A DNA stretch of 59,444 bases from NCBI GenBank assembly GCA_017860345.1, contig JAFNAV010000010.1, positions 1 through 59,444 of the forward strand, in the 5' to 3' direction. Below the pieces are notes generated by a model. That model saw only the letters and a program-made list of their open reading frames with translations. It made no database searches and was not told where the DNA came from. A program made the position numbers and the translations under genes. Positions 1-59,444 of this stretch are shown piece by piece; positions within the stretch are counted from its first letter, which is position 1; each line of letters begins with the position of its first letter. Source of the DNA: Bacteroidota bacterium (lineage in GTDB: Bacteria; Bacteroidota; Bacteroidia; Bacteroidales; Paludibacteraceae).

Positions 1-183
1 CATACGTAAATAATTGTTTTTTTAAAGGTCGTATGGAACTCGCATGTCAAATTTTCACTGTCTTTGGTGAATACTCGTATTCATGCTCGTTTCATGTGTT
101 ACTTTTTACTTATTTAATTAGTTGACGCGTGTAACCCGCAATTTCGGATTTTTGAGGATTCAAATTCCATGATGCAAACATAC

Positions 184-217
184 AAAAAAACGGAGTGATT
201 AACAACCACTCCGTTTT
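184..217 (-). terminator. Intrinsic terminator after gnd
   Basis: The stem pairs CGGAGTG (191-197) with CACTCCG (207-213) around a 9-base loop. On the minus strand it is followed by a run of seven T. It also has four T on the plus-strand side, so it may work in both directions. It lies 46 bases beyond the gnd stop codon and closes the minus-strand sugar-acid operon. Bases 1-183 hold no gene or structure that I recognise. Confidence 0.85.
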
Positions 218-262
218 CAGAATTTATATCAGACTCATGTTTGTCTGTTCATTATTAAAAGA

Positions 263-1717
263 CTATACCACGTAAGTTGTCGACGCTGTGTCGCCGCCAC
301 GGCCAGTCCAGTTGGTATGGAAAAATTCGCCACGCGGTTTGTCCACACGTTCGTAAGTATGCGCTCCAAAGTAGTCGCGTTGTGCCTGAAGCAGGTTAGC
401 AGGCAAGCGTTCCGAGCGGAAACCGTCGAAATAACAAAGCGCTGAAGTTAGCGCAGGCACAGGAATACCGTTGGTAAGCGCGGCAGCACATACCCGTCGC
501 CATCCAGCCTGAGCCTTTTCCACAATGTCTTTAAAATATGGGTCGAGCAACAGATTTTCAAGTGCAGGATTTTTATCAAAAGCCTTTTTGATATCTCCTA
601 AAAATACCGAACGAATAATACATCCGCCACGCCACATCAATGCTATACCTCCCAAATTCAGATTCCATCCGTTTTCCTTAGCTGCTTCCATCATCAGGTT
701 ATAGCCCTGAGCGTATGATATAATTTTTGCTCCAAACAAAGCATCTTTCAGGTCGTCAATCATTTGCTTTTTATCACCGGTAAAATGAACCGCCGGTCCG
801 CTTATTACCTTCGAAGCTTTGACACGAATATCTTTCTGCGCCGACAAGCAACGGGCAAATACCGATTCACCTATCAGCGTAAGAGGCACGCCCAAATCGA
901 GCGCCGAAACGCCAGTCCACTTCCCTGTTCCTTTCTGTCCGGCAGTATCCAGAATTTTATCTACCAAAGGCGTTCCATCTTCATCTTTCACGGCCAGAAT
1001 ATCCCGTGTAATCTCAATCAGATACGAATCCAAATCACCTTTATTCCATTCTTTGAATACTTCGTGCATTTCGTCGGCCGATAGTCCCAGCAAGTCTTTC
1101 ATAACCTGATAAGCCTCGTTAATAATCTGCATATCGCCGTACTCGATACCATTGTGTACCATTTTCACAAAATGGCCCGCACCACCTTCGCCTACCCAGT
1201 CGCAGCAGGGTGTGCCATCTTCCACTTTAGCTGCCACAGCCTGAAAAATCTCTTTCACGGCTGGCCATGCAGCTGGTGAACCACCCGGCATCATCGATGG
1301 GCCCAGCAACGCGCCTTCTTCACCGCCCGAAACTCCGGTTCCTACATAAAGTAAACCTTTGCTTTCGACGTATTTGGTACGGCGTATCGTATCCGGGAAA
1401 TGTGTATTTCCACCATCAATAATAATATCGCCCGGTTCAAGATGAGGAATCAGTTGGTCAATAAAATCGTCCACTGCCTGACCGGCCTTAACGAGCATCA
1501 TCACTTTGCGTGGTTTTTCGAGAGAATCACACAGTTCTTTCACCGAATGCGCAGCTATAAAGTTCTTGCCTGCACCACGTCCGGCTATAAATTTATCTAC
1601 TTTTTCTACCGAACGATTAAAAACTGCAACCGTAAAGCCCTTGCTTTCCATGTTCAGTACCAGATTTTCGCCCATGACGGCTAAACCAATTAAGCCAATA
1701 TCTGCTTTTTGTTTCAT
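263..1717 (-). CDS. gnd: 6-phosphogluconate dehydrogenase, decarboxylating
   Basis: This enzyme oxidises 6-phosphogluconate to ribulose 5-phosphate and CO2 and makes NADPH, in the cytoplasmic oxidative pentose phosphate pathway. The protein is 484 residues, the usual length. It has the N-terminal dinucleotide motif GLAVMGENL, the GGNTHFPDT segment, GTGVSGGEEGA, and the catalytic KMVHNGIEYGD segment with its Lys, His and Asn. An upstream in-frame start at 1747 would add ten residues before MKQKADIGLIG. I chose the ATG at 1717 because family members begin just before the Rossmann strand. It is the last gene of a minus-strand run and sits 131 bases after pdxB, so it may also have its own promoter. 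The usual partners zwf and pgl are absent, and gnd lies among uronate genes instead. Identity is very secure. Confidence 0.97.
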   Translation of the reverse strand: MKQKADIGLIGLAVMGENLVLNMESKGFTVAVFNRSVEKVDKFIAGRGAGKNFIAAHSVKELCDSLEKPRKVMMLVKAGQAVDDFIDQLIPHLEPGDIIIDGGNTHFPDTIRRTKYVESKGLLYVGTGVSGGEEGALLGPSMMPGGSPAAWPAVKEIFQAVAAKVEDGTPCCDWVGEGGAGHFVKMVHNGIEYGDMQIINEAYQVMKDLLGLSADEMHEVFKEWNKGDLDSYLIEITRDILAVKDEDGTPLVDKILDTAGQKGTGKWTGVSALDLGVPLTLIGESVFARCLSAQKDIRVKASKVISGPAVHFTGDKKQMIDDLKDALFGAKIISYAQGYNLMMEAAKENGWNLNLGGIALMWRGGCIIRSVFLGDIKKAFDKNPALENLLLDPYFKDIVEKAQAGWRRVCAAALTNGIPVPALTSALCYFDGFRSERLPANLLQAQRDYFGAHTYERVDKPRGEFFHTNWTGRGGDTASTTYVV

Positions 1718-1848
1718 GATAGTATTCAGCCTCTTAAATCGCCCCAAGGGAAACTTAAGAATGGCATTATTAAATTATTAATATTTAATTTTATGATTAC
1801 ACAATAGATTATCTGATTTTAAATTAGTATTTATCAAAAGTTTAATTT

Positions 1849-2997
1849 CTAAACTTCAATACCGCGACTGTTTGCCTCAACTTTAAATCCCAAAGCTTTT
1901 AGTTTTTCAATCGCCTGTTCATTTACATTTTTTACAATAACAGTAAAAGCCTGAAACTCCCGCCGTACAGGGTAATCGCCACGAATTTGTTCAAACAAAG
2001 CGGGATTTTTCCTGAATTCAGCATCATCATTTCTGATATCATAAGTATGCAAAACGGCTTGTGACAAGATCTGCTGTAACGTCAGCCCGCTACCATCGAT
2101 ATTTATTTCAGTTTGCACTGGTAATTCAACACCTGAAGGCCGCCAATCGTTCAATTTTAAATTAAAAAAATCACTTATAGCCTGCACGCTCATCAAAGTT
2201 CCTGTAGCTTTCCCATCCTTGGAATATCCTGCAATATGCGGAGTAGCTATGGTAGTCAAGTCCAAAAGTGCCAAATCCAAATCCGGTTCATTTTCCCAGC
2301 AATCGCAAACGAAGTCAGCTATTATTCCCTGCTTCAAAGCGCTTTTCACGGCCTGCGTCTCCACTACCTCACCACGACAAGAATTTATCAACACCGGTTT
2401 TGAACCTAACGATCTGAAAAAACTTTCATCCGCTAAATGGTAAGTAGCATCTTCGCCCTTCATATTGAGCGGAACATGCAAAGTAATAATATCTGCCTCC
2501 TGCTGAATGGTTTGCAAACTCACAAACAATCCGGAGCCTTCAGCGCGCTCGCGTGGCGGGTCATTGAGTAGCACTTTCATGCCAAAAAGCTCTGCTACGC
2601 GCGCCACTTTACTTCCCACATTGCCTACTCCCACCACACCAATTGTTTTTTCGCTCAAATTCCAACCGTATTTTTCGGCGAGCACCATCATGGTAGAGGC
2701 AATATATTGCTCCACCGATTTTGAATTACAGCCGGGAGCATTGGTCCAGCGAATACCCGCAACATCGCAATAATCGGTATCAATATGGTCGTAACCAATA
2801 GTGGCGGTGGCAATAAACTTTACCGACGAACCAGCCAGAAGTTTTTCATTGCAAATGGTACGTGTGCGTGTTACTATGGCATCGGCATCTTTAACAACTT
2901 CGGGCGTGGTTTTCGCTCCCGCAAGGTAAACAACTTCGGCCACCGGCTCAAATGCGCCGTGTATATATGGGATTTTATCGTCAATAATAATCTTCAT
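1849..2997 (-). CDS. pdxB: Erythronate-4-phosphate dehydrogenase
   Basis: PdxB oxidises 4-phosphoerythronate in the DXP-independent route to pyridoxal 5-phosphate. The 382-residue protein has the D-2-hydroxyacid dehydrogenase layout. An N-terminal half begins MKIIIDDKIPY. A Rossmann core contains GVVGVGNVGSKVA. The catalytic set is visible as the Arg in NSCRGEVV and the His in TPHIAGYS. A C-terminal extension of about 100 residues is typical of PdxB and absent from plain hydroxyacid dehydrogenases. It lies 45 bases after the Gfo/Idh gene and 131 bases before gnd. Its substrate derives from erythrose 4-phosphate, a pentose phosphate intermediate, which fits loosely with gnd next door. Identity is secure; the reason for its place among uronate genes is not known. 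Confidence 0.92.
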   Translation of the reverse strand: MKIIIDDKIPYIHGAFEPVAEVVYLAGAKTTPEVVKDADAIVTRTRTICNEKLLAGSSVKFIATATIGYDHIDTDYCDVAGIRWTNAPGCNSKSVEQYIASTMMVLAEKYGWNLSEKTIGVVGVGNVGSKVARVAELFGMKVLLNDPPRERAEGSGLFVSLQTIQQEADIITLHVPLNMKGEDATYHLADESFFRSLGSKPVLINSCRGEVVETQAVKSALKQGIIADFVCDCWENEPDLDLALLDLTTIATPHIAGYSKDGKATGTLMSVQAISDFFNLKLNDWRPSGVELPVQTEINIDGSGLTLQQILSQAVLHTYDIRNDDAEFRKNPALFEQIRGDYPVRREFQAFTVIVKNVNEQAIEKLKALGFKVEANSRGIEV

Positions 2998-3042
2998 TCG
3001 TGGATTTGCAATATTTTAGGGATTCAATATTTTATCATTTTT

Positions 3043-4044
3043 TTAAAAAGCTTTATAATAATCTTTTACGATTTCTTCCAACACCCATGACGTTCTGACT
3101 GCCGAATACATGGTGCTTACGCATGGGTTACCACCCCGCAAGGTTTCTACAACTTGTTTCACCAGATAAAAAGATATATTTTCCGGATTTTCAAAAGTAA
3201 ACTCTTCCAACTGTCCGTTTTTAATCAACTGAACCGTTCCTTTATCAAAGCAGGGAAAGCTAATCGTCCCTTCGGTACCTGTAATTTCGACAAGATCTTT
3301 TTCGCACTGTTTATCAGCAACAAAAGTCCAGTTACCCGAACCAGCAACTCCCGATTTAAACTGAAAAGCAGCAGTAACGGTATCTTCGGCTTTATAAAAT
3401 CCGGCACGGTTTACAGCCATTCCGCTTACAGTTTCCACGGAGCCAAACACAAAGTCGAGATAATCAAACTGGTGCGAAGCCAGATCATAAAAATGTCCTG
3501 CTCCTGAAATATCCGGGTTCACATGCCATGTTTGAGTATGAGGTTGACTATCACGCTCACCAAAAGCGCGGTGAAGCTGAATATGCACCGAAAGCGGATT
3601 TCCTATCACACCACTTTCTATCATATCTTTCACTTTCAGAAAAGCAGGCAATGTACGCCGGTAATAAGCCACATAAAGCGGCACACCGGTTTCTTCCGAA
3701 ACACGAATCATATCCTGACATTCCAAGAAGTTTCTCGCCATAGGTTTTTCCACATACACCGGCTTACCGGCCTTCATTGCTTGTATGGCATAAAGGGCAT
3801 GTGTATCGGGCGGTGTGGCAATATATATCGCATTAACTTCAGCGTCGTTGATCAGTTGCGAAGCATCAGCATAAAACCGTGGAACGTTATGTCTCCTTGC
3901 ATAATCTTCGGCCAGCCCGGCATTACGTCGCATAACAGCTACCAACTTGGAATGTTCTATTTTACTGAAAGCAGGGCCGCTTTTCAATTCAGTCACATTA
4001 CCACAGCCGATAATTCCCCAGTTTATATCATTCAATTTATCCAT
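3043..4044 (-). CDS. Gfo/Idh/MocA-family oxidoreductase
   Basis: This is an NAD(P)-dependent sugar or polyol dehydrogenase of the Gfo/Idh/MocA family, about 333 residues. The N-terminal Rossmann motif is WGIIGCGNVTE. The family's catalytic lysine is in YVEKPMARN at about residue 100, and the C-terminal alpha/beta domain contains GAGHFYDLASHQFDYLDF. A GTG codon at 4071 would add nine residues. The ATG at 4044 (MDKLNDINWGIIG) gives the expected spacing to the nucleotide fold, so I use it. The gene lies between the LarA-like gene and pdxB in the same direction, which suggests a sugar acid or its lactone or keto form as substrate. The substrate cannot be read from the sequence. Confidence 0.85.
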   Translation of the reverse strand: MDKLNDINWGIIGCGNVTELKSGPAFSKIEHSKLVAVMRRNAGLAEDYARRHNVPRFYADASQLINDAEVNAIYIATPPDTHALYAIQAMKAGKPVYVEKPMARNFLECQDMIRVSEETGVPLYVAYYRRTLPAFLKVKDMIESGVIGNPLSVHIQLHRAFGERDSQPHTQTWHVNPDISGAGHFYDLASHQFDYLDFVFGSVETVSGMAVNRAGFYKAEDTVTAAFQFKSGVAGSGNWTFVADKQCEKDLVEITGTEGTISFPCFDKGTVQLIKNGQLEEFTFENPENISFYLVKQVVETLRGGNPCVSTMYSAVRTSWVLEEIVKDYYKAF

Positions 4045-4139
4045 CAAAATTGTTTTTGTCAAGCTCTGCACACAATTATATCTGCATACAAAGTTAACTT
4101 ATTTGGACAATAAAGCTCGTGTAAGATTTGAAAAAGATT

Positions 4140-5429
4140 TTAATATTTAAATCTCTCACGATATGCCCACAAACCCAGTGCCGGATTGGATATATAGAAT
4201 ATTTCTTCGCCATCGGGCATTAGATTATAACCATCTTTGAGTTTTGCAGGATTATATTTTGTAGTAACAGCATCAATATCAGCATATTTAAATCCAACAC
4301 TTTCAATCTCTGCCTGAGTAAGGTGGTCAGCGCCTTTGCCCGGACAATAGGTAACACTAAAACGTCCTTCGGACGAACCGTGAATGAGGTGAGCCGCTGC
4401 ACTCAGATTGTTGCGTAGTTCTTCGTTTTCGTCGCAGGCTTTGAGGGTGGCCGGCGTGCCAAAATATCCGTATTTACGTATCAAACGGTCTATTTCCTTA
4501 TCTTCGCCAAACTCCTTAAGAGCCGGAGCAATAACTACGAGTTCACCGCCATCGTCAATAGCCATACGGGTACGGTAGATAGATTTATTGCCAAGCCAGG
4601 TACTTTTAAACTCGGTAGGATCAAGATATACCACTACCTTTTTCAGCGGTTTATCCAATAAATCAAAATTCACTTCGAGCGCTAATTTTGCTGCTTTGTC
4701 AAATACCTCATAATCATCACCTATAAACAAACCACGACATTTAATTTTGCCATCCGATTTGTCCAGACCTACCACCGTTTGCACATAAATAATAGGGAGA
4801 TGATTCGTAAAATGTTCCGAAGCGTAATTGAAAATCCTTCGCACAGGTGTATCAGCATGCCCCATCATACGTTCCATACCATAGGCAGCACCTACAAAAT
4901 GACTTTTGTTGATACCTTCCACACCACCTGTTCCCACAAAGATATTTTTGTTGTAATTAGCCATTCCCACTACTTCGTGTGGAACTACCTGACCAATAGA
5001 TAGTATTAAATCAAAATTACCCTCAATCAGTAATTTGTTCACCTGCGCAGGCCATTGAAAATCAACCGCTCCGCCCGAAACTTCTTTTACAAATTCCGAG
5101 GGCACATAACCTACGGTAACCACATCATTGCGCCAGTCGTGTTCACGAAGCAGCGAAGCCGGTAACGTCCCAAACATGTGAGCAATCTGGTGGTCAGTCA
5201 TAGGCGAGTGCGTTCCCAAAGCTGGCAACACATCAGTAAGTGCATGGCCGTAATACTGCCAGGCATATTCAGTCAATTCACCTGCACGGCTCGGCAAGCG
5301 CGTATAATCAGGCGGAATAGCGAGTACTTTATGTTTCGCCCCTAATTTGTTTAAAGCTTCGAACAAGCCTGTTTTCAAATCGTCCGACGAAAGTTCAATG
5401 TCCGTGGATCCTTTTTCGTAATAAATCAT
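4140..5429 (-). CDS. LarA-superfamily nickel-pincer 2-hydroxyacid racemase/epimerase
   Basis: This 429-residue protein belongs to the LarA (DUF2088) superfamily, which racemises or epimerises the alpha-carbon of 2-hydroxyacids using the nickel-pincer nucleotide. The key residues are all visible. DYTR (41-44) matches the DxTR motif. His74 is in ALGTHSPMT. His151, Lys161 and His177 have exactly the 10- and 26-residue spacing of LarA His174, Lys184 and His200, so cofactor attachment and nickel binding should be intact. Known family members act on lactate, malate, 2-hydroxyglutarate and gluconate. The cofactor genes larB, larC and larE are not in this window. The neighbours (sugar kinase, Gfo/Idh, gnd) argue for a sugar-acid substrate such as mannonate or gluconate, not lactate. 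That substrate is inference. Confidence 0.85.
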   Translation of the reverse strand: MIYYEKGSTDIELSSDDLKTGLFEALNKLGAKHKVLAIPPDYTRLPSRAGELTEYAWQYYGHALTDVLPALGTHSPMTDHQIAHMFGTLPASLLREHDWRNDVVTVGYVPSEFVKEVSGGAVDFQWPAQVNKLLIEGNFDLILSIGQVVPHEVVGMANYNKNIFVGTGGVEGINKSHFVGAAYGMERMMGHADTPVRRIFNYASEHFTNHLPIIYVQTVVGLDKSDGKIKCRGLFIGDDYEVFDKAAKLALEVNFDLLDKPLKKVVVYLDPTEFKSTWLGNKSIYRTRMAIDDGGELVVIAPALKEFGEDKEIDRLIRKYGYFGTPATLKACDENEELRNNLSAAAHLIHGSSEGRFSVTYCPGKGADHLTQAEIESVGFKYADIDAVTTKYNPAKLKDGYNLMPDGEEIFYISNPALGLWAYRERFKY

Positions 5430-5494
5430 GAGAATAATTATTATTTATTGATTTACCATTTACAATAATCATTAACCACAACAGGCGCTAATCT

Positions 5495-6571
5495 TTATCT
5501 CTTTACGCGGGCATTACCGCCCCATATACTCCATATTTGTTCTTCGTCGGCCGGTTGCGCATAATCGGTCAGGAAAGTCGTAGCCAATGCTCCCGATGCC
5601 CAACCAAATTGTGGCCATTGTTCCGCCGGCCAGCCCTTAAGTATCGCATAAAGTAAACCGCCAACAAAACCATCACCACCTCCAATACGATCGAGAACAT
5701 TGATCTTACGGGGCTGTATAACGTGCCAGTCTTCACCATCGAGCATGATAGCTCCCCAAAGGTGTTCGTTGGTGCTAATTACCTGACGCAAGGTAGTAGC
5801 ATAAACCGATGCATTAGGGAAAGCTGCCTTTACACGGCCAATCATTCCTTTAAAGCCTTCTATTTCAGCTTCAATACCTTTTCCCCCTGCTTCTGGACCC
5901 TCTATACCCAGACAGAGCTGGAAATCTTCTTCGTTACCAATAAGAATATCGGATACAGAAGCAATTTCAGTAAAAATATCGCGCAATTCCTGTTCGCGAC
6001 CTTTCCAAAACGAAGCCCGGTAATTCAGGTCAAAAGAAATGCGGGTACCCGTTTTTTTTGCGTAGCGAGCCAGTTGCAGGCAAAATTCGCTTGTTTCGGG
6101 CGATAAAGCACCTATCAAACCAGATAAATGTAAGATCTGAACACCTTCTTTGACAAAAAGTTTTTCGAGATCGAAATCCTTTACATTAAGAGTTCGTCCA
6201 ACTTCGCCGGCGCGGTCGTTGAGTACCCGTGGACCGCGCGTACCGAATCCACTGTCGGCAATATTGAACTGATGCCGGTATCCCCACGGATCGCCCTGAG
6301 CTACTTCAGGACCTTCAAAATCCATATTTCTGCTGCGAAGGTCTGATTTAATCAATTGGGCAATAGGGCTGTCTTTTACAAAAGTAGTAAGAACTTTAAC
6401 CGGGAGCCCCAGAAAAGAGGAGATACTCGCCACATTGGTTTCGGCGCTGGTAGCCTGCATTTCGAAAAGTTTACTGCTATGAACAGGTTGTCCGTTCACA
6501 GGTGTAATTCTGATTCCCATACTGGTAGCCACCATCAGGGAATATCGGTAATCGTTTTTTAGTGTTATCAT
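5495..6571 (-). CDS. PfkB-family sugar (sugar-acid) kinase, KdgK paralogue
   Basis: This 358-residue ribokinase/PfkB kinase is probably specific for a C6 sugar acid. The C-terminal signature IGGGDGFVGG carries the anion-hole glycines and the catalytic Asp. ISFDLNYRASFW and ILIGNEEDF match the equivalent segments of the kdgK product at 13226-14251 (VSVDLNFRKKLW, VCIGNEEDA), so the two are paralogues in one locus. The N-terminus is less typical, because MITLKNDYRYSLMVATSMG replaces the usual short start before the first glycine motif. It is the first gene after the terminator at 6624-6668 and lies 65 bases before the LarA-like gene. It may be a second 2-keto-3-deoxygluconate kinase or phosphorylate another hexonate. 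Sequence alone does not decide. Confidence 0.85.
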   Translation of the reverse strand: MITLKNDYRYSLMVATSMGIRITPVNGQPVHSSKLFEMQATSAETNVASISSFLGLPVKVLTTFVKDSPIAQLIKSDLRSRNMDFEGPEVAQGDPWGYRHQFNIADSGFGTRGPRVLNDRAGEVGRTLNVKDFDLEKLFVKEGVQILHLSGLIGALSPETSEFCLQLARYAKKTGTRISFDLNYRASFWKGREQELRDIFTEIASVSDILIGNEEDFQLCLGIEGPEAGGKGIEAEIEGFKGMIGRVKAAFPNASVYATTLRQVISTNEHLWGAIMLDGEDWHVIQPRKINVLDRIGGGDGFVGGLLYAILKGWPAEQWPQFGWASGALATTFLTDYAQPADEEQIWSIWGGNARVKR

Positions 6572-6623
6572 AATATTTTAATAAGAACCCTGATTATCCC
6601 CGCTCAATTTTCGATACGAAGTT

Positions 6624-6668
6624 TTCAAAAAAAACAGTAAAGCCCCCTTGCGGGAAATTCAGGGGGCT
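6624..6668 (-). terminator. Terminator between uxuA and the sugar kinase gene
   Basis: The stem pairs AGCCCCC (6641-6647) with GGGGGCT (6662-6668). On the minus strand it is followed, after TTACTG, by a run of eight T. It sits 8 bases after the uxuA stop. It should end or reduce transcription from the uxaE-SDR-uxuA group, so the kinase-LarA-Gfo/Idh-pdxB-gnd group probably has its own promoter in 6572-6620 or depends on readthrough. Confidence 0.8.
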
Positions 6669-6675
6669 ACTTATT

Positions 6676-7845
6676 TTAAAACAATGTTTTTGAAATTCCA
6701 AGTTCAAGTCCACGTAATTCAGCAAGACCTTTAAGGCGACCTATGGCCGAATATCCCGGATTGGTCTTCTTGTGTAAATCGTCGAGCATTTGGTGACCAT
6801 GATCGGGACGAACGGGAATATTACGTTTGAAGGTATATTCTACCACAAGTAAAGCCTTCATAGCTTCGTACATATCCACATCACTGTCCAGATGATCAGC
6901 TTCATAAAAATCGCCATCGGCATTACGTTTAGTACCCCTAAGGTGTGCAAAGTAAATACGTTCGCCAAATTCTCTAATCATTTCAGGAATATTATTGTCG
7001 GCCGAAACACCCAGCGAACCGGCGCAGAGGCAAAGTCCGTTGCATTTCAGAGGAACAGCCTTAAACAATTTACGAATATCTTCAGCATTACTCAAAATTC
7101 GGGGTAAACCAAAAATTGCACGTGGCGGATCATCCGGATGTATGGCCAGCGTAACCCCTTCTTCTTCGGCAACAGCCGATATTTCGTTGATAAAATAAAA
7201 CAGGTTATTTCTCAGTTCCGTTTCGTTAATATCTTTATAAGCATCCAAAGCAGCCTGAAATTGTGTAAGGTTGAAGCTCTCTTCAGCTCCGGGCAATCCT
7301 GCAATGATATTACGCGTTAAAGTTTCAATCTCTTTTTCACTCATTTTATCGAAACGAGCTTTGGCCTTGGAAATCTGATCAACCGTGTAATCATCTTCAG
7401 CACCTGGACGTTTCAGGATATATAAATCAAAAGCTACAAAAGCAGCCATTTCGAAATGCAAAGCCCTCGAACGATCAGGTAACTCATAAGCCAAATCAGT
7501 TCTTGTCCAGTCCAACACGGGCATAAAATTATAAGTTACAATACGAATATCACAAGCAGCCAGATTTCGGATGGTTTGTTTGTAATTATCAATGTATTGT
7601 TTATAATTTCCGGCACGTTTTTTAATATCCTCATGCACAGGAACGCTTTCCACTACCGACCATTTCAATCCGGCTTCGGCAATCATCCGTTTGCGAAACT
7701 GAATAGCATCAACCGGCCATATTTCGCCATTTGGAATGTGATGCAAAGCTGTAACCACATCAGTAACACCAGCCTGACGAATGTCCCACAATGATACAGG
7801 GTCGTTTGGTCCGTACCATCTCCACGATTGTTTACATAAATACAT
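6676..7845 (-). CDS. uxuA: D-mannonate dehydratase
   Basis: UxuA removes water from D-mannonate to give 2-keto-3-deoxy-D-gluconate, using a divalent metal such as Mn2+ in a TIM-barrel fold. The protein is 389 residues, the family length. It starts with the typical [21 protein letters not shown] segment and contains [28 protein letters not shown], the metal-site segments LAIHPDDPP and RPDHGHQM, and the C-terminal [13 protein letters not shown]. It lies between the SDR gene, which supplies mannonate, and the terminator at 6624-6668. The 162 bases between it and the SDR gene show no clear structure. Its product feeds KdgK. Identity is very secure. Confidence 0.97.
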
Positions 7846-8007
7846 AATCTTTCAAGACCTCAGTTTACTTTAGCTGAACGACATAAACCCGTTCCTTATC
7901 TGGTAAAAAGAGGATTTTTTCTAAATATTATTTTTTAACCTTAATTCCTAAACCTAATAAAATGCAAAGTTACTCCTTTCTCTTAAGCACATCAAGAATT
8001 TGTTATA

Positions 8008-8820
8008 TTAAATGCAAAATGCGTCAAAGCCACCATCAATTACTGTAAGCGTACCAGTTACAAACTTAGAAGCATCGCTGGCTAACCAATGCAGTGTACC
8101 CAACAATTCTTCCGGTTCGCCAAAACGGGCAAAGGGCGTATGAGCAATAATGGTATTGCCGCGTGCTGTAAGCGAGCCATCAGAATTGGTCAATAAAGCC
8201 CGGTTTTGTTCCGATATAAAGAAACCCGGGGCGAAAGCGTTAACACGCAAACCTTCTCCAAATTTTGTCGCCAGTTCAATTGCCAGATACTTTGTAAAGT
8301 TCGTTACAGCAGCTTTGGCAGCTCCGTATCCTACAACGCGTGTAAGCGGACGCAGTGCTGACTCCGACGAAATATTGATTATGTTACCGGCTTTCTGTTC
8401 AGCCATTATTTTAGCAAATACCATAGTCGGAATTACTGTACCGAAAAGATTGAGATCCACTACCTTTTTAAAAGCATCCACATCCAAATCGAAAATGGTT
8501 TTATCCGGTCCGATGGTAGCTCCCGGCTGATTACCCCCTGCTCCATTTACAAGCACATCTACTCTACCGTATTTTTCCATTATTTCAGCTGCATTTTTTT
8601 CAACCACAGCCTTATCATTCACGTCCGATTGATAGAAACTGGCTTCGTAACCTTTGGCTTTCAAACTATCAACCAACTGATTGCCTTTTTCTTTATTGCG
8701 CGCCAGAACAGCCACTTTCGCACCCTGCTCAGCCAGATATTCCACCATACAAGCGCCCAACACTCCCGTACCACCGGTAACTACAATCACACGGTTTTTA
8801 ATATCAAATAGGTTTCTCAT
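8008..8820 (-). CDS. SDR-family D-mannonate oxidoreductase (fructuronate reductase)
   Basis: This 270-residue short-chain dehydrogenase has the classical cofactor motif TGGTGVLG (15-22), NGAGGN near residue 93, the catalytic Ser in ISSESA and the YGAAK catalytic pair in the 160s. SDRs beside uxuA in Bacteroidota and Thermotoga act as fructuronate reductases, making D-mannonate from fructuronate with NAD(P)H, in place of the long-chain UxuB of enterobacteria. No other UxuB candidate is in the window, so this gene is needed to complete the path between UxaE and UxuA. It starts at 8820, 69 bases after uxaE, in the same operon. The reaction is inferred from context; the family is certain. Confidence 0.88.
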   Translation of the reverse strand: MRNLFDIKNRVIVVTGGTGVLGACMVEYLAEQGAKVAVLARNKEKGNQLVDSLKAKGYEASFYQSDVNDKAVVEKNAAEIMEKYGRVDVLVNGAGGNQPGATIGPDKTIFDLDVDAFKKVVDLNLFGTVIPTMVFAKIMAEQKAGNIINISSESALRPLTRVVGYGAAKAAVTNFTKYLAIELATKFGEGLRVNAFAPGFFISEQNRALLTNSDGSLTARGNTIIAHTPFARFGEPEELLGTLHWLASDASKFVTGTLTVIDGGFDAFCI

Positions 8821-8889
8821 TTTTTCTATTTTATATATTTACCATTTACTATTCCCTGATGGAAACAGTAAATGGTAAACCAGTCAATA

Positions 8890-10137
8890 TCACAAATTAA
8901 ATAATCTTTTAAAATGCCTGTCGTAGATATTTTCTTCTACACACCGGCCAATAATATCTGCATGTTTTTCGAGCAGTATTACATATTTTTCGCCCATATC
9001 GGCCGCCAGTTTGTACGACACATGTATCAGCTGTCTGAAATTTGAATTATAATCAGGATGTCCCGGAATATGACGCAAGGTATTGGCATATTTTTCACCT
9101 GTCCAGCCATTTACTTCATCCACCGATGGTAATTTGGCTCCATCGATATCGATAACATCGGCATAAGGGGCACACAATTCTTCACGTCGTCCAAAAGCAC
9201 CGGCATAAATCTCTTTAGCACAAGCCAAACCATCGCCGCCAGCCATTGCCAGTCCAATCACCTCTTCGAGCCATGTGGTACCAGCTGTTTTCAGGTGTAT
9301 ACCTTTATCATGTTTTTTGATAATATCTGCCATGATAGGATAAATTGAAAACTTATCACTACCTGAGTGAACACTGAGCTTCAGCTCTTCGGGCAAGCCG
9401 AATTCTTTCACCGCGTAGTCGATAACCAGTACATCCGATTCAAATTCCTTTGCAAACTGCACCAAATCACCCCGGTAATCAACACCTTTATTAAACCTGC
9501 CGGTAAATTTTGGTGCAATAGTTTGTGCCGGCACTCCTTTGTCGGCAAGCATTTTCAGTATAAATAAAAGATATACAGGAGTCTGCGGACTTTCAACTTC
9601 GTCCATCGATACTTCGGTAACAAAATTGCCAGCGCCTTTATGTTCAACCAGATACTTATAAATTTCAGAGGCTTGCTGCGTAGCCACCAAAAATTTCGAT
9701 GCTATTTCTACAAGCAATTCTTTGGTAACAACCAAAGGTTCGGCAATACCAGGCACTTTCAGTTGACCCAGATACCGGGTGCACGAAGCCACAAACGCAT
9801 CCACATCGGCTTGCGAACTGGGCTTACCTATAAAAGCAGCCACATCCAGAGTAAAAAAATCGGCAGTTTCGACAAACGGAGCTACCGTAGTGAGATTAAT
9901 ATGATCGGCATCAACAAAATACTTACCCTTATAACCGAGAGCAGCCACTGCTGCGTCGGCCTCTTTGCGTACATCAGCAGGATGTGAGTGAACATATATA
10001 TGTTCTCTGTTCGACTTGTTCCAAACCGGACTAATTTCCAATCCGCGTTCATTGGCTTTCATAATGGCGCGCAACTGCGCTTCTCCCTGGTGAGCAAAAC
10101 GGTCGCCCACACCGATACTGTACTTTGCTAACTTCAT
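8890..10137 (-). CDS. uxaE: Tagaturonate epimerase
   Basis: UxaE converts D-tagaturonate, made from galacturonate by UxaC, to D-fructuronate, so galacturonate joins the glucuronate branch without a separate altronate path. The 415-residue protein matches this family in length and overall sequence: an N-terminal YSIGVGDRFAHQGEAQL segment, an acidic middle region with FVTEVSMDE, KFTGRFNKGVDYRGD, SVHSGSDKFSIYPI and a His-rich C-terminal part, RHIPGHPDYNSNFRQLIH. No altronate dehydrogenase (UxaB) or dehydratase (UxaA) is present, which is expected when UxaE is used. It follows the LacI gene by 43 bases, so regulator and enzyme are probably co-transcribed. Confidence 0.9.
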   Translation of the reverse strand: MKLAKYSIGVGDRFAHQGEAQLRAIMKANERGLEISPVWNKSNREHIYVHSHPADVRKEADAAVAALGYKGKYFVDADHINLTTVAPFVETADFFTLDVAAFIGKPSSQADVDAFVASCTRYLGQLKVPGIAEPLVVTKELLVEIASKFLVATQQASEIYKYLVEHKGAGNFVTEVSMDEVESPQTPVYLLFILKMLADKGVPAQTIAPKFTGRFNKGVDYRGDLVQFAKEFESDVLVIDYAVKEFGLPEELKLSVHSGSDKFSIYPIMADIIKKHDKGIHLKTAGTTWLEEVIGLAMAGGDGLACAKEIYAGAFGRREELCAPYADVIDIDGAKLPSVDEVNGWTGEKYANTLRHIPGHPDYNSNFRQLIHVSYKLAADMGEKYVILLEKHADIIGRCVEENIYDRHFKRLFNL

Positions 10138-10180
10138 AATATCTAAATTTAGAAGGTTGATAATCGGGTATTTTAAAAAA

Positions 10181-11251
10181 TTATTCCAAAAAATTTACAT
10201 AATCTTCAATATTCTCTTTCATAAGTATATCTATGGGTACATAATTAATATTTTTTACCGGCTGAGCAAAAATCATCTCCCGGCACAAATCTCTTACAGT
10301 AAGATACGCCTGCTTATCAGGACGCTGAGCTATCAGGTACGACACCACATCCTGTTTCAGAAACTCCACATTTTTATCGAGCAGGTCATAGCCAATAAGC
10401 CTCACATCGGTTTTATCCAGGGTATACAGGTATCGGGCAAGCCGGTAAACCTTTGAATTGAATGTAATGGCAGCTTTTATACGATGGTATTTCTTAAATG
10501 TATCGCGCAACAATTCCAGATTAGCACTTTCATCATCGTCAAGTATCTCCACATGGATGATATTCAAAGTGCTCAGATTGTTTTCGCTGATATAGTGCAT
10601 AAAGCCCTTGTTTCTTGCAAGTGTCTGGTTTGAAGTTGCCCCCCTTCGCTTAGTTCTGATAACAATAACTTCCGAACCCGGTTCAAGCGAGTTCAACAAT
10701 AATTTGGCTGCAATATACCCGCTCTGAAAAGAATTTTGTCCATAATAAGTAAGGTGGCCTGTATCCTCAATAAGCGAGTCGATGTACGAGAACGGAATAT
10801 GCAACGACTTTAGAACAGACGTGAAAGCAACCGTTTCTTCTTTAAAAATAGGAGCAATCACAACAGCATCCGGCCTATCCTCAATTATTTTTGATGCCAC
10901 CGAATTAAAAGTCTGAACATCAAACTGATCATAATAATACTCATGTACCAGTACATTGTACTGCGCAAATTCACGAGCAGCAGCTCTAAATCCTTTTTCT
11001 ATCGACTCCCAGTAATCAAGCGGTTTGTGGCTGGGTATAAGATATGCAAAAACATATTGTTTTTTGGATGCTAATGAACGAGCCAGTATGTTTGGAGAAT
11101 AATTCATCTCCTCAAGCACTTTTTCTACAGCCTGTTTACTTTTTTCCGAAACTTCGCCCCGCCGATGCAACACGCGATCAACCGTTCCCTCGGATACACC
11201 AGCAAGTTTAGCAATGTCCTTAATTCTGATTTTTGAACCCGAATTTTTCAA
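10181..11251 (-). CDS. LacI-family transcriptional regulator of the uronate locus
   Basis: This 356-residue LacI/GalR-family repressor has an N-terminal helix-turn-helix (KIRIKDIAKLAGVSEGTVDRVL, about residues 7-28), a hinge helix (PNILARSLASKK) and a periplasmic-binding-protein-like effector domain. The recognition helix reads EGTVDRVLHRRG in place of the common VSRVLN, a variant that may bind a non-standard operator. The gene is divergent from uxaC across a 427-base region with two CG-centred palindromic boxes, and upstream of uxaE in the same operon. It probably represses both sides until a uronate-derived ligand binds. The ligand is not known. Confidence 0.92.
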   Translation of the reverse strand: MKNSGSKIRIKDIAKLAGVSEGTVDRVLHRRGEVSEKSKQAVEKVLEEMNYSPNILARSLASKKQYVFAYLIPSHKPLDYWESIEKGFRAAAREFAQYNVLVHEYYYDQFDVQTFNSVASKIIEDRPDAVVIAPIFKEETVAFTSVLKSLHIPFSYIDSLIEDTGHLTYYGQNSFQSGYIAAKLLLNSLEPGSEVIVIRTKRRGATSNQTLARNKGFMHYISENNLSTLNIIHVEILDDDESANLELLRDTFKKYHRIKAAITFNSKVYRLARYLYTLDKTDVRLIGYDLLDKNVEFLKQDVVSYLIAQRPDKQAYLTVRDLCREMIFAQPVKNINYVPIDILMKENIEDYVNFLE

Positions 11252-11356
11252 GTTATCAATTTTTAAAGTTCTACAAATAACGTTTTCATACCCCGTTAAT
11301 CCTGTTACAGTACAACTACGCGCTCTGATTGCGCTTTGTCCTGCTTCCTGTTTTAC

Positions 11357-11370
11357 CGTGTACGTACACG
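11357..11370. promoter_or_regulatory. Operator box 1 (LacI-type palindrome)
   Basis: CGTGTACGTACACG is a perfect 14-base palindrome with the central CpG typical of LacI-family operators. It lies 106 bases upstream of the regulator gene start. A second box with the same CGTG-N6-CACG frame begins exactly 80 bases away, which would suit binding of a tetramer or looping. Confidence 0.7.
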
Positions 11371-11436
11371 TATATCAAATTTATGATTGACAAAAGTAAT
11401 ATATATTTCGTAAAATCAAAATATTTTTTATATCTT

Positions 11437-11450
11437 CGTGGGCGAACACG
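11437..11450. promoter_or_regulatory. Operator box 2 (imperfect LacI-type palindrome)
   Basis: CGTGGGCGAACACG keeps both CGTG and CACG half-site ends and the central CpG of box 1 but is imperfect inside. It overlaps the likely uxaC -7 element and start point (TATCTTCG at 11431-11438), a position where bound repressor would block uxaC transcription. Confidence 0.6.
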
Positions 11451-11678
11451 GAAAACAACAGAATATCAACATAAACATCTATAAAACAACAAATTAACCC
11501 GAATTTCAAAAACAATTATTATGCTGTTTAAACAAAAAACATATTCAACAACATAAAATCCGGATATTTTTGAAGCATTATTTATATATTAAACGTATAA
11601 TTTGCTTGAATGTTTATAGTAATTTAAGAAAAAAATAATTCAAAATCATATTATAAATCATTAAAAAAATTCAAAATC

Positions 11679-13085
11679 ATGAAGAACTTTTTAGATGAAA
11701 ACTTTCTGCTACAGACCGAAACTGCCCAAAAACTCTACCATGATCATGCTGCCAAGCAACCTATCATCGACTATCACTGTCATTTAATACCATCTATGGT
11801 GGCTAATGACCATCAGTTTAAATCGCTAACCGAAATATGGCTGGGCGGCGACCACTATAAATGGCGCGCTATGCGTACAAACGGTATTGATGAACGTTAT
11901 TGTACCGGAAAAGATACTTCGGATTGGGAAAAATTTGAGAAATGGGCTGAAACCGTTCCTTACACCATGCGTAATCCTTTGTATCACTGGACTCATCTGG
12001 AACTTAAAACTGCTTTTGGCATCGAAAAAATTCTTTCGCCAAAAACAGCCCGCGAGATATACGAAGAATGTACTGCTAAACTTCAGACTCCGGAATATTC
12101 AGCACGCAATCTGATGCGTCATTATAATGTTGAGGCTGTTTGTACCACCGACGATCCTGTAGATACTCTGGAGCACCACATCAAAACTAAAAACGATGGT
12201 TTTGAAATAAAAATGCTTCCTACATGGCGCCCTGACAAGGCTATGGCAGTAGAGAGCGCATCCGGTTTCAGAGCCTATGTTGAGCAATTGGCCTCGGTAT
12301 CAGGCGTAGGTATTTCTACATTCGACGATATGATTACCGCACTGCGTAAACGTCAGGATTTCTTTGCTGAGCTCGGCTGTAAATTATCCGACCACGGTAT
12401 CGAAGAGTTCTATGCCGAAGATTATACCGAGGCCGAAATCAAAGCTATCTTCAACAAAATTTATGGAGGAACTGAACTGACATACGATGAGATACTGAAA
12501 TTTAAATCGGCTATGATGGTAATCTTTGCCGAAATGGACTGGGAAAAAGGCTGGACACAACAGTTCCACTACGGAGCTATCCGTAACAACAACACCCGCC
12601 TGTTCAACCAGTTAGGCCCCGACACGGGTTTCGATTCAATTGGCACATTCAATACAGCCAAAGCCATGTCGAAATTCTTGAACCGGTTAGATACTAACAA
12701 CAAGTTAGCCAAAACCATACTTTACAACCTGAATCCTGCCGATAACGAAATGATCGCTACCATGATTGGTAATTTCCAGGATGGAACTGTAGCCGGAAAA
12801 ATTCAGTTTGGTTCCGGATGGTGGTTCCTCGATCAAAAAGATGGCATGGAGAAACAAATGAACTCCCTGTCGGTATTAGGACTGCTCAGCCGATTTGTAG
12901 GTATGCTTACCGATTCACGTAGCTTTTTGTCGTATCCTCGTCACGAGTACTTCCGTCGCACCCTTTGCAATCTGTTGGGCAACGATGTGGAACAAGGACT
13001 GCTTCCGCATCAGGAACTTGAGTTTATCGGTAAAATGGTGGAAGACATTAGTTATAACAACGCCAAGAACTTCTTTAATTTCTGA
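11679..13085 (+). CDS. uxaC: Glucuronate/galacturonate isomerase
   Basis: UxaC interconverts D-glucuronate with D-fructuronate and D-galacturonate with D-tagaturonate, the first cytoplasmic step of the pathway. The 468-residue protein has the amidohydrolase-related metal motif PIIDYHCHL near residue 31, the segment ICTTDDPVDTLEHH-like VCTTDDPVDTLEHH, a second His-rich stretch WTQQFHYGAIRNNN, and the C-terminal LGLLSRFVGMLTDSRSFLSYPRHEYFRR that is strongly conserved in the family. It is the first plus-strand gene after the divergent regulatory region and is followed after 140 bases by kdgK. Length and all motifs are normal. Confidence 0.97.
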   Translation: MKNFLDENFLLQTETAQKLYHDHAAKQPIIDYHCHLIPSMVANDHQFKSLTEIWLGGDHYKWRAMRTNGIDERYCTGKDTSDWEKFEKWAETVPYTMRNPLYHWTHLELKTAFGIEKILSPKTAREIYEECTAKLQTPEYSARNLMRHYNVEAVCTTDDPVDTLEHHIKTKNDGFEIKMLPTWRPDKAMAVESASGFRAYVEQLASVSGVGISTFDDMITALRKRQDFFAELGCKLSDHGIEEFYAEDYTEAEIKAIFNKIYGGTELTYDEILKFKSAMMVIFAEMDWEKGWTQQFHYGAIRNNNTRLFNQLGPDTGFDSIGTFNTAKAMSKFLNRLDTNNKLAKTILYNLNPADNEMIATMIGNFQDGTVAGKIQFGSGWWFLDQKDGMEKQMNSLSVLGLLSRFVGMLTDSRSFLSYPRHEYFRRTLCNLLGNDVEQGLLPHQELEFIGKMVEDISYNNAKNFFNF

Positions 13086-13147
13086 TAAAACGACAATAAT
13101 TGCACCTAATTAATCAAATATTAAACTAAATGTTGCTAAAAACGATA

Positions 13148-13192
13148 TAATTTTGCGCAGTTTAAATAAATTCATTATTTTTGGTCGACCAA
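13148..13192 (+). promoter_or_regulatory. Probable kdgK promoter with downstream palindrome
   Basis: TAATTTTG at 13148-13155 is a perfect match to the Bacteroidota -7 box TAnnTTTG; no clear -33 element is seen. About 25 bases further, at 13181-13192, lies the perfect palindrome TTGGTCGACCAA. It has a central CpG but differs from the CGTG...CACG boxes near uxaC, so a different regulator may bind here. The kdgK-kdgA-transporter group may thus be controlled apart from uxaC. Confidence 0.55.
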
Positions 13193-13225
13193 TTATATAA
13201 TAATTATTTTTATTAAAAAAATACA

Positions 13226-14251
13226 ATGAGTAAGAAAATTGTAACATTAGGAGAGATTATGCTCCGTTTGTCAACTCCGGGTAACACACGCTTTGTTCAA
13301 TCGGATGTATTTGATGTTGTTTATGGTGGCGGTGAAGCCAATGTAGCTGTGAGTTGCGCAAACTACGGACATGATGCTTATTTTGTAACAAAGTTGCCCA
13401 AACATGAAATTGGACAATCAGCTGTAAATGCTTTACGCAAATACGGCGTTAAAACAGATTTTATCGCACGCGGTGGCGACAGAGTAGGTATTTATTATCT
13501 CGAAACCGGTGCCTCAATGCGTCCGAGTAAAGTTATTTACGACCGCGCTCACTCTGCCATTGCCGAAGCAGGTATTTCCGATTTCGACTTTGATGCTATT
13601 ATGAAAGGAGCCGACTGGTTTCACTGGTCAGGAATTACCCCTGCCATCTCGGATACAGCTGCCGAATTAACTAAATTAGCTTGCGAAGCAGCCAAACGTC
13701 ACGGTGTAACTGTATCTGTTGACTTAAATTTCCGTAAAAAACTCTGGACAAAAGAGAAAGCTCAGTCTATTATGCGTCCTTTAATGCAGTACGTAGATGT
13801 ATGTATTGGCAACGAAGAAGATGCAGAACTATGTTTAGGATTTAAGCCCGATGCCGATGTAGAAGCCGGACATACCGATGCTGAAGGATACAAAGGTATC
13901 TTTACACAAATGGCTAAAGAGTTTGATTTTAAATATGTGATATCAACATTGCGTGAATCGTTCTCGGCAAGCCATAACGGTTGGAAAGCCATGATTTACG
14001 ATGGAAAAGAATTTTACACTTCAAAACGTTACGATATCAACCCGATTATCGACCGTGTAGGTGGTGGCGACTCTTTCTCGGGCGGTGTAATTCATGGTTT
14101 GCTTACAAAACCTAATCAGGGAGAAGCTTTAGAATTTGCTGTAGCTGCATCAGCCTTGAAACACACTGTGAACGGTGATTTCAATCTGGTATCGATAGAA
14201 GAAGTAGAAGCTTTAGCAGGTGGCGACTCCAGCGGTAGGGTACAACGATAA
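13226..14251 (+). CDS. kdgK: 2-dehydro-3-deoxygluconate kinase
   Basis: KdgK phosphorylates 2-keto-3-deoxygluconate to KDPG with ATP. The protein has 341 residues and the PfkB fold: GGGEANVAVSCANYG near residue 34, VSVDLNFRKKLW, VCIGNEEDAELCLG, and the C-terminal anion-hole and catalytic signature RVGGGDSFSGG. A short Gly-rich tail (GGDSSGRVQR) follows the last helix. It is immediately upstream of kdgA and the transporter, an order that supports this substrate. The paralogue at 5495-6571 is more divergent and lies outside this group, so this copy is the better kdgK candidate. The 141-base gap to kdgA holds an inverted repeat. Confidence 0.94.
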   Translation: MSKKIVTLGEIMLRLSTPGNTRFVQSDVFDVVYGGGEANVAVSCANYGHDAYFVTKLPKHEIGQSAVNALRKYGVKTDFIARGGDRVGIYYLETGASMRPSKVIYDRAHSAIAEAGISDFDFDAIMKGADWFHWSGITPAISDTAAELTKLACEAAKRHGVTVSVDLNFRKKLWTKEKAQSIMRPLMQYVDVCIGNEEDAELCLGFKPDADVEAGHTDAEGYKGIFTQMAKEFDFKYVISTLRESFSASHNGWKAMIYDGKEFYTSKRYDINPIIDRVGGGDSFSGGVIHGLLTKPNQGEALEFAVAASALKHTVNGDFNLVSIEEVEALAGGDSSGRVQR

Positions 14252-14257
14252 AAAACA

Positions 14258-14377
14258 CCCCTAAACCCTCAGGGGGAATCGGAAGCAGGTAATTATGCAA
14301 TTAGAATTTCATAAATTTACCACAGGTATAAATTTTAAAATACTAACATCTCTTTTCTCTGCTTAGAGTTTAGGGGT
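14258..14377. repeat. Inverted repeat in the kdgK-kdgA gap
   Basis: ACCCCTAAAC near 14258-14267 is the reverse complement of GTTTAGGGGT near 14367-14376, about 100 bases apart and filling most of the 141-base gap. The first copy continues into a small CCCTCAGGGG hairpin. CCCCTAAA...-type strings are often seen between genes in Bacteroidota. This could be a remnant of a small mobile repeat or an RNA structure between two co-transcribed genes. No open frame lies inside it. Confidence 0.5.
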
Positions 14378-14392
14378 TAATACAATAAAAAT

Positions 14393-15058
14393 ATGCGTTT
14401 TTCAAAAATTCAAGTTCTCACCGTAATGAAAGAAACAGGCATGATACCTGTTTTCTATCATAGCGATGTTGAAATTGCAAAAAAAGTAGTTAAAGCATGC
14501 TACGACGGTGGCGTTCGTGCTTTTGAATTTACCAACCGTGGCGACTTTGCACACGAAGTATTCCGCGATTTAGTTAAATTCACAACTAAAGAGTGCCCTG
14601 AAATGATAATGGGTATTGGTTCAATTGTTGATGCGCCTACAGCAGTACTTTATATTCAGATGGGAGCCAACTTCATTGTAGGTCCACTGTTTAACCCGGA
14701 GGTAGCCAAAGTAGCCAACCGCCGCTTAGTACCATATGCTCCGGGCTGCGGCTCGGTATCGGAAGTAGGCTTTGCACAAGAAGCCGGCTGCGATGTTTGC
14801 AAAGTATTCCCCGGCGATGTACTTGGTACTGGTTTCGTAAAAGGATTGAAAGCGCCTATGCCATGGTCGAACCTGATGGTAACCGGTGGCGTAAAACCCG
14901 AAGAAGCCAACCTGAAAGGCTGGTTTGATGCCGGTGTAACCTGTGTAGGAATGGGCTCGAACCTTTTCCCGGCCGATTTAATAAAATCGGGCGACTGGGC
15001 AGGTATCACCAAACTTTGCAGTGATGCTCTTGAAATTATACAGAAAATAAAAAAATAA
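14393..15058 (+). CDS. kdgA: KDPG aldolase (bifunctional KHG/KDPG aldolase type)
   Basis: This enzyme cleaves 2-keto-3-deoxy-6-phosphogluconate to pyruvate and glyceraldehyde 3-phosphate, the last step of the uronate pathway. The 221-residue class I aldolase shows AFEFTNRGD in the place of the family's Glu motif, [24 protein letters not shown], the Schiff-base lysine in DVCKVFPGD, and [20 protein letters not shown]. It ends three bases before the transporter start, so the two are surely co-transcribed. This is the eda/kdgA type usual in Bacteroidota. Confidence 0.95.
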
Positions 15059-15061
15059 ACT

Positions 15062-16495
15062 ATGAGTACAATTGGAAAGATCAATGAAAAAATGACTCAG
15101 TACAGATGGACAATTTGTACCCTGTTGTTTTTCGCAACTACTATCAATTATCTTGACCGTCAGGTATTGTCTCTTTTACAACCTATTCTGGCCGAAGAAT
15201 TTCATTGGACAGATAGTGATTATGGTACCATCACAGCTATTTTCTCGCTGGCATACGCTATATCCATGTTATTTGCCGGCAGATTTGTTGACAAACTGGG
15301 TACACGCAAAGGATACGCCTGGGCGATAGCCGTATGGTCGGCAGCAGCAATGCTTCATGCCCTCTGTGGTTTGGCTACCGAATGGTGGACAGGCATTCCC
15401 GATGCAAAAGGATTAACTGATGCAACCGGAAGTATAGTGGCTACAATCTCCATGGTAAGCGTTGTAATGTTTGTAATAGCACGCATACTACTGGCTTTTG
15501 GTGAATCGGCCAACTTTCCCGCTGCAATTAAAGCAACAGCTGAATATTTCCCAAAACGCGACAGGGCATTTGCAACCGGGCTATTCAACTCCGGAGCTAA
15601 TGTTGGCGCCATATTGGCTCCTATTACCGTGCCATTCATGGCCGAGGCTTGGGGCTGGGAAACTGCATTCCTTGTAATTGGTGCTGTTGGTTTTATCTGG
15701 TTGGCTGCATGGCTTATCTTTTACAAACCAATTGAGACCAACAACAAAGTAAACGCTGCTGAAAGAGCCTATATAAATCAGGATGATATATCAGATAAGG
15801 TAGTAGTTGACAGCACCGCCAACGTAAAAAAAATGTCATTTGCACAAGCCTTGAAATTTAAACAAACCTGGGCATTTGCATTTGGCAAATTTATGACAGA
15901 TGGTGTTTGGTGGTTTTTCCTTTTCTGGACTCCGGCTTATTTAAAAGCTGAGTATGGTATGTCTCCTTCGGAAGTAGCTTTACCCATTGGAGTATTATAT
16001 ACAATAACTGTTTTTGGTTCTGTTTTTGGCGGAAAGTTCCCTACATATTTTATCAACAAAGGAATGAATCCGTATGCCGGCAGAATGAGAGCTATGTTAA
16101 TTATAGCTTTTTTCCCATTGTTAGTACTATTGGCTCAGCCATTTGGACATATTTCTGCCATGGGTAACTTTGCTTTTTGGATTCCTGTTTTACTTATTGG
16201 TATAGGTGGTTCAGCGCATCAGGCATGGTCGGCTAATATCTTTACAACAGTAGGTGATATGTTCCCAAAATCAGCTGTAGCTACTATTGTAGGTATCGGC
16301 GGAATGGCAGGTGGTATTGGTTCTTTTATCATTAATAAAGGGAGTGGAGTTTTATTCGATTATAGTTTGGCTGAATGGGGAAGTAAAACGCCTGGTTATA
16401 CCATTGTATTCTCTTTCTGTGCTTTGGCTTACCTTATCGGTTGGATAGTAATGAAGACACTGGTTCCTAAATACAAACCTATTGTGGTGGAATAA
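15062..16495 (+). CDS. MFS hexuronate transporter, ExuT/UxuT-like
   Basis: This is a 477-residue inner-membrane major facilitator of the anion:cation symporter group that includes ExuT. It most likely imports glucuronate and galacturonate with protons. The first membrane segment is followed by TTINYLDRQVLSLLQPILAEEF, the classical ACS-family start. GRFVDKLGTRKGY is the loop 2-3 motif, and about twelve hydrophobic segments can be followed. It has a longer cytoplasmic insert (about residues 100-120, TEWWTGIPDAKGLTDATG) than enterobacterial ExuT. It is placed three bases after kdgA and followed by a strong terminator. The family is certain; the exact substrate rests on context. Confidence 0.9.
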   Translation: MSTIGKINEKMTQYRWTICTLLFFATTINYLDRQVLSLLQPILAEEFHWTDSDYGTITAIFSLAYAISMLFAGRFVDKLGTRKGYAWAIAVWSAAAMLHALCGLATEWWTGIPDAKGLTDATGSIVATISMVSVVMFVIARILLAFGESANFPAAIKATAEYFPKRDRAFATGLFNSGANVGAILAPITVPFMAEAWGWETAFLVIGAVGFIWLAAWLIFYKPIETNNKVNAAERAYINQDDISDKVVVDSTANVKKMSFAQALKFKQTWAFAFGKFMTDGVWWFFLFWTPAYLKAEYGMSPSEVALPIGVLYTITVFGSVFGGKFPTYFINKGMNPYAGRMRAMLIIAFFPLLVLLAQPFGHISAMGNFAFWIPVLLIGIGGSAHQAWSANIFTTVGDMFPKSAVATIVGIGGMAGGIGSFIINKGSGVLFDYSLAEWGSKTPGYTIVFSFCALAYLIGWIVMKTLVPKYKPIVVE

Positions 16496-16538
16496 ATGAA
16501 TAGTTTTTAATAGTTTGATAATTCAAGAATTCCCCTCC

Positions 16539-16578
16539 GGAAGGTTTTTCCCTTAAAAAGGAAAAACCTTCCTTTTTT
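16539..16578 (+). terminator. Terminator of the uronate plus-strand operon
   Basis: GGAAGGTTTTTCC (16539-16551) pairs with GGAAAAACCTTCC (16560-16572), 13 base pairs with an 8-base loop, followed by six T. The T run overlaps the stop codon of the convergent GSCFA gene. Confidence 0.92.
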
Positions 16579-17533
16579 ATATCCTGTTCTTTAAAAACGG
16601 ATAAATTTGAAACAATGTTTCCTTTTGTGTTTCTATCTGCCTGAGAAAATTATCATACTCGGCTGTACCAGCATGTAATGGTCGGTGGTTAAGCGCCTTT
16701 GTCAATTGCTCTGCTTTATTTTTAATCAAGCAGGTATCGGCACTAAAAAACGTATTGGCAAATTTCTCCCAGATATAATCCACAGCTACATCCGAAGGGT
16801 GCAACATATCCGAGGAATAAAATCGGTAGTCTCTCAATTCATCCATCTGAATTTCGTAAGCCGGGAAATAATGCACCTGCTGAAAGTTTTTCGTCAGGTT
16901 ATCCACCGCAAGCAACAAAGTACTTTTGCTCAGATTATTCTCCTGTGCTCCATCTTTCCAGTGTCTGACAGGGCTTACCGTAAAAATAATTTTCAATGCT
17001 GGCATTTCAACCTTCAATTTGTCGATTAACTTCGACCACAAATCTACAATTTCGCCTACGCTAAGTCGGCGACGATTAAAACGATTAGCAGGTAATTTAT
17101 GGCAATTTGATACCACATGATTATGATGTTCCGTATCTTCGTACACCCAGGCTGTACCGAAAGTTACGAGTAAGTAATTAGTGTCCGATAAGTTTGCGAT
17201 GGAAATGTTGAGTCGGCTATTGATATTCAACAGGGCCTGCTCAGGTGTAGTAGCCGAAAATAATGTGCTATGACTAAAACTACTCCACAATGAACCGTTG
17301 CGAAACAATTGCTTTTCAGTAAATAAATCTTTTTTAAGCAAAATTTCTACGCTATTAGCAATAGATACCGGGTTGAATAAAACTCCGAAAGGATTAACAT
17401 CAACGCTAAACAAAGCATTTTGAAGCTTTATCCCGATATTATCAGAAAAACATGAGCCTAAGGTAAGCAGATGATCCTGATGTGAAACCGTATCCGTGCA
17501 AAAGCCGGTATTGACAACTGTTCTAAACGTCAT
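16577..17533 (-). CDS. GSCFA-domain protein
   Basis: This is a 318-residue protein of the GSCFA family, named for a conserved motif that here reads LLTLGSCFSDNIG (about residues 24-36). The fold is thought to be related to SGNH hydrolases, with the Ser of GSCF in the place of the block I nucleophile. TFGTAWVYED, FTVSPVRHWKDG and YFYSSDMLHPSDVAVDYIW are also visible, the last giving the Asp-x-x-His of SGNH block V. There is no signal peptide, so it is probably cytoplasmic. It stands alone, convergent with the uronate transporter. The function is unknown. Confidence 0.82.
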   Translation of the reverse strand: MTFRTVVNTGFCTDTVSHQDHLLTLGSCFSDNIGIKLQNALFSVDVNPFGVLFNPVSIANSVEILLKKDLFTEKQLFRNGSLWSSFSHSTLFSATTPEQALLNINSRLNISIANLSDTNYLLVTFGTAWVYEDTEHHNHVVSNCHKLPANRFNRRRLSVGEIVDLWSKLIDKLKVEMPALKIIFTVSPVRHWKDGAQENNLSKSTLLLAVDNLTKNFQQVHYFPAYEIQMDELRDYRFYSSDMLHPSDVAVDYIWEKFANTFFSADTCLIKNKAEQLTKALNHRPLHAGTAEYDNFLRQIETQKETLFQIYPFLKNRI

Positions 17534-17696
17534 AATTACTAAGTTATTCTTCCTACTTCATTTTTTGGACTATCAAAAATAGTCAAAAAAAACATGTATC
17601 GGGTAATCAATTCTCAAAATAAATCATTAATAACAACATAAAAATAAAAAAACCGGAAATTTTTCATTGTCAATACATGTAAATTCATAAACAAAA

Positions 17697-17722
17697 AAAT
17701 CCCGGAAAACTTCCCGGGATTT
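17697..17722 (-). terminator. Terminator after the metal-handling operon
   Basis: AAATCCCGG (17697-17705) pairs with CCGGGATTT (17714-17722), nine base pairs with an eight-base loop; on the minus strand a T run follows (17693-17699). It lies 24 bases beyond the HMA gene stop. The remaining sequence from 17534 to 17696 is AT-rich with nothing recognised. Confidence 0.85.
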
Positions 17723-17745
17723 AATATAATGATTAGCTATAATTC

Positions 17746-18180
17746 TTATTTACAGCATCCTTTATGCGCGGTTACTGATAACTCCTGTACATTGTCAGAG
17801 TCAGACTTTTGCTGTCCCTGCGCAGGTTTATCACATTTTTTGGCGTCAGCATCATCTTTGCAGCATGATTTACCTTCAGCAGCATTGGTTTTTTCGCATG
17901 CAGGTTCTTGTTCAGTAGCTTCATACCCAATTTTTTTGAAAGCCGATTTAAGCTTCTCAGCATTGGTTTTAGCTTCATCGAAGGTTACAGCCACAGTTTT
18001 ATCGGGCAAGTTCACTTCCAAATCCTTTACGCCTTTTTCAAAAGCGATATTCTTCTCAATCTTCTTTTGGCACGACTCACAATGCATAGATACATTAAAC
18101 ACTACTTTTTTGTTGCCTGCCCAGCTATTTACCACTAAAGTTACAGTAAATAAGGCGATTAAAACACTCTTTGTTTTCAT
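17746..18180 (-). CDS. Exported heavy-metal-associated (HMA) domain protein
   Basis: This 144-residue protein has a signal peptide (first 21 residues, ending NSWAG), one HMA ferredoxin-like domain with the metal-binding pair MHCESCQKK (Cys34, Cys37), and a Cys- and Lys-rich tail with CC pairs (KSCCKDD, a final GCCK). It should bind a soft metal such as copper outside the cytoplasm. It is the last gene of a three-gene minus-strand set with the TonB receptor and the Cys-rich exported protein. Its tail resembles the Cys-rich stretches of that protein, which suggests a shared metal. The metal is not known. Confidence 0.85.
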   Translation of the reverse strand: MKTKSVLIALFTVTLVVNSWAGNKKVVFNVSMHCESCQKKIEKNIAFEKGVKDLEVNLPDKTVAVTFDEAKTNAEKLKSAFKKIGYEATEQEPACEKTNAAEGKSCCKDDADAKKCDKPAQGQQKSDSDNVQELSVTAHKGCCK

Positions 18181-18243
18181 AAGATATTTTCAATTATGTT
18201 TTTTATTATTTAAAAATAATACTATATAAAGCAATTTTGATGG

Positions 18244-20421
18244 TTACAACCTATCAATAGCCCAACGGAAACCTATGTAGAATTTTCGTCCGTGTGTTGG
18301 TCCCCAAACCATAGAAGCATCAAAGTTATTGCTAAACGGGTTTTGGACATCGATTATTGAATTCTTCTGTATAAAATCGGTCAGATTCTCGGCTCCGATA
18401 TAAACCGACCATTTTCTGAAGTACTTAGTAACCTGCGCATTGAGCAAAGAATAAGAGTCAAACTCATTATTCCACAACGGATTACTTTCGTCTGAATCAG
18501 GCAAACGACCACTACCGTTAAACTGAGCTGTAAAATCGAACTGCCATTTTTTGAGGGGCGTTTGATACGAAGCCGTTATCATGCTTTTGGAGCGACTTGT
18601 AAGTGGTTTTTCGCGTAAAAGTCCACCAATTGTAGTCTGTACATCGTTCACACGGTGCGCCATAGTAACAGTAAGTCCTCTGACTACCTCCAAATTAGCC
18701 TCTATTTGAGCGCTTTCCGAAAATGATTTTCCCATTAGATTAGAAAAATGAACAGCATGCGGATCAGAATCCATATCAGCCACCACTTGCCTTTTGAAAT
18801 CGGTATAATACCATTCGCCGGTTATACTCAACGGTCGGCCAAAAAGTTTAAAATAACCCTGTAAACTTAGTCCGTAATTCCAGGCCTCTTCCATATTTAA
18901 CCCGTTATCAATAATTATTGTTCGGTTGCTGGCCAACAAATTGTTGTTTTCGGCCAACACATTAGGCGAACGATACCCTTTACCTGCTGAAGCTCTCAGG
19001 TGTAAATGTTCCGAGATGTTATACTTCAGATGCAATCTGGGTGTTATAAAAGCGCCATAAAGCGAGTTATAATCGGCACGCAATCCGCCAAGAAGTATAA
19101 ACTTATCGTTCAGGTTGAGCGTATATTCGGCAAATGCACCCGGCACATACTCCCGACGCGGAAAAACCTGCTCAGTACCGGTGGTATTCAGTAATTCAGA
19201 ATAATCATCAACATTGAAGCTGGCTCCTGCCGATAGTTTATGGTATCGCCCGATATTGGTCTGGTAAATAAAGTTGGCATAAAAATTACCCTGTTCGCCT
19301 GAATAGGTTTTAGTACCATAATTAGCCTTCTGATTATGCAATGAACCACTTAAAATTAGTCCCGCACTTTCGCCCTTCTCACTATTGAAAACATATCCGT
19401 TTTTCAGAAAAAACTCATATCGCTTAGTATCAATCCCTATTTTATAAGCGTGATGATCCATTTGTCCACCTGTTCTTACTTCCGAGAGAGCTCTGATATA
19501 AGCCTGCGAAATGTATTTATCTTTTTTGTAGAGCCATCTGTTAGCTACGTTATATTGCTTAACCATAGGCATATCCATAAAACCATCTTTATTCTGGTCG
19601 AGCTCTGTAAATTCATCCGAAGCATGCAAAAACACCCCTGTAGAAAGGTAATCATTCAATTTGGCCGTAGCGGTAGCATTGGCTTCTACCCTACCCGCAT
19701 CACTGGCAAAAAGATTTACCGCCACAATTTCGCTAAGCTGAGGTTTTTTATACTCCACATTAATTTGTCCGGCTATGGCTTCATATCCATTCATCACCGA
19801 CGAAGTTCCTTTTGACACCTGTATGCTCTCCATCCAGGGTCCTGGTATAAAACCCAGCCCATAAACCGACGACACACCCCTTAAAGTAGGAACATTTTCG
19901 TTGAGCATTTGCACGTACGTTCCCGACAAACCAAGTAGTTTTATCTGTTTGGCGCCAGTGGCTGCATCACTATACGAAACATCGACCGAAGGATTAGTTT
20001 CAAAACTTTCGGATAAATTGCAGCAAGCAGCCTTGGTAAATTCGGCAGAAGTAATCTTTTCAGTCTGAAAAACCGCTGTACGTCCCTTCACAGTTCCGGG
20101 CACTTTACTTACCACAGAAACCTCTCTGAGCAACAACTGATCTCTCAGCCTCACTCTAATAAACAGGCTCTTATCATCAACAACAATCGTATCAGGATTA
20201 TACGCCACATTGGATACTACAATACGGGTGGCACCACTATGATCGTGTAGCTGAAAATTACCGGCATTATCGGTAACAGTACCCATGTTTGTATTGAGCC
20301 AAAACACATTGGCACCGGGTATAGGTTCACCTTTATTATCAGTAACCACGCCTTTAATCTGGGCATTTGCTACTGGCAATATAAAGATTAAACCACATAG
20401 AAATAAATATTTTTTAAGCAT
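18244..20421 (-). CDS. TonB-dependent outer-membrane receptor, probably for a metal
   Basis: This is a 725-residue outer-membrane protein. A signal peptide (ending VANAQ) precedes a carboxypeptidase-regulatory-like domain (IKGVVTDNKGEPIPGANVF). A plug domain (FQTEKITSAEFTKAACCNLSESFETNPS) and a beta-barrel ending in an aromatic strand (FYIGFRW) follow. The CC pair in the plug is unusual for a TonB receptor and, with the HMA and Cys-rich neighbours, points to copper or a related metal or metal complex. It starts 92 bases after the upstream Cys-rich gene, across a hairpin, and ends 63 bases before the HMA gene. The receptor call is strong; the ligand is inferred. Confidence 0.9.
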   Translation of the reverse strand: MLKKYLFLCGLIFILPVANAQIKGVVTDNKGEPIPGANVFWLNTNMGTVTDNAGNFQLHDHSGATRIVVSNVAYNPDTIVVDDKSLFIRVRLRDQLLLREVSVVSKVPGTVKGRTAVFQTEKITSAEFTKAACCNLSESFETNPSVDVSYSDAATGAKQIKLLGLSGTYVQMLNENVPTLRGVSSVYGLGFIPGPWMESIQVSKGTSSVMNGYEAIAGQINVEYKKPQLSEIVAVNLFASDAGRVEANATATAKLNDYLSTGVFLHASDEFTELDQNKDGFMDMPMVKQYNVANRWLYKKDKYISQAYIRALSEVRTGGQMDHHAYKIGIDTKRYEFFLKNGYVFNSEKGESAGLILSGSLHNQKANYGTKTYSGEQGNFYANFIYQTNIGRYHKLSAGASFNVDDYSELLNTTGTEQVFPRREYVPGAFAEYTLNLNDKFILLGGLRADYNSLYGAFITPRLHLKYNISEHLHLRASAGKGYRSPNVLAENNNLLASNRTIIIDNGLNMEEAWNYGLSLQGYFKLFGRPLSITGEWYYTDFKRQVVADMDSDPHAVHFSNLMGKSFSESAQIEANLEVVRGLTVTMAHRVNDVQTTIGGLLREKPLTSRSKSMITASYQTPLKKWQFDFTAQFNGSGRLPDSDESNPLWNNEFDSYSLLNAQVTKYFRKWSVYIGAENLTDFIQKNSIIDVQNPFSNNFDASMVWGPTHGRKFYIGFRWAIDRL

Positions 20422-20456
20422 AAAAATTTGATTTTAAAAAATTAGAAATAAAATAC

Positions 20457-20488
20457 ACAGCGCGGGATACAAGCATAGTCCCGGCTGT
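20457..20488. other. Intercistronic hairpin between Cys-rich gene and receptor gene
   Basis: ACAGC-CGGGA (20457-20467, one bulged G) pairs with TCCCG-GCTGT (20479-20488). It is nested inside a weaker AT-rich pair, TTTGATTTT (20427-20435) with AAAATCAAA (20510-20518). There is no T run after it on the minus strand, so it is more likely a stability or attenuation element than a full terminator. Confidence 0.6.
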
Positions 20489-20513
20489 AAATAAACAGCT
20501 AAGTTTTAAAAAA

Positions 20514-20984
20514 TCAAATCAATAATACGGAATGAAAAGCAAGAATATCTCTGCCTGTAAGTAATAATTCGCAGGGAGGAGGATCGACAATAGCCAACTT
20601 ACGACACAACAGCAAAGCAGTGTAATCGAACAAATTACTCTCTACACAGCAATAACCAAATAAATCCAATTGGCGATTATCTGTCTGGAATATCTTTATT
20701 TCGTGCGAAGGGGTATCCACACTGAGGCGCTTTATACCGCAACAGTTGTCGGTTTGCGTAAAATCAGGGTGCTTATCAGAGCAAGCTTTATGTTCAGGCT
20801 CTTCGGTCTGACAACAATTTTGCTCATCGGCATGTTTTATCGCTGAGAGTTTTTGCACAACAATAGCTTCGACACCATGCTGAGCACAAGTATTGCAACA
20901 ATAGCTGATGATGTTGAAACCAGTTCCTGCAAATAAAAAATAGACTGCAAAAACAATGGATAATATGATTTTATGAGGCTTCAT
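20514..20984 (-). CDS. Cys-rich exported protein, HYC_CC_PP-like
   Basis: This 156-residue protein has a hydrophobic N-terminal signal segment (residues 5-27), then Cys motifs: ISYCCNTCAQHG (Cys29, 30, 33), QNCCQTEE, DNCCGIK, GYCCVES, and a late DPPPCELL. The order Y-C-C, CC and PP fits a family I recall from Bacteroidota as HYC_CC_PP, found beside TonB receptors and HMA proteins, as here. The role is unknown; the many CC pairs suggest metal binding in the periplasm. It is the first gene of the operon, divergent from the DUF3298 lipoprotein gene, so the promoter should lie in 20985-21060. Confidence 0.7.
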   Translation of the reverse strand: MKPHKIILSIVFAVYFLFAGTGFNIISYCCNTCAQHGVEAIVVQKLSAIKHADEQNCCQTEEPEHKACSDKHPDFTQTDNCCGIKRLSVDTPSHEIKIFQTDNRQLDLFGYCCVESNLFDYTALLLCRKLAIVDPPPCELLLTGRDILAFHSVLLI

Positions 20985-21082
20985 TAGTCTAATAATGATG
21001 CAAATATACCATACTAAAAATATATTGATGAAAATTTAAGTCTATTTTTAATTTATTTTAGGTAAATTCGGCTTAAATATTC

Positions 21083-21090
21083 TATTTTTG
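21083..21090 (+). promoter_or_regulatory. -7 box for the DUF3298 lipoprotein gene
   Basis: TATTTTTG matches TAnnTTTG and lies 30 bases before the start codon. No good -33 element is seen. Confidence 0.55.
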
Positions 21091-21119
21091 TAGTCACATT
21101 TATATTCATAGAATAAGAA

Positions 21120-21944
21120 ATGAAAAAAATATTTATATACCTGAATATCATAGCTATATTAGCTATAGCGTTCTCTTCGTGCAAGCAAAAAACGATTAGA
21201 ACAATTGAAAAGAGTCTGGAACAAAGTTTTTCATTAACATCCGATACAACCAAAGGTTCGTTCAGGGTTAATATTAATGTTGAAATTCCTGTTTGTTACG
21301 ACGATCATGCGGTGTTGGATTCAATCCGAAACTCTATTATCAGCAATCTGTTTGGTGCTGAATATGTGAAGTTTGGCAACGACTCTATCGTTAAAGTATT
21401 TGTAAAAGATTTAATTACAGATTACCGTATTACCAATATTTCGCTCCTTAATCAGATGGACAGTTCTACCATCTATAGTTTTGATTACGAACATACACTC
21501 GAAGGTTTCTCCTTACTAAGCGACGAAGTAATTTACTCATACGGAATTAACCGATATGTGTTTATGGGTGGCGCTCATGGACTTAACAATGTATATTACT
21601 TTGTATTTAATCTGAAAAACGGTAAAAAAATTACTGAAAATGATTTATACATAACTGGTTATGAGAGTAAGTTATCTGAACTTATCAAGCAGCGCATTGT
21701 AGAGCAGAGTAAGGAAGATACAAACGTAGCGCCTATTCTGAATCTGGAAGATACCGATTATTGGATAGATGCCATTAAACCTAACGGAAACTTTTATGTA
21801 ACCGACGAAAGTATCAATTACGTATTTAATCCGTACGAAATAGCCCCTTATTATATTGGTCAGACAGAAGTAGTTATACCATTCAACCGCCTAAAAGGAT
21901 TATTGAAGGCTGATAACATACTGGCTTATTTAATCAACAAATAA
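21120..21944 (+). CDS. DUF3298/DUF4163-type lipoprotein
   Basis: This 274-residue lipoprotein has a signal peptide ending FSSC, where the Cys at residue 21 is the acylated one. The body matches the PdaC/RsiV-like pair of domains: a DUF4163-like half (VNINVEIPVCYDDHAVLDSIRN), the conserved FMGGAHGLNN segment near residue 148, and a DUF3298 end (YEIAPYYIGQTEVVIPF). Proteins of this group sit at the cell envelope; no enzyme activity is shown for most of them. It opens a plus-strand trio with the small membrane protein and the DUF2520 protein. Substrate or partner unknown. Confidence 0.82.
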   Translation: MKKIFIYLNIIAILAIAFSSCKQKTIRTIEKSLEQSFSLTSDTTKGSFRVNINVEIPVCYDDHAVLDSIRNSIISNLFGAEYVKFGNDSIVKVFVKDLITDYRITNISLLNQMDSSTIYSFDYEHTLEGFSLLSDEVIYSYGINRYVFMGGAHGLNNVYYFVFNLKNGKKITENDLYITGYESKLSELIKQRIVEQSKEDTNVAPILNLEDTDYWIDAIKPNGNFYVTDESINYVFNPYEIAPYYIGQTEVVIPFNRLKGLLKADNILAYLINK

Positions 21945-22071
21945 CATTCTCTGAATATAACCGGACTGAATCATTTTTTCTTAATTTATCAGAAAGTTTT
22001 TCTGATACAAGCAAACAGACTATTGAATTAAAAAACGTTTTTTACTAAGAACTTAAACACTTCTATTGCAT

Positions 22072-22398
22072 ATGGCAGCAATTCAAAAAGACAATCGTCT
22101 TGCATGGGGAATTTCATTATTGGTATTTGGCTTCATTTTTTTGATCAGACAATTGGATATTGTTCCTCTGAGTGTGTCTGATATTATTTTTGACTTCAAA
22201 AACTACCCGCTTATTATCGGTTTTATTTTCCTTTTAGCGCACAAAAACAAAACCATAGGATTGGTTCTGATAGTTGTAGGAATTTTATTTCGTTTGTCAG
22301 ATATTATTAGATGGACACAACATATATCAGACTTTGTATGGCCTGTACTGCTTATAATAGCCGGTGCTATATTAATGTTTGGGAAAGGTAAAAAATAA
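22072..22398 (+). CDS. Small membrane protein, LiaI/LiaF-like transmembrane region (DUF5668-like)
   Basis: This protein has 108 residues from the ATG at 22072; a TTG two codons earlier is possible. It has about four hydrophobic segments (LAWGISLLVFGFIFLIRQ, YPLIIGFIFLLA, IGLVLIVVGILFRLSDII, VWPVLLIIAGAILMF) ending in GKGKK. This pattern is typical of the LiaI-LiaF-like membrane region, which in full-length proteins is linked to envelope-stress sensing; here the soluble C-terminal domain is missing. The gene is 21 bases before the DUF2520 gene. Function unknown. Confidence 0.65.
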   Translation: MAAIQKDNRLAWGISLLVFGFIFLIRQLDIVPLSVSDIIFDFKNYPLIIGFIFLLAHKNKTIGLVLIVVGILFRLSDIIRWTQHISDFVWPVLLIIAGAILMFGKGKK

Positions 22399-22419
22399 TA
22401 TCTCAGAGTGGGGTTTCAA

Positions 22420-23190
22420 ATGAACAGTATTGTAATAATTGGTGCCGGCAATGTGGCAACACATATTTCGCAGGCTCTGCAAAAAAGCGGGTTTAAGATT
22501 ATTCAGATTTACAGTCGCACCCAAGCGGCTGCCAAAACGCTCGCCAATATTTTAAATGCGAGTTATACATCTGATATTGAAAGCATATGCAGGACTGCCG
22601 ACCTGTACTTGTACGCTCTGAAAGATAATGCGCTTGAATTTGCGATTAAGAAAGTTTCGGTTCCGGAGGCTCTACATGTGCATACGGCCGGAAGTGTACC
22701 TATATCTGTATTTGAACACGTAACTCCCCGTTACGGTGTGTTGTACCCCTTACAAACTTTCTCTAAAACTAAACATACTGAATTTAACAACGTGCCTGTT
22801 TTGGTGGAAGGCAACAACCCTGAAACTACCGATGTTTTGATGAGTATAGCTCAGAAAATAAGCACCAACTGTTATCCTATCGATTCGGAACAAAGGGCTG
22901 CGCTTCATCTGGCAGCGGTATTTTGCTGTAACTTTGTGAACAGCATGTATAATGTGGCTGAGAAAATTGTTAGCGAAGCAGGACTACCGTTTAATATACT
23001 GCAACCGCTGATTGACGAAACGGCTGAAAAAATTCATCATCTTCTACCGGCACAGGCTCAAACCGGTCCGGCTGTGCGCTACGACACTAAAATTATTGAA
23101 AAGCATCTGGAAATGCTCAACGGCAATCCTCAGCTGCAACATATCTACAGAGAAATAAGCAGTTTGATATTCGATATGAGAACTAAATAG
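22420..23190 (+). CDS. Rossmann-fold and DUF2520 domain protein
   Basis: This 256-residue protein has an N-terminal dinucleotide-binding motif (IVIIGAGNVATHISQAL) like that of pyrroline-5-carboxylate reductase and 6-phosphogluconate dehydrogenases, and a C-terminal helical DUF2520 domain with HLAAVFCCNFVNSMY and QTGPAVRYD. I use the ATG at 22420; a GTG at 22408 would add four residues and separate the start from the glycine motif. The reaction is not known. In other Bacteroidota this gene is often followed by kdsC and maf, but here a convergent lipoprotein gene follows 11 bases after the stop. Confidence 0.82.
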   Translation: MNSIVIIGAGNVATHISQALQKSGFKIIQIYSRTQAAAKTLANILNASYTSDIESICRTADLYLYALKDNALEFAIKKVSVPEALHVHTAGSVPISVFEHVTPRYGVLYPLQTFSKTKHTEFNNVPVLVEGNNPETTDVLMSIAQKISTNCYPIDSEQRAALHLAAVFCCNFVNSMYNVAEKIVSEAGLPFNILQPLIDETAEKIHHLLPAQAQTGPAVRYDTKIIEKHLEMLNGNPQLQHIYREISSLIFDMRTK

Positions 23191-23201
23191 CTACGTTTTT
23201 T

Positions 23202-24245
23202 TTATTGCCCTAATTGCCTGTCGAGCGCCTCAATTTCCTTTTTTCTGAAATTCAGTTGGTGTGAATAGTCCACTACCTTCAGAAAATTATCTTTATTCAT
23301 AAAAAATTCGTTCATATAGAAAGACATAGATATGTTTATATATTCCAAGGCTTTGTCAATATTACCTTTTACCTCATAAGCCACTGCAATATTGTTAGCC
23401 AGTTTTGCTTTTAGCCCTTTACTTGCTTTAGGCATAGCTTCAGTCCATACTTTAATAGCGCCATCCCATTTTTTAGCATAAACCGAGTCAATGCCCTGTT
23501 TCATCTTCATATTATTGGTACTGAAAAAATATCTTTCTGTTTTATCCCAATATGGCACCAAGCGCTTCACCATCGACTGTCCTACGTACAATGCACCGTC
23601 TACAAGCGCATCATTGCGGTTAGGCAAAGTTCTGAGCACTTCCTGTCTATTATAAGACTCTGCATCCCAATAAATAGTATCTTTGAACGCAACAGAAGCA
23701 TACTCGTTTTTCCCGGGATAATGAATACTCCATTGCGATTCATAACGGGCAATAAGCGCCATATAATATTGACTAACATCGGAGTGATACAATTCGGTTA
23801 TTTTGTCGTTCACCTTTAGCCTGTCGAGCGACAACACCACATCTACATCATAATGCTTGCAAAGCGAGTCAACAGAATCAGGAGATAGCGGAGCAACAGT
23901 AAAAAAATCGGTGCTTTCATTTACTGTATTAGCGTGCAGAACTATTTCGTTGAAAAACTCTTTACTTTGCAACTCCTCAGATAGAGATGCAAGCGCAAAC
24001 AAGGGCAAACTATCAGTTTTAATCTTCAGATTTTTAGTATTTTGATAAAAAAATTCATTTTTATGTCCATATTCTTCCGGTTGAGTCACAGTATTGTTTA
24101 CAATCAGCAATTTGGTAGCATCTGGTGCAAATGCCACCCGAGCCGGCCTTAGTACATCCAAATTTGTATACAACATGGTGGTACACGAACTAAAAAAGAG
24201 TGATGTAAAACAAATTCCTAAGAGTTGTGATAATTTAATTTTCAT
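23202..24245 (-). CDS. TPR-containing lipoprotein (DUF6340-like)
   Basis: This 347-residue lipoprotein has a signal peptide ending FFSSC (Cys at residue 21) and a long alpha/beta body with VLRPARVAFAPDATKLLIVNN near the start and DVDVVLSLDRLKV in the middle. Its helical end contains tetratricopeptide-like repeats (AKLANNIAVAYEVKGNIDKALEYINISMSFY). The whole fits a Bacteroidota family that I recall as DUF6340. It likely sits in the outer membrane facing the periplasm. Function unknown. It is 31 bases after the MBL-fold gene in the same direction. Confidence 0.75.
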   Translation of the reverse strand: MKIKLSQLLGICFTSLFFSSCTTMLYTNLDVLRPARVAFAPDATKLLIVNNTVTQPEEYGHKNEFFYQNTKNLKIKTDSLPLFALASLSEELQSKEFFNEIVLHANTVNESTDFFTVAPLSPDSVDSLCKHYDVDVVLSLDRLKVNDKITELYHSDVSQYYMALIARYESQWSIHYPGKNEYASVAFKDTIYWDAESYNRQEVLRTLPNRNDALVDGALYVGQSMVKRLVPYWDKTERYFFSTNNMKMKQGIDSVYAKKWDGAIKVWTEAMPKASKGLKAKLANNIAVAYEVKGNIDKALEYINISMSFYMNEFFMNKDNFLKVVDYSHQLNFRKKEIEALDRQLGQ

Positions 24246-24276
24246 ATTATAAATTTTCGTTCCGACAATAAGATCT

Positions 24277-25023
24277 TCATATCCTTACGTTAAGCCCATC
24301 GTAAGCCAAATGAACATTAAGCGGCAAAAGCTTTTCCACATCGGCATGTTTACCCAAATCGTGACTGAAATGGGTAAGATATGCCTGCTTAGCGCCGGTA
24401 TCTGTAACAAAATCAAGCGCTTCCGAAAGCGAAAAATGTGCTATATGCTCTTTAATCCTCAAGGCATTTACAACCAAAACATCCAGACTCTTCAACTTTT
24501 CTATTTCCTCGGGGGCAATAGACTTAACATCAGTAAGATAAGCCATATTACCTATTCTGAAACCCAATACCGGTAAACGGGCATGCATAGCCCTTACAGG
24601 CGTTACCTTCAAATCATCTATGTAAAAATCCTCCTCTCCTATTTCAATCAAATCTATCAACGGTACTCCCGGATAACGTTTCTCGGCAAAGCAATAAGGC
24701 ATTGTACTTTTAATCTGCTGTATTACATTGCTTTCGGCATACACCTTAGTATCGCCAAACGGCCTGATATCGTCCAGTCCACCCAAATGATCATAATGGC
24801 CATGAGTAATTAAAATAGCATCCAAAGCCTCGATATTGTTCGTCAGCACCTGCATTCTGAAATCAGGACCACAATCAATAAGCACAGTCTTGCTACCCGT
24901 TTGTACAACTACCGACGACCTCAAACGCTTATCGCGCTTATCATCCGATGTGCATACCGCACATTTGCAACCTATTTGCGGTATCCCCGTAGAGGTACCA
25001 GTACCTAAAAATACAATTTTCAT
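24277..25023 (-). CDS. MBL-fold metal-dependent hydrolase (PhnP-like)
   Basis: This 248-residue metallo-beta-lactamase-fold hydrolase has FLGTGTSTGIPQIGC at the N-terminus, two Cys pairs near residues 20-25, the metal motif ITHGHYDHLGGLDD, MHARLPVLGFRIG and a late LTHFSHDLGKH. Related proteins include PhnP phosphodiesterase and other cyclic-nucleotide or phosphodiester hydrolases. I use the ATG at 25023 because it starts exactly at the first beta strand; an upstream codon at 25047 would add eight residues. It follows the RsmF-like gene by 28 bases. The natural substrate is unknown. Confidence 0.85.
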   Translation of the reverse strand: MKIVFLGTGTSTGIPQIGCKCAVCTSDDKRDKRLRSSVVVQTGSKTVLIDCGPDFRMQVLTNNIEALDAILITHGHYDHLGGLDDIRPFGDTKVYAESNVIQQIKSTMPYCFAEKRYPGVPLIDLIEIGEEDFYIDDLKVTPVRAMHARLPVLGFRIGNMAYLTDVKSIAPEEIEKLKSLDVLVVNALRIKEHIAHFSLSEALDFVTDTGAKQAYLTHFSHDLGKHADVEKLLPLNVHLAYDGLNVRI

Positions 25024-25051
25024 TCCTGCGTCACCCAAAAAAAACAATCAT

Positions 25052-26380
25052 TTATACGCCCATCCTTATTCTCCAGTTATTAGGATAAAGATTATTGAAA
25101 CGATTGCCCATATTTTTTATCCATCCTAAGCCAGAACCCTGGTACATCATCAGCAAATATCCTCTGTAATTATTTTCGAATATAAAAACATCTTTCCTTA
25201 AATACGCCAGCATTTTTTCTTTATCAAGTTCAGTTACATCTATGCTATTTGTATCCAAATATTTTGACAGAGCAAGCTGCGCAGCCGGTATGAAATCTTT
25301 TCCTTTTTGTTCAGCTAAAAGTATGCCAGATTCTACAACGCGCAACCCTGACATGATATAAACCATATCATCATACAATACCGACTGATAGGCTCTTATG
25401 TAGTTTTCGTCATTAATTAAAGTCCAATCTAGAATATTTTTCAGTTTAAACGGAACTGAGTCCTGGCTTATTTTTTTAATCTTTCTTGAATCTATTTTAC
25501 TTTTTTTGGCTATTGAAATTGTATCGTCAGGTTTTCGGATTACCGACATAAACAATCCTTCGCCTTTCACCTTGTGAGGATAAAATCTGTACCCGGCTTC
25601 GGTTTCTACTATTTGCTCCGATGCTGTTATTTTCACACGAAGCACTTCAGCATTAAACTCACCGCAAATCCACCGTACATTATCCTCATTCTCTTCCCGG
25701 TTATAAGTACAAGTACTGTAAACCAGCACTCCACCCGGTTTCAGAGCGTCCCATACCGCAGCAACAATTTCTTTTTGCCTGCGAGCACACATCAGTACGT
25801 TTGCCTCGCTCCACTCGTTCACCGCCTCCGAATCCTTGCGAAACATGCCTTCGCCCGAGCAGGGAGCATCAATTACAAGAGCATCAAAAAAACCTCTGTA
25901 TCGGGAAAAATCAGCTGCCTCGTTGTTGGTAACCACTACGTTGGCATTGCCCCACTTAACGATATTCTCGGCTAATATATGAGCCCTTGATCTGATAATT
26001 TCATTACTCACCAGCAAGCAATTATCAGACAAAGCCTGAAGCAACAGGGTTGACTTTCCACCCGGTGCAGCACACAAATCCAGTACGCGCTCTGCATCAG
26101 GAAAATAAGTGCTCACTACCCGATTTAAAAACATGGAACTGGCTTCCTGCACATAGTAAACACCTGCATGCAAAAGCGGGTCAAGCGTAAAGCGGGGTCT
26201 TTCATCCAGATAATAACCATGCTCGCACCATAGCACCTTATCGGTAGTTGGCTTATAGTCTATTTTATCATTCACCCGTATGCTCGTAGGCGGGTTCTGC
26301 AACAGAGCCTGCTCAAAATCAGCATATTCATCACCCAGTAAAGCCTTAGTCCGTTCTCTGAATTTCAGAGGCAAATCCAT
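25052..26380 (-). CDS. RsmF/RsmB-type 16S rRNA (cytosine-C5) methyltransferase
   Basis: This 442-residue S-adenosylmethionine-dependent rRNA m5C methyltransferase of the NOL1/NOP2/Sun family shows an N-terminal PUA-like part and a motif I DLCAAPGGKSTLLLQAL. Motif IV is DAPCSGEGMFRKD with the release Cys, and motif VI is LVYSTCTYNREEN with the catalytic Cys. The C-terminal half (MLAYLRKDVF, GYLLMMYQGSGLGWIK) matches the RsmF C-terminal domain. The start is the ATG at 26380 (MDLPLKFRERTK); the longer frame to 26410 adds ten unlikely residues. It likely modifies 16S rRNA, but the position is not shown by sequence. Confidence 0.9.
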   Translation of the reverse strand: MDLPLKFRERTKALLGDEYADFEQALLQNPPTSIRVNDKIDYKPTTDKVLWCEHGYYLDERPRFTLDPLLHAGVYYVQEASSMFLNRVVSTYFPDAERVLDLCAAPGGKSTLLLQALSDNCLLVSNEIIRSRAHILAENIVKWGNANVVVTNNEAADFSRYRGFFDALVIDAPCSGEGMFRKDSEAVNEWSEANVLMCARRQKEIVAAVWDALKPGGVLVYSTCTYNREENEDNVRWICGEFNAEVLRVKITASEQIVETEAGYRFYPHKVKGEGLFMSVIRKPDDTISIAKKSKIDSRKIKKISQDSVPFKLKNILDWTLINDENYIRAYQSVLYDDMVYIMSGLRVVESGILLAEQKGKDFIPAAQLALSKYLDTNSIDVTELDKEKMLAYLRKDVFIFENNYRGYLLMMYQGSGLGWIKNMGNRFNNLYPNNWRIRMGV

Positions 26381-26452
26381 ATTTATAAAATTTTTTGGTA
26401 CGAGATACAAATATATAACTTTTGACTAATATTTTTTGAGATAAAAGCAAAT

Positions 26453-26491
26453 AAAAAAAACATTTACATGCATTAAAGCAGGTAAATGTTT
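26453..26491 (-). terminator. Terminator after the HIT gene
   Basis: AAACATTTA (26458-26466) pairs with TAAATGTTT (26483-26491); on the minus strand the stem is followed by a run of eight T. It lies between the HIT gene stop and the RsmF-like start. Confidence 0.75.
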
Positions 26492-26520
26492 CTAAAAAAT
26501 GATTGAGTAGGAAAATAATT

Positions 26521-26943
26521 CTATAAAGCTCTTTTAATTTTGTCGATAACAGCTTCGTATTCATCATTGTTGAGATACACCTTCTGCGGATTCATTTCAA
26601 AAGTACTACCGAACGACAATCCCCCTTCGTATTTAGGAACAAGATGAAAATGCAGGTGTGCAAGTTTATCAGAATAAGCTCCGTAATTAATTTTTACCGG
26701 ATTGAATGCTTTTTTCATGGCAGCCGCCACTTGAGCCACATCGGCCATAAAGGCATTGCGCTCATTCTGAGGCAATTCAAAAAGTTCGTTTACATGATCT
26801 TTGTAAGCCACCACACATCTGCCGGGATAGCTTTGTTCTTTAAATACGAATAATGTTGACACTGATAAATCACACACCTCAATCATAAGGCTTTTTTGTA
26901 ATTCGTTACGCTGGCAATACAAACAATCTTCTGCTTTTGACAT
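26521..26943 (-). CDS. HIT-family protein
   Basis: This 140-residue histidine-triad nucleotide hydrolase or transferase has the triad HLHFHLVPKY near residue 105 and the conserved PGRCVVAYKDHVNELFELP segment. An N-terminal CxxC (DCLYCQRNE) may bind zinc and is common in this subgroup. Substrates are usually adenylylated compounds such as AMP-lysine or dinucleoside polyphosphates; none can be named here. It has terminators on both sides and so is probably a single-gene unit. Confidence 0.9.
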   Translation of the reverse strand: MSKAEDCLYCQRNELQKSLMIEVCDLSVSTLFVFKEQSYPGRCVVAYKDHVNELFELPQNERNAFMADVAQVAAAMKKAFNPVKINYGAYSDKLAHLHFHLVPKYEGGLSFGSTFEMNPQKVYLNNDEYEAVIDKIKRAL

Positions 26944-26969
26944 AAATAAAATTGAATAAATTATACATT

Positions 26970-27004
26970 AAAAAAGCAGTGATTTTTAAATTATTCACTG
27001 CTTT
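26970..27004 (-). terminator. Terminator after the small HTH gene
   Basis: AAAGCAGTGA (26973-26982) pairs with TCACTGCTTT (26994-27003), flanked by A and T runs on both sides, so it may work in both directions. It separates the small HTH gene from the HIT gene. Confidence 0.85.
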
Positions 27005-27027
27005 GTTTTTTTTCTGATTCTTTAGCT

Positions 27028-27282
27028 TCAGGATTTTTGCTCATCAAGTATCTTGAGAGCAATTTCCAGAATTTGAGTATCATCTAACATGACCAAACCA
27101 CCATCAGGACCCGGCTCGATATGTACGCCACAACTTTTACCGTCTTTATAATTATGCCCACCGAAATAGTTACGTACAGTTTCTTTATCCAGACCGAGCT
27201 CATCGGCAATTCTGGTCATACTTCCACTTGGGAGCAAATCTTTTACTTTACGTAGTTCGTTGAATGTTATCGTTTTTGTCAT
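27028..27282 (-). CDS. Small helix-turn-helix DNA-binding protein, unknown family
   Basis: This 84-residue protein has a clear N-terminal helix-turn-helix pattern (SGSMTRIADELGLDKETVRNYFGG, about residues 19-42), a short Lys/Gly loop with one Cys, and a C-terminal helix (TQILEIALKILDEQKS). Segments such as HIEPGPDGGLVMLDD look like a beta-hairpin. It may bind DNA or RNA as a small regulator or nucleoid-associated protein. It stands alone, with a terminator behind it and 188 bases of AT-rich sequence before it. I do not recognise a named family. Confidence 0.7.
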   Translation of the reverse strand: MTKTITFNELRKVKDLLPSGSMTRIADELGLDKETVRNYFGGHNYKDGKSCGVHIEPGPDGGLVMLDDTQILEIALKILDEQKS

Positions 27283-27470
27283 GACTTTAAAGTATTAGAA
27301 TTGTTAGTAAAATGTGATTTATTAGCTGCCATAAACATAATATAATAAGATGAAACAACAAAATAATTTCACATATTTTTCATATAAAATTCATATTTTA
27401 AATACACAGATTTTCATAACACTCTGACATAAAATATATTAAACCGACAATAAATTATGCGTACAACTTA

Positions 27471-28847
27471 TTATTTGTTGGTATTTAACTCCGAATACTG
27501 ATAATAAAACTCCACGATAGTTTCTATTCCACGTAAAAACATTTGCACCGGAAAGTTTTCGTTTGGCGAGTGAATGGCATCAGATTCGAGTCCGAATCCC
27601 ATAAGAACGGGTTTTACACCCAACACCTTTTCGAACACCGGCACCACGCCTATACTACCTCCACGGCGTACAGGCAGAGGACGCTTACCAAAAGTTTTTG
27701 TATAGGCCTTTTCGGCAGCTTTATAGGCCACCGAATCGATAAGACACACATAGCTTTCGGCGCCATGCAAATGAGTAACTTTGATATCGACATAATCCGG
27801 TGCTATAGTTAGCAAATGCTTTTCTACAAGTGTTGCTATCTCGTCGTAGGTCTGATTAGGCACCAATCGCGCTGATAATTTAGCAAAAGCTTTTGATGGT
27901 AATACCGTTTTAGAGCCTTCGCCCGTATAGCCGCCCCATATACCACATACATCCAGAGTAGGTCTGATACCGGTACGTTCAATGGTATTGTAACCAGCTT
28001 CACCTCTCAACTTACTTATACCCAGATTAGCTTTATACTCCTCTTCGTCAAACGGTATCTCACCAATCAACTCACGTTCCTCATCGCTCACCGGCATCAC
28101 CCGATTGTAAAATCCGGGAATCGTGATGCGCCCGTTTTCATCAATCAGCGAAGCCAGTATTTTGGATAATTCGGTAATAGGGTTAGCAACCGCTCCACCA
28201 AAAATTCCCGAATGCAAATCGCGGTTAGCTCCGGTTACTTCTATCTGCCAATAAGCAAGCCCACGCAAACCCGTAGTTATGCTCGGAATATCTTCGGCAA
28301 GCATGCTGGTGTCCGACACCAGAATTGTATCGCAGGATAGCAGCTCCCTGTTTAGCCCGCAAAACTTTTCGAGGCTTGGCGATCCAATCTCTTCTTCACC
28401 CTCAATTATGAACTTTACATTACATCTCAGTTCGCCGGCATTGAGCAAATACTCAAAAGCCTTGAGGTGCATAAACGATTGACCCTTATCATCATCGGCA
28501 CCGCGGGCAAATATCTTCCCATCTCTGATTTCCGGTTCAAACGGAGCCGAATGCCATAAGTCAAGCGGTTCGGCCGGCATTACATCATAATGCCCGTAAA
28601 TAAGCACTGTAGGATATTCCGGGCTTACCAACTTCTTAGCAAACACTACCGGATTTCCGTCCGTTTCAATAATCCGAGCCTCATCTACTCCAGCCTTTAG
28701 CAACAAATTTTTCCACTGCTCGGCACATTGGCGAATTTCACCATTTCTGTGAGCATGTGCGCTAACACTTGGGATACGGATAAGACTAAAAAGCTCATTG
28801 AATATTTTATCCTGATTAACCGTTAGATATTCTTTAACCTTTTGCAT
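27471..28847 (-). CDS. M20-family dipeptidase
   Basis: This is a 458-residue zinc peptidase of the M20 family, most like the carnosinase/PepV-type dipeptidases. It has IYGHYDVMPAEP near residue 85, the second metal motif ARGADDDKGQ, the catalytic Glu in IEGEEEIGSPS, the lid domain starting at about residue 190 (LRGLAYWQIEVTG) and a late GFGLESDAIHSPNE with the last metal ligand. It has no signal peptide and is cytoplasmic. It is divergent from the wza-like gene over a 301-base gap. The exact peptide substrate is unknown. Confidence 0.9.
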   Translation of the reverse strand: MQKVKEYLTVNQDKIFNELFSLIRIPSVSAHAHRNGEIRQCAEQWKNLLLKAGVDEARIIETDGNPVVFAKKLVSPEYPTVLIYGHYDVMPAEPLDLWHSAPFEPEIRDGKIFARGADDDKGQSFMHLKAFEYLLNAGELRCNVKFIIEGEEEIGSPSLEKFCGLNRELLSCDTILVSDTSMLAEDIPSITTGLRGLAYWQIEVTGANRDLHSGIFGGAVANPITELSKILASLIDENGRITIPGFYNRVMPVSDEERELIGEIPFDEEEYKANLGISKLRGEAGYNTIERTGIRPTLDVCGIWGGYTGEGSKTVLPSKAFAKLSARLVPNQTYDEIATLVEKHLLTIAPDYVDIKVTHLHGAESYVCLIDSVAYKAAEKAYTKTFGKRPLPVRRGGSIGVVPVFEKVLGVKPVLMGFGLESDAIHSPNENFPVQMFLRGIETIVEFYYQYSELNTNK

Positions 28848-29148
28848 AATAGTATATTTTTATATAATTTTTCGATAAATAAAATACAATAAAAAAGCCA
28901 GTTCAACGTTTAACCTTATTGTAAACAATCGGGCTTTGTTAAGTATTCATAGCCTGTTATTCAGAAGTTATCAAAGATATAATTTTTAAAATAAAAAACA
29001 AATTTATATTTATTTCTTTTGAATTTTTTAAGGATACCGGATAAAACTCAGTTTAATTCGTTATAGCTTATTTTTTGTATATTTGTAAATGCTTTTCCCA
29101 TTATTTTTTACACTAAAAAAATTTCATTCATCATAAGGCATCTCAGTA
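28848..29148. promoter_or_regulatory. Divergent region between dipeptidase and wza-like gene
   Basis: This 301-base stretch has no gene. It contains a weak hairpin around 28893-28937 (AAAGCC with GGGCTTT and an inner GTTTA/TAAAC pair) and a perfect -7 box TATATTTG at 29078-29085 for the wza-like gene, which leaves a leader of about 55 bases. Confidence 0.5.
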
Positions 29149-29943
29149 ATGAAAAAACTTTTACTTTATATTATTCCTCTCTGTACTTTATGGGCTGTTA
29201 GTTGTACCAGCTCCAAAAACATCAACTATTTCAGCACAACGGACAAAAAATTGTCAGGCACAACAAGCCAGTGGCCAACAGCCAACAAAGAAGCTGTGAT
29301 TGGCTATGGAGACATGCTTAGTATTACTGTAAACGGTATCGACCCATTGGCTGTAGCTCCGTTCAACCTTTCTTTAGTGACCTATACTTCGCCTGCTAAC
29401 GACAGCATTAGCAATAGTGCAATTCAGTTATATACAGTTGACACACAAGGAAATATAAATTTCCCGGTAGTAGGCAAACTAAAACTTGGAGGTCTGAACA
29501 AATCTGAAGCTATAGCGCTCATCGGCCAAAAACTAACTCCGTTCCTCAAGGATCCGTTGGTAAATATCCGGTTCATGAATTCAAGTATAACCATTTTAGG
29601 CGAAGTAGCTAAACCCGGTCAGTACAAAACGAGCAGCGAAAGAGTTACTATATTAGATGCTCTGGCATTAGCCGGCGACATAACTATCTATGGAGCTAAA
29701 AATGATGTACAGGTAATACGCGAACAAGATGGAAAAATTGAAGCCGGTCGGGTAAATCTGAACTCTACTGAAGTATTCAATTCACCTTATTATTATCTTA
29801 GGCAAAATGATGTAATTATAGTAGGTACCGGTAAAACCAGAATTTTCAGAAATGAGCATTCACCTCAATACTTTACTGCCATATCAGCCGTAGCAGCTGT
29901 AACAGCTTCGGTAATGTGCATTGTATGCGCTGTACAGAAATAA
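29149..29943 (+). CDS. Polysaccharide export outer-membrane lipoprotein (Wza-like)
   Basis: This 264-residue lipoprotein of the polysaccharide export family has a signal peptide ending AVSC and the export domain (VIGYGDMLSITVNGIDPLA, TVDTQGNINFPVVGKLKLGG). A SLBB-type domain follows (ITILGEVAKPGQY, DALALAGDITIYG) and then a C-terminal membrane-crossing segment. It should form the outer-membrane pore for a surface polysaccharide. The wzc-like gene starts 32 bases later. No glycosyltransferase, flippase or polymerase gene is nearby. Confidence 0.9.
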   Translation: MKKLLLYIIPLCTLWAVSCTSSKNINYFSTTDKKLSGTTSQWPTANKEAVIGYGDMLSITVNGIDPLAVAPFNLSLVTYTSPANDSISNSAIQLYTVDTQGNINFPVVGKLKLGGLNKSEAIALIGQKLTPFLKDPLVNIRFMNSSITILGEVAKPGQYKTSSERVTILDALALAGDITIYGAKNDVQVIREQDGKIEAGRVNLNSTEVFNSPYYYLRQNDVIIVGTGKTRIFRNEHSPQYFTAISAVAAVTASVMCIVCAVQK

Positions 29944-29975
29944 AAAAACCAATTTTTTTTTGCCAAATTAATAAA

Positions 29976-32294
29976 ATGGAAAATAAAACTACGAATACCA
30001 CCACCTCCAAAGCAATAAATAACGATATAATCAAAGTCAAGGAACTTATAAGCCTGTATATCAAAAAATGGTATTGGTTTGCCATTTCCGTATTTTTATG
30101 TCTATTAGCAGCATTTGTGTATCTGAAAATCAGCCAACAAACCTTTAAAGTTGAAACAAAAATTCTGATTCGGCAAGACGAAAACTCTATTGACATATCC
30201 GAGATAGCTCTTTTAAAAGGCCTGGGTATGAAAGAAGTAAGCAAAGAGATTGATGATGAAATACAGATTATCAAGTCTGAAAACATCTTGCGCAATGCAG
30301 TAGAACAATTAGATATTGCCACAGATTACTTCATAAAAGATGGGTTAAAATATATCGACACTTACCCCGACAAACCGATTGAGATAATATATGTATCCGG
30401 CTCAAATCCCGAGGTAGGCGATGTTATGAAACTGACCGTACGTAAAGCCGACGATAAATTTATAGTAAAACTAAAGTGCGGACTATTCAGCGAAAAATAC
30501 GAGATTACCGAAACCAACAACACCATAAACTCGCCTATAGGTCAGCTCAAGCTGAAAATTAACAAAACATTTAAGCCGGATGCAACCTATAAAATAAAAA
30601 GCTACCCAATTAAGAATTTGCTTGAATTTTACAGCAGCGAAATCAATGTTTCGTCGGTTTCAAAAAAAACTAATGCAATCAGAATATCGATAAATGCAGC
30701 CAACACACAGAAAGCCGTTGCGATACTTAACAAGCTTGTAGATTTATACAATATGGATGCTGTGATGGACAAGAACATAATAGCTTCAAACACCAAAGAC
30801 TTTATCGACGAACGTTTAACTCTGATACAAAGCGAACTGACTGATATTGAGCAACAGGCAGAACTATACAAAAAAAGCAATAATCTAACAGACATCAGCT
30901 CCGAAGCAAAATTATTTCTGAATTCATCTAACGAATATGATAAAAAAATCAGTGAAATAGAAACGCAGCTTAATCTGGTTACTTATGTTGATGATTTTTT
31001 AAAAGAGCCACAAAATAAAAAAAATCTGATTCCGAATAACCTTGGCTTACAAGATGCTTCAATCAATGACCTTATCGAGTCGTATAATAAGCTACTACTC
31101 GAACACATGAAACTTATACGTACCAGCAACGACGAAAACCCTGTAGTAACCCAATTGGAACAAAAAATTAACGCACTGAGAAGCAATCTTATTGCAAGCA
31201 TACAAAGCGTAAAAAACGGTTACAAAATAGCTAAAAAACAAGCAACGAGTAAAGACAATCAATTTATATCAAAGATAAAAGATATACCCACTCAGGAGCG
31301 TAAATATCTGGAGATAAAGCGCCAACAAGAAATTAAACAAGAACTTTACCTTTTCCTGCTTAAAAAAAGAGAGGAAAATGCGTTGACTCTGGCCAGCACC
31401 ATGCCTTCGACCAAAACTTTGGACAAAGCAAGTGCTTCAACAGCGCCCGAGTCTCCAAAACTTTTAACCACCCTGTTTATAGCGCTCATACTTGGCGGAA
31501 TGTTTCCTATAATTATATTGTATGTTAAAGATTTGTTCAACAATAAAATTACCAACAAAAATGAACTTACATCCAAGCTAAACATACCTTTTGCAGGATC
31601 AATAGGCATAAGCGAAAAAGCGGAACAAATAGTTGTAAAAAACGACTTTGCATCGCCGTTAGTAGAAATGTTCAGAATGCTAAGAACCAATCTGCAATTT
31701 ATGCTGGGCGATAAAAAATCACCTGTAATACTTGTAACATCAAGCATTGCGGGCGAAGGAAAATCGTTTGTGGCCATAAATCTGGCTTTATCGTTTGCCC
31801 TCACCAATAAAAAAGTGGTACTTTTGGAATTGGATATCAGAAGACCTACACTTGGTCAACATCTTGCACTGAACAAACAGGGGGTAACATTATTCCTGTC
31901 GGGACAGAATGTACGAGCTGACGAGCTGGTCAATGAATCGGGCATACATCCTAACCTTAAAGTGATTTTAGCCGGCCAGCTGGCACCAAATCCTACTGAA
32001 TTGCTGATGAGCAACAGATTAGAGGAATTAATTGAGTTTCTGAAAAAAGAATTTGATTATATAATTATTGACTCGGCACCGGCAGGTGTAGTGTCCGACA
32101 CCTTCATAATCAGCAGAGTAACAGATAATACAATATACGTAGTAAGGCAAAACTATAGCAACAAAGACGTAACCGACCTGGCTCAGGAAATACATGAAAG
32201 CAACAAACTAAAAAATATGTGTTTGGTATTGAATGGAGATGACGCAAAAAGCGGATACGGATATGGATACGATAAGCACTACAGAAAAAAGTAA
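29976..32294 (+). CDS. Wzc-type chain-length regulator and tyrosine autokinase
   Basis: This 772-residue inner-membrane protein starts with a Wzz domain (membrane segment WYWFAISVFLCLLAAFVYL near residue 28). A long coiled coil, the GNVR-like segment (PTQERKYLEIKRQQ) and a second membrane helix (TTLFIALILGGMFPIIILYV) follow. The BY-kinase domain has Walker A SSIAGEGKS at about 589-597, Walker A-prime LLELDIRRP near 617-625 and Walker B DYIIIDSAP. The Tyr cluster at the end (GYGYGYDKHY) would be the autophosphorylated tail; it is short. The ATG at 29976 is used because the longer frame reaches into the wza-like gene. A terminator follows, so this is a two-gene unit. Confidence 0.93.
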   Translation: MENKTTNTTTSKAINNDIIKVKELISLYIKKWYWFAISVFLCLLAAFVYLKISQQTFKVETKILIRQDENSIDISEIALLKGLGMKEVSKEIDDEIQIIKSENILRNAVEQLDIATDYFIKDGLKYIDTYPDKPIEIIYVSGSNPEVGDVMKLTVRKADDKFIVKLKCGLFSEKYEITETNNTINSPIGQLKLKINKTFKPDATYKIKSYPIKNLLEFYSSEINVSSVSKKTNAIRISINAANTQKAVAILNKLVDLYNMDAVMDKNIIASNTKDFIDERLTLIQSELTDIEQQAELYKKSNNLTDISSEAKLFLNSSNEYDKKISEIETQLNLVTYVDDFLKEPQNKKNLIPNNLGLQDASINDLIESYNKLLLEHMKLIRTSNDENPVVTQLEQKINALRSNLIASIQSVKNGYKIAKKQATSKDNQFISKIKDIPTQERKYLEIKRQQEIKQELYLFLLKKREENALTLASTMPSTKTLDKASASTAPESPKLLTTLFIALILGGMFPIIILYVKDLFNNKITNKNELTSKLNIPFAGSIGISEKAEQIVVKNDFASPLVEMFRMLRTNLQFMLGDKKSPVILVTSSIAGEGKSFVAINLALSFALTNKKVVLLELDIRRPTLGQHLALNKQGVTLFLSGQNVRADELVNESGIHPNLKVILAGQLAPNPTELLMSNRLEELIEFLKKEFDYIIIDSAPAGVVSDTFIISRVTDNTIYVVRQNYSNKDVTDLAQEIHESNKLKNMCLVLNGDDAKSGYGYGYDKHYRKK

Positions 32295-32315
32295 TAGCTA
32301 AAAATAAATATGTGT

Positions 32316-32347
32316 AAAGACCTGAAAACATTTTCAGGTCTTTTTTT
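32316..32347 (+). terminator. Terminator after wzc-like gene
   Basis: AAGACCTGAAAA (32317-32328) pairs with TTTTCAGGTCTT (32331-32342), and T continues to 32347. It isolates the wza-wzc unit from the efflux genes. Confidence 0.9.
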
Positions 32348-32484
32348 GTTTACTGCTGTGAACTAAGAAACTTTTAAAATATAATAGTTTCTTAATTACA
32401 AATTATAAACAACTAAAAAACAGATTTTTAAAAAATAATTTAAAAATAATCTATCAGAAAAATTACTTGCAAAGCAAATTTACT

Positions 32485-32492
32485 TACCTTTG
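32485..32492 (+). promoter_or_regulatory. -7 box of the TetR gene
   Basis: TACCTTTG is a perfect TAnnTTTG match, with a TTG at 32467-32469 as possible -33. It overlaps a TTG codon at 32490 that would otherwise look like an in-frame start, which is the main reason to place the TetR start at the ATG 32511. Confidence 0.6.
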
Positions 32493-32510
32493 CATCACAA
32501 AATAAATAAA

Positions 32511-33131
32511 ATGGATTCGGTATCTGAACAAATAACATCAACAGCCTTCAAACTATTTCTGCAACGCGGTATTCGCAATGTTACAATTGACGAAATATGC
32601 TCTGAACTGCACATCTCAAAAAAAACCTTTTACAGCCATTTTCCTCAAAAGGAAGATTTGGTAGCCGCTATAATCACATCAGAAGAAAAACAAAACTACG
32701 AAAAAACCATAAAGAATCTCAAAAACAAGAACGCTATTGATGCATTGATTTATATCGTGAAAGAAATAAAGAAAAATGTAGACTGCCAGCCTTTTATGTT
32801 ATGGCACGATGTGGCCAAATACTACCCGAAGGTATTTGAAACATTTCAGAATAAGCGTAAAGAGAAAATAAAAGATGGATTTGAGCAGAACCTGATGCAG
32901 GGAATTGCCGAAGGTTATTACAGAGATGACCTTGATATAGAGTTGACATCGCTGTTTCATATGGTTCAGATTAAAAACTCGTTTGAGATGATGGAGCAAT
33001 CGCCGAAAAAAATTACCAAAAAGCGTTTGCTTAATTTTTTCATCGATTTAATGATGCACCTGATTGTAAACGAAAAAGGATTGAAATATCTGAATGAGCA
33101 CTATCACAATGAAAATGTAAAAGAAAATTGA
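32511..33131 (+). CDS. TetR-family transcriptional regulator of the efflux operon
   Basis: This 206-residue regulator has an N-terminal TetR helix-turn-helix (AFKLFLQRGIRNVTIDEICSELHISKKTFYSHFPQKEDL, about residues 11-49) and an all-helical ligand and dimer domain. The start at 32511 is fixed by the overlapping promoter at 32485-32492. It lies 144 bases upstream of the TolC-like gene in the same direction and probably represses the pump until a toxic ligand binds. The 33132-33274 gap contains repeated TTATCG/CGATAA strings that could be its operator. Confidence 0.9.
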   Translation: MDSVSEQITSTAFKLFLQRGIRNVTIDEICSELHISKKTFYSHFPQKEDLVAAIITSEEKQNYEKTIKNLKNKNAIDALIYIVKEIKKNVDCQPFMLWHDVAKYYPKVFETFQNKRKEKIKDGFEQNLMQGIAEGYYRDDLDIELTSLFHMVQIKNSFEMMEQSPKKITKKRLLNFFIDLMMHLIVNEKGLKYLNEHYHNENVKEN

Positions 33132-33180
33132 GATACATATTTCATCATTATAACTAAAAAACGGTCATTCATCGGTTTTT

Positions 33181-33234
33181 TTATCGGGTTTATCGATTTC
33201 TTTTTATTGTTTTTCGATAATCAAACTATTTTTG
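33181..33234 (+). promoter_or_regulatory. Efflux operon promoter with possible TetR operator
   Basis: TATTTTTG at 33227-33234 matches the -7 box, with TTGT at 33207-33210 as possible -33. TTATCG at 33181-33186 and CGATAA at 33215-33220 form an inverted pair around the -33 element, with another TTATCGAT copy between them (about 33190-33197). This is a plausible TetR binding region but the half-sites are short. Confidence 0.45.
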
Positions 33235-33274
33235 CAACATAAAAAATGAACAAAGAAATATTACTAAAAGAAAT

Positions 33275-34744
33275 ATGAGAAAGATTGTGAAACTATTTAA
33301 TTTAAAAATGTTTGCTACCGGCATGGCTCTTGTTTGCCTGTCTCCTGTAGCTATGGGGCAAGACACCATCAAACTGTCGTTGTCGAAAGCTATTGAAATA
33401 GCATTAAGCGAGAACCCTACGATTAAAGTTGCCGAAAAAGAAATTCAACGGGTAAATTACTCTAAAAAAGAACGTTTGGGCGGCTTGTTGCCTAATGTAT
33501 CGTTAAGCGGTACTTATCAACGGGCTTTAAAAAAGCAGAAAATGTATTTGGATGGATTTAATATGTCTAATATGTTTTCTCCTGTTTTATCTTATGCTTT
33601 GGAACAAACAATTATTCAGAACCCTCCTACTCCAAGTGTTATTGAAGCACAGGAGGCATATGAACAAGCTGCAAATAGTGGAGATGGAAGTATTGAAGTA
33701 GGTAGAGATAATACTTTTACAGCAGGGTTGAATGCCACGTTGCCTATTATAGCACCGAGCCTTTGGGCTACGCTCCACCTGAGCGAAATGGAACTTGAAA
33801 TGAGTCAGGAATCGGCGCGCTCGTCTAAAATATCGCTCTACAATCAGGTTACCAAAACCTACTACAGCATTCTGATGATGCAGGACTCATACGACGTGAT
33901 AAAACGCAGTTATGAGAACACCCTCGAAAATGCCAAGATTATCCTGAATAAATACAAACAGGGTACGGTCTCGGAATACGAATGGATACGGGCCGATGTA
34001 CAGGTCAAAAGCGCTCAGAGCAATCTGGTATCGGCCGAAAGTGCTGTGCAAATAAGTAAACTTCAGTTGAAAATGCTTTTGGGCATAGATAGTTACAACG
34101 AAATATCAGTAGAAGGCAAACTCTCGGATTTTGAGTCGACCATGTATGGCGATGTAATGAAAATAGATACTACCACGATGCAAAACAATTCGGATCTGAA
34201 GCAGTTCGATATTCAGAAAAAACAACTTGAGCAGAACGAAAAAATTCATAAAGCTTCGCTTCTACCCACGCTGTCAACATCAATTAATTATCAATACATG
34301 TCGATGGCCAACGACGATATAACATTTAGCAAAGATCAGGTATGGTTTCCTACCTCATCGTTAGGTGTTACACTCGCAGTTCCTTTGTTTCAGGGTGGTG
34401 CTAAATATTACAAGGGGAAACAGATTAAACTACAGCTGTCTGAGCTAAACGACCAGCGCGAAAACCTTAAAAGAAGCATTGAAACCCAGGTACTTTCTTC
34501 AATCGAGAACATAAAAAAATCTTTGAAAAAGATTGAATCGAACAAAGATGGAGTTCGCCAGGCCGAGAAAGCGCTTAACATTTCGCAAAAGATGTACGAA
34601 GTTGGGGTGGCCACTTATCTGGATTTGAGCAATGCCGAACTGGCTTACGTAAATGCAGGTTTAACCTACAATCAATCAATTTATGATTACCTGTCGGCAA
34701 AAGCCGATCTCGAAAAACTTTTAGGAAAAGAATTCAACAAATAA
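33275..34744 (+). CDS. TolC-family outer-membrane efflux protein
   Basis: This 489-residue outer-membrane factor has a signal peptide (ending VAMGQ) and two repeats of the TolC fold starting at SKAIEIALSENPTIKVAEKEI and again near residue 290. Long amphipathic helices and the late YEVGVATYLDLSNAELAYVNAGLTYNQSIYDYLSAKADLEKLLG segment are typical of the family. It forms the exit channel for the RND pump encoded downstream. The membrane-fusion protein gene starts 29 bases later. Confidence 0.93.
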   Translation: MRKIVKLFNLKMFATGMALVCLSPVAMGQDTIKLSLSKAIEIALSENPTIKVAEKEIQRVNYSKKERLGGLLPNVSLSGTYQRALKKQKMYLDGFNMSNMFSPVLSYALEQTIIQNPPTPSVIEAQEAYEQAANSGDGSIEVGRDNTFTAGLNATLPIIAPSLWATLHLSEMELEMSQESARSSKISLYNQVTKTYYSILMMQDSYDVIKRSYENTLENAKIILNKYKQGTVSEYEWIRADVQVKSAQSNLVSAESAVQISKLQLKMLLGIDSYNEISVEGKLSDFESTMYGDVMKIDTTTMQNNSDLKQFDIQKKQLEQNEKIHKASLLPTLSTSINYQYMSMANDDITFSKDQVWFPTSSLGVTLAVPLFQGGAKYYKGKQIKLQLSELNDQRENLKRSIETQVLSSIENIKKSLKKIESNKDGVRQAEKALNISQKMYEVGVATYLDLSNAELAYVNAGLTYNQSIYDYLSAKADLEKLLGKEFNK

Positions 34745-34773
34745 GAAATTAAAAAAAACAACAAGGTATAGAT

Positions 34774-35799
34774 ATGAAAAGAATTAAATTTACCGCCATT
34801 TTAGCTTTGGGAGTTGTTCTGGCATTATCGTCGTGTTCAAAAAAAGAGCAGGCAGCTTCGACCGCCTCATCGGCCAACGAAAAAATAAAAGTAAAACTTA
34901 CTGATGTAAAACTGCAGGACGTAGAGCAAAATGTAACATTTACAGCCAGCGTGGAACCTGAAGTAAAAAACAATATAGCGCCAGCAGCGCCGGGTAGAAT
35001 ACGTAAAATATTTGTTGAAGTAGGCGATAGAGTAGCCAAAGGCCAAAAACTGGCTCAGATGGATGCAGCCAATCTGTCGAACTCGGAAACACAAATTGAA
35101 AACCTTCGTAAATCGTACAAAAGGGTTTCGGAACTGTTTGCCGTAGGAGGAGCTTCGCAGCAGGATTTGGACAACGCCAAACTACAACTGGATGTAGCTG
35201 AAACCAACCTCAGAAATCTGAACGAAAATACCTCGCTGATAAGCCCGCTTTCGGGAATTGTAACAGCCCGAAATTACGATGAAGGCGACCTCTACTCAGG
35301 ACAAATGGCCATTCTGACAGTGATGCAGATAAATCCAGTGAAACTTATTGTAAATGTTTCAGAATCTTATTACTCAAGAATCAGAACGGGGATGAGTGTT
35401 GATATTGCCGTAGATGTAATTGAAGGCGAACGCTTTCAAGGCAAGGTATCGCTTATATATCCTACCATTGACGAACGCACCCGTACTTTTGGTGTAGAAG
35501 TGAAAATATCAAACCCGAATAATAAAATACGACCGGGAATGTTTGCACGCGCTATCATGAATTTTGGTACTATGAAACACGTAGTAGTGCCTGACAACTC
35601 TATTATTAAACAGAGCGGTTCGGGCGAACGGTTTGTATACGTATACCAGGATGGTAAAGTAACTTACAAAAAAGTAGAACTGGGACAAAGACTTGGTGAA
35701 AACTACGAACTTATATCGGGACTTACCGGTACTGAGCAAATAGTAGTGGCCGGACAATCAAGATTAGTTGACGGAAGCGAAGTTGAAGTTGTAAAATAA
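34774..35799 (+). CDS. RND periplasmic membrane-fusion lipoprotein
   Basis: This 341-residue HlyD/AcrA-type adaptor has a lipoprotein signal (LALSSCSKKE, Cys at about residue 21) and a lipoyl-like half (IFVEVGDRVAKGQKLAQMD). A helical hairpin (NSETQIENLRKSYKRVSELFAVGGASQQDLDNAKLQLDVAETNL) is shown in part by its heptads. The second lipoyl half (LISPLSGIVTARNYDEGDLYSGQ) and a beta-barrel domain (IRPGMFARAIM) follow. It links the inner-membrane pump to TolC. It lies 47 bases before the pump gene. Confidence 0.94.
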   Translation: MKRIKFTAILALGVVLALSSCSKKEQAASTASSANEKIKVKLTDVKLQDVEQNVTFTASVEPEVKNNIAPAAPGRIRKIFVEVGDRVAKGQKLAQMDAANLSNSETQIENLRKSYKRVSELFAVGGASQQDLDNAKLQLDVAETNLRNLNENTSLISPLSGIVTARNYDEGDLYSGQMAILTVMQINPVKLIVNVSESYYSRIRTGMSVDIAVDVIEGERFQGKVSLIYPTIDERTRTFGVEVKISNPNNKIRPGMFARAIMNFGTMKHVVVPDNSIIKQSGSGERFVYVYQDGKVTYKKVELGQRLGENYELISGLTGTEQIVVAGQSRLVDGSEVEVVK

Positions 35800-35846
35800 T
35801 TTTACAAAAAAAGTAAAGAATTTAAATTCAAAAAAAAGACTAAATT

Positions 35847-38800
35847 ATGAGTTTATACGAAAGTTCAGTAAAAAAGCCTATTATGACAGCCCTTGTATTT
35901 TTGGGAGTAGTTATACTGGGACTTTTTTCGCTCAATAAATTACCCATCGACTTATTGCCAGATATCGAGACAAACACGATTATGGTAATCACTTCGTACG
36001 ATGGAGCAAGTGCCTCAGATATAGAAACTAACGTAACACGTCCGCTCGAAAGTTCGCTCAATACGGTAGCCAATCTCAAAAGTCTGAAATCGTCGTCAAG
36101 AGAAAACCGTTCGGTAATCACACTGGAATTTAACTATGGAATGGATATTGATGCACTCACCAACGACGTACGTGACAAGTTGGATATGGTAAAGTCATAT
36201 TTACCGGAAGGCGTCACCGACCCTATCATATTTAAGTTCAGTACCGATATGATTCCGGTAATCATGATTTCGGCTACAGCCAATCAGAGTTTGCCGGCTT
36301 TATATAAAATTCTGGATGATAAAGTAGCCAATGCACTGGCACGTATCGACGGAGTAGGTTCGGTTTCGATAAGCGGCGCCCCCGAACGTGAAATACAGGT
36401 TTATATCGACCCGCTTAAGCTCGAAGCATACAATCTCACCATCGAAGGAATAGCGCAATATATAAGGCTCGAAAACCTGAATACTCCCGCAGGTACTATG
36501 GATGTTGGTAGCGAAACATATTCGCTCCGCGTACAGGGCGAATTTAAGGATGCTGCCGAAATGGACAAAATCATTGTAGGTTCATATAATGGTAAAAATA
36601 TATTCTTATCGGATGTAGCCCAGGTAAAAGATGCGCTGGAAGAACGTGTACAGGAAAGTTATACCAATGGAGTGCAGGGAGCTACCATAATAGTACAAAA
36701 ACAATCGGGTTCCAATACGGTTAACATTGCATCGGCCATTCAAAAAGAACTACCCAACATTCAGAAGACACTCCCTTCGGATATCAAAATGAATGTTATC
36801 ATGGATACTTCGGATAATATCAAGCAAACCATCAACGGACTTACCGAAACAGTATTGTATGCATTTCTGTTTGTGATACTTGTGGTACTTTTCTTCCTCG
36901 GACGCTGGCGGGCTACGGTTATTATCATCATAACCATACCCATATCGCTTATTGCTGCATTTATTTACCTGTACGGAACCGGAGGAAGTCTCAATATCAT
37001 TTCGTTGAGTTCGCTATCGGTGGCTATTGGTATGGTAGTGGACGACGCCATTGTGGTACTCGAAAACATTACAACACATATAGAGCGGGGTAACCGCCCT
37101 AAAAGTGCTGCCATACACGGTACCAACGAAGTAGCGTTATCGGTTATAGCATCTACGCTTACCATTATCGCGGTATTCTTCCCACTTACGCTCATCTCTG
37201 GTGCAGCTGGTGTAATGTTTGAGCAATTAGGTTGGATGGTAACCATTATCATGGCTGTATCGTTAATTTGTGCGCTATCGCTTACACCGATGCTTACCTC
37301 AAAAATATTGCGACTCGACCCGAAACATGGTACAACGTTTAAACTAATCTATACTCCTATTGAGAAATTTCTGGATAAATTAGATGATAAATATGCTTCT
37401 ATCGTTAACTGGGCTTCGCGTCACAGATGGTTGGTAGTTATTTTATCTGTTGTATTTTTTATCCTTAGTTTAATTCCCGGTAAATTTATCGGTACCGAAT
37501 ATATTCCAGCTCAGGACAATAGCCGTATTGCATCGACTATAGAAATGCCCGTAGGTACCCGTATGGAAATTACGAAAGAATTTGCTAAAAGGAAAACGGA
37601 AGAATGGAAAAAAAGATTTCCGGAAATTGACATGATCAATTATTCGGTCGGGCAAGCCAGTAGTTCCAACACCTGGGGTTCGTTACAAAACAATGGCTCA
37701 AATATCATATCGCTGAATATGAGATTATTGCCACTAAAAGACCGTAAACGTTCCATGTTTGAAATCACTGACAGTATTAGTGCCGACTTAAGCAATTCAC
37801 CCGAAGTTCAAAAATCAAACGTCATAGCCGGTGGAGGTATGAGCATGATGGGCGGTCAATCGACACTCGATGTGGAAATATATGGTTATGACTTTGACGA
37901 GACTGATAAAGTTGCGAAAGCCGTATCAGAAGGTATGGCCAAAATCGATGGTCTGACAAATGTCAGGGTAAGCCGCGAAGCTTACAAGCCCGAGTTTCAG
38001 GTAGATTTTGATCGTGAAAAACTGGCCATGAACGGTTTGAGCATGTCAACAGCATCCAACTTCCTTCGCAACAGAATAAACGGTCTTACGGCATCGCTCT
38101 TCCGCGAAGAAGGTGAAGAATACACTATCCGCGTAGTTTATGCACCCGAATATCGTCAATCGATAGAAGATATCGAAAACATTCTGATATACAACAGTCA
38201 GGGACAGGGAGTACGTCTCAGGGAATTAGGAAAAGTGGTTGAACGGTTTACGCCTCCTACCATTGAGCGTAAGAACCGTCAGCGGTTAGTAACAGTATCA
38301 TCGTCGGTATCGGGTACTACCATTGACAAAGCCGTAGCCGGTATTAATGCCGTACTTGATAAAACCGATATACCATCGGATGTGAGTCCGAAGATAGCCG
38401 GTACTTATATCGACCAGCAGGATTCGTTCAAGGATTTGGGTAGCTTATTACTCATCATTGTGATGCTGGTATTTATCGTAATGGCTTCGCAGTTTGAGTC
38501 GCTTACCTATCCGGGTATTATCATGTTCTCTATTCCGTTTGCATTCTCGGGCGTTATTCTGATGCTTGCCGCCACAGGCAACACTCTTAATATGATGTCA
38601 TTTGTGGGAGTTATCATGCTTATCGGTATTGTGGTGAAAAATGGTATTGTGCTTGTAGACTATATCAATCTTAATCGTGAACGTGGTATGGGTGTAATAC
38701 GCGCGGCCAAAGAAGGTGGTAAATCTCGTCTTCGTCCGGTGTTGATGACAACCCTTACTACCATCCTGGGTATGTTGCCATTAGCCATTTCAAGTTCTGA

Positions 38801-38972
38801 AGGTTCTGAAATGTGGAAACCAATGGCCGTAACAGTTATTGGAGGTCTTACCGTATCTACTGTACTTACTTTGGTTATTGTACCTACGGTTTACACCCTG
38901 TTTGCAAGTAGCGGTATCAAGCGCAAACGTCGTAAAATGAAACACGCAACTCTTGACAAGCAATTAGATTAA
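35847..38972 (+). CDS. RND-family multidrug efflux pump
   Basis: This is a 1041-residue inner-membrane proton-driven transporter of the AcrB/HAE-RND type. It begins YESSVKKPIMTALVFLGVVILGLFSL, and the twelve membrane segments fall in the usual 1+5+1+5 pattern. SVAIGMVVDDAIVVLEN in membrane segment 4 carries the Asp-Asp proton relay, and GIVVKNGIVLVDYIN is in the second half. Substrates cannot be told, but the TetR control points to toxic compounds. A strong hairpin separates it from the small PG0541-like gene. Confidence 0.96.
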   Translation: MSLYESSVKKPIMTALVFLGVVILGLFSLNKLPIDLLPDIETNTIMVITSYDGASASDIETNVTRPLESSLNTVANLKSLKSSSRENRSVITLEFNYGMDIDALTNDVRDKLDMVKSYLPEGVTDPIIFKFSTDMIPVIMISATANQSLPALYKILDDKVANALARIDGVGSVSISGAPEREIQVYIDPLKLEAYNLTIEGIAQYIRLENLNTPAGTMDVGSETYSLRVQGEFKDAAEMDKIIVGSYNGKNIFLSDVAQVKDALEERVQESYTNGVQGATIIVQKQSGSNTVNIASAIQKELPNIQKTLPSDIKMNVIMDTSDNIKQTINGLTETVLYAFLFVILVVLFFLGRWRATVIIIITIPISLIAAFIYLYGTGGSLNIISLSSLSVAIGMVVDDAIVVLENITTHIERGNRPKSAAIHGTNEVALSVIASTLTIIAVFFPLTLISGAAGVMFEQLGWMVTIIMAVSLICALSLTPMLTSKILRLDPKHGTTFKLIYTPIEKFLDKLDDKYASIVNWASRHRWLVVILSVVFFILSLIPGKFIGTEYIPAQDNSRIASTIEMPVGTRMEITKEFAKRKTEEWKKRFPEIDMINYSVGQASSSNTWGSLQNNGSNIISLNMRLLPLKDRKRSMFEITDSISADLSNSPEVQKSNVIAGGGMSMMGGQSTLDVEIYGYDFDETDKVAKAVSEGMAKIDGLTNVRVSREAYKPEFQVDFDREKLAMNGLSMSTASNFLRNRINGLTASLFREEGEEYTIRVVYAPEYRQSIEDIENILIYNSQGQGVRLRELGKVVERFTPPTIERKNRQRLVTVSSSVSGTTIDKAVAGINAVLDKTDIPSDVSPKIAGTYIDQQDSFKDLGSLLLIIVMLVFIVMASQFESLTYPGIIMFSIPFAFSGVILMLAATGNTLNMMSFVGVIMLIGIVVKNGIVLVDYINLNRERGMGVIRAAKEGGKSRLRPVLMTTLTTILGMLPLAISSSEGSEMWKPMAVTVIGGLTVSTVLTLVIVPTVYTLFASSGIKRKRRKMKHATLDKQLD

Positions 38973-38981
38973 ACACAAAAA

Positions 38982-39021
38982 AGAAGCTTTCCGGCTGCAA
39001 CTTGCCATGCCGGAAGCTTCT
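38982..39021. terminator. Hairpin between RND gene and PG0541-like gene
   Basis: AGAAGCTTTCCGGC (38982-38995) pairs with GCCGGAAGCTTCT (39009-39021) with one unpaired T. On the plus strand no T run follows, so it may only weaken readthrough or protect the upstream mRNA. On the minus strand a run of six T follows (38976-38981), the classic terminator form, which would stop antisense transcription coming from the CNNM side. Confidence 0.7.
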
Positions 39022-39077
39022 AAATGGTTATAACCAATGATAATCGGTTCATACAAACATCAAAAAAAGAATTATTT

Positions 39078-39371
39078 ATGAAATCAATATTTATTGCCTT
39101 CGACCAGGGATATTATGATCAGATAATAACAATACTGAATTATAATCACGTAAAAGGCTTTACAAGCTGGGAGCAGGTTCAGGGACGCGGATCGCAAACC
39201 GGCGAACCACACTATGGCAATCATGCATGGCCGTCGCTCAACTCGTCGATACTTACCGTAGTAAACGACGAAAAAGTAAAACCATTACTTGAAGATCTGA
39301 AAAAACTCGATGCCACATCTAAACTCATGGGGCTAAGAGCTTTTGTATGGAATATTGAGGATGGTATCTGA
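39078..39371 (+). CDS. PG0541-like small transporter-associated protein
   Basis: This 97-residue soluble protein begins MKSIFIAFDQGYYDQIITIL and carries SWEQVQGRGSQTGEPHYGNHAWPSLNSS and LRAFVWNIEDGI. Its shape suggests a PII-like alpha/beta fold. It matches by position and sequence type the small gene that follows the RND genes PG0538-PG0540 in Porphyromonas gingivalis (PG0541). The ATG at 39078 is used because the longer frame starts inside the hairpin region. It may sense a ligand or metal and adjust the pump; no function is proven. Confidence 0.8.
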   Translation: MKSIFIAFDQGYYDQIITILNYNHVKGFTSWEQVQGRGSQTGEPHYGNHAWPSLNSSILTVVNDEKVKPLLEDLKKLDATSKLMGLRAFVWNIEDGI

Positions 39372-39395
39372 TAAAATCGCAAACATGTTTCAAAT

Positions 39396-39439
39396 AAAAA
39401 AGTTTCCACAGCTGTTACAAGCTATGGAAACTTTTTTTT
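39396..39439. terminator. Bidirectional terminator between PG0541-like and CNNM genes
   Basis: AAAAAGTTTCCA (39396-39407) pairs with TGGAAACTTTTT (39425-39436), with an inner AGCT/AGCT pair. A and T runs flank both sides, suited to the two convergent transcripts. Confidence 0.9.
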
Positions 39440-39497
39440 GTGAAAATATCTTGAGATTTATGCCCAAAAATCATATTTTTTCAGAGCAAATTTACTT

Positions 39498-40772
39498 TTA
39501 CAATTTTGTAATCAATATTTTATCTATTCTGTTCCAATCCATATCTACAATTTCGAAAGAATACTCCCTGAAAACAAATTTATCGCCTACTTGCGGTATT
39601 TCGTTAATCTGGCTCAATACAAAGCCGGCAACCGTACTGTAATCTATTTCGCTAAAGTCCACTTCAAAATCCTGAATCACATCCGCTAAAATTTCGACCG
39701 GCGCATCCCCGTTTACAAGCACCGAGTCGTCATCGCGCACAAACATATCCGGTTCGTTAACCTCTCCTTCTTCAGGTATTTCACCTACAATATTCTCCAT
39801 TACATCATACAAAGTAATAATACCCTCAAAACCGCCATATTCATTAACTATAAAGCAAACCCGGTTTTCATTTTTACGCAATTCGTTAAGTACTTTATGG
39901 GCATCAACATTTTCGGGCAAAACAATAGGTTCCTTTATCAGTTCATCAAAATTCAAAGCTTTTTTCTGACTTAGCGTTTTGTAATAATCTTTCAGATACA
40001 GCACACCGGCAAAGTTATCTAATTCGTCTTTGCAGCAAACCACCTTGCTATGATGCACACCACCGATACGATGTTTTATTTCCGACATGGGCCTGTTGAT
40101 ATCAATCCACTCAATATCCGTACGGTGCGTCATCAGATGATATGCTTTCTTATCCGAAAAATAAAAAACATTTTCATGTATCAGGTTTTGTTCCTGTTCA
40201 ATAACTCCCTCATGCGAAGCTATTTTAATCATCTGTCTTAATTCGGCTTCGGTAAATTGTTCGTTCTGTTTTTTCACCCCCATAAGTTTCATAATGCCAT
40301 TGGTAGCTATTGAAAGCAGCCAAACGAAAGGAAAAAGCACTTTGCTAAAATAATAAATAACCGGAGCCACTACCCGAGCCGTTTTTTCGGGATTGCTCAA
40401 CGCCAGAGTTTTCGGCACCAATTCGCCAATAATAATGGAAACGTAAGTAATAATTACCACTGTAACCGTCATGGCTATCTGATGTGCATAAGGTTGCAAA
40501 GCAGGAAATTCTTCAAAAAAAGGAGCCACATTATCAGCAATACTTACGCCACCATACACCCCGGTAACTATACCTATCAAAGTGATTCCCACCTGAATAG
40601 CCGACAAAAAATCCTCGGAATCTTCCTGTAATTTGATAGCTACACCCGCACCTTTACTACCTTTAAGACGCATTTGTTCGAGTCGGGCTTTCTTGCTCGA
40701 TACAAGAGCAATTTCGGACAATGCAAAAAATCCATTTATAACAATTAAGAATGAAAGAATTAAAATTTCCAT
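39498..40772 (-). CDS. CNNM/CorC-type membrane protein (hemolysin C family)
   Basis: This 424-residue protein has an N-terminal DUF21 membrane domain (FLIVINGFFALSEIALVSSKKARLEQM, with the typical polar Ser/Glu in helix 1), a CBS-domain pair at about residues 200-330 (MTHRTDIEWIDINRPM, CFIVNEYGGFEGIITLYDVMENIVGEI) and a CorC_HlyC C-terminal domain from about 345. Family members are linked to magnesium or cobalt efflux and sodium exchange. It is a single gene, convergent with the efflux operon. The transported ion is unknown. Confidence 0.92.
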   Translation of the reverse strand: MEILILSFLIVINGFFALSEIALVSSKKARLEQMRLKGSKGAGVAIKLQEDSEDFLSAIQVGITLIGIVTGVYGGVSIADNVAPFFEEFPALQPYAHQIAMTVTVVIITYVSIIIGELVPKTLALSNPEKTARVVAPVIYYFSKVLFPFVWLLSIATNGIMKLMGVKKQNEQFTEAELRQMIKIASHEGVIEQEQNLIHENVFYFSDKKAYHLMTHRTDIEWIDINRPMSEIKHRIGGVHHSKVVCCKDELDNFAGVLYLKDYYKTLSQKKALNFDELIKEPIVLPENVDAHKVLNELRKNENRVCFIVNEYGGFEGIITLYDVMENIVGEIPEEGEVNEPDMFVRDDDSVLVNGDAPVEILADVIQDFEVDFSEIDYSTVAGFVLSQINEIPQVGDKFVFREYSFEIVDMDWNRIDKILITKL

Positions 40773-40941
40773 ATAAGCTTTTAAAATTCAAGGTGTAAAA
40801 TTAATCATATATTTTTCTTTATCAAAATTTTAAATACAAGTATTTGTAATACAGGCCAAAGGTTAATTCTGTAATATATTTGTAATACTTTTGAAACATC
40901 TATTTAATTTGTTTGTTGATTATATTACATGGCTTAATATG

Positions 40942-40949
40942 TATTTTTG
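40942..40949 (+). promoter_or_regulatory. -7 box of the phosphate transporter gene
   Basis: TATTTTTG matches TAnnTTTG; TTTG/TTG at 40913-40918 is a possible -33 element. The start codon is 22 bases downstream. No clear Pho-type direct repeat is seen in 40773-40940. Confidence 0.55.
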
Positions 40950-40970
40950 CAACAAATTAAATAAAAGTTC

Positions 40971-43217
40971 ATGGATACTATTTACATTGTGATTGTGCTC
41001 GTATTACTGGGCCTTGCAGCATTAGACCTTGTAGTTGGTGTGGCCAACGATGCTGTAAATTTTCTGAATTCGAGCATCGGCTCCAAAGTTGCACCACTCT
41101 GGGTGATACTTACGGTAGCTTCTGTTGGTGTTTTAGTTGGATCATTATTCTCAAGCGGAATGATGGAAATAGCCCGAAGCGGTGTTTTTTATCCCGGCAA
41201 GTTTACTTTTTCGGATATTATGCTGCTTTTTCTGGCTGTAATGGTAACTGATGTTATATTATTAGATGTATTCAATACCTTTGGTTTACCTACCTCTACT
41301 ACCGTTTCGCTCATCTTCGAGCTGCTTGGAGCGGCGGTGGCCGTAGCTTTAGTTAATATCTGGCGGAGCGATTCAGGTATGCTATTCGAGTATATTAATA
41401 CTGCTAAAGCACTGACAATCATTTCAGGTATATTAGTTTCGGTGGTTATTGCATTCACGGTAGGCTCCATAGTGATGTGGTTTTCGCGTTTACTTTTTTC
41501 GTTCAAATACAAAAAATCTTTCTCGTATATCGGTGCCATTTGGTCGGGTCTTGCTCTTACAGCTATTACTTACTTTGCCATATTCAAGGGACTGAAAGGC
41601 ACTACACTCATTTCAAAAGAATCAATAAACTATATTCAGGACAATCTGGGGTCGGTGCTTTTTTTCATTTGGATAGGCTGGTCGGTAATTATGGCTACAC
41701 TTCAGCATGTATTTAAAGTAAAAATCCTGAAAATCATTATTCTGGCTGGTACCGCAGCGCTGGCGCTTTCGTTTGCCGGCAATGACCTTGTAAATTTTAT
41801 CGGCGTATTTATGGCCGGCCTCAGTTCATTTGAGATAGCCTCGGATGTAGTAGCAGCAGGTGGTTCGGTAGATACATTAACCATGGGGAAACTATCCGAA
41901 CCAGTATCGGTAGACTGGCGTTATTTATTTGGAGCAGGCATAATTATGGTACTGGCACTGTGGTTCTCCAAAAAAGCCCGTACTGTAACCAAAACCGAAG
42001 TAAACTTATCCCGTCAGGGCGAAGGAATTGAACGGTTTTCGTCCACCGGAGCATCGCGGTCGTTAGTTCGCAATGCTGTATCGGTGAGTAAGTTTTTCAG
42101 AAGAATAACCCCCGAACGTGTAACCAACTTTGTTGAAAGCCGCTTCAAGCCCTTATCGGACGAAGAAAGCAGCGATGCCTCTTTCGATCTCATTCGCGCA
42201 TCGGTCAATCTTACCATTTCGGCATTGCTTATATCGGCCGGAACTTCGCTTAAACTTCCGTTATCCACCACCTATGTAACCTTTATGGTAGCCATGGGGT
42301 CGTCGTTGGCCGACAGGGCATGGGGACGCGAAAGTGCCGTATACCGCATTACCGGAGTACTTACCGTGATAAGTGGCTGGTTTGTTACAGCCATAGTGGC
42401 ATTTACCGTTGCAGCCATAGTGGCATTTGCCCTGATGTATGGCGGCATATATGCCGTAGTGGGTGTTATTGCATTGGTAGTATTTCTGTTTATCCAATTT
42501 GCTATTTTACACAAAAAAAGAGAAAACAAGATGGAACGTGAAGATATTCAGCCATCTACCAACGAACACGACATAGTAGTAAATTGTACCAACGAAATCA
42601 GAGAGTCGGTAAAAACCACTGTTGATATATATTCAAAAATGCTGGATGGCTTATTTAATGAAAATCGAAAAGAGCTGCACAATCTTTATAAAATTGCTGA
42701 TGAGTTTCATGGAAAATCGAAACGCCGGCGAGCTTACGAAGTATTACCCACATTGCAACATCTGGAGCACACCTCGCTGGATACCGGTCAATATTATGTA
42801 CAGGCAGTAGATTATTTTTACGAAATATCGGTATCGTTGCGGTATATGACCGAATCGAGTTATAATTTTATTGATAATGCTCACGAAGGTTTTACTCAGG
42901 AACAGATTGAAGATTTGAGAACGTTGGGTAAAGAATTGATTTCGGTTTACAACGATTTCAATCGCATGATTGACTCAAAAGACTACTCCGGTCTGGAGAG
43001 TATTAAAGAGCGACGTGCTGTTATTCTCGATTTGTATTCAGACCTGGTTAAGAAACAAATCAGACGAACTAAAAATAAAGATACCGGCACGCGTAACAGT
43101 ATTCTGTATCTCAATCTGCTGAACGAAACCAAAGCCATTGCTCTAAAATCAGTTAACCTGATGAGAGCACAAATGAATATGTTTAATTCCGACGAATATA
43201 ACAAAGCGATGGCCTGA
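40971..43217 (+). CDS. PiT-family inorganic phosphate transporter fused to a PhoU-like domain
   Basis: This is a 748-residue inner-membrane protein. The first about 520 residues are a PiT/PHO4 transporter with the two signature repeats LDLVVGVANDAVNFLNSSIGSK (about 19-40) and LSFAGNDLVNFIGV (about 263-276), plus SAGTSLKLPLSTTYVTFMVAMGSSLADRAWG in the second half. After a Lys-rich turn (HKKRENKMERED) a soluble helical PhoU-like region of about 220 residues follows. Separate PhoU or DUF47 proteins usually act beside such transporters; here they are in one chain. It likely imports phosphate with H+ or Na+. Confidence 0.92.
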   Translation: MDTIYIVIVLVLLGLAALDLVVGVANDAVNFLNSSIGSKVAPLWVILTVASVGVLVGSLFSSGMMEIARSGVFYPGKFTFSDIMLLFLAVMVTDVILLDVFNTFGLPTSTTVSLIFELLGAAVAVALVNIWRSDSGMLFEYINTAKALTIISGILVSVVIAFTVGSIVMWFSRLLFSFKYKKSFSYIGAIWSGLALTAITYFAIFKGLKGTTLISKESINYIQDNLGSVLFFIWIGWSVIMATLQHVFKVKILKIIILAGTAALALSFAGNDLVNFIGVFMAGLSSFEIASDVVAAGGSVDTLTMGKLSEPVSVDWRYLFGAGIIMVLALWFSKKARTVTKTEVNLSRQGEGIERFSSTGASRSLVRNAVSVSKFFRRITPERVTNFVESRFKPLSDEESSDASFDLIRASVNLTISALLISAGTSLKLPLSTTYVTFMVAMGSSLADRAWGRESAVYRITGVLTVISGWFVTAIVAFTVAAIVAFALMYGGIYAVVGVIALVVFLFIQFAILHKKRENKMEREDIQPSTNEHDIVVNCTNEIRESVKTTVDIYSKMLDGLFNENRKELHNLYKIADEFHGKSKRRRAYEVLPTLQHLEHTSLDTGQYYVQAVDYFYEISVSLRYMTESSYNFIDNAHEGFTQEQIEDLRTLGKELISVYNDFNRMIDSKDYSGLESIKERRAVILDLYSDLVKKQIRRTKNKDTGTRNSILYLNLLNETKAIALKSVNLMRAQMNMFNSDEYNKAMA

Positions 43218-43251
43218 TACTGATTTTTATTCTTCATGCCATTTATCCTAT

Positions 43252-43295
43252 AAAAAACAAGAGAGCCTTTATTGCAAAAGCTCTCTTGTTTGTTT
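43252..43295 (+). terminator. Terminator after the phosphate transporter gene
   Basis: AACAAGAGAGC (43256-43266) pairs with GCTCTCTTGTT (43280-43290), followed by TGTTT; A-rich sequence on the other side may make it bidirectional. It ends just before the octamer array. Confidence 0.88.
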
Positions 43296-43307
43296 ATCCG
43301 ACGGTGA

Positions 43308-43627
43308 TTATTGGGTTATTAAGTTATTAGGTTATTGGGTTATTGGGTTATTGGGTTATTGGGTTATTGGGTTATTGGGTTATTGGGTTATTGGGTTATT
43401 AAGTTATTGAGTTATTCAGTTATTCAGTTATTGAGTTATTGAGTTATTGAGTTATTCAGTTATTGAGTTATTGAGTTATTGAGTTATTCAGTTATTCAGT
43501 TATTCAGTTATTCAGTTATTCAGTTATTCAGTTATTCAGTTATTCAGTTATTCAGTTATTCAGTTATTGGGTTATTCAGTTATTCAGTTATTCAATCATT
43601 CAATCATTCAGTTATTCAATCATTCAG
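43308..43627. repeat. Tandem array of 40 octamers, TTATTNNG type
   Basis: This is 320 bases of exactly 40 units of 8 bases with no insertion or deletion. The last three bases vary in blocks: mostly TTATTGGG at 43332-43395 (8 units in a row), a mixed TTATTGAG/TTATTCAG block to 43483, ten TTATTCAG units at 43484-43563, then decayed TTATTCAA/TCATTCAA units. The GGG block fits the quadruplex rule of four or more G-triplets with 5-base loops. The frame reading MSYSVIQLF... across it is a by-product of the 24-base period and has no upstream signals. The rest of the 472-base gap holds the terminator and a short G-rich stretch. Confidence 0.95.
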
Positions 43628-43689
43628 TTACGGGGGAGCGGGCGCAGATGTCCGAAATGGGTTAGGTTAAGACAGGGTTTTCTAATGTG

Positions 43690-44739
43690 TTACATGATTT
43701 TATTTTTATGACAAACGAGTACATTTTTCATGTCGCCGTGCCAGTTGTGCATTCCATTACCTTCGCAGTTTTTGTAATCTTTGCATGTACTGCACTGTCC
43801 CGTGCGTGTCCAGCTGCGATCTCTGAAAACTTCGAACCGGGATTGCCATACTTCGTAAAAATTGTCGTTGTAGATATTGCCTTGTACCAAACTTCGGTCG
43901 GTATTCGGACAGGCCGATATGGATCCGTCGGCAAGAATTGATCCGATATTGATGCCGGCTCTGCAGAAAAAACGGCTATCGCGGACTTTGGTTTCGTAAC
44001 TGCCCACATAGCCTTCGCAACTGAATTTTACGTCCATTTGTCCGCATTGCCGGGATACGGAGATAAAGTCCATCAGCCCTTCGAACTGCTCGTTGGATAA
44101 AAATAATTCCGGATGAAAACGTGCTCTGCCAATAGGAACTATGGTGAAAAGTCTCCACGCTTTTACACCTTTTTCGGTGAGAAAAAGGCGTAGTTTTTCA
44201 AGTTCTGAATAGTTGCGACTGTTTACACAGGTTACCACATCAAAATTCAGCCGGGGCGACGAGGCTGCCAATTCGATAGCGCGAACTACTTTTTCGAAAC
44301 TATCGTCATTTTTTCGCATCCAGTTATGTGTATCTTCAAGCCCGTCTAAACTGATAGTGAGGGCTCCCAGACCGGCATTGAGTAGCGATACATGCCTTTG
44401 TTCGTCGTACAGATAACCATTGGTAACCATGCTCCAGCGCATGCCCCGTTTTCTTATTTCCATTCCGCATTGCTCAATATCGGTACGCAAAAGAGGTTCG
44501 CCACCGGTGATAACCACCATAAAGTTGTGCGGTACGTCCTGAATGGTATCAAGCGCTTTCAGGAAATCGGCTTTCGGCATATCTTTCAGCAAAGAATTTT
44601 TGGAGCAGTCGCTTCCGCAATGCCGACAGTCGAGATTGCAGCGGGTAGTGCATTCCCAAAACAAATAATTGAGCAAGTGCTCGTCAGTAAGCTTTCTTTT
44701 CAGCTCGCGATATGCAAAATCGGCAACAAAATTCCTCAT
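43690..44739 (-). CDS. Radical SAM/SPASM enzyme of an rSAM/lipoprotein system
   Basis: This is a 349-residue radical SAM enzyme. The 4Fe-4S motif is CNLDCRHC (Cys34, 38, 41), the SAM-binding GGEPL is at 79-83, and ISLDGLEDTHNWMR is the beta-5 region. A SPASM-type C-terminal domain holds auxiliary-cluster Cys (FFCRAGINIG, ISACPNTD, CSTCKDYKNC, LVCHKN). Two further Cys (30 and 45) flank the first cluster. Such enzymes modify peptides or mature other proteins. Its start codon directly abuts the stop of the small lipoprotein gene, so the two are translated together and the lipoprotein is the likely target or partner. The pair fits what I recall as TIGR04133/TIGR04134, function unknown. Confidence 0.88.
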   Translation of the reverse strand: MRNFVADFAYRELKRKLTDEHLLNYLFWECTTRCNLDCRHCGSDCSKNSLLKDMPKADFLKALDTIQDVPHNFMVVITGGEPLLRTDIEQCGMEIRKRGMRWSMVTNGYLYDEQRHVSLLNAGLGALTISLDGLEDTHNWMRKNDDSFEKVVRAIELAASSPRLNFDVVTCVNSRNYSELEKLRLFLTEKGVKAWRLFTIVPIGRARFHPELFLSNEQFEGLMDFISVSRQCGQMDVKFSCEGYVGSYETKVRDSRFFCRAGINIGSILADGSISACPNTDRSLVQGNIYNDNFYEVWQSRFEVFRDRSWTRTGQCSTCKDYKNCEGNGMHNWHGDMKNVLVCHKNKIM

Positions 44740-45099
44740 TTATTTCAGGTTAAGTTGAATATCCAAAAAAACTCTGTCGGCATCATTTGCCACCACCGTA
44801 TCCATGGGCTGATAGTTACTATTTTCAGCACCATCAACATCTTCGAAAACCAATTTTACGTTGTTGCCCGTATAAAGTGCAAATGCCCCATCATCGCCGG
44901 TAAAAGTGTACTGTCCAAAATCCGGCGCTGAAATTTTAATTCCCTTTACAGGCAATCCGGTAGCTTTAGAAGTTACTTTACCTTCCACAAAGAGGTCGTT
45001 ACCAAAATCCTGCGGAGTACCATAGCAAGCCTGAAAAACAAAGGCGATAGAGGTAAAACATAGACCTCCGATAATTTTTCTTAATAAATTCTTTTTCAC
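44740..45099 (-). CDS. Small lipoprotein partner of the radical SAM enzyme
   Basis: This 119-residue lipoprotein has a signal peptide ending AFVFQAC, and the Cys (residue 25) is followed by YGTPQDFGND. The rest is one carboxypeptidase-regulatory-like beta domain (VEGKVTSKATGLPVKGIKISAPD, GDDGAFALYTG). The acylated Cys plus the YGTPQ start is the part I associate with the rSAM/lipoprotein family. Apart from the lipid Cys there is no other Cys, so any modification would be on another residue, perhaps near the N-terminus. It lies between the VWA lipoprotein (58 bases upstream) and the radical SAM gene (no gap). Confidence 0.8.
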   Translation of the reverse strand: MKKNLLRKIIGGLCFTSIAFVFQACYGTPQDFGNDLFVEGKVTSKATGLPVKGIKISAPDFGQYTFTGDDGAFALYTGNNVKLVFEDVDGAENSNYQPMDTVVANDADRVFLDIQLNLK

Positions 45100-45157
45100 G
45101 ACAATAGTAAATGTAAAATAATCAAAAAGATCAGTAGTTTCAAATCAAAAAAAAGAA

Positions 45158-46327
45158 TCAAATACTTAAATACTTATTGATAAGTCTCAGCATCAGTTTG
45201 TTCAACAGCTCAACCTGATAAGCTCCCACGGTAGGCTCAAGGTGGTCGTTGCCTACACCGCTATCGTTGGTAATAAATACGTAAGTACCATTGGTTACAG
45301 AAGCCATAAACCGCATCAGAAACTCAGTTTCCTTATCAATACCACTGGCAGTAACAGGAATGATGCGGATGCCTTTGGAAGCAGCCGATTTGATATGCTT
45401 TTGCAAATCGGCAATCACAGCCGGCTGGTAATGCGGGGGAGCATCGAGTAAGAGAAAAAGTATGCGCGTGCGCGACTGCGACGACCATTGGAGGTTATTC
45501 ACCGCTTTATCAAGTGCAGTGTGTACAGCTTCGGGGAAATCGCCTCCACCATCGGCTCTTTGAGCCTTAATAAAATTGAGTGTTTTGTCGATATCGGAAC
45601 TAAAGTCTGATACGCGTGTCAGATAATCATCACCTTCGTCGCGATAGAATACTGAGCCGGTAAAAATACTTACTGATGGATTTGCAGTTTGAGCTTTACT
45701 TACCACATCAAGCAACTCGGTTTTCAGAAATTCAAGTTCGTCGCTCATAGATCCGGTTGCGTCTACCACAAAAGCTATCTCTGCCCGCGTAGGAGCAGTT
45801 TTGGAGGATGTAAGTTGAACGGTATTTATGCCATCTGAGTATTTTTTTACATCACTAATGGTTTTATCACCAACAGCTATTTCGTATTGGCTGAAATTGA
45901 CCGAACCGTTTTTTTGAAACACATCCACCCAAAGTTCAGCCTTTCCTTCGTTATCTGTTTTGGCTATCCATACTGTTGCTCCATTGAGTTTCAGGTTAAC
46001 GGTTTCATCCACGGCCGGGGTTGTGCCATTATAGGTAACCCTCACCGAAACACGATTATTCAGGTAGAAACTCCAATAACTATTCATGCCTGCATAGTCT
46101 TTTGTTTGAAGCAGACTATCTAAAAATGTCCAGTTGCTCAAATCGTTCCATTCGCCAGCCGTAATTACACCGGGCTGACCTTCATTTTGTTCACCTGAAT
46201 TTACACCCTCCGACACACCGTCAGTCAATGCATACTTATCGCCGTCGGCATCGGTATATCCTACATCTTCTTTAGTACAACCAACAAGCAAAACCAGCAT
46301 AAAACAAAGCAGCCAATACTTCTTCAT
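45158..46327 (-). CDS. Lipoprotein with von Willebrand factor type A domain
   Basis: This 389-residue lipoprotein has a signal ending LLVGC (Cys at residue 17 from the ATG used). An acidic, low-complexity stretch (VGYTDADGDKYALTDGVSEGVNSGEQNEGQ) is followed by a beta domain with EGKAELWVDV. The VWA domain begins IAFVVDATGSMSDELEF at about residue 188; the metal site reads DATGSM, with Asp, Gly-Ser kept and Thr in place of the first Ser. DAPPHYQP is the third metal-site loop. It is the first gene of the operon with the small lipoprotein and the radical SAM enzyme. It may bind a surface or periplasmic protein. The ATG at 46327 is used; 46333 is also possible. Confidence 0.85.
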   Translation of the reverse strand: MKKYWLLCFMLVLLVGCTKEDVGYTDADGDKYALTDGVSEGVNSGEQNEGQPGVITAGEWNDLSNWTFLDSLLQTKDYAGMNSYWSFYLNNRVSVRVTYNGTTPAVDETVNLKLNGATVWIAKTDNEGKAELWVDVFQKNGSVNFSQYEIAVGDKTISDVKKYSDGINTVQLTSSKTAPTRAEIAFVVDATGSMSDELEFLKTELLDVVSKAQTANPSVSIFTGSVFYRDEGDDYLTRVSDFSSDIDKTLNFIKAQRADGGGDFPEAVHTALDKAVNNLQWSSQSRTRILFLLLDAPPHYQPAVIADLQKHIKSAASKGIRIIPVTASGIDKETEFLMRFMASVTNGTYVFITNDSGVGNDHLEPTVGAYQVELLNKLMLRLINKYLSI

Positions 46328-46471
46328 ATCCATATCATTTTGTGTTTATAACTAATGATGCTTTGTACGAAGAAAATGTTGCACAGTGAATTTAAGTAAT
46401 TGAAAGAAAATAATGTCCTATTTTACAACAAATACCATTTTACACATATAAATCATTGATGCTCCTTTGAA

Positions 46472-46817
46472 GTTCTTTTGAGGTACTCAGGTTCCCTTTG
46501 AGGCTACTCGTGTTCCCTTTGAGGGTACTCGTGTTCCCTCTGAGGCTACTCGTGTTCCCTTTGAGGCTACTCGTGTTCCCTCTGAGGCTACTCAGGTTCC
46601 CTTTGAGGCTACTCGTGTTCCCTTTGAGGCTACTCGTGTTCCCTTTGAGGCTACTCGTGTTCCCTCTGAGGCTACTCGTGTTCCCTTTGAGGCTACTCGT
46701 GTTCCCTTTGAGGCTACTCGTGTTCCCTTTGAGGCTACTCGTGTTCCCTTTGAGGCTACTCGTGTTCCCTCTGAGGGTACTCGTGTTCCCTCTGAGGCTA
46801 CTCGTGTTCCCTTTAGG
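46472..46817. repeat. Minisatellite of 21-bp units
   Basis: Fifteen units of exactly 21 bases (46491-46805) with consensus GTTCCCTTTGAGGCTACTCGT, plus a decayed unit on the left (46472-46490) and a partial one on the right. Variation is limited to CTTTG/CTCTG, GGCTA/GGGTA and CGT/CAG. It is followed by three short GGTCTATT copies. Four of the six frames are open because 21 is a multiple of three, but each lacks a credible start: the TRVPFEA-type frame has a stop just upstream. I treat it as non-coding. The rest of the 46334-47015 gap shows nothing else that I recognise. Confidence 0.93.
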
Positions 46818-47015
46818 GTGGGTCTATTCGGGTCTATTGGGTCTATTCAATAAACTGTGTCAATGTTTTTATTGTCCGTAAGATATTCATATTATATCTT
46901 TGTAAATCTTCTACGGGGGACTGATTTTTAGGGATTTATATTAGGATACATTCCCTACGGGAAATAATTTACCATAAGCAAAATTGAATTATTTCAAAAT
47001 CCTGATTCGCATTAC

Positions 47016-47663
47016 TTATACATCACTCTCTTTTCGGGAAAAATAGCGACACCATTCTGTAAGGCCACACTCGTAACATTTAGGTTTACGGGCCTGACAA
47101 ACATAACGTCCGTGCAAAATAAGCCAGTGATGAGCCCGGGGAATAAGGTCGGCAGGAATATACTTCACTAATTCTCGTTCGGTTTGGAGCGGGTTTTTAG
47201 AATTGGTAGTAAGCCCAAGCCTGTCGGAAACTCTGAAAACATGCGTATCCACAGCCATGGCAGGTTTATCAAAAATAACCGAGGCTATAACATTAGCCGT
47301 TTTTCGTCCTACACCGGGCAGTGTTTGCAACTGGTCAACATCATCGGGCACTATACCGTCGAAGTCGGCTATCAGTTTTTGCGCCATTCCCACCAAATGC
47401 TTAGCTTTATTGTTGGGATAAGATACAGAGCGGATATAGCCGAAAACCTCATCAGAAGTAGAAGCCGCCATTACTTCGGGAGTAGGAAATGCCTCAAAAA
47501 GTTTAGGCGTAATCATATTTACACGCTTATCGGTACATTGAGCCGAAAGAATCACAGCAACAAGCAATTGATACGGGTTCTCATGATGCAATTCAGTCTC
47601 GGCCACCGGAACATTAACCCTGAACCACTCGATAATATGCTGATAGCGTTGTTTTGTTGTCAT
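47016..47663 (-). CDS. nth: Endonuclease III
   Basis: This 215-residue DNA glycosylase/AP lyase removes oxidised pyrimidines in base excision repair. It shows the helix-hairpin-helix LPGVGRKTANVIASV with the catalytic Lys, the catalytic Asp in MAVDTHVFRV, and the C-terminal 4Fe-4S cluster Cys set with spacing C-x6-C-x2-C-x5-C (CQARKPKCYECGLTEWC). Length and motifs are normal. It is divergent from ftsK across 266 bases. Confidence 0.96.
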   Translation of the reverse strand: MTTKQRYQHIIEWFRVNVPVAETELHHENPYQLLVAVILSAQCTDKRVNMITPKLFEAFPTPEVMAASTSDEVFGYIRSVSYPNNKAKHLVGMAQKLIADFDGIVPDDVDQLQTLPGVGRKTANVIASVIFDKPAMAVDTHVFRVSDRLGLTTNSKNPLQTERELVKYIPADLIPRAHHWLILHGRYVCQARKPKCYECGLTEWCRYFSRKESDV

Positions 47664-47814
47664 ATTAAGTTTATTGATATTTTAAATACAGTCAATACCT
47701 GCCAATACGGCTAATTGATTAATTGTAAAAGCGTATCGGGATAGTTCGTAACCGGTTCGCTTGTTCGCTCCACAAATTTATATCAAAAAATAATTTTTGG
47801 CGATGCTTTTTTAC

Positions 47815-47822
47815 TATTTTTG
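47815..47822 (+). promoter_or_regulatory. -7 box of the ftsK operon
   Basis: TATTTTTG matches TAnnTTTG; TTTTTG at 47794-47799 could be the -33 element. It gives a leader of about 100 bases before the ftsK start at 47930. Confidence 0.5.
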
Positions 47823-47929
47823 CATATCAAACATAATTATGGGTAAATAAAACCCGTTCATTATAAACCGGATTAATAAAAGTACAGGTATAAGCTTTTC
47901 AGAAAACCCTATATAGTTCAATATCAGAT

Positions 47930-50452
47930 ATGGCACCACGCAAACCTATAAAACCGACTTCGAAAGCAGAGAACAGAACAGAGCCGAAAAAAGAATTTAA
48001 GTCGGAAGCACCCAAAAAAAACAGTAAAACCACGAGTTCATCATCAGAGTTTTTTCAGGATTTAAAAGCATTCCTGACCGATGACCGCACCCGATTTATA
48101 CTGGGAATTGTAATCTTGCTGGGTGTACTGTATCTTACATTAGCGTTTATTTCGTACTTTTTTACCGGAGCTGCCGATCAGAGTAAAATGGATTTGTCGC
48201 TGGGCGAGCTACGCCAATTGCGTACCGATATTCAGAACTGGACATCGGTAACCGGAGCTGTATTAGCCGAGAACTTCATTCATCGTTGGTTTGGTGTATC
48301 GTCGTTTGCCATTCTGGTATTCGGGTGTATTGTTGGACTCAGAATGCTTAAAGTAAAAGCTCCATCGTTGTGGAAAAGCTTTTTCCATGCGGCATTTTGG
48401 CTGATATGGTTATCAGTCATGTTGGGTTTTGTAGTAAATCCATTCGTAAAGGAATGGATTTTCTTTGCACCTGGCGGACAACATGGCGAAGCCGTAAGCC
48501 GATGGATAAGCTCGTATGTGGGTTATCCCGGCACTTTGATGATTCTGGTAGGTGTTTTTCTTATTTACAGCATCATAAGCTTTACATCGACAATACCTTT
48601 TATACAACGACTGTTTGGCAAAAAGCATAAAAACAATGAGGTAGAGGAAGAAAATACTTATTCGGATGATATGAATGACGGATCTGAACCAACGGTGGCT
48701 GTAGGAACCGAAATTATTCCTGAAGACTGGGTAGTGAAAGGCAGCGACGAACAGGAAGAATTTATCATTGCGCCGGACGAATTTGCCACTGAAAGCACGC
48801 CTGCGGAGCCACCGGTAAACAATGATGTAACTTTTGAAATAGAAACTCCGGTTGAAACTGAAGATAATCAGGCTGTAGATACTCCGGCTAACTCCAACGA
48901 GGAAGAAAACGAAGATCCTGAATACAACCTGTCGCGACTGGGAAAGTATGACCCCACGCTGGACCTTACCCGCTATACCACGCCTACGCTCGACTTGCTG
49001 AAGGTATACGGTTCGGACAACAACACACAGGTTGATATGGTGGAGCAAAACGCCAATAAAAACCGTATTATCACCACCTTACAAAATTACGGTATAGAGA
49101 TTGACTCCATCAAAGCTACGGTAGGACCTACCATTACACTTTACGAAATAGTACCGAAAGCAGGTGTACGTATTTCAAAAATCCGAAATCTGGAATATGA
49201 CATCATGCTCAGTCTGGCCGCCACGGGTATTCGTATCATTGCGCCTATACCGGGCAAAGGAACCATCGGGATAGAAGTTCCCAATGCTGATCCTCAGGTA
49301 GTTTCCATGCATTCGGTTATTGCTTCCAAGAAGTTTCAGGAATCGAAATTTGAGCTTCCGGTAGCGTTCGGAAGAACCATTACGAATGAGATATTTATGG
49401 TAGATCTGACTAAAATGCCGCACCTGCTTGTGGCCGGAGCTACCGGACAAGGAAAATCGGTTGGTCTTAACGCCATTATCACCTCGCTGCTTTACAAAAA
49501 ACATCCATCGCAGTTAAAATTGGTACTTGTTGACCCCAAAAAGGTTGAGTTTAATATTTATGGAGATATCGAAAAACATTTTCTGGCTAAGCTCCCCGAT
49601 GGCGAAGACGCAATCATAACTGACACAAGCAAGGTAGTAGAAACGCTCAACTCCCTGTGTAAAGAAATGGACGACCGCTACGATTTGCTCAAAAAAGCCC
49701 ATGTTCGTAACATCAAAGAATACAACGAAAAGTTTTACAATCGTAACCTCAATCCCGAAAAAGGTCACCACTTTTTGCCTTACATCGTGGTTATTGTAGA
49801 TGAGTTTGGCGATTTGATTATGACTGCCGGCAAAGAAGTAGAAATGCCAATAGCCCGTATTGCTCAGTTGGCACGTGCGGTGGGTATTCACATGATTATA
49901 GCCACACAACGCCCGTCGGTCAACATTATTACCGGTGTTATCAAGGCCAACTTCCCGGCCAGAGTTGCATTCCGCGTATCGTCCATGATAGACTCGCGCA
50001 CTATTCTGGATGCTCCCGGCGCCAACCAATTGGTTGGGCGGGGCGATATGCTATTCTCGCAGGGCAGCGACCTTACGCGTGTTCAGTGTGCTTTTGTAGA
50101 TACGCCTGAGGTAGAAGGCATTGTGCATCACATCAGCAATCAGCAAGGTTACCCTACAGCATTCTACCTTCCGGAATATATTGGTGGCGACAGCGAAGGA
50201 GTAGATATGAGCTCGGTAGATATGAGCAAGCGCGATCCGCTTTTTGAAGAAGCAGCACGCCTGATTGTGGCCAGCCAACAAGGATCAACATCGCTCATTC
50301 AGCGTAAATTTTCCATTGGCTATAACCGTGCCGGACGTATTGTTGACCAACTGGAGGTGGCTGGTATTATTGGCCCGTTTGAAGGAAGTAAAGCACGTCA
50401 GGTACTGGTTATGGACGATTACCATCTGGAACAGATATTAAAACATCTGTAA
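47930..50452 (+). CDS. ftsK: FtsK/SpoIIIE DNA translocase
   Basis: This 840-residue septal DNA pump clears chromosome ends at division. A charged N-terminus is followed by four membrane segments (about 45-220), an acidic linker (about 230-330), the alpha domain, and the motor. The motor has Walker A GATGQGKS at about 502-509, Walker B IVVIVDEFGDLI and the ATQRPSVNIITGVIKANFP segment. A C-terminal winged-helix gamma domain (LIQRKFSIGYNRAGRIVDQLEVAGIIGP) binds orienting DNA sequences. It opens the ftsK-LolA-like-trxB set, an order that is common in Bacteroidota. All parts are present. Confidence 0.97.
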   Translation: MAPRKPIKPTSKAENRTEPKKEFKSEAPKKNSKTTSSSSEFFQDLKAFLTDDRTRFILGIVILLGVLYLTLAFISYFFTGAADQSKMDLSLGELRQLRTDIQNWTSVTGAVLAENFIHRWFGVSSFAILVFGCIVGLRMLKVKAPSLWKSFFHAAFWLIWLSVMLGFVVNPFVKEWIFFAPGGQHGEAVSRWISSYVGYPGTLMILVGVFLIYSIISFTSTIPFIQRLFGKKHKNNEVEEENTYSDDMNDGSEPTVAVGTEIIPEDWVVKGSDEQEEFIIAPDEFATESTPAEPPVNNDVTFEIETPVETEDNQAVDTPANSNEEENEDPEYNLSRLGKYDPTLDLTRYTTPTLDLLKVYGSDNNTQVDMVEQNANKNRIITTLQNYGIEIDSIKATVGPTITLYEIVPKAGVRISKIRNLEYDIMLSLAATGIRIIAPIPGKGTIGIEVPNADPQVVSMHSVIASKKFQESKFELPVAFGRTITNEIFMVDLTKMPHLLVAGATGQGKSVGLNAIITSLLYKKHPSQLKLVLVDPKKVEFNIYGDIEKHFLAKLPDGEDAIITDTSKVVETLNSLCKEMDDRYDLLKKAHVRNIKEYNEKFYNRNLNPEKGHHFLPYIVVIVDEFGDLIMTAGKEVEMPIARIAQLARAVGIHMIIATQRPSVNIITGVIKANFPARVAFRVSSMIDSRTILDAPGANQLVGRGDMLFSQGSDLTRVQCAFVDTPEVEGIVHHISNQQGYPTAFYLPEYIGGDSEGVDMSSVDMSKRDPLFEEAARLIVASQQGSTSLIQRKFSIGYNRAGRIVDQLEVAGIIGPFEGSKARQVLVMDDYHLEQILKHL

Positions 50453-50595
50453 TTAATTGTAGTTTGTGCTTATTTATGTCAAACACTTTCCTGAACAGAC
50501 AAAAAACAACAGTATTTTCAGAAATGAATTTATCTGCACGATATTTGCCATATCTACAATAAACACAATCTTATTTACCCTAAAAATTAAGAAAT

Positions 50596-51231
50596 ATGAC
50601 CCGATTTACACATTCTATTCTTATATTAATATTTTCAATACTCAGCGTATCGGCACAAAACAACACTGAGGCTCAAAAAGTTATCGACAATTTAGTTAGT
50701 TCACTCAGCACCTCTGCCATCAAAACGAATTTCAGACTTTCGTCAGGACAAAAAAATACTGTAAATTCGCAATCGGTTTCGGGAACGTTTATTCTAAAGG
50801 GAAATAAATTTGTACTCGATACGGATGGAACAAAAGCCTGGTTTGACGGAAAAACGCAATGGACTTATGTGGCAGACAGCAAAGAGGTGTCGGTAACCGA
50901 ACCAACAGAATCGGAACTGGCCGACACCAACCCCTTGGCTATTCTTTCGAAATTCAGAGCCAAAAGTTTCATTCGCTTTAGCAAAACCAAGTCGGTAGCC
51001 AACCATATTATTGAGTTAAATCCGAAAAGCAAGAAAGAAGAATTCAGTCAGGTACAGGTGCAGATAAACAAAGCAACCGGCAATTTAGTTTCGATTAAAT
51101 TAACCGACAAAAAAGGGTCAACCACCCTCCTCACCCTGAGCAATTATCAGAAAGGAGTAAAAGTACCCGATAATACTTTTGTATTCAATAAAGCAAATTA
51201 CAAAGGGGTGACGATAAATGACCTCAGATAG
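50596..51231 (+). CDS. LolA-like outer-membrane lipoprotein carrier
   Basis: This 211-residue periplasmic protein has a signal peptide ending SVSAQ and a LolA/LolB-like half-barrel: GTFILKGNKFVLDTDGTKAWFDGKTQWTYV in the first half, ITDKKGSTTLLTLSNYQKG-like strands in the second, ending TFVFNKANYKGVTINDLR. LolA-type proteins carry lipoproteins from the inner to the outer membrane. Position after ftsK is conserved in the phylum. It lies 143 bases after ftsK and 86 bases before trxB. Confidence 0.88.
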   Translation: MTRFTHSILILIFSILSVSAQNNTEAQKVIDNLVSSLSTSAIKTNFRLSSGQKNTVNSQSVSGTFILKGNKFVLDTDGTKAWFDGKTQWTYVADSKEVSVTEPTESELADTNPLAILSKFRAKSFIRFSKTKSVANHIIELNPKSKKEEFSQVQVQINKATGNLVSIKLTDKKGSTTLLTLSNYQKGVKVPDNTFVFNKANYKGVTINDLR

Positions 51232-51317
51232 TTGCAGATTGATGGTTGCTAAAATAGCCTGTTGCCCATAACTTGTTGAGCATAGCAAACAAAACTTGAA
51301 ACAAAAAAAATACAAAT

Positions 51318-52262
51318 ATGTCAGAAAAAGTACGTTGCCTGATTATAGGCTCAGGACCAGCAGGATACACTGCGGCCATTTACGCATCAAGGGCTAACCT
51401 TTCACCCGTATTGTACGAGGGTTTACAGCCGGGTGGACAGCTTACCACCACCAACGAAGTTGAAAATTTTCCGGGCTATCCGCAAGGCATTACCGGCCCC
51501 GAACTGATGGAAGACTTAAAGAAACAAGCTGAGCGTTTTGGAGCCGATATTCGTTTCGGGATGGTTACTGCCACCGACCTATCGGTAGCGCCATACAAAG
51601 TTACAGTAGATGGCGAAACCGTTATCGAAGCTGAAACCCTGATTATTTCGACCGGAGCTACTGCCAAATACCTTGGATTGCCCGATGAGCAAAAATATGC
51701 CGGTTCAGGCGTTTCGGCTTGTGCCACCTGCGATGGTTTTTTCTATCGCAAACGTAAAGTTGCTGTTGTAGGTGGTGGCGATACAGCCTGCGAAGAAGCC
51801 ACTTACCTGGCCGGATTGGCCGACAAGGTATTCCTCATCGTACGTAAATCGTTCTTACGCGCTTCAAAAATCATGCAGGAACGCGTTTTGAGTAATCCAA
51901 AAATTGAGGTATTGTTCGAACACGAAACTATCGGCCTTACAGGCAACATGGTAGTTGAAGGAGCCGATTTGGTAAAACGCCGCGGACAAGCCGACGAAGA
52001 AAAAGTACACATCGAAATTGATGGATTCTTTTTGGCCATTGGACATAAACCCAACTCAGATGTTTTCAAACCCTGGATTGAAACCGACGAAGTAGGATAT
52101 ATCAAAACCATACCAGGCACACCCCGTACCAACATACCGGGCGTATTTGCAGCCGGCGATGTGGCCGACCCACATTACCGTCAGGCTATTACTGCCGCCG
52201 GAAGTGGTTGTCAGGCAGCCATCGAAGCAGAGCGCTACCTGAGCGAAAAAGGAGTTTCATAA
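51318..52262 (+). CDS. trxB: Thioredoxin reductase
   Basis: This is a 314-residue FAD- and NADPH-dependent low-molecular-weight thioredoxin reductase. It has the FAD motif IIGSGPAGYTAAIYASRA, the redox-active CATC in VSACATCDGFF at about 135-138, the NADPH motif VVGGGDTACEEATYL, and the C-terminal GVFAAGDVADPHYRQAITAAGSGCQAA. It reduces thioredoxin in the cytoplasm. All motifs are present. A long hairpin lies downstream. Confidence 0.97.
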   Translation: MSEKVRCLIIGSGPAGYTAAIYASRANLSPVLYEGLQPGGQLTTTNEVENFPGYPQGITGPELMEDLKKQAERFGADIRFGMVTATDLSVAPYKVTVDGETVIEAETLIISTGATAKYLGLPDEQKYAGSGVSACATCDGFFYRKRKVAVVGGGDTACEEATYLAGLADKVFLIVRKSFLRASKIMQERVLSNPKIEVLFEHETIGLTGNMVVEGADLVKRRGQADEEKVHIEIDGFFLAIGHKPNSDVFKPWIETDEVGYIKTIPGTPRTNIPGVFAAGDVADPHYRQAITAAGSGCQAAIEAERYLSEKGVS

Positions 52263-52295
52263 AAAACTTTTTCCAGATTATCAATTAGTATCAAA

Positions 52296-52348
52296 AGAGG
52301 GTGTACTGAAATTGGTTTCTTGCTGATCCAATTTTCAGTACACCCTCT
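52296..52348. terminator. Long hairpin between trxB and the outer-membrane protein gene
   Basis: AGAGGGTGTACTGAAATTGG (52296-52315) pairs with its complement at 52328-52348 except for one extra T, a 20-bp stem with a 12-base loop. No T run follows on either strand. It separates two convergent genes and probably ends both transcripts or blocks exonucleases; it may also be a copy of a dispersed repeat. Confidence 0.75.
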
Positions 52349-52377
52349 CTCCATTTATAAAGTCGGGCTGAGCGATA

Positions 52378-55128
52378 TCACCTCCGGTTTACACTCACCT
52401 TCACGCCCTGATTATTGTTCACCATGCTTAGCCTGTATTTAAACGACAGCATTGCGTAGCGCCCAATCACATCCGAGTAGGTCTCGCGTAAATAATTCAG
52501 CTCGCTAACGCGCTGTATACCTTTATTTTTATCCAACAGGTCGTGACCTGTAAGCGACAAAGAACCGCGTTTGTTTTTAAGAAAATAGTAACTGGCTGTC
52601 AGATTAACAATTGGTATACTTACAGCTTTTTCGAAACTCTGAGCACCATAGTTTTTTACATCTGCCGTAAGTTGAAAATCCCAACTTGTATTAGGCATAT
52701 ACCTCAAATCAGTATAATAATTAAAATCAATATAATTATTATTTAGCGACTTTTGTATATCGTATCTGGCTATCGTATAGCTGATTGACGCGCCTACTGT
52801 AGCATCCCACTTATCTTTATTTCTGTTCTCGATACCTAACGATAATTTATGCACCAAGTTTGTATTCTTGTTATTCACATCATTTACAATGCTTTGACCT
52901 ATATTCCAGCTTTGAGTAATTCCGGCATTGGTTTTAATGCCCAGTTTGCGCAACGGAGTAGAAAAATCAATACGGGTGAAACCGCGAAATTCTTCATCAG
53001 TATTGATAAGTGTAAGCCGCTGACTCAGGTTATCCTCAATGCTACGTTGCCAGTTGATTTTGTTCTTGGTATATTCAACGCTTGAATTAACAAACAACGA
53101 TGTAAACGAAAACTGATCATAAATCATCCAACTTGCTGAAACAGCATGATTGTACTCAGGTTTAAGATATCGGTTGCCCTTCGTAATTAACAAAGAATTT
53201 GTTCTGTCTTCAACCGAAAGTAACTGATCTACCGTAGGATTGACTATTGAAGTGTTGTAATCCAACGTAAACCGATGAGCTTGCTTATACTCCCGCTCCC
53301 ATCTTAACGAAGGCAAAAAATACATATACGAGGAACTATAATCTTCAGTATCAGTTATTGAATTACGTAACTGTGCCATTTCGGCTTTGGCCGAAATCTG
53401 AAACATATCTTTTTCGCTATTAAATTTAAATGATATTTCAGGTGAAAATATATTTTTAAAATGATTCAAGTCCGGGCTAAGTTCCTGATTTACGATATCT
53501 GATATATCTATCACTCCCGTTCTCCTGCTTAGTTCGTCCGCGTTACGCGTATAGCTGAGTTGAGGCTCTATAAAAAACTGCCGCCCGATACGTTGCGTAA
53601 ATTTTGTTCCCAAAGTAAATGCTCCCGAGCTATAATCATTATTATCAAACAAATTGTTCTGAATCACTTCCGAAGTTTTCAGATATTGGGTCTCACTCTC
53701 ATTGGTTTGATGATTCATTGACGTGTATCCATTGGCCGAAACAAATGTCTTAAGAACTGATTTGCTTTGATTTATCTTCCAGATATAAGATAAGTTCATA
53801 TCTCCCGAAACTTTACTGGTTTTCCCGGTAGTTTCCGAGATCATTGTGTTGACAGCCTCGCCGGCAGTAAAGCTCGACACATCACCATTACTTACACTGT
53901 TTCCTTTGCTGAACGATATACCTCCATTGGCAAAAAACTGTCCTACGGAATCAATCCTGTTTCTCCACGAGAAATTCACCCTCTGAGCAAGGCTATTCTT
54001 GTAAGTTTTCTGGTTGGAGTATTGCTCAAATTCATTGTTGGCTAAATAGTTTCGGCTGAAGGTTGAGTCCGTTTGATTTTTATCGTTGCCATTCATCAGG
54101 TAACTTATATTCAGTCTATTAAAATCATTAGCCTGATAAGAAAAATTCACACCGGCAGCTCCTGAAGTAACCTGACCGGTAATAGGTTGTCCCATATCTA
54201 CCGGAAAATCGCCATCGCTGGAGATGCGAATACGGGTAGTACCTCCACTCATAAAAGCACCTATCCCCCCATTGTAATTTATGTAATCGTCCACCGTAAA
54301 ACCATACTGGTTGATGTTGTTAAGCATTCCCAGTGCGGCATACTGATATTTAGGTGCAAAATTAAACACCTTGGCATTGGCCTGATATCGTTCATCGGTT
54401 CCTCCGCCAGCCATAATATCACCAAAAATGCCTTTTTTATGATCATCTTTCAGTACCAGATTCATTTCTTTGCCCTGAGCACCCTCTTTCATTCCCGTAA
54501 ATTTCGATTCTTCCGATGTTTTATCATATACCTGTACTTTTTTTACCGCACCGGCTGGCAGGTTTTTCGTGGCTACCTTGGGGTCGTTGCTAAAAAACTC
54601 TTTGCCATCCACCATTACTTTGCTCACAGTCTCTCCCATCGCCTTAATACTGCCGTCTCTGTCCACTTCCACCCCCGGCAGCTTACGCAAAAGATCTTCG
54701 GTAGAAGCATCCGGGCGTACTTTAAACGCATCGGCATTGTACTCAATGGTATCCTTTTTAATTACCATCGGGCTTAATTCACCTTTTACATCCACTTCAT
54801 TCAGGTTCATTGTGGCAGTACGAAGCACGATATTGCCCAAATCACTACCTTTTTGGTCAGGAAAAGCAACTTTTTTATGCCATGATTGATATCCAATAAA
54901 CGATACCTGAGCAATATATTCGCCGGATTTGATTGCATTGATTGTAAACAAGCCCTTAGGATTTGATACCGCGTAATATACCATGGTAGAATCGGCAGGA
55001 CGCAGCAATACCACGGTGGCATACTGAAGCGGATTATTATGCTCGTCGGTTATTCGCCCATTCAGGCTGTTTTGCGAGGATACGATAGTAGCCGTAAATA
55101 CAGCCAAAATAAAGAAAACATATCTCAT
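52378..55128 (-). CDS. Large outer-membrane beta-barrel protein (TonB-receptor-like)
   Basis: This 916-residue protein has a signal peptide (ending VSSQN), a carboxypeptidase-regulatory-like domain (LNGRITDEHNNPLQYATVVLL), a plug-like domain (VIKKDTIEYNADAFKVRPDASTEDLL, LPGVEVDRDGSI) and a large outer-membrane barrel of the OMP_b-brl_3 type. No typical TonB box is evident. Such genes in Bacteroidota often follow GLPGLI-family genes, as here, with a 149-base gap. It may carry or anchor a peptide or surface protein; ligand unknown. It is the last gene of the BlaI-controlled set, if that set is one operon. Confidence 0.9.
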   Translation of the reverse strand: MRYVFFILAVFTATIVSSQNSLNGRITDEHNNPLQYATVVLLRPADSTMVYYAVSNPKGLFTINAIKSGEYIAQVSFIGYQSWHKKVAFPDQKGSDLGNIVLRTATMNLNEVDVKGELSPMVIKKDTIEYNADAFKVRPDASTEDLLRKLPGVEVDRDGSIKAMGETVSKVMVDGKEFFSNDPKVATKNLPAGAVKKVQVYDKTSEESKFTGMKEGAQGKEMNLVLKDDHKKGIFGDIMAGGGTDERYQANAKVFNFAPKYQYAALGMLNNINQYGFTVDDYINYNGGIGAFMSGGTTRIRISSDGDFPVDMGQPITGQVTSGAAGVNFSYQANDFNRLNISYLMNGNDKNQTDSTFSRNYLANNEFEQYSNQKTYKNSLAQRVNFSWRNRIDSVGQFFANGGISFSKGNSVSNGDVSSFTAGEAVNTMISETTGKTSKVSGDMNLSYIWKINQSKSVLKTFVSANGYTSMNHQTNESETQYLKTSEVIQNNLFDNNDYSSGAFTLGTKFTQRIGRQFFIEPQLSYTRNADELSRRTGVIDISDIVNQELSPDLNHFKNIFSPEISFKFNSEKDMFQISAKAEMAQLRNSITDTEDYSSSYMYFLPSLRWEREYKQAHRFTLDYNTSIVNPTVDQLLSVEDRTNSLLITKGNRYLKPEYNHAVSASWMIYDQFSFTSLFVNSSVEYTKNKINWQRSIEDNLSQRLTLINTDEEFRGFTRIDFSTPLRKLGIKTNAGITQSWNIGQSIVNDVNNKNTNLVHKLSLGIENRNKDKWDATVGASISYTIARYDIQKSLNNNYIDFNYYTDLRYMPNTSWDFQLTADVKNYGAQSFEKAVSIPIVNLTASYYFLKNKRGSLSLTGHDLLDKNKGIQRVSELNYLRETYSDVIGRYAMLSFKYRLSMVNNNQGVKVSVNRR

Positions 55129-55277
55129 AAGCTTTTAGAAATTCTGACCATAACAGCCCTTACCATGTACTCCTGAAACTGAGTCAGGAGCTACACAGCA
55201 AGACTTAATAGGCTATAAAACAAAGATTTATTGATTACTAAAAAAAATGGATAGATGAGCAAGAAAAACGCAGTGCA

Positions 55278-56063
55278 TCAACGATTAATCTTGATAATAA
55301 CATTTGAAGAACCGCCTCCGAATTGCTGTTTAAGTTCTTTGGTTTTTTCTTCAACAATTTTAAAAAACTCGTCTTCAGTTACTTTTTTACCTCCCGATGG
55401 AACAGTAAGCAGTGATGCAACCGCCTCATCGGCAACAACAGCAGTAGCTACAATATGCAGTTTAGCTCTGGAATCCTGTAATTCTAAAATAATGCCCGGT
55501 AAATTACCATATGAAGCCGGTCCTGCACTTACAGGTATTAACGATGTAAACCAGGCTTCTACCTCAGACGAATCTCTTTCAAGTACAGCTTTTTGGCAAG
55601 GGTAACCTAAAATTATTTTCTGATCAGCTTTAATCTTCCAATAATTACCCGTATTCACTTCGGAACTTGTGATTAAAAAATCTTTTCCTAAAAACTGCTT
55701 TTTCTCGATAGATTGTTTTTTTGCAAGGTCAGTAAACAGGATGTTTTGTTCCTGATTCATTTTAAACTTAAGCTTAACTCCACCTTCTTGTTGCGCGTCT
55801 ATTTCGTTTCCCTCGTTCTGTTCTTCTTTCAGGTTCTGATACAATGAAGCCTGAGTGTTAAATATCAGCTCCGTTTTATTGATTCTTTCTTTAGGTATCT
55901 GGCTAAGCAATTCGGCCGGAATGCCCTCAACAACTATATCTAAAGAAATTTTTTCGGTAAAAAACACCTTCCCGGACTCAATTGGTTTTACCTGAGTTAC
56001 TGTTTGTGCGCAAAGAGCAGGTACAGAAAGCAAAATAACAGCTAAAATTTTGATAGTTCTCAT
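55278..56063 (-). CDS. GLPGLI-family protein
   Basis: This 261-residue exported protein has a signal peptide (ending ALCAQ) and the family motif, here YGNLPGIILELQDS, near residue 182, preceded by the usual GYPCQKAVLE segment and W of VEAWFTSLIPVSAGP. GLPGLI proteins are found almost only in Bacteroidota, commonly next to an outer-membrane barrel protein. The function is unknown. It follows the BlaR1-like gene by 86 bases. The second Met (56063) gives the better signal peptide start; 56069 is also possible. Confidence 0.9.
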   Translation of the reverse strand: MRTIKILAVILLSVPALCAQTVTQVKPIESGKVFFTEKISLDIVVEGIPAELLSQIPKERINKTELIFNTQASLYQNLKEEQNEGNEIDAQQEGGVKLKFKMNQEQNILFTDLAKKQSIEKKQFLGKDFLITSSEVNTGNYWKIKADQKIILGYPCQKAVLERDSSEVEAWFTSLIPVSAGPASYGNLPGIILELQDSRAKLHIVATAVVADEAVASLLTVPSGGKKVTEDEFFKIVEEKTKELKQQFGGGSSNVIIKINR

Positions 56064-56149
56064 ATACATATAAATTTTTTAAAATTAGACTTTTGTAGTT
56101 AGATGCAATAAACGTATAAAGGATATTGCTTAATCATTAAATTCAGTTA

Positions 56150-57808
56150 TCACTCACGAATAACAATAACCATTTTTTTACCGCCAGCTATCGAGTCTGG
56201 TATGGTTGAAAATACATTTAGTTTTTTTGCGCCATTTCCGGATAATTTCACAGTCAGATCGCCCTGTAATTTTTCAAGATTTTTCTTGTTGATAAGAGTC
56301 ATGTTTTGTAATTCCTTGATATCGGACATATTATCCAACTGCAACTTATCAAGTTTTTCTTTGAGATCCCTGATATTCTTTTCATCCAACATTTGTATGT
56401 TTACACCCTCTTTTGTATATTTTTCAAGTTGCAGTTTCATGTCCTCGCCATGTTTTGCATTCCACTCTTTCATCTTTTCGGCAATATCCTTATCTGAGAA
56501 CCTGATATTAATCCCCGTAAGATTTCCGTTCAAGCCTGCAAGCTTTTTGCTTAAATCGCCATGCTGGTTAAGTAAAGCCATCAAACTATCCGATTTCATG
56601 AATTTATCGTTTTCAAATATTATTGTTTTTAAACCCTGACTTATAATGGCTGTATCTTTAATCAATGCCATCTTAGCATTCATTAGCGAGTCATTCAGAA
56701 ATATGGACGGGTTAAAGTTATAGCTCATAGACAAAGCTATCTTTAATGCTTTTCCATCAGAAATAGTATCCAAAACAGATGCTGATACTACCTTGCCGTC
56801 CATAATCACGGTTGGTTGGCTCTGCGCCGAATCGTTATTTGTTTTGATTAAAATAACATGTGTTTTTTGATTTGAAGCATTGGAGTTACCGGTAGTATCG
56901 GCCGGTATTCTATCCTTAGCAGCAAAGTCGGCATTTGACAAGGCCTCTTTCAGTTCAGAAGCATTAACCAGCAATACCGCAGTAAGCAATACAGGAATAA
57001 CCAGTAAGTATTTACCCGACCATATCGAGTGAGTTTTCTTTCTATTCATCATAATAATACGTTTTTTTAAGTGTGAAAAACTAAAATTCTGTGTCATTGG
57101 CAAAGCAGGCGTTTGAGCCACTTTGAGCAATGTATATTGATATTCACGTGGGTCGCTACCCTGTTTCAGCACAGCTTTATCAGCCAAAAATTCAATATTT
57201 TCGCGTATGGCGTTCAGGAACATAAAATACAAAGGATTCATCCAAAGTATCAAACGGAAAAGCGTCACCACCATCAGGTCAATATCGTGGCGCTGGTTGA
57301 TATGGGCTTTTTCGTGTTCAATAATTCTTCTGATTTCTTCGGAGTTGTACATCTCAGGATTAAGATAAATACGTCTGTTGAACGAAAAGGGGTTCACCTC
57401 GGCACGGGGAATAAATATAAGTTCACCATCAATCGTCACCGACTTACAACCACGTATATCTCTGAATAACTGTGCATAACGAAACAGAAGCACCAAAGCC
57501 GTCGCTACCACTCCGGCCAGCAACACCACATCCACCCACTGAGCGGCTGTAAGTTGCATCGGCTCATTACCCACCGTAGCGCCCATGGTATCATTCACAA
57601 AAATCACAATATATTCAATACCATTACGCTGAGGAATAAGCTCCGCCACATGAGCAAACGGCAACAAAACCGAAACAACTATAATGCCTTGCAGTATAGC
57701 ACGTTTAGCTTCGTAAAAAGTATCGCGCCTGAGCATCAACATATAAAAAATAAAAAGCACCGTGAAAATTACATTCACCTTAAGCAAATAAATCATGAAT
57801 GCTGTCAT
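56150..57808 (-). CDS. BlaR1/M56-family membrane metallopeptidase
   Basis: This is a 552-residue antirepressor-type membrane protein. Three to four N-terminal membrane segments and the zinc motif HEKAH (about 165-169) followed by INQRHDIDLMVV fit the M56 peptidase of BlaR1/MecR1. A further membrane helix occurs near 270. The C-terminal 280 residues are rich in Asn, Lys and Asp and show no penicillin-binding Ser-x-x-Lys domain, so it is not a beta-lactam sensor of the classical type. It starts at the ATG 57808, two bases after the blaI stop, so both are co-translated. An earlier TTG at 57826 overlaps blaI. The signal it senses is unknown. Confidence 0.88.
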   Translation of the reverse strand: MTAFMIYLLKVNVIFTVLFIFYMLMLRRDTFYEAKRAILQGIIVVSVLLPFAHVAELIPQRNGIEYIVIFVNDTMGATVGNEPMQLTAAQWVDVVLLAGVVATALVLLFRYAQLFRDIRGCKSVTIDGELIFIPRAEVNPFSFNRRIYLNPEMYNSEEIRRIIEHEKAHINQRHDIDLMVVTLFRLILWMNPLYFMFLNAIRENIEFLADKAVLKQGSDPREYQYTLLKVAQTPALPMTQNFSFSHLKKRIIMMNRKKTHSIWSGKYLLVIPVLLTAVLLVNASELKEALSNADFAAKDRIPADTTGNSNASNQKTHVILIKTNNDSAQSQPTVIMDGKVVSASVLDTISDGKALKIALSMSYNFNPSIFLNDSLMNAKMALIKDTAIISQGLKTIIFENDKFMKSDSLMALLNQHGDLSKKLAGLNGNLTGINIRFSDKDIAEKMKEWNAKHGEDMKLQLEKYTKEGVNIQMLDEKNIRDLKEKLDKLQLDNMSDIKELQNMTLINKKNLEKLQGDLTVKLSGNGAKKLNVFSTIPDSIAGGKKMVIVIRE

Positions 57809-57809
57809 A

Positions 57810-58169
57810 TCATTTCTTTTTTTCAATTAAATGCACAATTTCTTCCAATTCCTGCTGCGAAATTTTTTCCTTACGGGCAAAAAATGCCACGAGTGACTGA
57901 TACGAACTATGAAAATAGTTGTCGATAATACCGTTCAGCATTTTTTCCGAATAACTTTCGGAGCTAATAGTTGGCTCGTACCAATATACATTGCCATACC
58001 GGCGACTGGTAACATAGTCCTTTTTTTCGAGGTTCTTCATGGTTGAAGCCAGCGTGGTATAGGGCGGTTGCGAGTCGGCATAGGCATCAAGTATATCTTT
58101 TACAACTCCACCTTTTATTTTCCAGAGTGCCTGCATGGCCTGCTCTTCCTGTACGGTTAGTTTTTCCAT
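57810..58169 (-). CDS. BlaI/MecI/CopY-family repressor
   Basis: This 119-residue winged-helix repressor contains QEEQAMQALWKIKGGVVKDILDAY, TTLASTMKNLEKKDYVTSRRYGNVYWYEP (recognition helix and wing) and a C-terminal dimer helix with the region cut by BlaR1 proteases. It overlaps closely with the BlaR1-like gene, as in other BlaI/BlaR1 pairs. Its promoter carries two overlapping palindromes (58215-58238), so it probably represses its own operon. Confidence 0.93.
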   Translation of the reverse strand: MEKLTVQEEQAMQALWKIKGGVVKDILDAYADSQPPYTTLASTMKNLEKKDYVTSRRYGNVYWYEPTISSESYSEKMLNGIIDNYFHSSYQSLVAFFARKEKISQQELEEIVHLIEKKK

Positions 58170-58208
58170 ATTTTTATCTTTTTGTTGTTATGTTGTATAA
58201 ACACTTCG

Positions 58209-58243
58209 CAATATTACGAATCATTCGTAGTACTACGATAAAA
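58209..58243 (-). promoter_or_regulatory. blaI promoter with two overlapping palindromic operators
   Basis: On the minus strand TAATATTG (58209-58216) resembles the -7 box and TTTTA (58239-58243) may serve as -33. Between them lie two perfect palindromes: TACGAAT-C-ATTCGTA (58215-58229) and TCGTAGTACTACGA (58225-58238). BlaI and MecI operators are TAC...GTA palindromes, and these have the same ends. Bound repressor would cover the promoter, 46-69 bases before the blaI start. Confidence 0.7.
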
Positions 58244-58353
58244 CCATATTCCTTTTTAATTATTTTTAAATATTATATCTCCGGAATGAATAATTATTTA
58301 AACATCTGCAACTAATTTTCAAAAAAATGAAATATTTATTGAATCGAATCAGC

Positions 58354-58361
58354 TATATTTG
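58354..58361 (+). promoter_or_regulatory. -7 box for the small membrane protein and isochorismatase genes
   Basis: TATATTTG is a perfect TAnnTTTG match, 60 bases before the first start codon. The -33 element is unclear. Confidence 0.5.
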
Positions 58362-58421
58362 CATTTGATGGATGCAAAACTAAGCAGGTAGTAATGTTTA
58401 AAAGATAAAAAACTGTTACCG

Positions 58422-58685
58422 ATGATATTTTACAATAAAAAGAATATAGAAAAATGGGCATTCTGGCAAAAAAAAGGGATGTTGTTGTACTGCTTAATAA
58501 ATGCCGGTATAGTAACAGTAATTACAGTCAGTTTGAACCTTATTTTAAAAATCTCATTGCATAGTACAGCGTCTTTATGGTCATCGATAGCGGGTGTTGC
58601 GTTGGGAACATTTATTGGCTGGAGCTTTTTCAGCATAGCTCTGTGGTACGAAAACCAACGAAAATATAAAGCTCAGATACAATGA
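58422..58685 (+). CDS. Small membrane protein of unknown function
   Basis: This 87-residue protein has two predicted membrane segments (LLYCLINAGIVTVITVSLNLIL, about 21-42, and SIAGVALGTFIGWSFFSIALWY, about 55-76) and a basic C-terminal tail (ENQRKYKAQIQ). I recognise no family. Its stop codon overlaps the start of the isochorismatase-family gene (ATGA arrangement at 58682-58685), so the two are translationally coupled and may work together. Confidence 0.75.
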   Translation: MIFYNKKNIEKWAFWQKKGMLLYCLINAGIVTVITVSLNLILKISLHSTASLWSSIAGVALGTFIGWSFFSIALWYENQRKYKAQIQ

Positions 58686-59242
58686 CGAACGATAGTAAAG
58701 AAGCGCTGATTCTGATTGATATTCAGAATGATTACTTTGCGCATGGTGCAATGGCTCTGCAAGGTTCTTTAGAGGCAAGCATCTGCGCTGCAAAAATATT
58801 GAATGAATTCAGAGCACATAAAAACAAGGTTATTCATGTTCAGCACATTGCCACGAGGCCATCGGCTACTTTTTTTCTTCCCGACACACGTGGCGCGGAA
58901 ATTCATGAAAATGTGAAACCGCTGGCCGATGAAAAAGTGATTGTAAAACACTATCCGAACAGCTTTATTGGAACAGAACTTTACGAACTGCTAACGCAAG
59001 AAAAGATTGAGAAAGTGGTGATATGTGGTATGATGACTCACATGTGTGTAGATGCTACTGTAAGAGCGGCCAAAGATTACGGCTTTAATGTAGCTGTAAT
59101 CAGCGATGCTTGTGCAACAAAAGATCTGATTTTCAATCAAAAGACCGTAAAGGCCGCCGAAATACAGAACAGTTTCATGGCCGCTTTCAGTTATTATTAC
59201 GCCGAAGTTGTAACATCAGAAGAATTTTTAAATCATCAATAG
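58682..59242 (+). CDS. Isochorismatase-family cysteine hydrolase
   Basis: This 186-residue hydrolase has the catalytic triad of the family: Asp13 in LILIDIQNDYF, Lys89 in EKVIVKHYPNSF, and Cys122 in VICGMMTHMCVDATVRAA. Related enzymes include nicotinamidase and other amide or vinyl-ether hydrolases, and the substrate cannot be named. The cytoplasmic protein is encoded in an overlapping pair with the small membrane protein upstream. Confidence 0.9.
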   Translation: MTNDSKEALILIDIQNDYFAHGAMALQGSLEASICAAKILNEFRAHKNKVIHVQHIATRPSATFFLPDTRGAEIHENVKPLADEKVIVKHYPNSFIGTELYELLTQEKIEKVVICGMMTHMCVDATVRAAKDYGFNVAVISDACATKDLIFNQKTVKAAEIQNSFMAAFSYYYAEVVTSEEFLNHQ

Positions 59243-59444
59243 GTACATGACTAAAAAAAAGAATAGAAACGCTGATATAGCAGATTTAGCTGATATACAC
59301 TGATTTATTGTAGTCATAAAACGGATTTTAATTCTGATTTATTTACTACGTAAATAGCTGATTAGTGTTCGCAGCTGAAAATCAGCCGACTTCACTTGTG
59401 AAGTCTAAAATCTGTCATGTAATCCGTATGAGGAAAACTTTTGA
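59243..59444. other. Repeat-like 3' end of the window
   Basis: This 202-base tail has no gene. It contains GATTTAGCTGATATACACTGATT-like and AATCAGC strings that resemble the short dispersed repeats often seen between Bacteroidota genes, and a perfect hairpin GACTTCAC-TT-GTGAAGTC at 59388-59405. It may continue beyond the window. Confidence 0.4.

Follow-up and report, generated by a model that had tools for sequence, protein, structure and literature searches.

A conserved Bacteroidales gene set for the probable conversion of plant uronic acids to pentose phosphates by means of a nickel-cofactor enzyme

Why is a gene for 6-phosphogluconate dehydrogenase (Gnd) encoded beside a uronate locus, in line with genes for a PfkB sugar kinase, a LarA-superfamily protein, a Gfo/Idh oxidoreductase and PdxB? 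The window, by which we mean the whole analysed stretch of 59,444 nucleotides from a Paludibacteraceae bacterium, raised this question, and the original prediction answered it with a shunt from D-mannonate through gluconate and 6-phosphogluconate to pentose phosphate. The explanation that we favor, and consider probable as a whole, is that uronate breakdown forks at this locus. UxaC, UxaE and a short-chain dehydrogenase (SDR) would convert galacturonate or glucuronate to D-mannonate, from which a first branch (UxuA, KDG kinase and aldolase) would lead to pyruvate and glyceraldehyde 3-phosphate. The second branch would be the five-gene unit: the LarA homolog of group 18 (LarAH18), carrying the nickel-pincer cofactor, would invert C2 of mannonate to give gluconate, the PfkB kinase would phosphorylate gluconate to 6-phosphogluconate, and Gnd would oxidize and decarboxylate the latter to ribulose 5-phosphate. 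When the SDR step is counted in, the second branch would be nearly redox-neutral and would supply the pentose phosphate pathway; PdxB would remove 4-phosphoerythronate, an inhibitor of Gnd, and feed vitamin B6 synthesis, and the Gfo/Idh protein would have an accessory role.

The five-gene unit and its surroundings

Matches to Pfam and NCBIfam models confirmed all five minus-strand genes in the places and families originally assigned to them (Table 1). The terminator placed between uxuA and the kinase gene is likewise readable as a hairpin followed by a T-run, recognized by eye, with only its inner part listed by the terminator scan. Since hairpins flank the five genes on both sides, the genes may form one transcription unit; however, over 12 kb the scan listed 14 sites of this kind, where shuffled sequence gave 11.4, so the hairpins by themselves prove little. 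Scans of the whole window for tRNA genes and for Rfam families gave no matches. The absence of zwf and pgl holds true for the locus but not for the genome, where zwf is found at C15:92998-94467 with a pgl-like gene (PF01182) adjoining it.

Table 1. Features of the uronate locus (positions in the window)
Feature	Position	Strand	Evidence and proposed role
Terminator-like hairpin, 3' of gnd	186..218	-	15-pair stem, then T-rich tail
Gnd, NADP-dependent 6-phosphogluconate dehydrogenase	263..1747	-	TIGR00873, 763 bits vs cut-off 427; likely start ATG near 1717
PdxB, 4-phosphoerythronate dehydrogenase	1849..2997	-	NF001309, 469 bits vs cut-off 434; PF11890 (DUF3410) present
Gfo/Idh/MocA oxidoreductase, optional member	3043..4071	-	PF01408/PF22725; likely start ATG near 4044
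LarA-superfamily protein, group 18	4140..5429	-	NF052594; proposed nickel-pincer hexonate 2-epimerase, mannonate to gluconate
PfkB-family sugar kinase, KDG-kinase-like	5495..6571	-	PF00294; proposed gluconate (or mannonate) 6-kinase
Terminator-like hairpin, between uxuA and kinase unit	about 6624..6668	-	Stem AGCCCCC/GGGGGCT, then T-run
UxuA mannonate dehydratase, competing mannonate exit	6676..7845	-	TIGR00695, 569 bits
SDR, mannonate oxidoreductase subfamily	8008..8820	-	NF006132, 378 bits vs cut-off 281; proposed fructuronate to mannonate
UxaE tagaturonate epimerase	8890..10137	-	PF16257
UxaC uronate isomerase	11679..13085	+	PF02614, NF002794
KDG-type PfkB kinase and KHG/KDPG aldolase, Entner-Doudoroff-type branch	13226..15058	+	PF00294; PF01081

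Linkage and co-occurrence of LarAH18, kinase and Gnd

The original prediction had named a lack of conserved linkage as an argument against itself; in the 80 nearest named relatives, linkage was conserved. Among the 62 loci with at least 4.5 kb of upstream sequence, a kinase gene lies upstream of LarAH in 60 and an SDR gene in 59, whereas UxuA is found there in only 10; two loci (L033 and L070) have neither kinase nor SDR upstream. Among the 47 loci with at least 5.5 kb downstream, gnd follows LarAH in 44 and Gfo/Idh in 28, and two more have gnd upstream. The conserved order is SDR-kinase-LarAH-(Gfo)-(PdxB)-Gnd, rearranged in four loci to SDR-kinase-Gnd-LarAH, where Gfo and PdxB were not found.

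The same association was seen in 33 Bacteroidales genomes, 17 with LarAH18 (the window's own, G000, included) and 16 without. Full-length Gnd was found in 16 of the 17 carriers and in none of the 16 others (Fisher's test, 1.5e-08), the Gnd of the 17th carrier being interrupted by a contig end. The control Bacteroides ihuae matches the zwf and gnd models and has no LarAH18 match, so the link with Gnd is not general in Bacteroidales. Matches to the window's kinase at 70% identity or more were obtained in 13/17 carriers (in two pieces in G096) vs 0/16; in three carriers (G022, G038 and G074) a PfkA-type kinase and a HAD protein stand in place of the PfkB kinase. Counting either type, a kinase is present in 16/17 carriers vs 0/16 others, neither type being found in carrier G006. 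The genes are not always adjacent: the kinase gene lies apart from LarAH in G007, G043, G108 and G112, where its neighbors give little clue to the pathway except in G007 (it adjoins a KDG-type kinase gene), Gnd lies apart from LarAH in G064, and the best PdxB match adjoins Gnd in 13 of the 17 carriers and lies elsewhere in four.

The predicted pairing of Gnd with an absence of zwf was borne out in part. Five carriers have Gnd and no Zwf match, but zwf is present in the window's genome and in 12/17 carriers, where Gnd therefore also has its usual substrate source. In most zwf-containing carriers the operon Gnd is the only full-length Gnd found, and the window's Gnd is the sole TIGR00873 match in its genome (86% complete). 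The five carriers with no Zwf match have no UxuA match either. The presence of uxuA does not separate the groups (7/17 vs 6/16). Because a UxuA match is missing in 10 of the 17 carriers, the LarAH18 branch may be one of the chief routes by which mannonate is used; the count covers UxuA matches only, and mannonate dehydratases of the ManD type may provide another exit.

These profiles also bear on whether LarAH18 might instead epimerize a different hexonate or an aldarate within the uronate network, with Gnd and PdxB serving only as pentose-phosphate housekeeping. For GntE1, an enzyme of a sister group, the Km for mannonate is very high, and other sugar acids were suggested as its substrates (PMC7583248); moreover, a Gnd that is the only full-length one in most zwf-containing carriers would be needed anyway. 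We nevertheless regard this reading as improbable, since it leaves unexplained both Gnd without Zwf in the five genomes that are also without UxuA and the co-occurrence of the kinase with LarAH18.

Substrates and order of the steps

The proposal that LarAH18 is a nickel-pincer mannonate/gluconate 2-epimerase comes from sequence and predicted structure. The window protein scores 654 bits (cut-off 500) against NF052594, 'putative hexonate epimerase', and its closest solved structure is 4nar, the Thermotoga mannonate/gluconate epimerase GntE2. With the AlphaFold model (pLDDT 86), all 19 Foldseek matches at E<=0.001 were LarA-family structures, 4nar being the top one. Residues R44, H74, H151, K161 and H177 are invariant in 97/97 aligned sequences and align with residues of 4nar and 2yjg, among them the lysine that binds the nickel-pincer nucleotide (NPN) and the nickel-binding and catalytic histidines. 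Also invariant in the 97 sequences are E152, V153 and W278, which match the gluconate 2-epimerase (GntE) signature shared by groups 18-20 of LarA homologs, namely E-V/S in a loop and W in a helix (PMC7583248), with W278 placed by sequence alignment only. We found no assayed group 18 enzyme in the literature covered, and the function given by NCBIfam is only 'putative'.

The best solved relative of the kinase, both by profile and by predicted fold, is the T. maritima KDG kinase 2afb. Of 78 aligned kinase sequences, at least 77 keep the motif FDLN(Y/H/F)RA(S/T)FW and 74 keep GGGDGF. No PfkB-type gluconate kinase is known to us, and phosphorylation of gluconate (or mannonate) at C6 is a proposed role. 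LguH of Luteolibacter was considered as an earlier example of a hexonate kinase of the PfkA type and set aside, as it was annotated as a KDG kinase and we saw no mention of a PfkA type for it (PMC12632266).

A shunt from mannonate to pentose phosphate is not new. Thermotoga GntE2 acts on mannonate and probably lets it enter the pentose phosphate pathway (PMC7583248); according to PMC6978723, which cites Rodionova 2012, its gene is flanked by those for fructuronate reductase and gluconate kinase. The core from mannonate through 6-phosphogluconate to ribulose 5-phosphate gains support from the conserved linkage and genome profiles, but had already been suggested in print. The T. maritima route shares with ours a LarA-type epimerase and the suggestion that mannonate enters the pentose phosphate pathway. 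It differs in that T. maritima has an annotated gluconate kinase, whereas here the epimerase belongs to group 18 with a putative function, its partner is a PfkB or PfkA-like kinase, the unit also encodes Gnd and PdxB, and searches for cofactor genes often find none. The new evidence is the conservation of the gene set; to the NF052594 model, which the window protein passes, we add genome context, kinase partners and the gap in cofactor genes. The matches listed in open-licence literature contained nothing on the locus (gene set in Bacteroidota, (phospho)mannonate kinase, LarA genomes, NPN salvage).

A kinase-first version was demonstrated in extracts of Lactobacillus suebicus fermenting galacturonate: mannonate kinase acts before a 6-phosphomannonate 2-epimerase, following the upper enzymes UxaC, UxaE and UxuB (PMC6978723). 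Upper uronate enzymes and the passage from mannonate through 6-phosphogluconate to Gnd are common to both systems; there the activities were seen and the genes were not known, whereas here the genes are seen and the order of steps is a proposal. By analogy, the kinase of our locus could phosphorylate mannonate, leaving the LarA protein to act as the 6-phosphomannonate 2-epimerase. In most loci the kinase gene does lie between the SDR gene and larAH, and the group 18 invariant residues H350, G351, S352, E354, R356 and F357 belong to a segment that is not the same in GntE2, a difference that could stem from another substrate. However, between residues 350 and 356 positive charges are shifted rather than added relative to GntE2, so that a phosphate site is not indicated; LarA homologs with activities described in the literature consulted use unphosphorylated hydroxyacids, and PMC6978723 did not identify the L. 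suebicus epimerase gene. We therefore consider the reversed order unlikely, and infer that the epimerase acts before the kinase.

Two further elements of the original prediction concerned NADPH and PdxB. The gain of NADPH from Gnd would be cancelled if the upstream reductase uses NADPH, and an equivalent route was called redox-cofactor-neutral (PMC6978723). The supply of erythrose 4-phosphate for PdxB is possible, but since 4-phosphoerythronate inhibits Gnd (shown for GndA; PMC6449344), its removal better explains the place of PdxB beside Gnd. A cpgA mutant of B. subtilis, which 4-phosphoerythronate poisons, grows better when E. coli PdxB is expressed in it (PMC12445079). PdxB may thus clear the inhibitor here while also serving vitamin B6 synthesis. 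A Gnd-inhibiting metabolite is also removed by B. subtilis CpgA and yeast Pho13 (PMC6449344), whereas at our locus a dehydrogenase of B6 synthesis, encoded beside Gnd, would do the clearing. The Gfo/Idh protein matched no NCBIfam model above cut-off.

Genes for the nickel-pincer cofactor

The genes for LarB, LarC and LarE are all present in 10 of the 17 carriers, and none of them was found over cut-off in the other seven, the window's genome included. This gap counts against our explanation. LarC was also not found in 31 of 50 named carriers (19 have it; two of the 50 overlap the 17), a survey of LarC only, in genomes of unstated completeness. Assembly gaps are unlikely as a general cause, because the three genes occur over cut-off in exactly the same 11/33 genomes, completeness of the seven carriers is high (97-100% in five, 93% in G096 and 86% in G000), and the window's clade, 13 sequences in a quick tree, is wholly without LarC. 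The LarB matches below cut-off, mostly to the C-terminal half, look like PurE.

We compared ORF families within the fetched flanks, which differ in length, of 37 loci from LarC-lacking and 29 from LarC-containing genomes. Kinase, SDR, Gnd and LarAH are equally kept in both. No family that might serve cofactor uptake, transporter or other, was convincingly enriched in the LarC-lacking flanks (best 5 vs 0, p 0.06), and Gfo/Idh does not mark cofactor-less operons (19/37 vs 13/29). Genes for UxaC, aldolase and an MFS transporter were somewhat rarer in the LarC-lacking flanks (uncorrected p 0.013-0.029, with flank lengths differing).

The missing genes would be accounted for if the epimerase were bypassed, with mannonate phosphorylated, Gnd using 6-phosphomannonate directly and LarAH18 dispensable where the cofactor is not made. 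On decarboxylation the hexonate's C2 ends up as C1 in ribulose 5-phosphate and loses its stereochemistry, which would let Gnd accept this substrate. Yet all 97 aligned LarAH18 proteins keep the catalytic residues and the protein is intact in the genomes without LarB, LarC and LarE. The four Gnd active-site motifs checked, which we take to be substrate motifs, are ordinary and kept in 74-76 of 76 aligned sequences. We thus find a bypass very hard to credit, and retain the epimerase-dependent branch.

Many species with this gene set, then, appear unable to make the nickel-pincer cofactor themselves. Tentatively, and stopping just short of calling it probable, we suggest that in many Bacteroidales, the window's organism among them, a nickel-pincer epimerase is central to uronate breakdown with no known route to its cofactor, so that NPN would be a vitamin-like nutrient shared by neighbors, or the product of unknown genes, or else group 18 would be NPN-independent. 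The missing genes make a neglected question testable, namely whether the cofactor is taken up from other microbes. Direct testing is feasible, as LarC was not found in several carriers whose record titles point to cultured strains, such as Mariniphaga anaerophila DSM 26910 and Tangfeifania diversioriginum DSM 27063.

As an inference, the shunt is well supported. If right, it would suggest a substrate for LarA group 18 and provide candidate genes for the step from mannonate to 6-phosphogluconate, which the biochemistry of L. suebicus had revealed. Neither Zwf nor UxuA would then be needed for a set of Bacteroidales that use uronates to supply their pentose phosphate pathway, the conserved genes probably converting plant uronic acids to pentose phosphates with the help of a nickel-cofactor enzyme.

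The gene unit and its conservation in relatives

As originally predicted, the minus strand of the window carries consecutive genes for a PfkB-family kinase, a LarA-superfamily protein of group 18 (LarAH18), a Gfo/Idh oxidoreductase, PdxB and Gnd, and the families agree with Pfam and NCBIfam. The sequence separating uxuA from the kinase gene can be read as a hairpin with a T-run, and 3' of gnd a 15-pair hairpin precedes a T-rich tail in a terminator scan that overall barely exceeds shuffles (14 vs 11.4). Because these hairpins bound the five genes, they may form a single unit. The neighboring genes are listed in the table.

Linkage was examined in the nearest 80 loci listed, which, at 75–90% identity, are biased to close kin. 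Upstream of LarAH, 4.5 kb or more of sequence is available in 62 of them, of which 60 have the kinase and 59 the SDR (both are absent in L033 and L070), and just 10 have uxuA. Downstream, 5.5 kb or more is available in 47, and of these gnd is found in 44, pdxB in 42 and Gfo/Idh in 28. In two of the three loci lacking a downstream gnd (L079 and L081), the gene sits between the kinase and LarAH; in the third, L051, gnd was not found. The L051 record, titled Phycisphaerales, reflects either horizontal transfer or a binning error. Four loci (L074, L076, L079 and L081) have the rearranged order SDR-kinase-gnd-LarAH, which keeps the four core genes, and Gfo and PdxB were not found in them. The SDRs of the more distant carriers L094, L103 and L105 likewise belong to the mannonate oxidoreductase subfamily. 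Both the genes and their linkage are real, and both are conserved.

Features with their locations (G, surveyed genomes, G000 being that of the window; L, loci or named records of relatives; C, contigs)
Feature	Location	Remarks
Five-gene unit	window:263-6571	minus strand; LarAH18 at 4140..5429
Genes upstream of the unit		uxuA, SDR of the mannonate oxidoreductase subfamily, uxaE, LacI-type regulator (Pfam/NCBIfam)
Genes divergent from these		uxaC, KDG-type kinase, KHG/KDPG aldolase, MFS transporter (Pfam/NCBIfam)
UxaE	window:8890-10137	Pfam PF16257 match; none among NCBIfam models at E<=0.001
RND efflux set, ordinary-looking	window:32490-38972	TetR-type regulator, then outer-membrane efflux protein, membrane-fusion protein, AcrB-type pump
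zwf	G000:C15:92998-94467	pgl-like gene adjoining, gnd not nearby
Second uxuA match above cut-off	G000:C43:19605-20765	besides the uxuA of the window
PfkA-family enzyme and HAD-fold protein replacing the PfkB kinase	L095:9542-11882, L096:9331-11575, L097:5677-7904	between SDR and LarAH
Kinase and LarAH	L051:8922-11287	80-85% identical to those of the window; nested among Bacteroidota on tree
Broken second gnd copy	L106:6427-7264 (G118:C9:25468-26248)	two fragments, one with an internal stop, directly downstream of intact gnd
Short Gnd-like genes	G004:C33, G019:C71	adjoining zwf; under the full-length Gnd cut-off; no LarAH18
LarB, LarC and LarE together	G016:C402	one contig; genome without LarAH18

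The LarA-like protein and the kinase

Against the NCBIfam model NF052594 ('nickel-dependent putative hexonate epimerase'), the LarA-like protein of the window scores 654 bits (cut-off 500). Its closest solved structure, by profile and by predicted fold, is 4nar, which is GntE2 according to Desguin et al. 2020 (PMC7583248); there, D-mannonate activity is shown for LarA groups 19 and 20 (GntE1 and GntE2), and a hexonate substrate is hypothesised for group 18. The residues R44, H74, H151, K161 and H177, aligned with the nickel-pincer nucleotide (NPN) and catalytic residues, are invariant in all 97 group-18 rows, which include two pairs of identical rows. The PfkB kinase is nearest, again by both profile and predicted fold, to the Thermotoga maritima KDG kinase 2afb, and shares with it and with the KDG-type kinase of the window the motif DLN-aromatic-R-x-x-aromatic/Leu-W, which we take to hold the sugar carboxylate.

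Seventeen of 119 Bacteroidales genomes exceed the NF052594 cut-off (carriers) and were compared with 16 below it; two of 14 control genomes match the model, none above the cut-off. A PfkB kinase at 70% identity or more occurs in 13/17 carriers vs 0/16 non-carriers, a PfkA-like relative at E<=1e-60 in 4/17 vs 0/16, and either of them in 16/17 vs 0/16, G006 having neither. In three carriers (G022, G038 and G074), the PfkB slot between SDR and LarAH holds an enzyme of the PfkA family (NF010675) together with a HAD-fold protein, two examples of which gave no hit in NCBIfam. Such a replacement is as expected if a hexonate kinase is needed. The kinase lies away from LarAH in G007, G043, G108 and G112; in G007 it is ~31 kb distant on the same contig, adjoining a KDG-type kinase.

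Gnd, PdxB and the proposed route

Full-length Gnd is present in 16 of 17 carriers vs none of 16 non-carriers; the 17th, G074, is truncated by a contig end within the operon. Fisher values, rough because the genomes are related, are 1.5e-08 for Gnd, 1.5e-08 for either kinase and 5.1e-06 for PfkB. zwf occurs in 12/17 carriers vs 2/16 non-carriers, and uxuA above cut-off in 7/17 vs 6/16. Five carriers (G022, G038, G058, G108 and G112; 98–100% complete) have Gnd and match neither zwf nor uxuA. Barring genes hidden by assembly, their 6-phosphogluconate does not come from Zwf and their mannonate does not leave through UxuA, the mannonate dehydratase type searched for. A shunt from mannonate through gluconate and 6-phosphogluconate to ribulose 5-phosphate would account for both the source and the exit. 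In the genome of the window, the predicted absence of zwf and pgl holds at the locus and fails genome-wide (see table). Since the gnd of the unit is the sole full-length Gnd model match there, its product also serves the ordinary oxidative pathway.

Of the two possible orders of epimerization and phosphorylation, we favor the epimerase acting before the kinase, because LarA homologs of known activity, in the literature available to us, act on free acids. The shunt in this order is the best reading and a reasonably probable one; a shunt in either order is very likely. As an idea, it varies routes that are already known or have been proposed: as described in PMC6978723 (Valk et al. 2020), Rodionova 2012 proposed mannonate-gluconate-6-phosphogluconate in Thermotoga, and Valk et al. 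themselves showed mannonate kinase and 6-phosphomannonate 2-epimerase activities in extracts of Lactobacillus suebicus.

The best PdxB match adjoins Gnd in 13/17 carriers, in one of which (G064) the pdxB-gnd pair stands apart from the LarAH locus. 4-Phosphoerythronate, the PdxB substrate, inhibits GndA and is toxic to a cpgA mutant of Bacillus subtilis given either glucose or gluconate (PMC6449344). A mutant of this kind grows better when Escherichia coli PdxB is expressed, an effect that the authors interpret as a lowering of 4-phosphoerythronate (PMC12445079, where PdxB is named an E4P dehydrogenase). PdxB would, on this analogy, protect Gnd. Its place could also reflect the use of erythrose 4-phosphate supplied by the route, as originally suggested.

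Cofactor supply

The NPN-making proteins LarB, LarC and LarE are found above cut-off in the identical 11 of 33 genomes, comprising 10/17 carriers and 1/16 non-carriers. All three are missing above cut-off in seven carriers, namely the genome of the window (86% complete) and G022, G058, G072, G074, G096 and G108 (93–100%). Among 50 named carriers, for which genome completeness is not given and two of which appear to duplicate G002 and G072, LarC was found in 19. The other 31 include strains named as isolates (L056, L058, L059, L060, L062 and L069); L043, L052, L068 and L080 have LarC. In a quick tree built from 67 rows of group 18, 14 changes of LarC state are needed, and starred branches force at least eight of these; the window falls within a starred clade in which all 13 rows lack LarC. 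The operon genes are alike in loci of both kinds, and no uptake gene stood out in the flanks compared. The opposite case, LarB, LarC and LarE without LarA, is reported in PMC11796402, and our searches, of open-licence literature and of long result lists in part, found no account of LarA carriers without the cofactor genes. The unexplained supply of the cofactor is the most interesting part of the finding.
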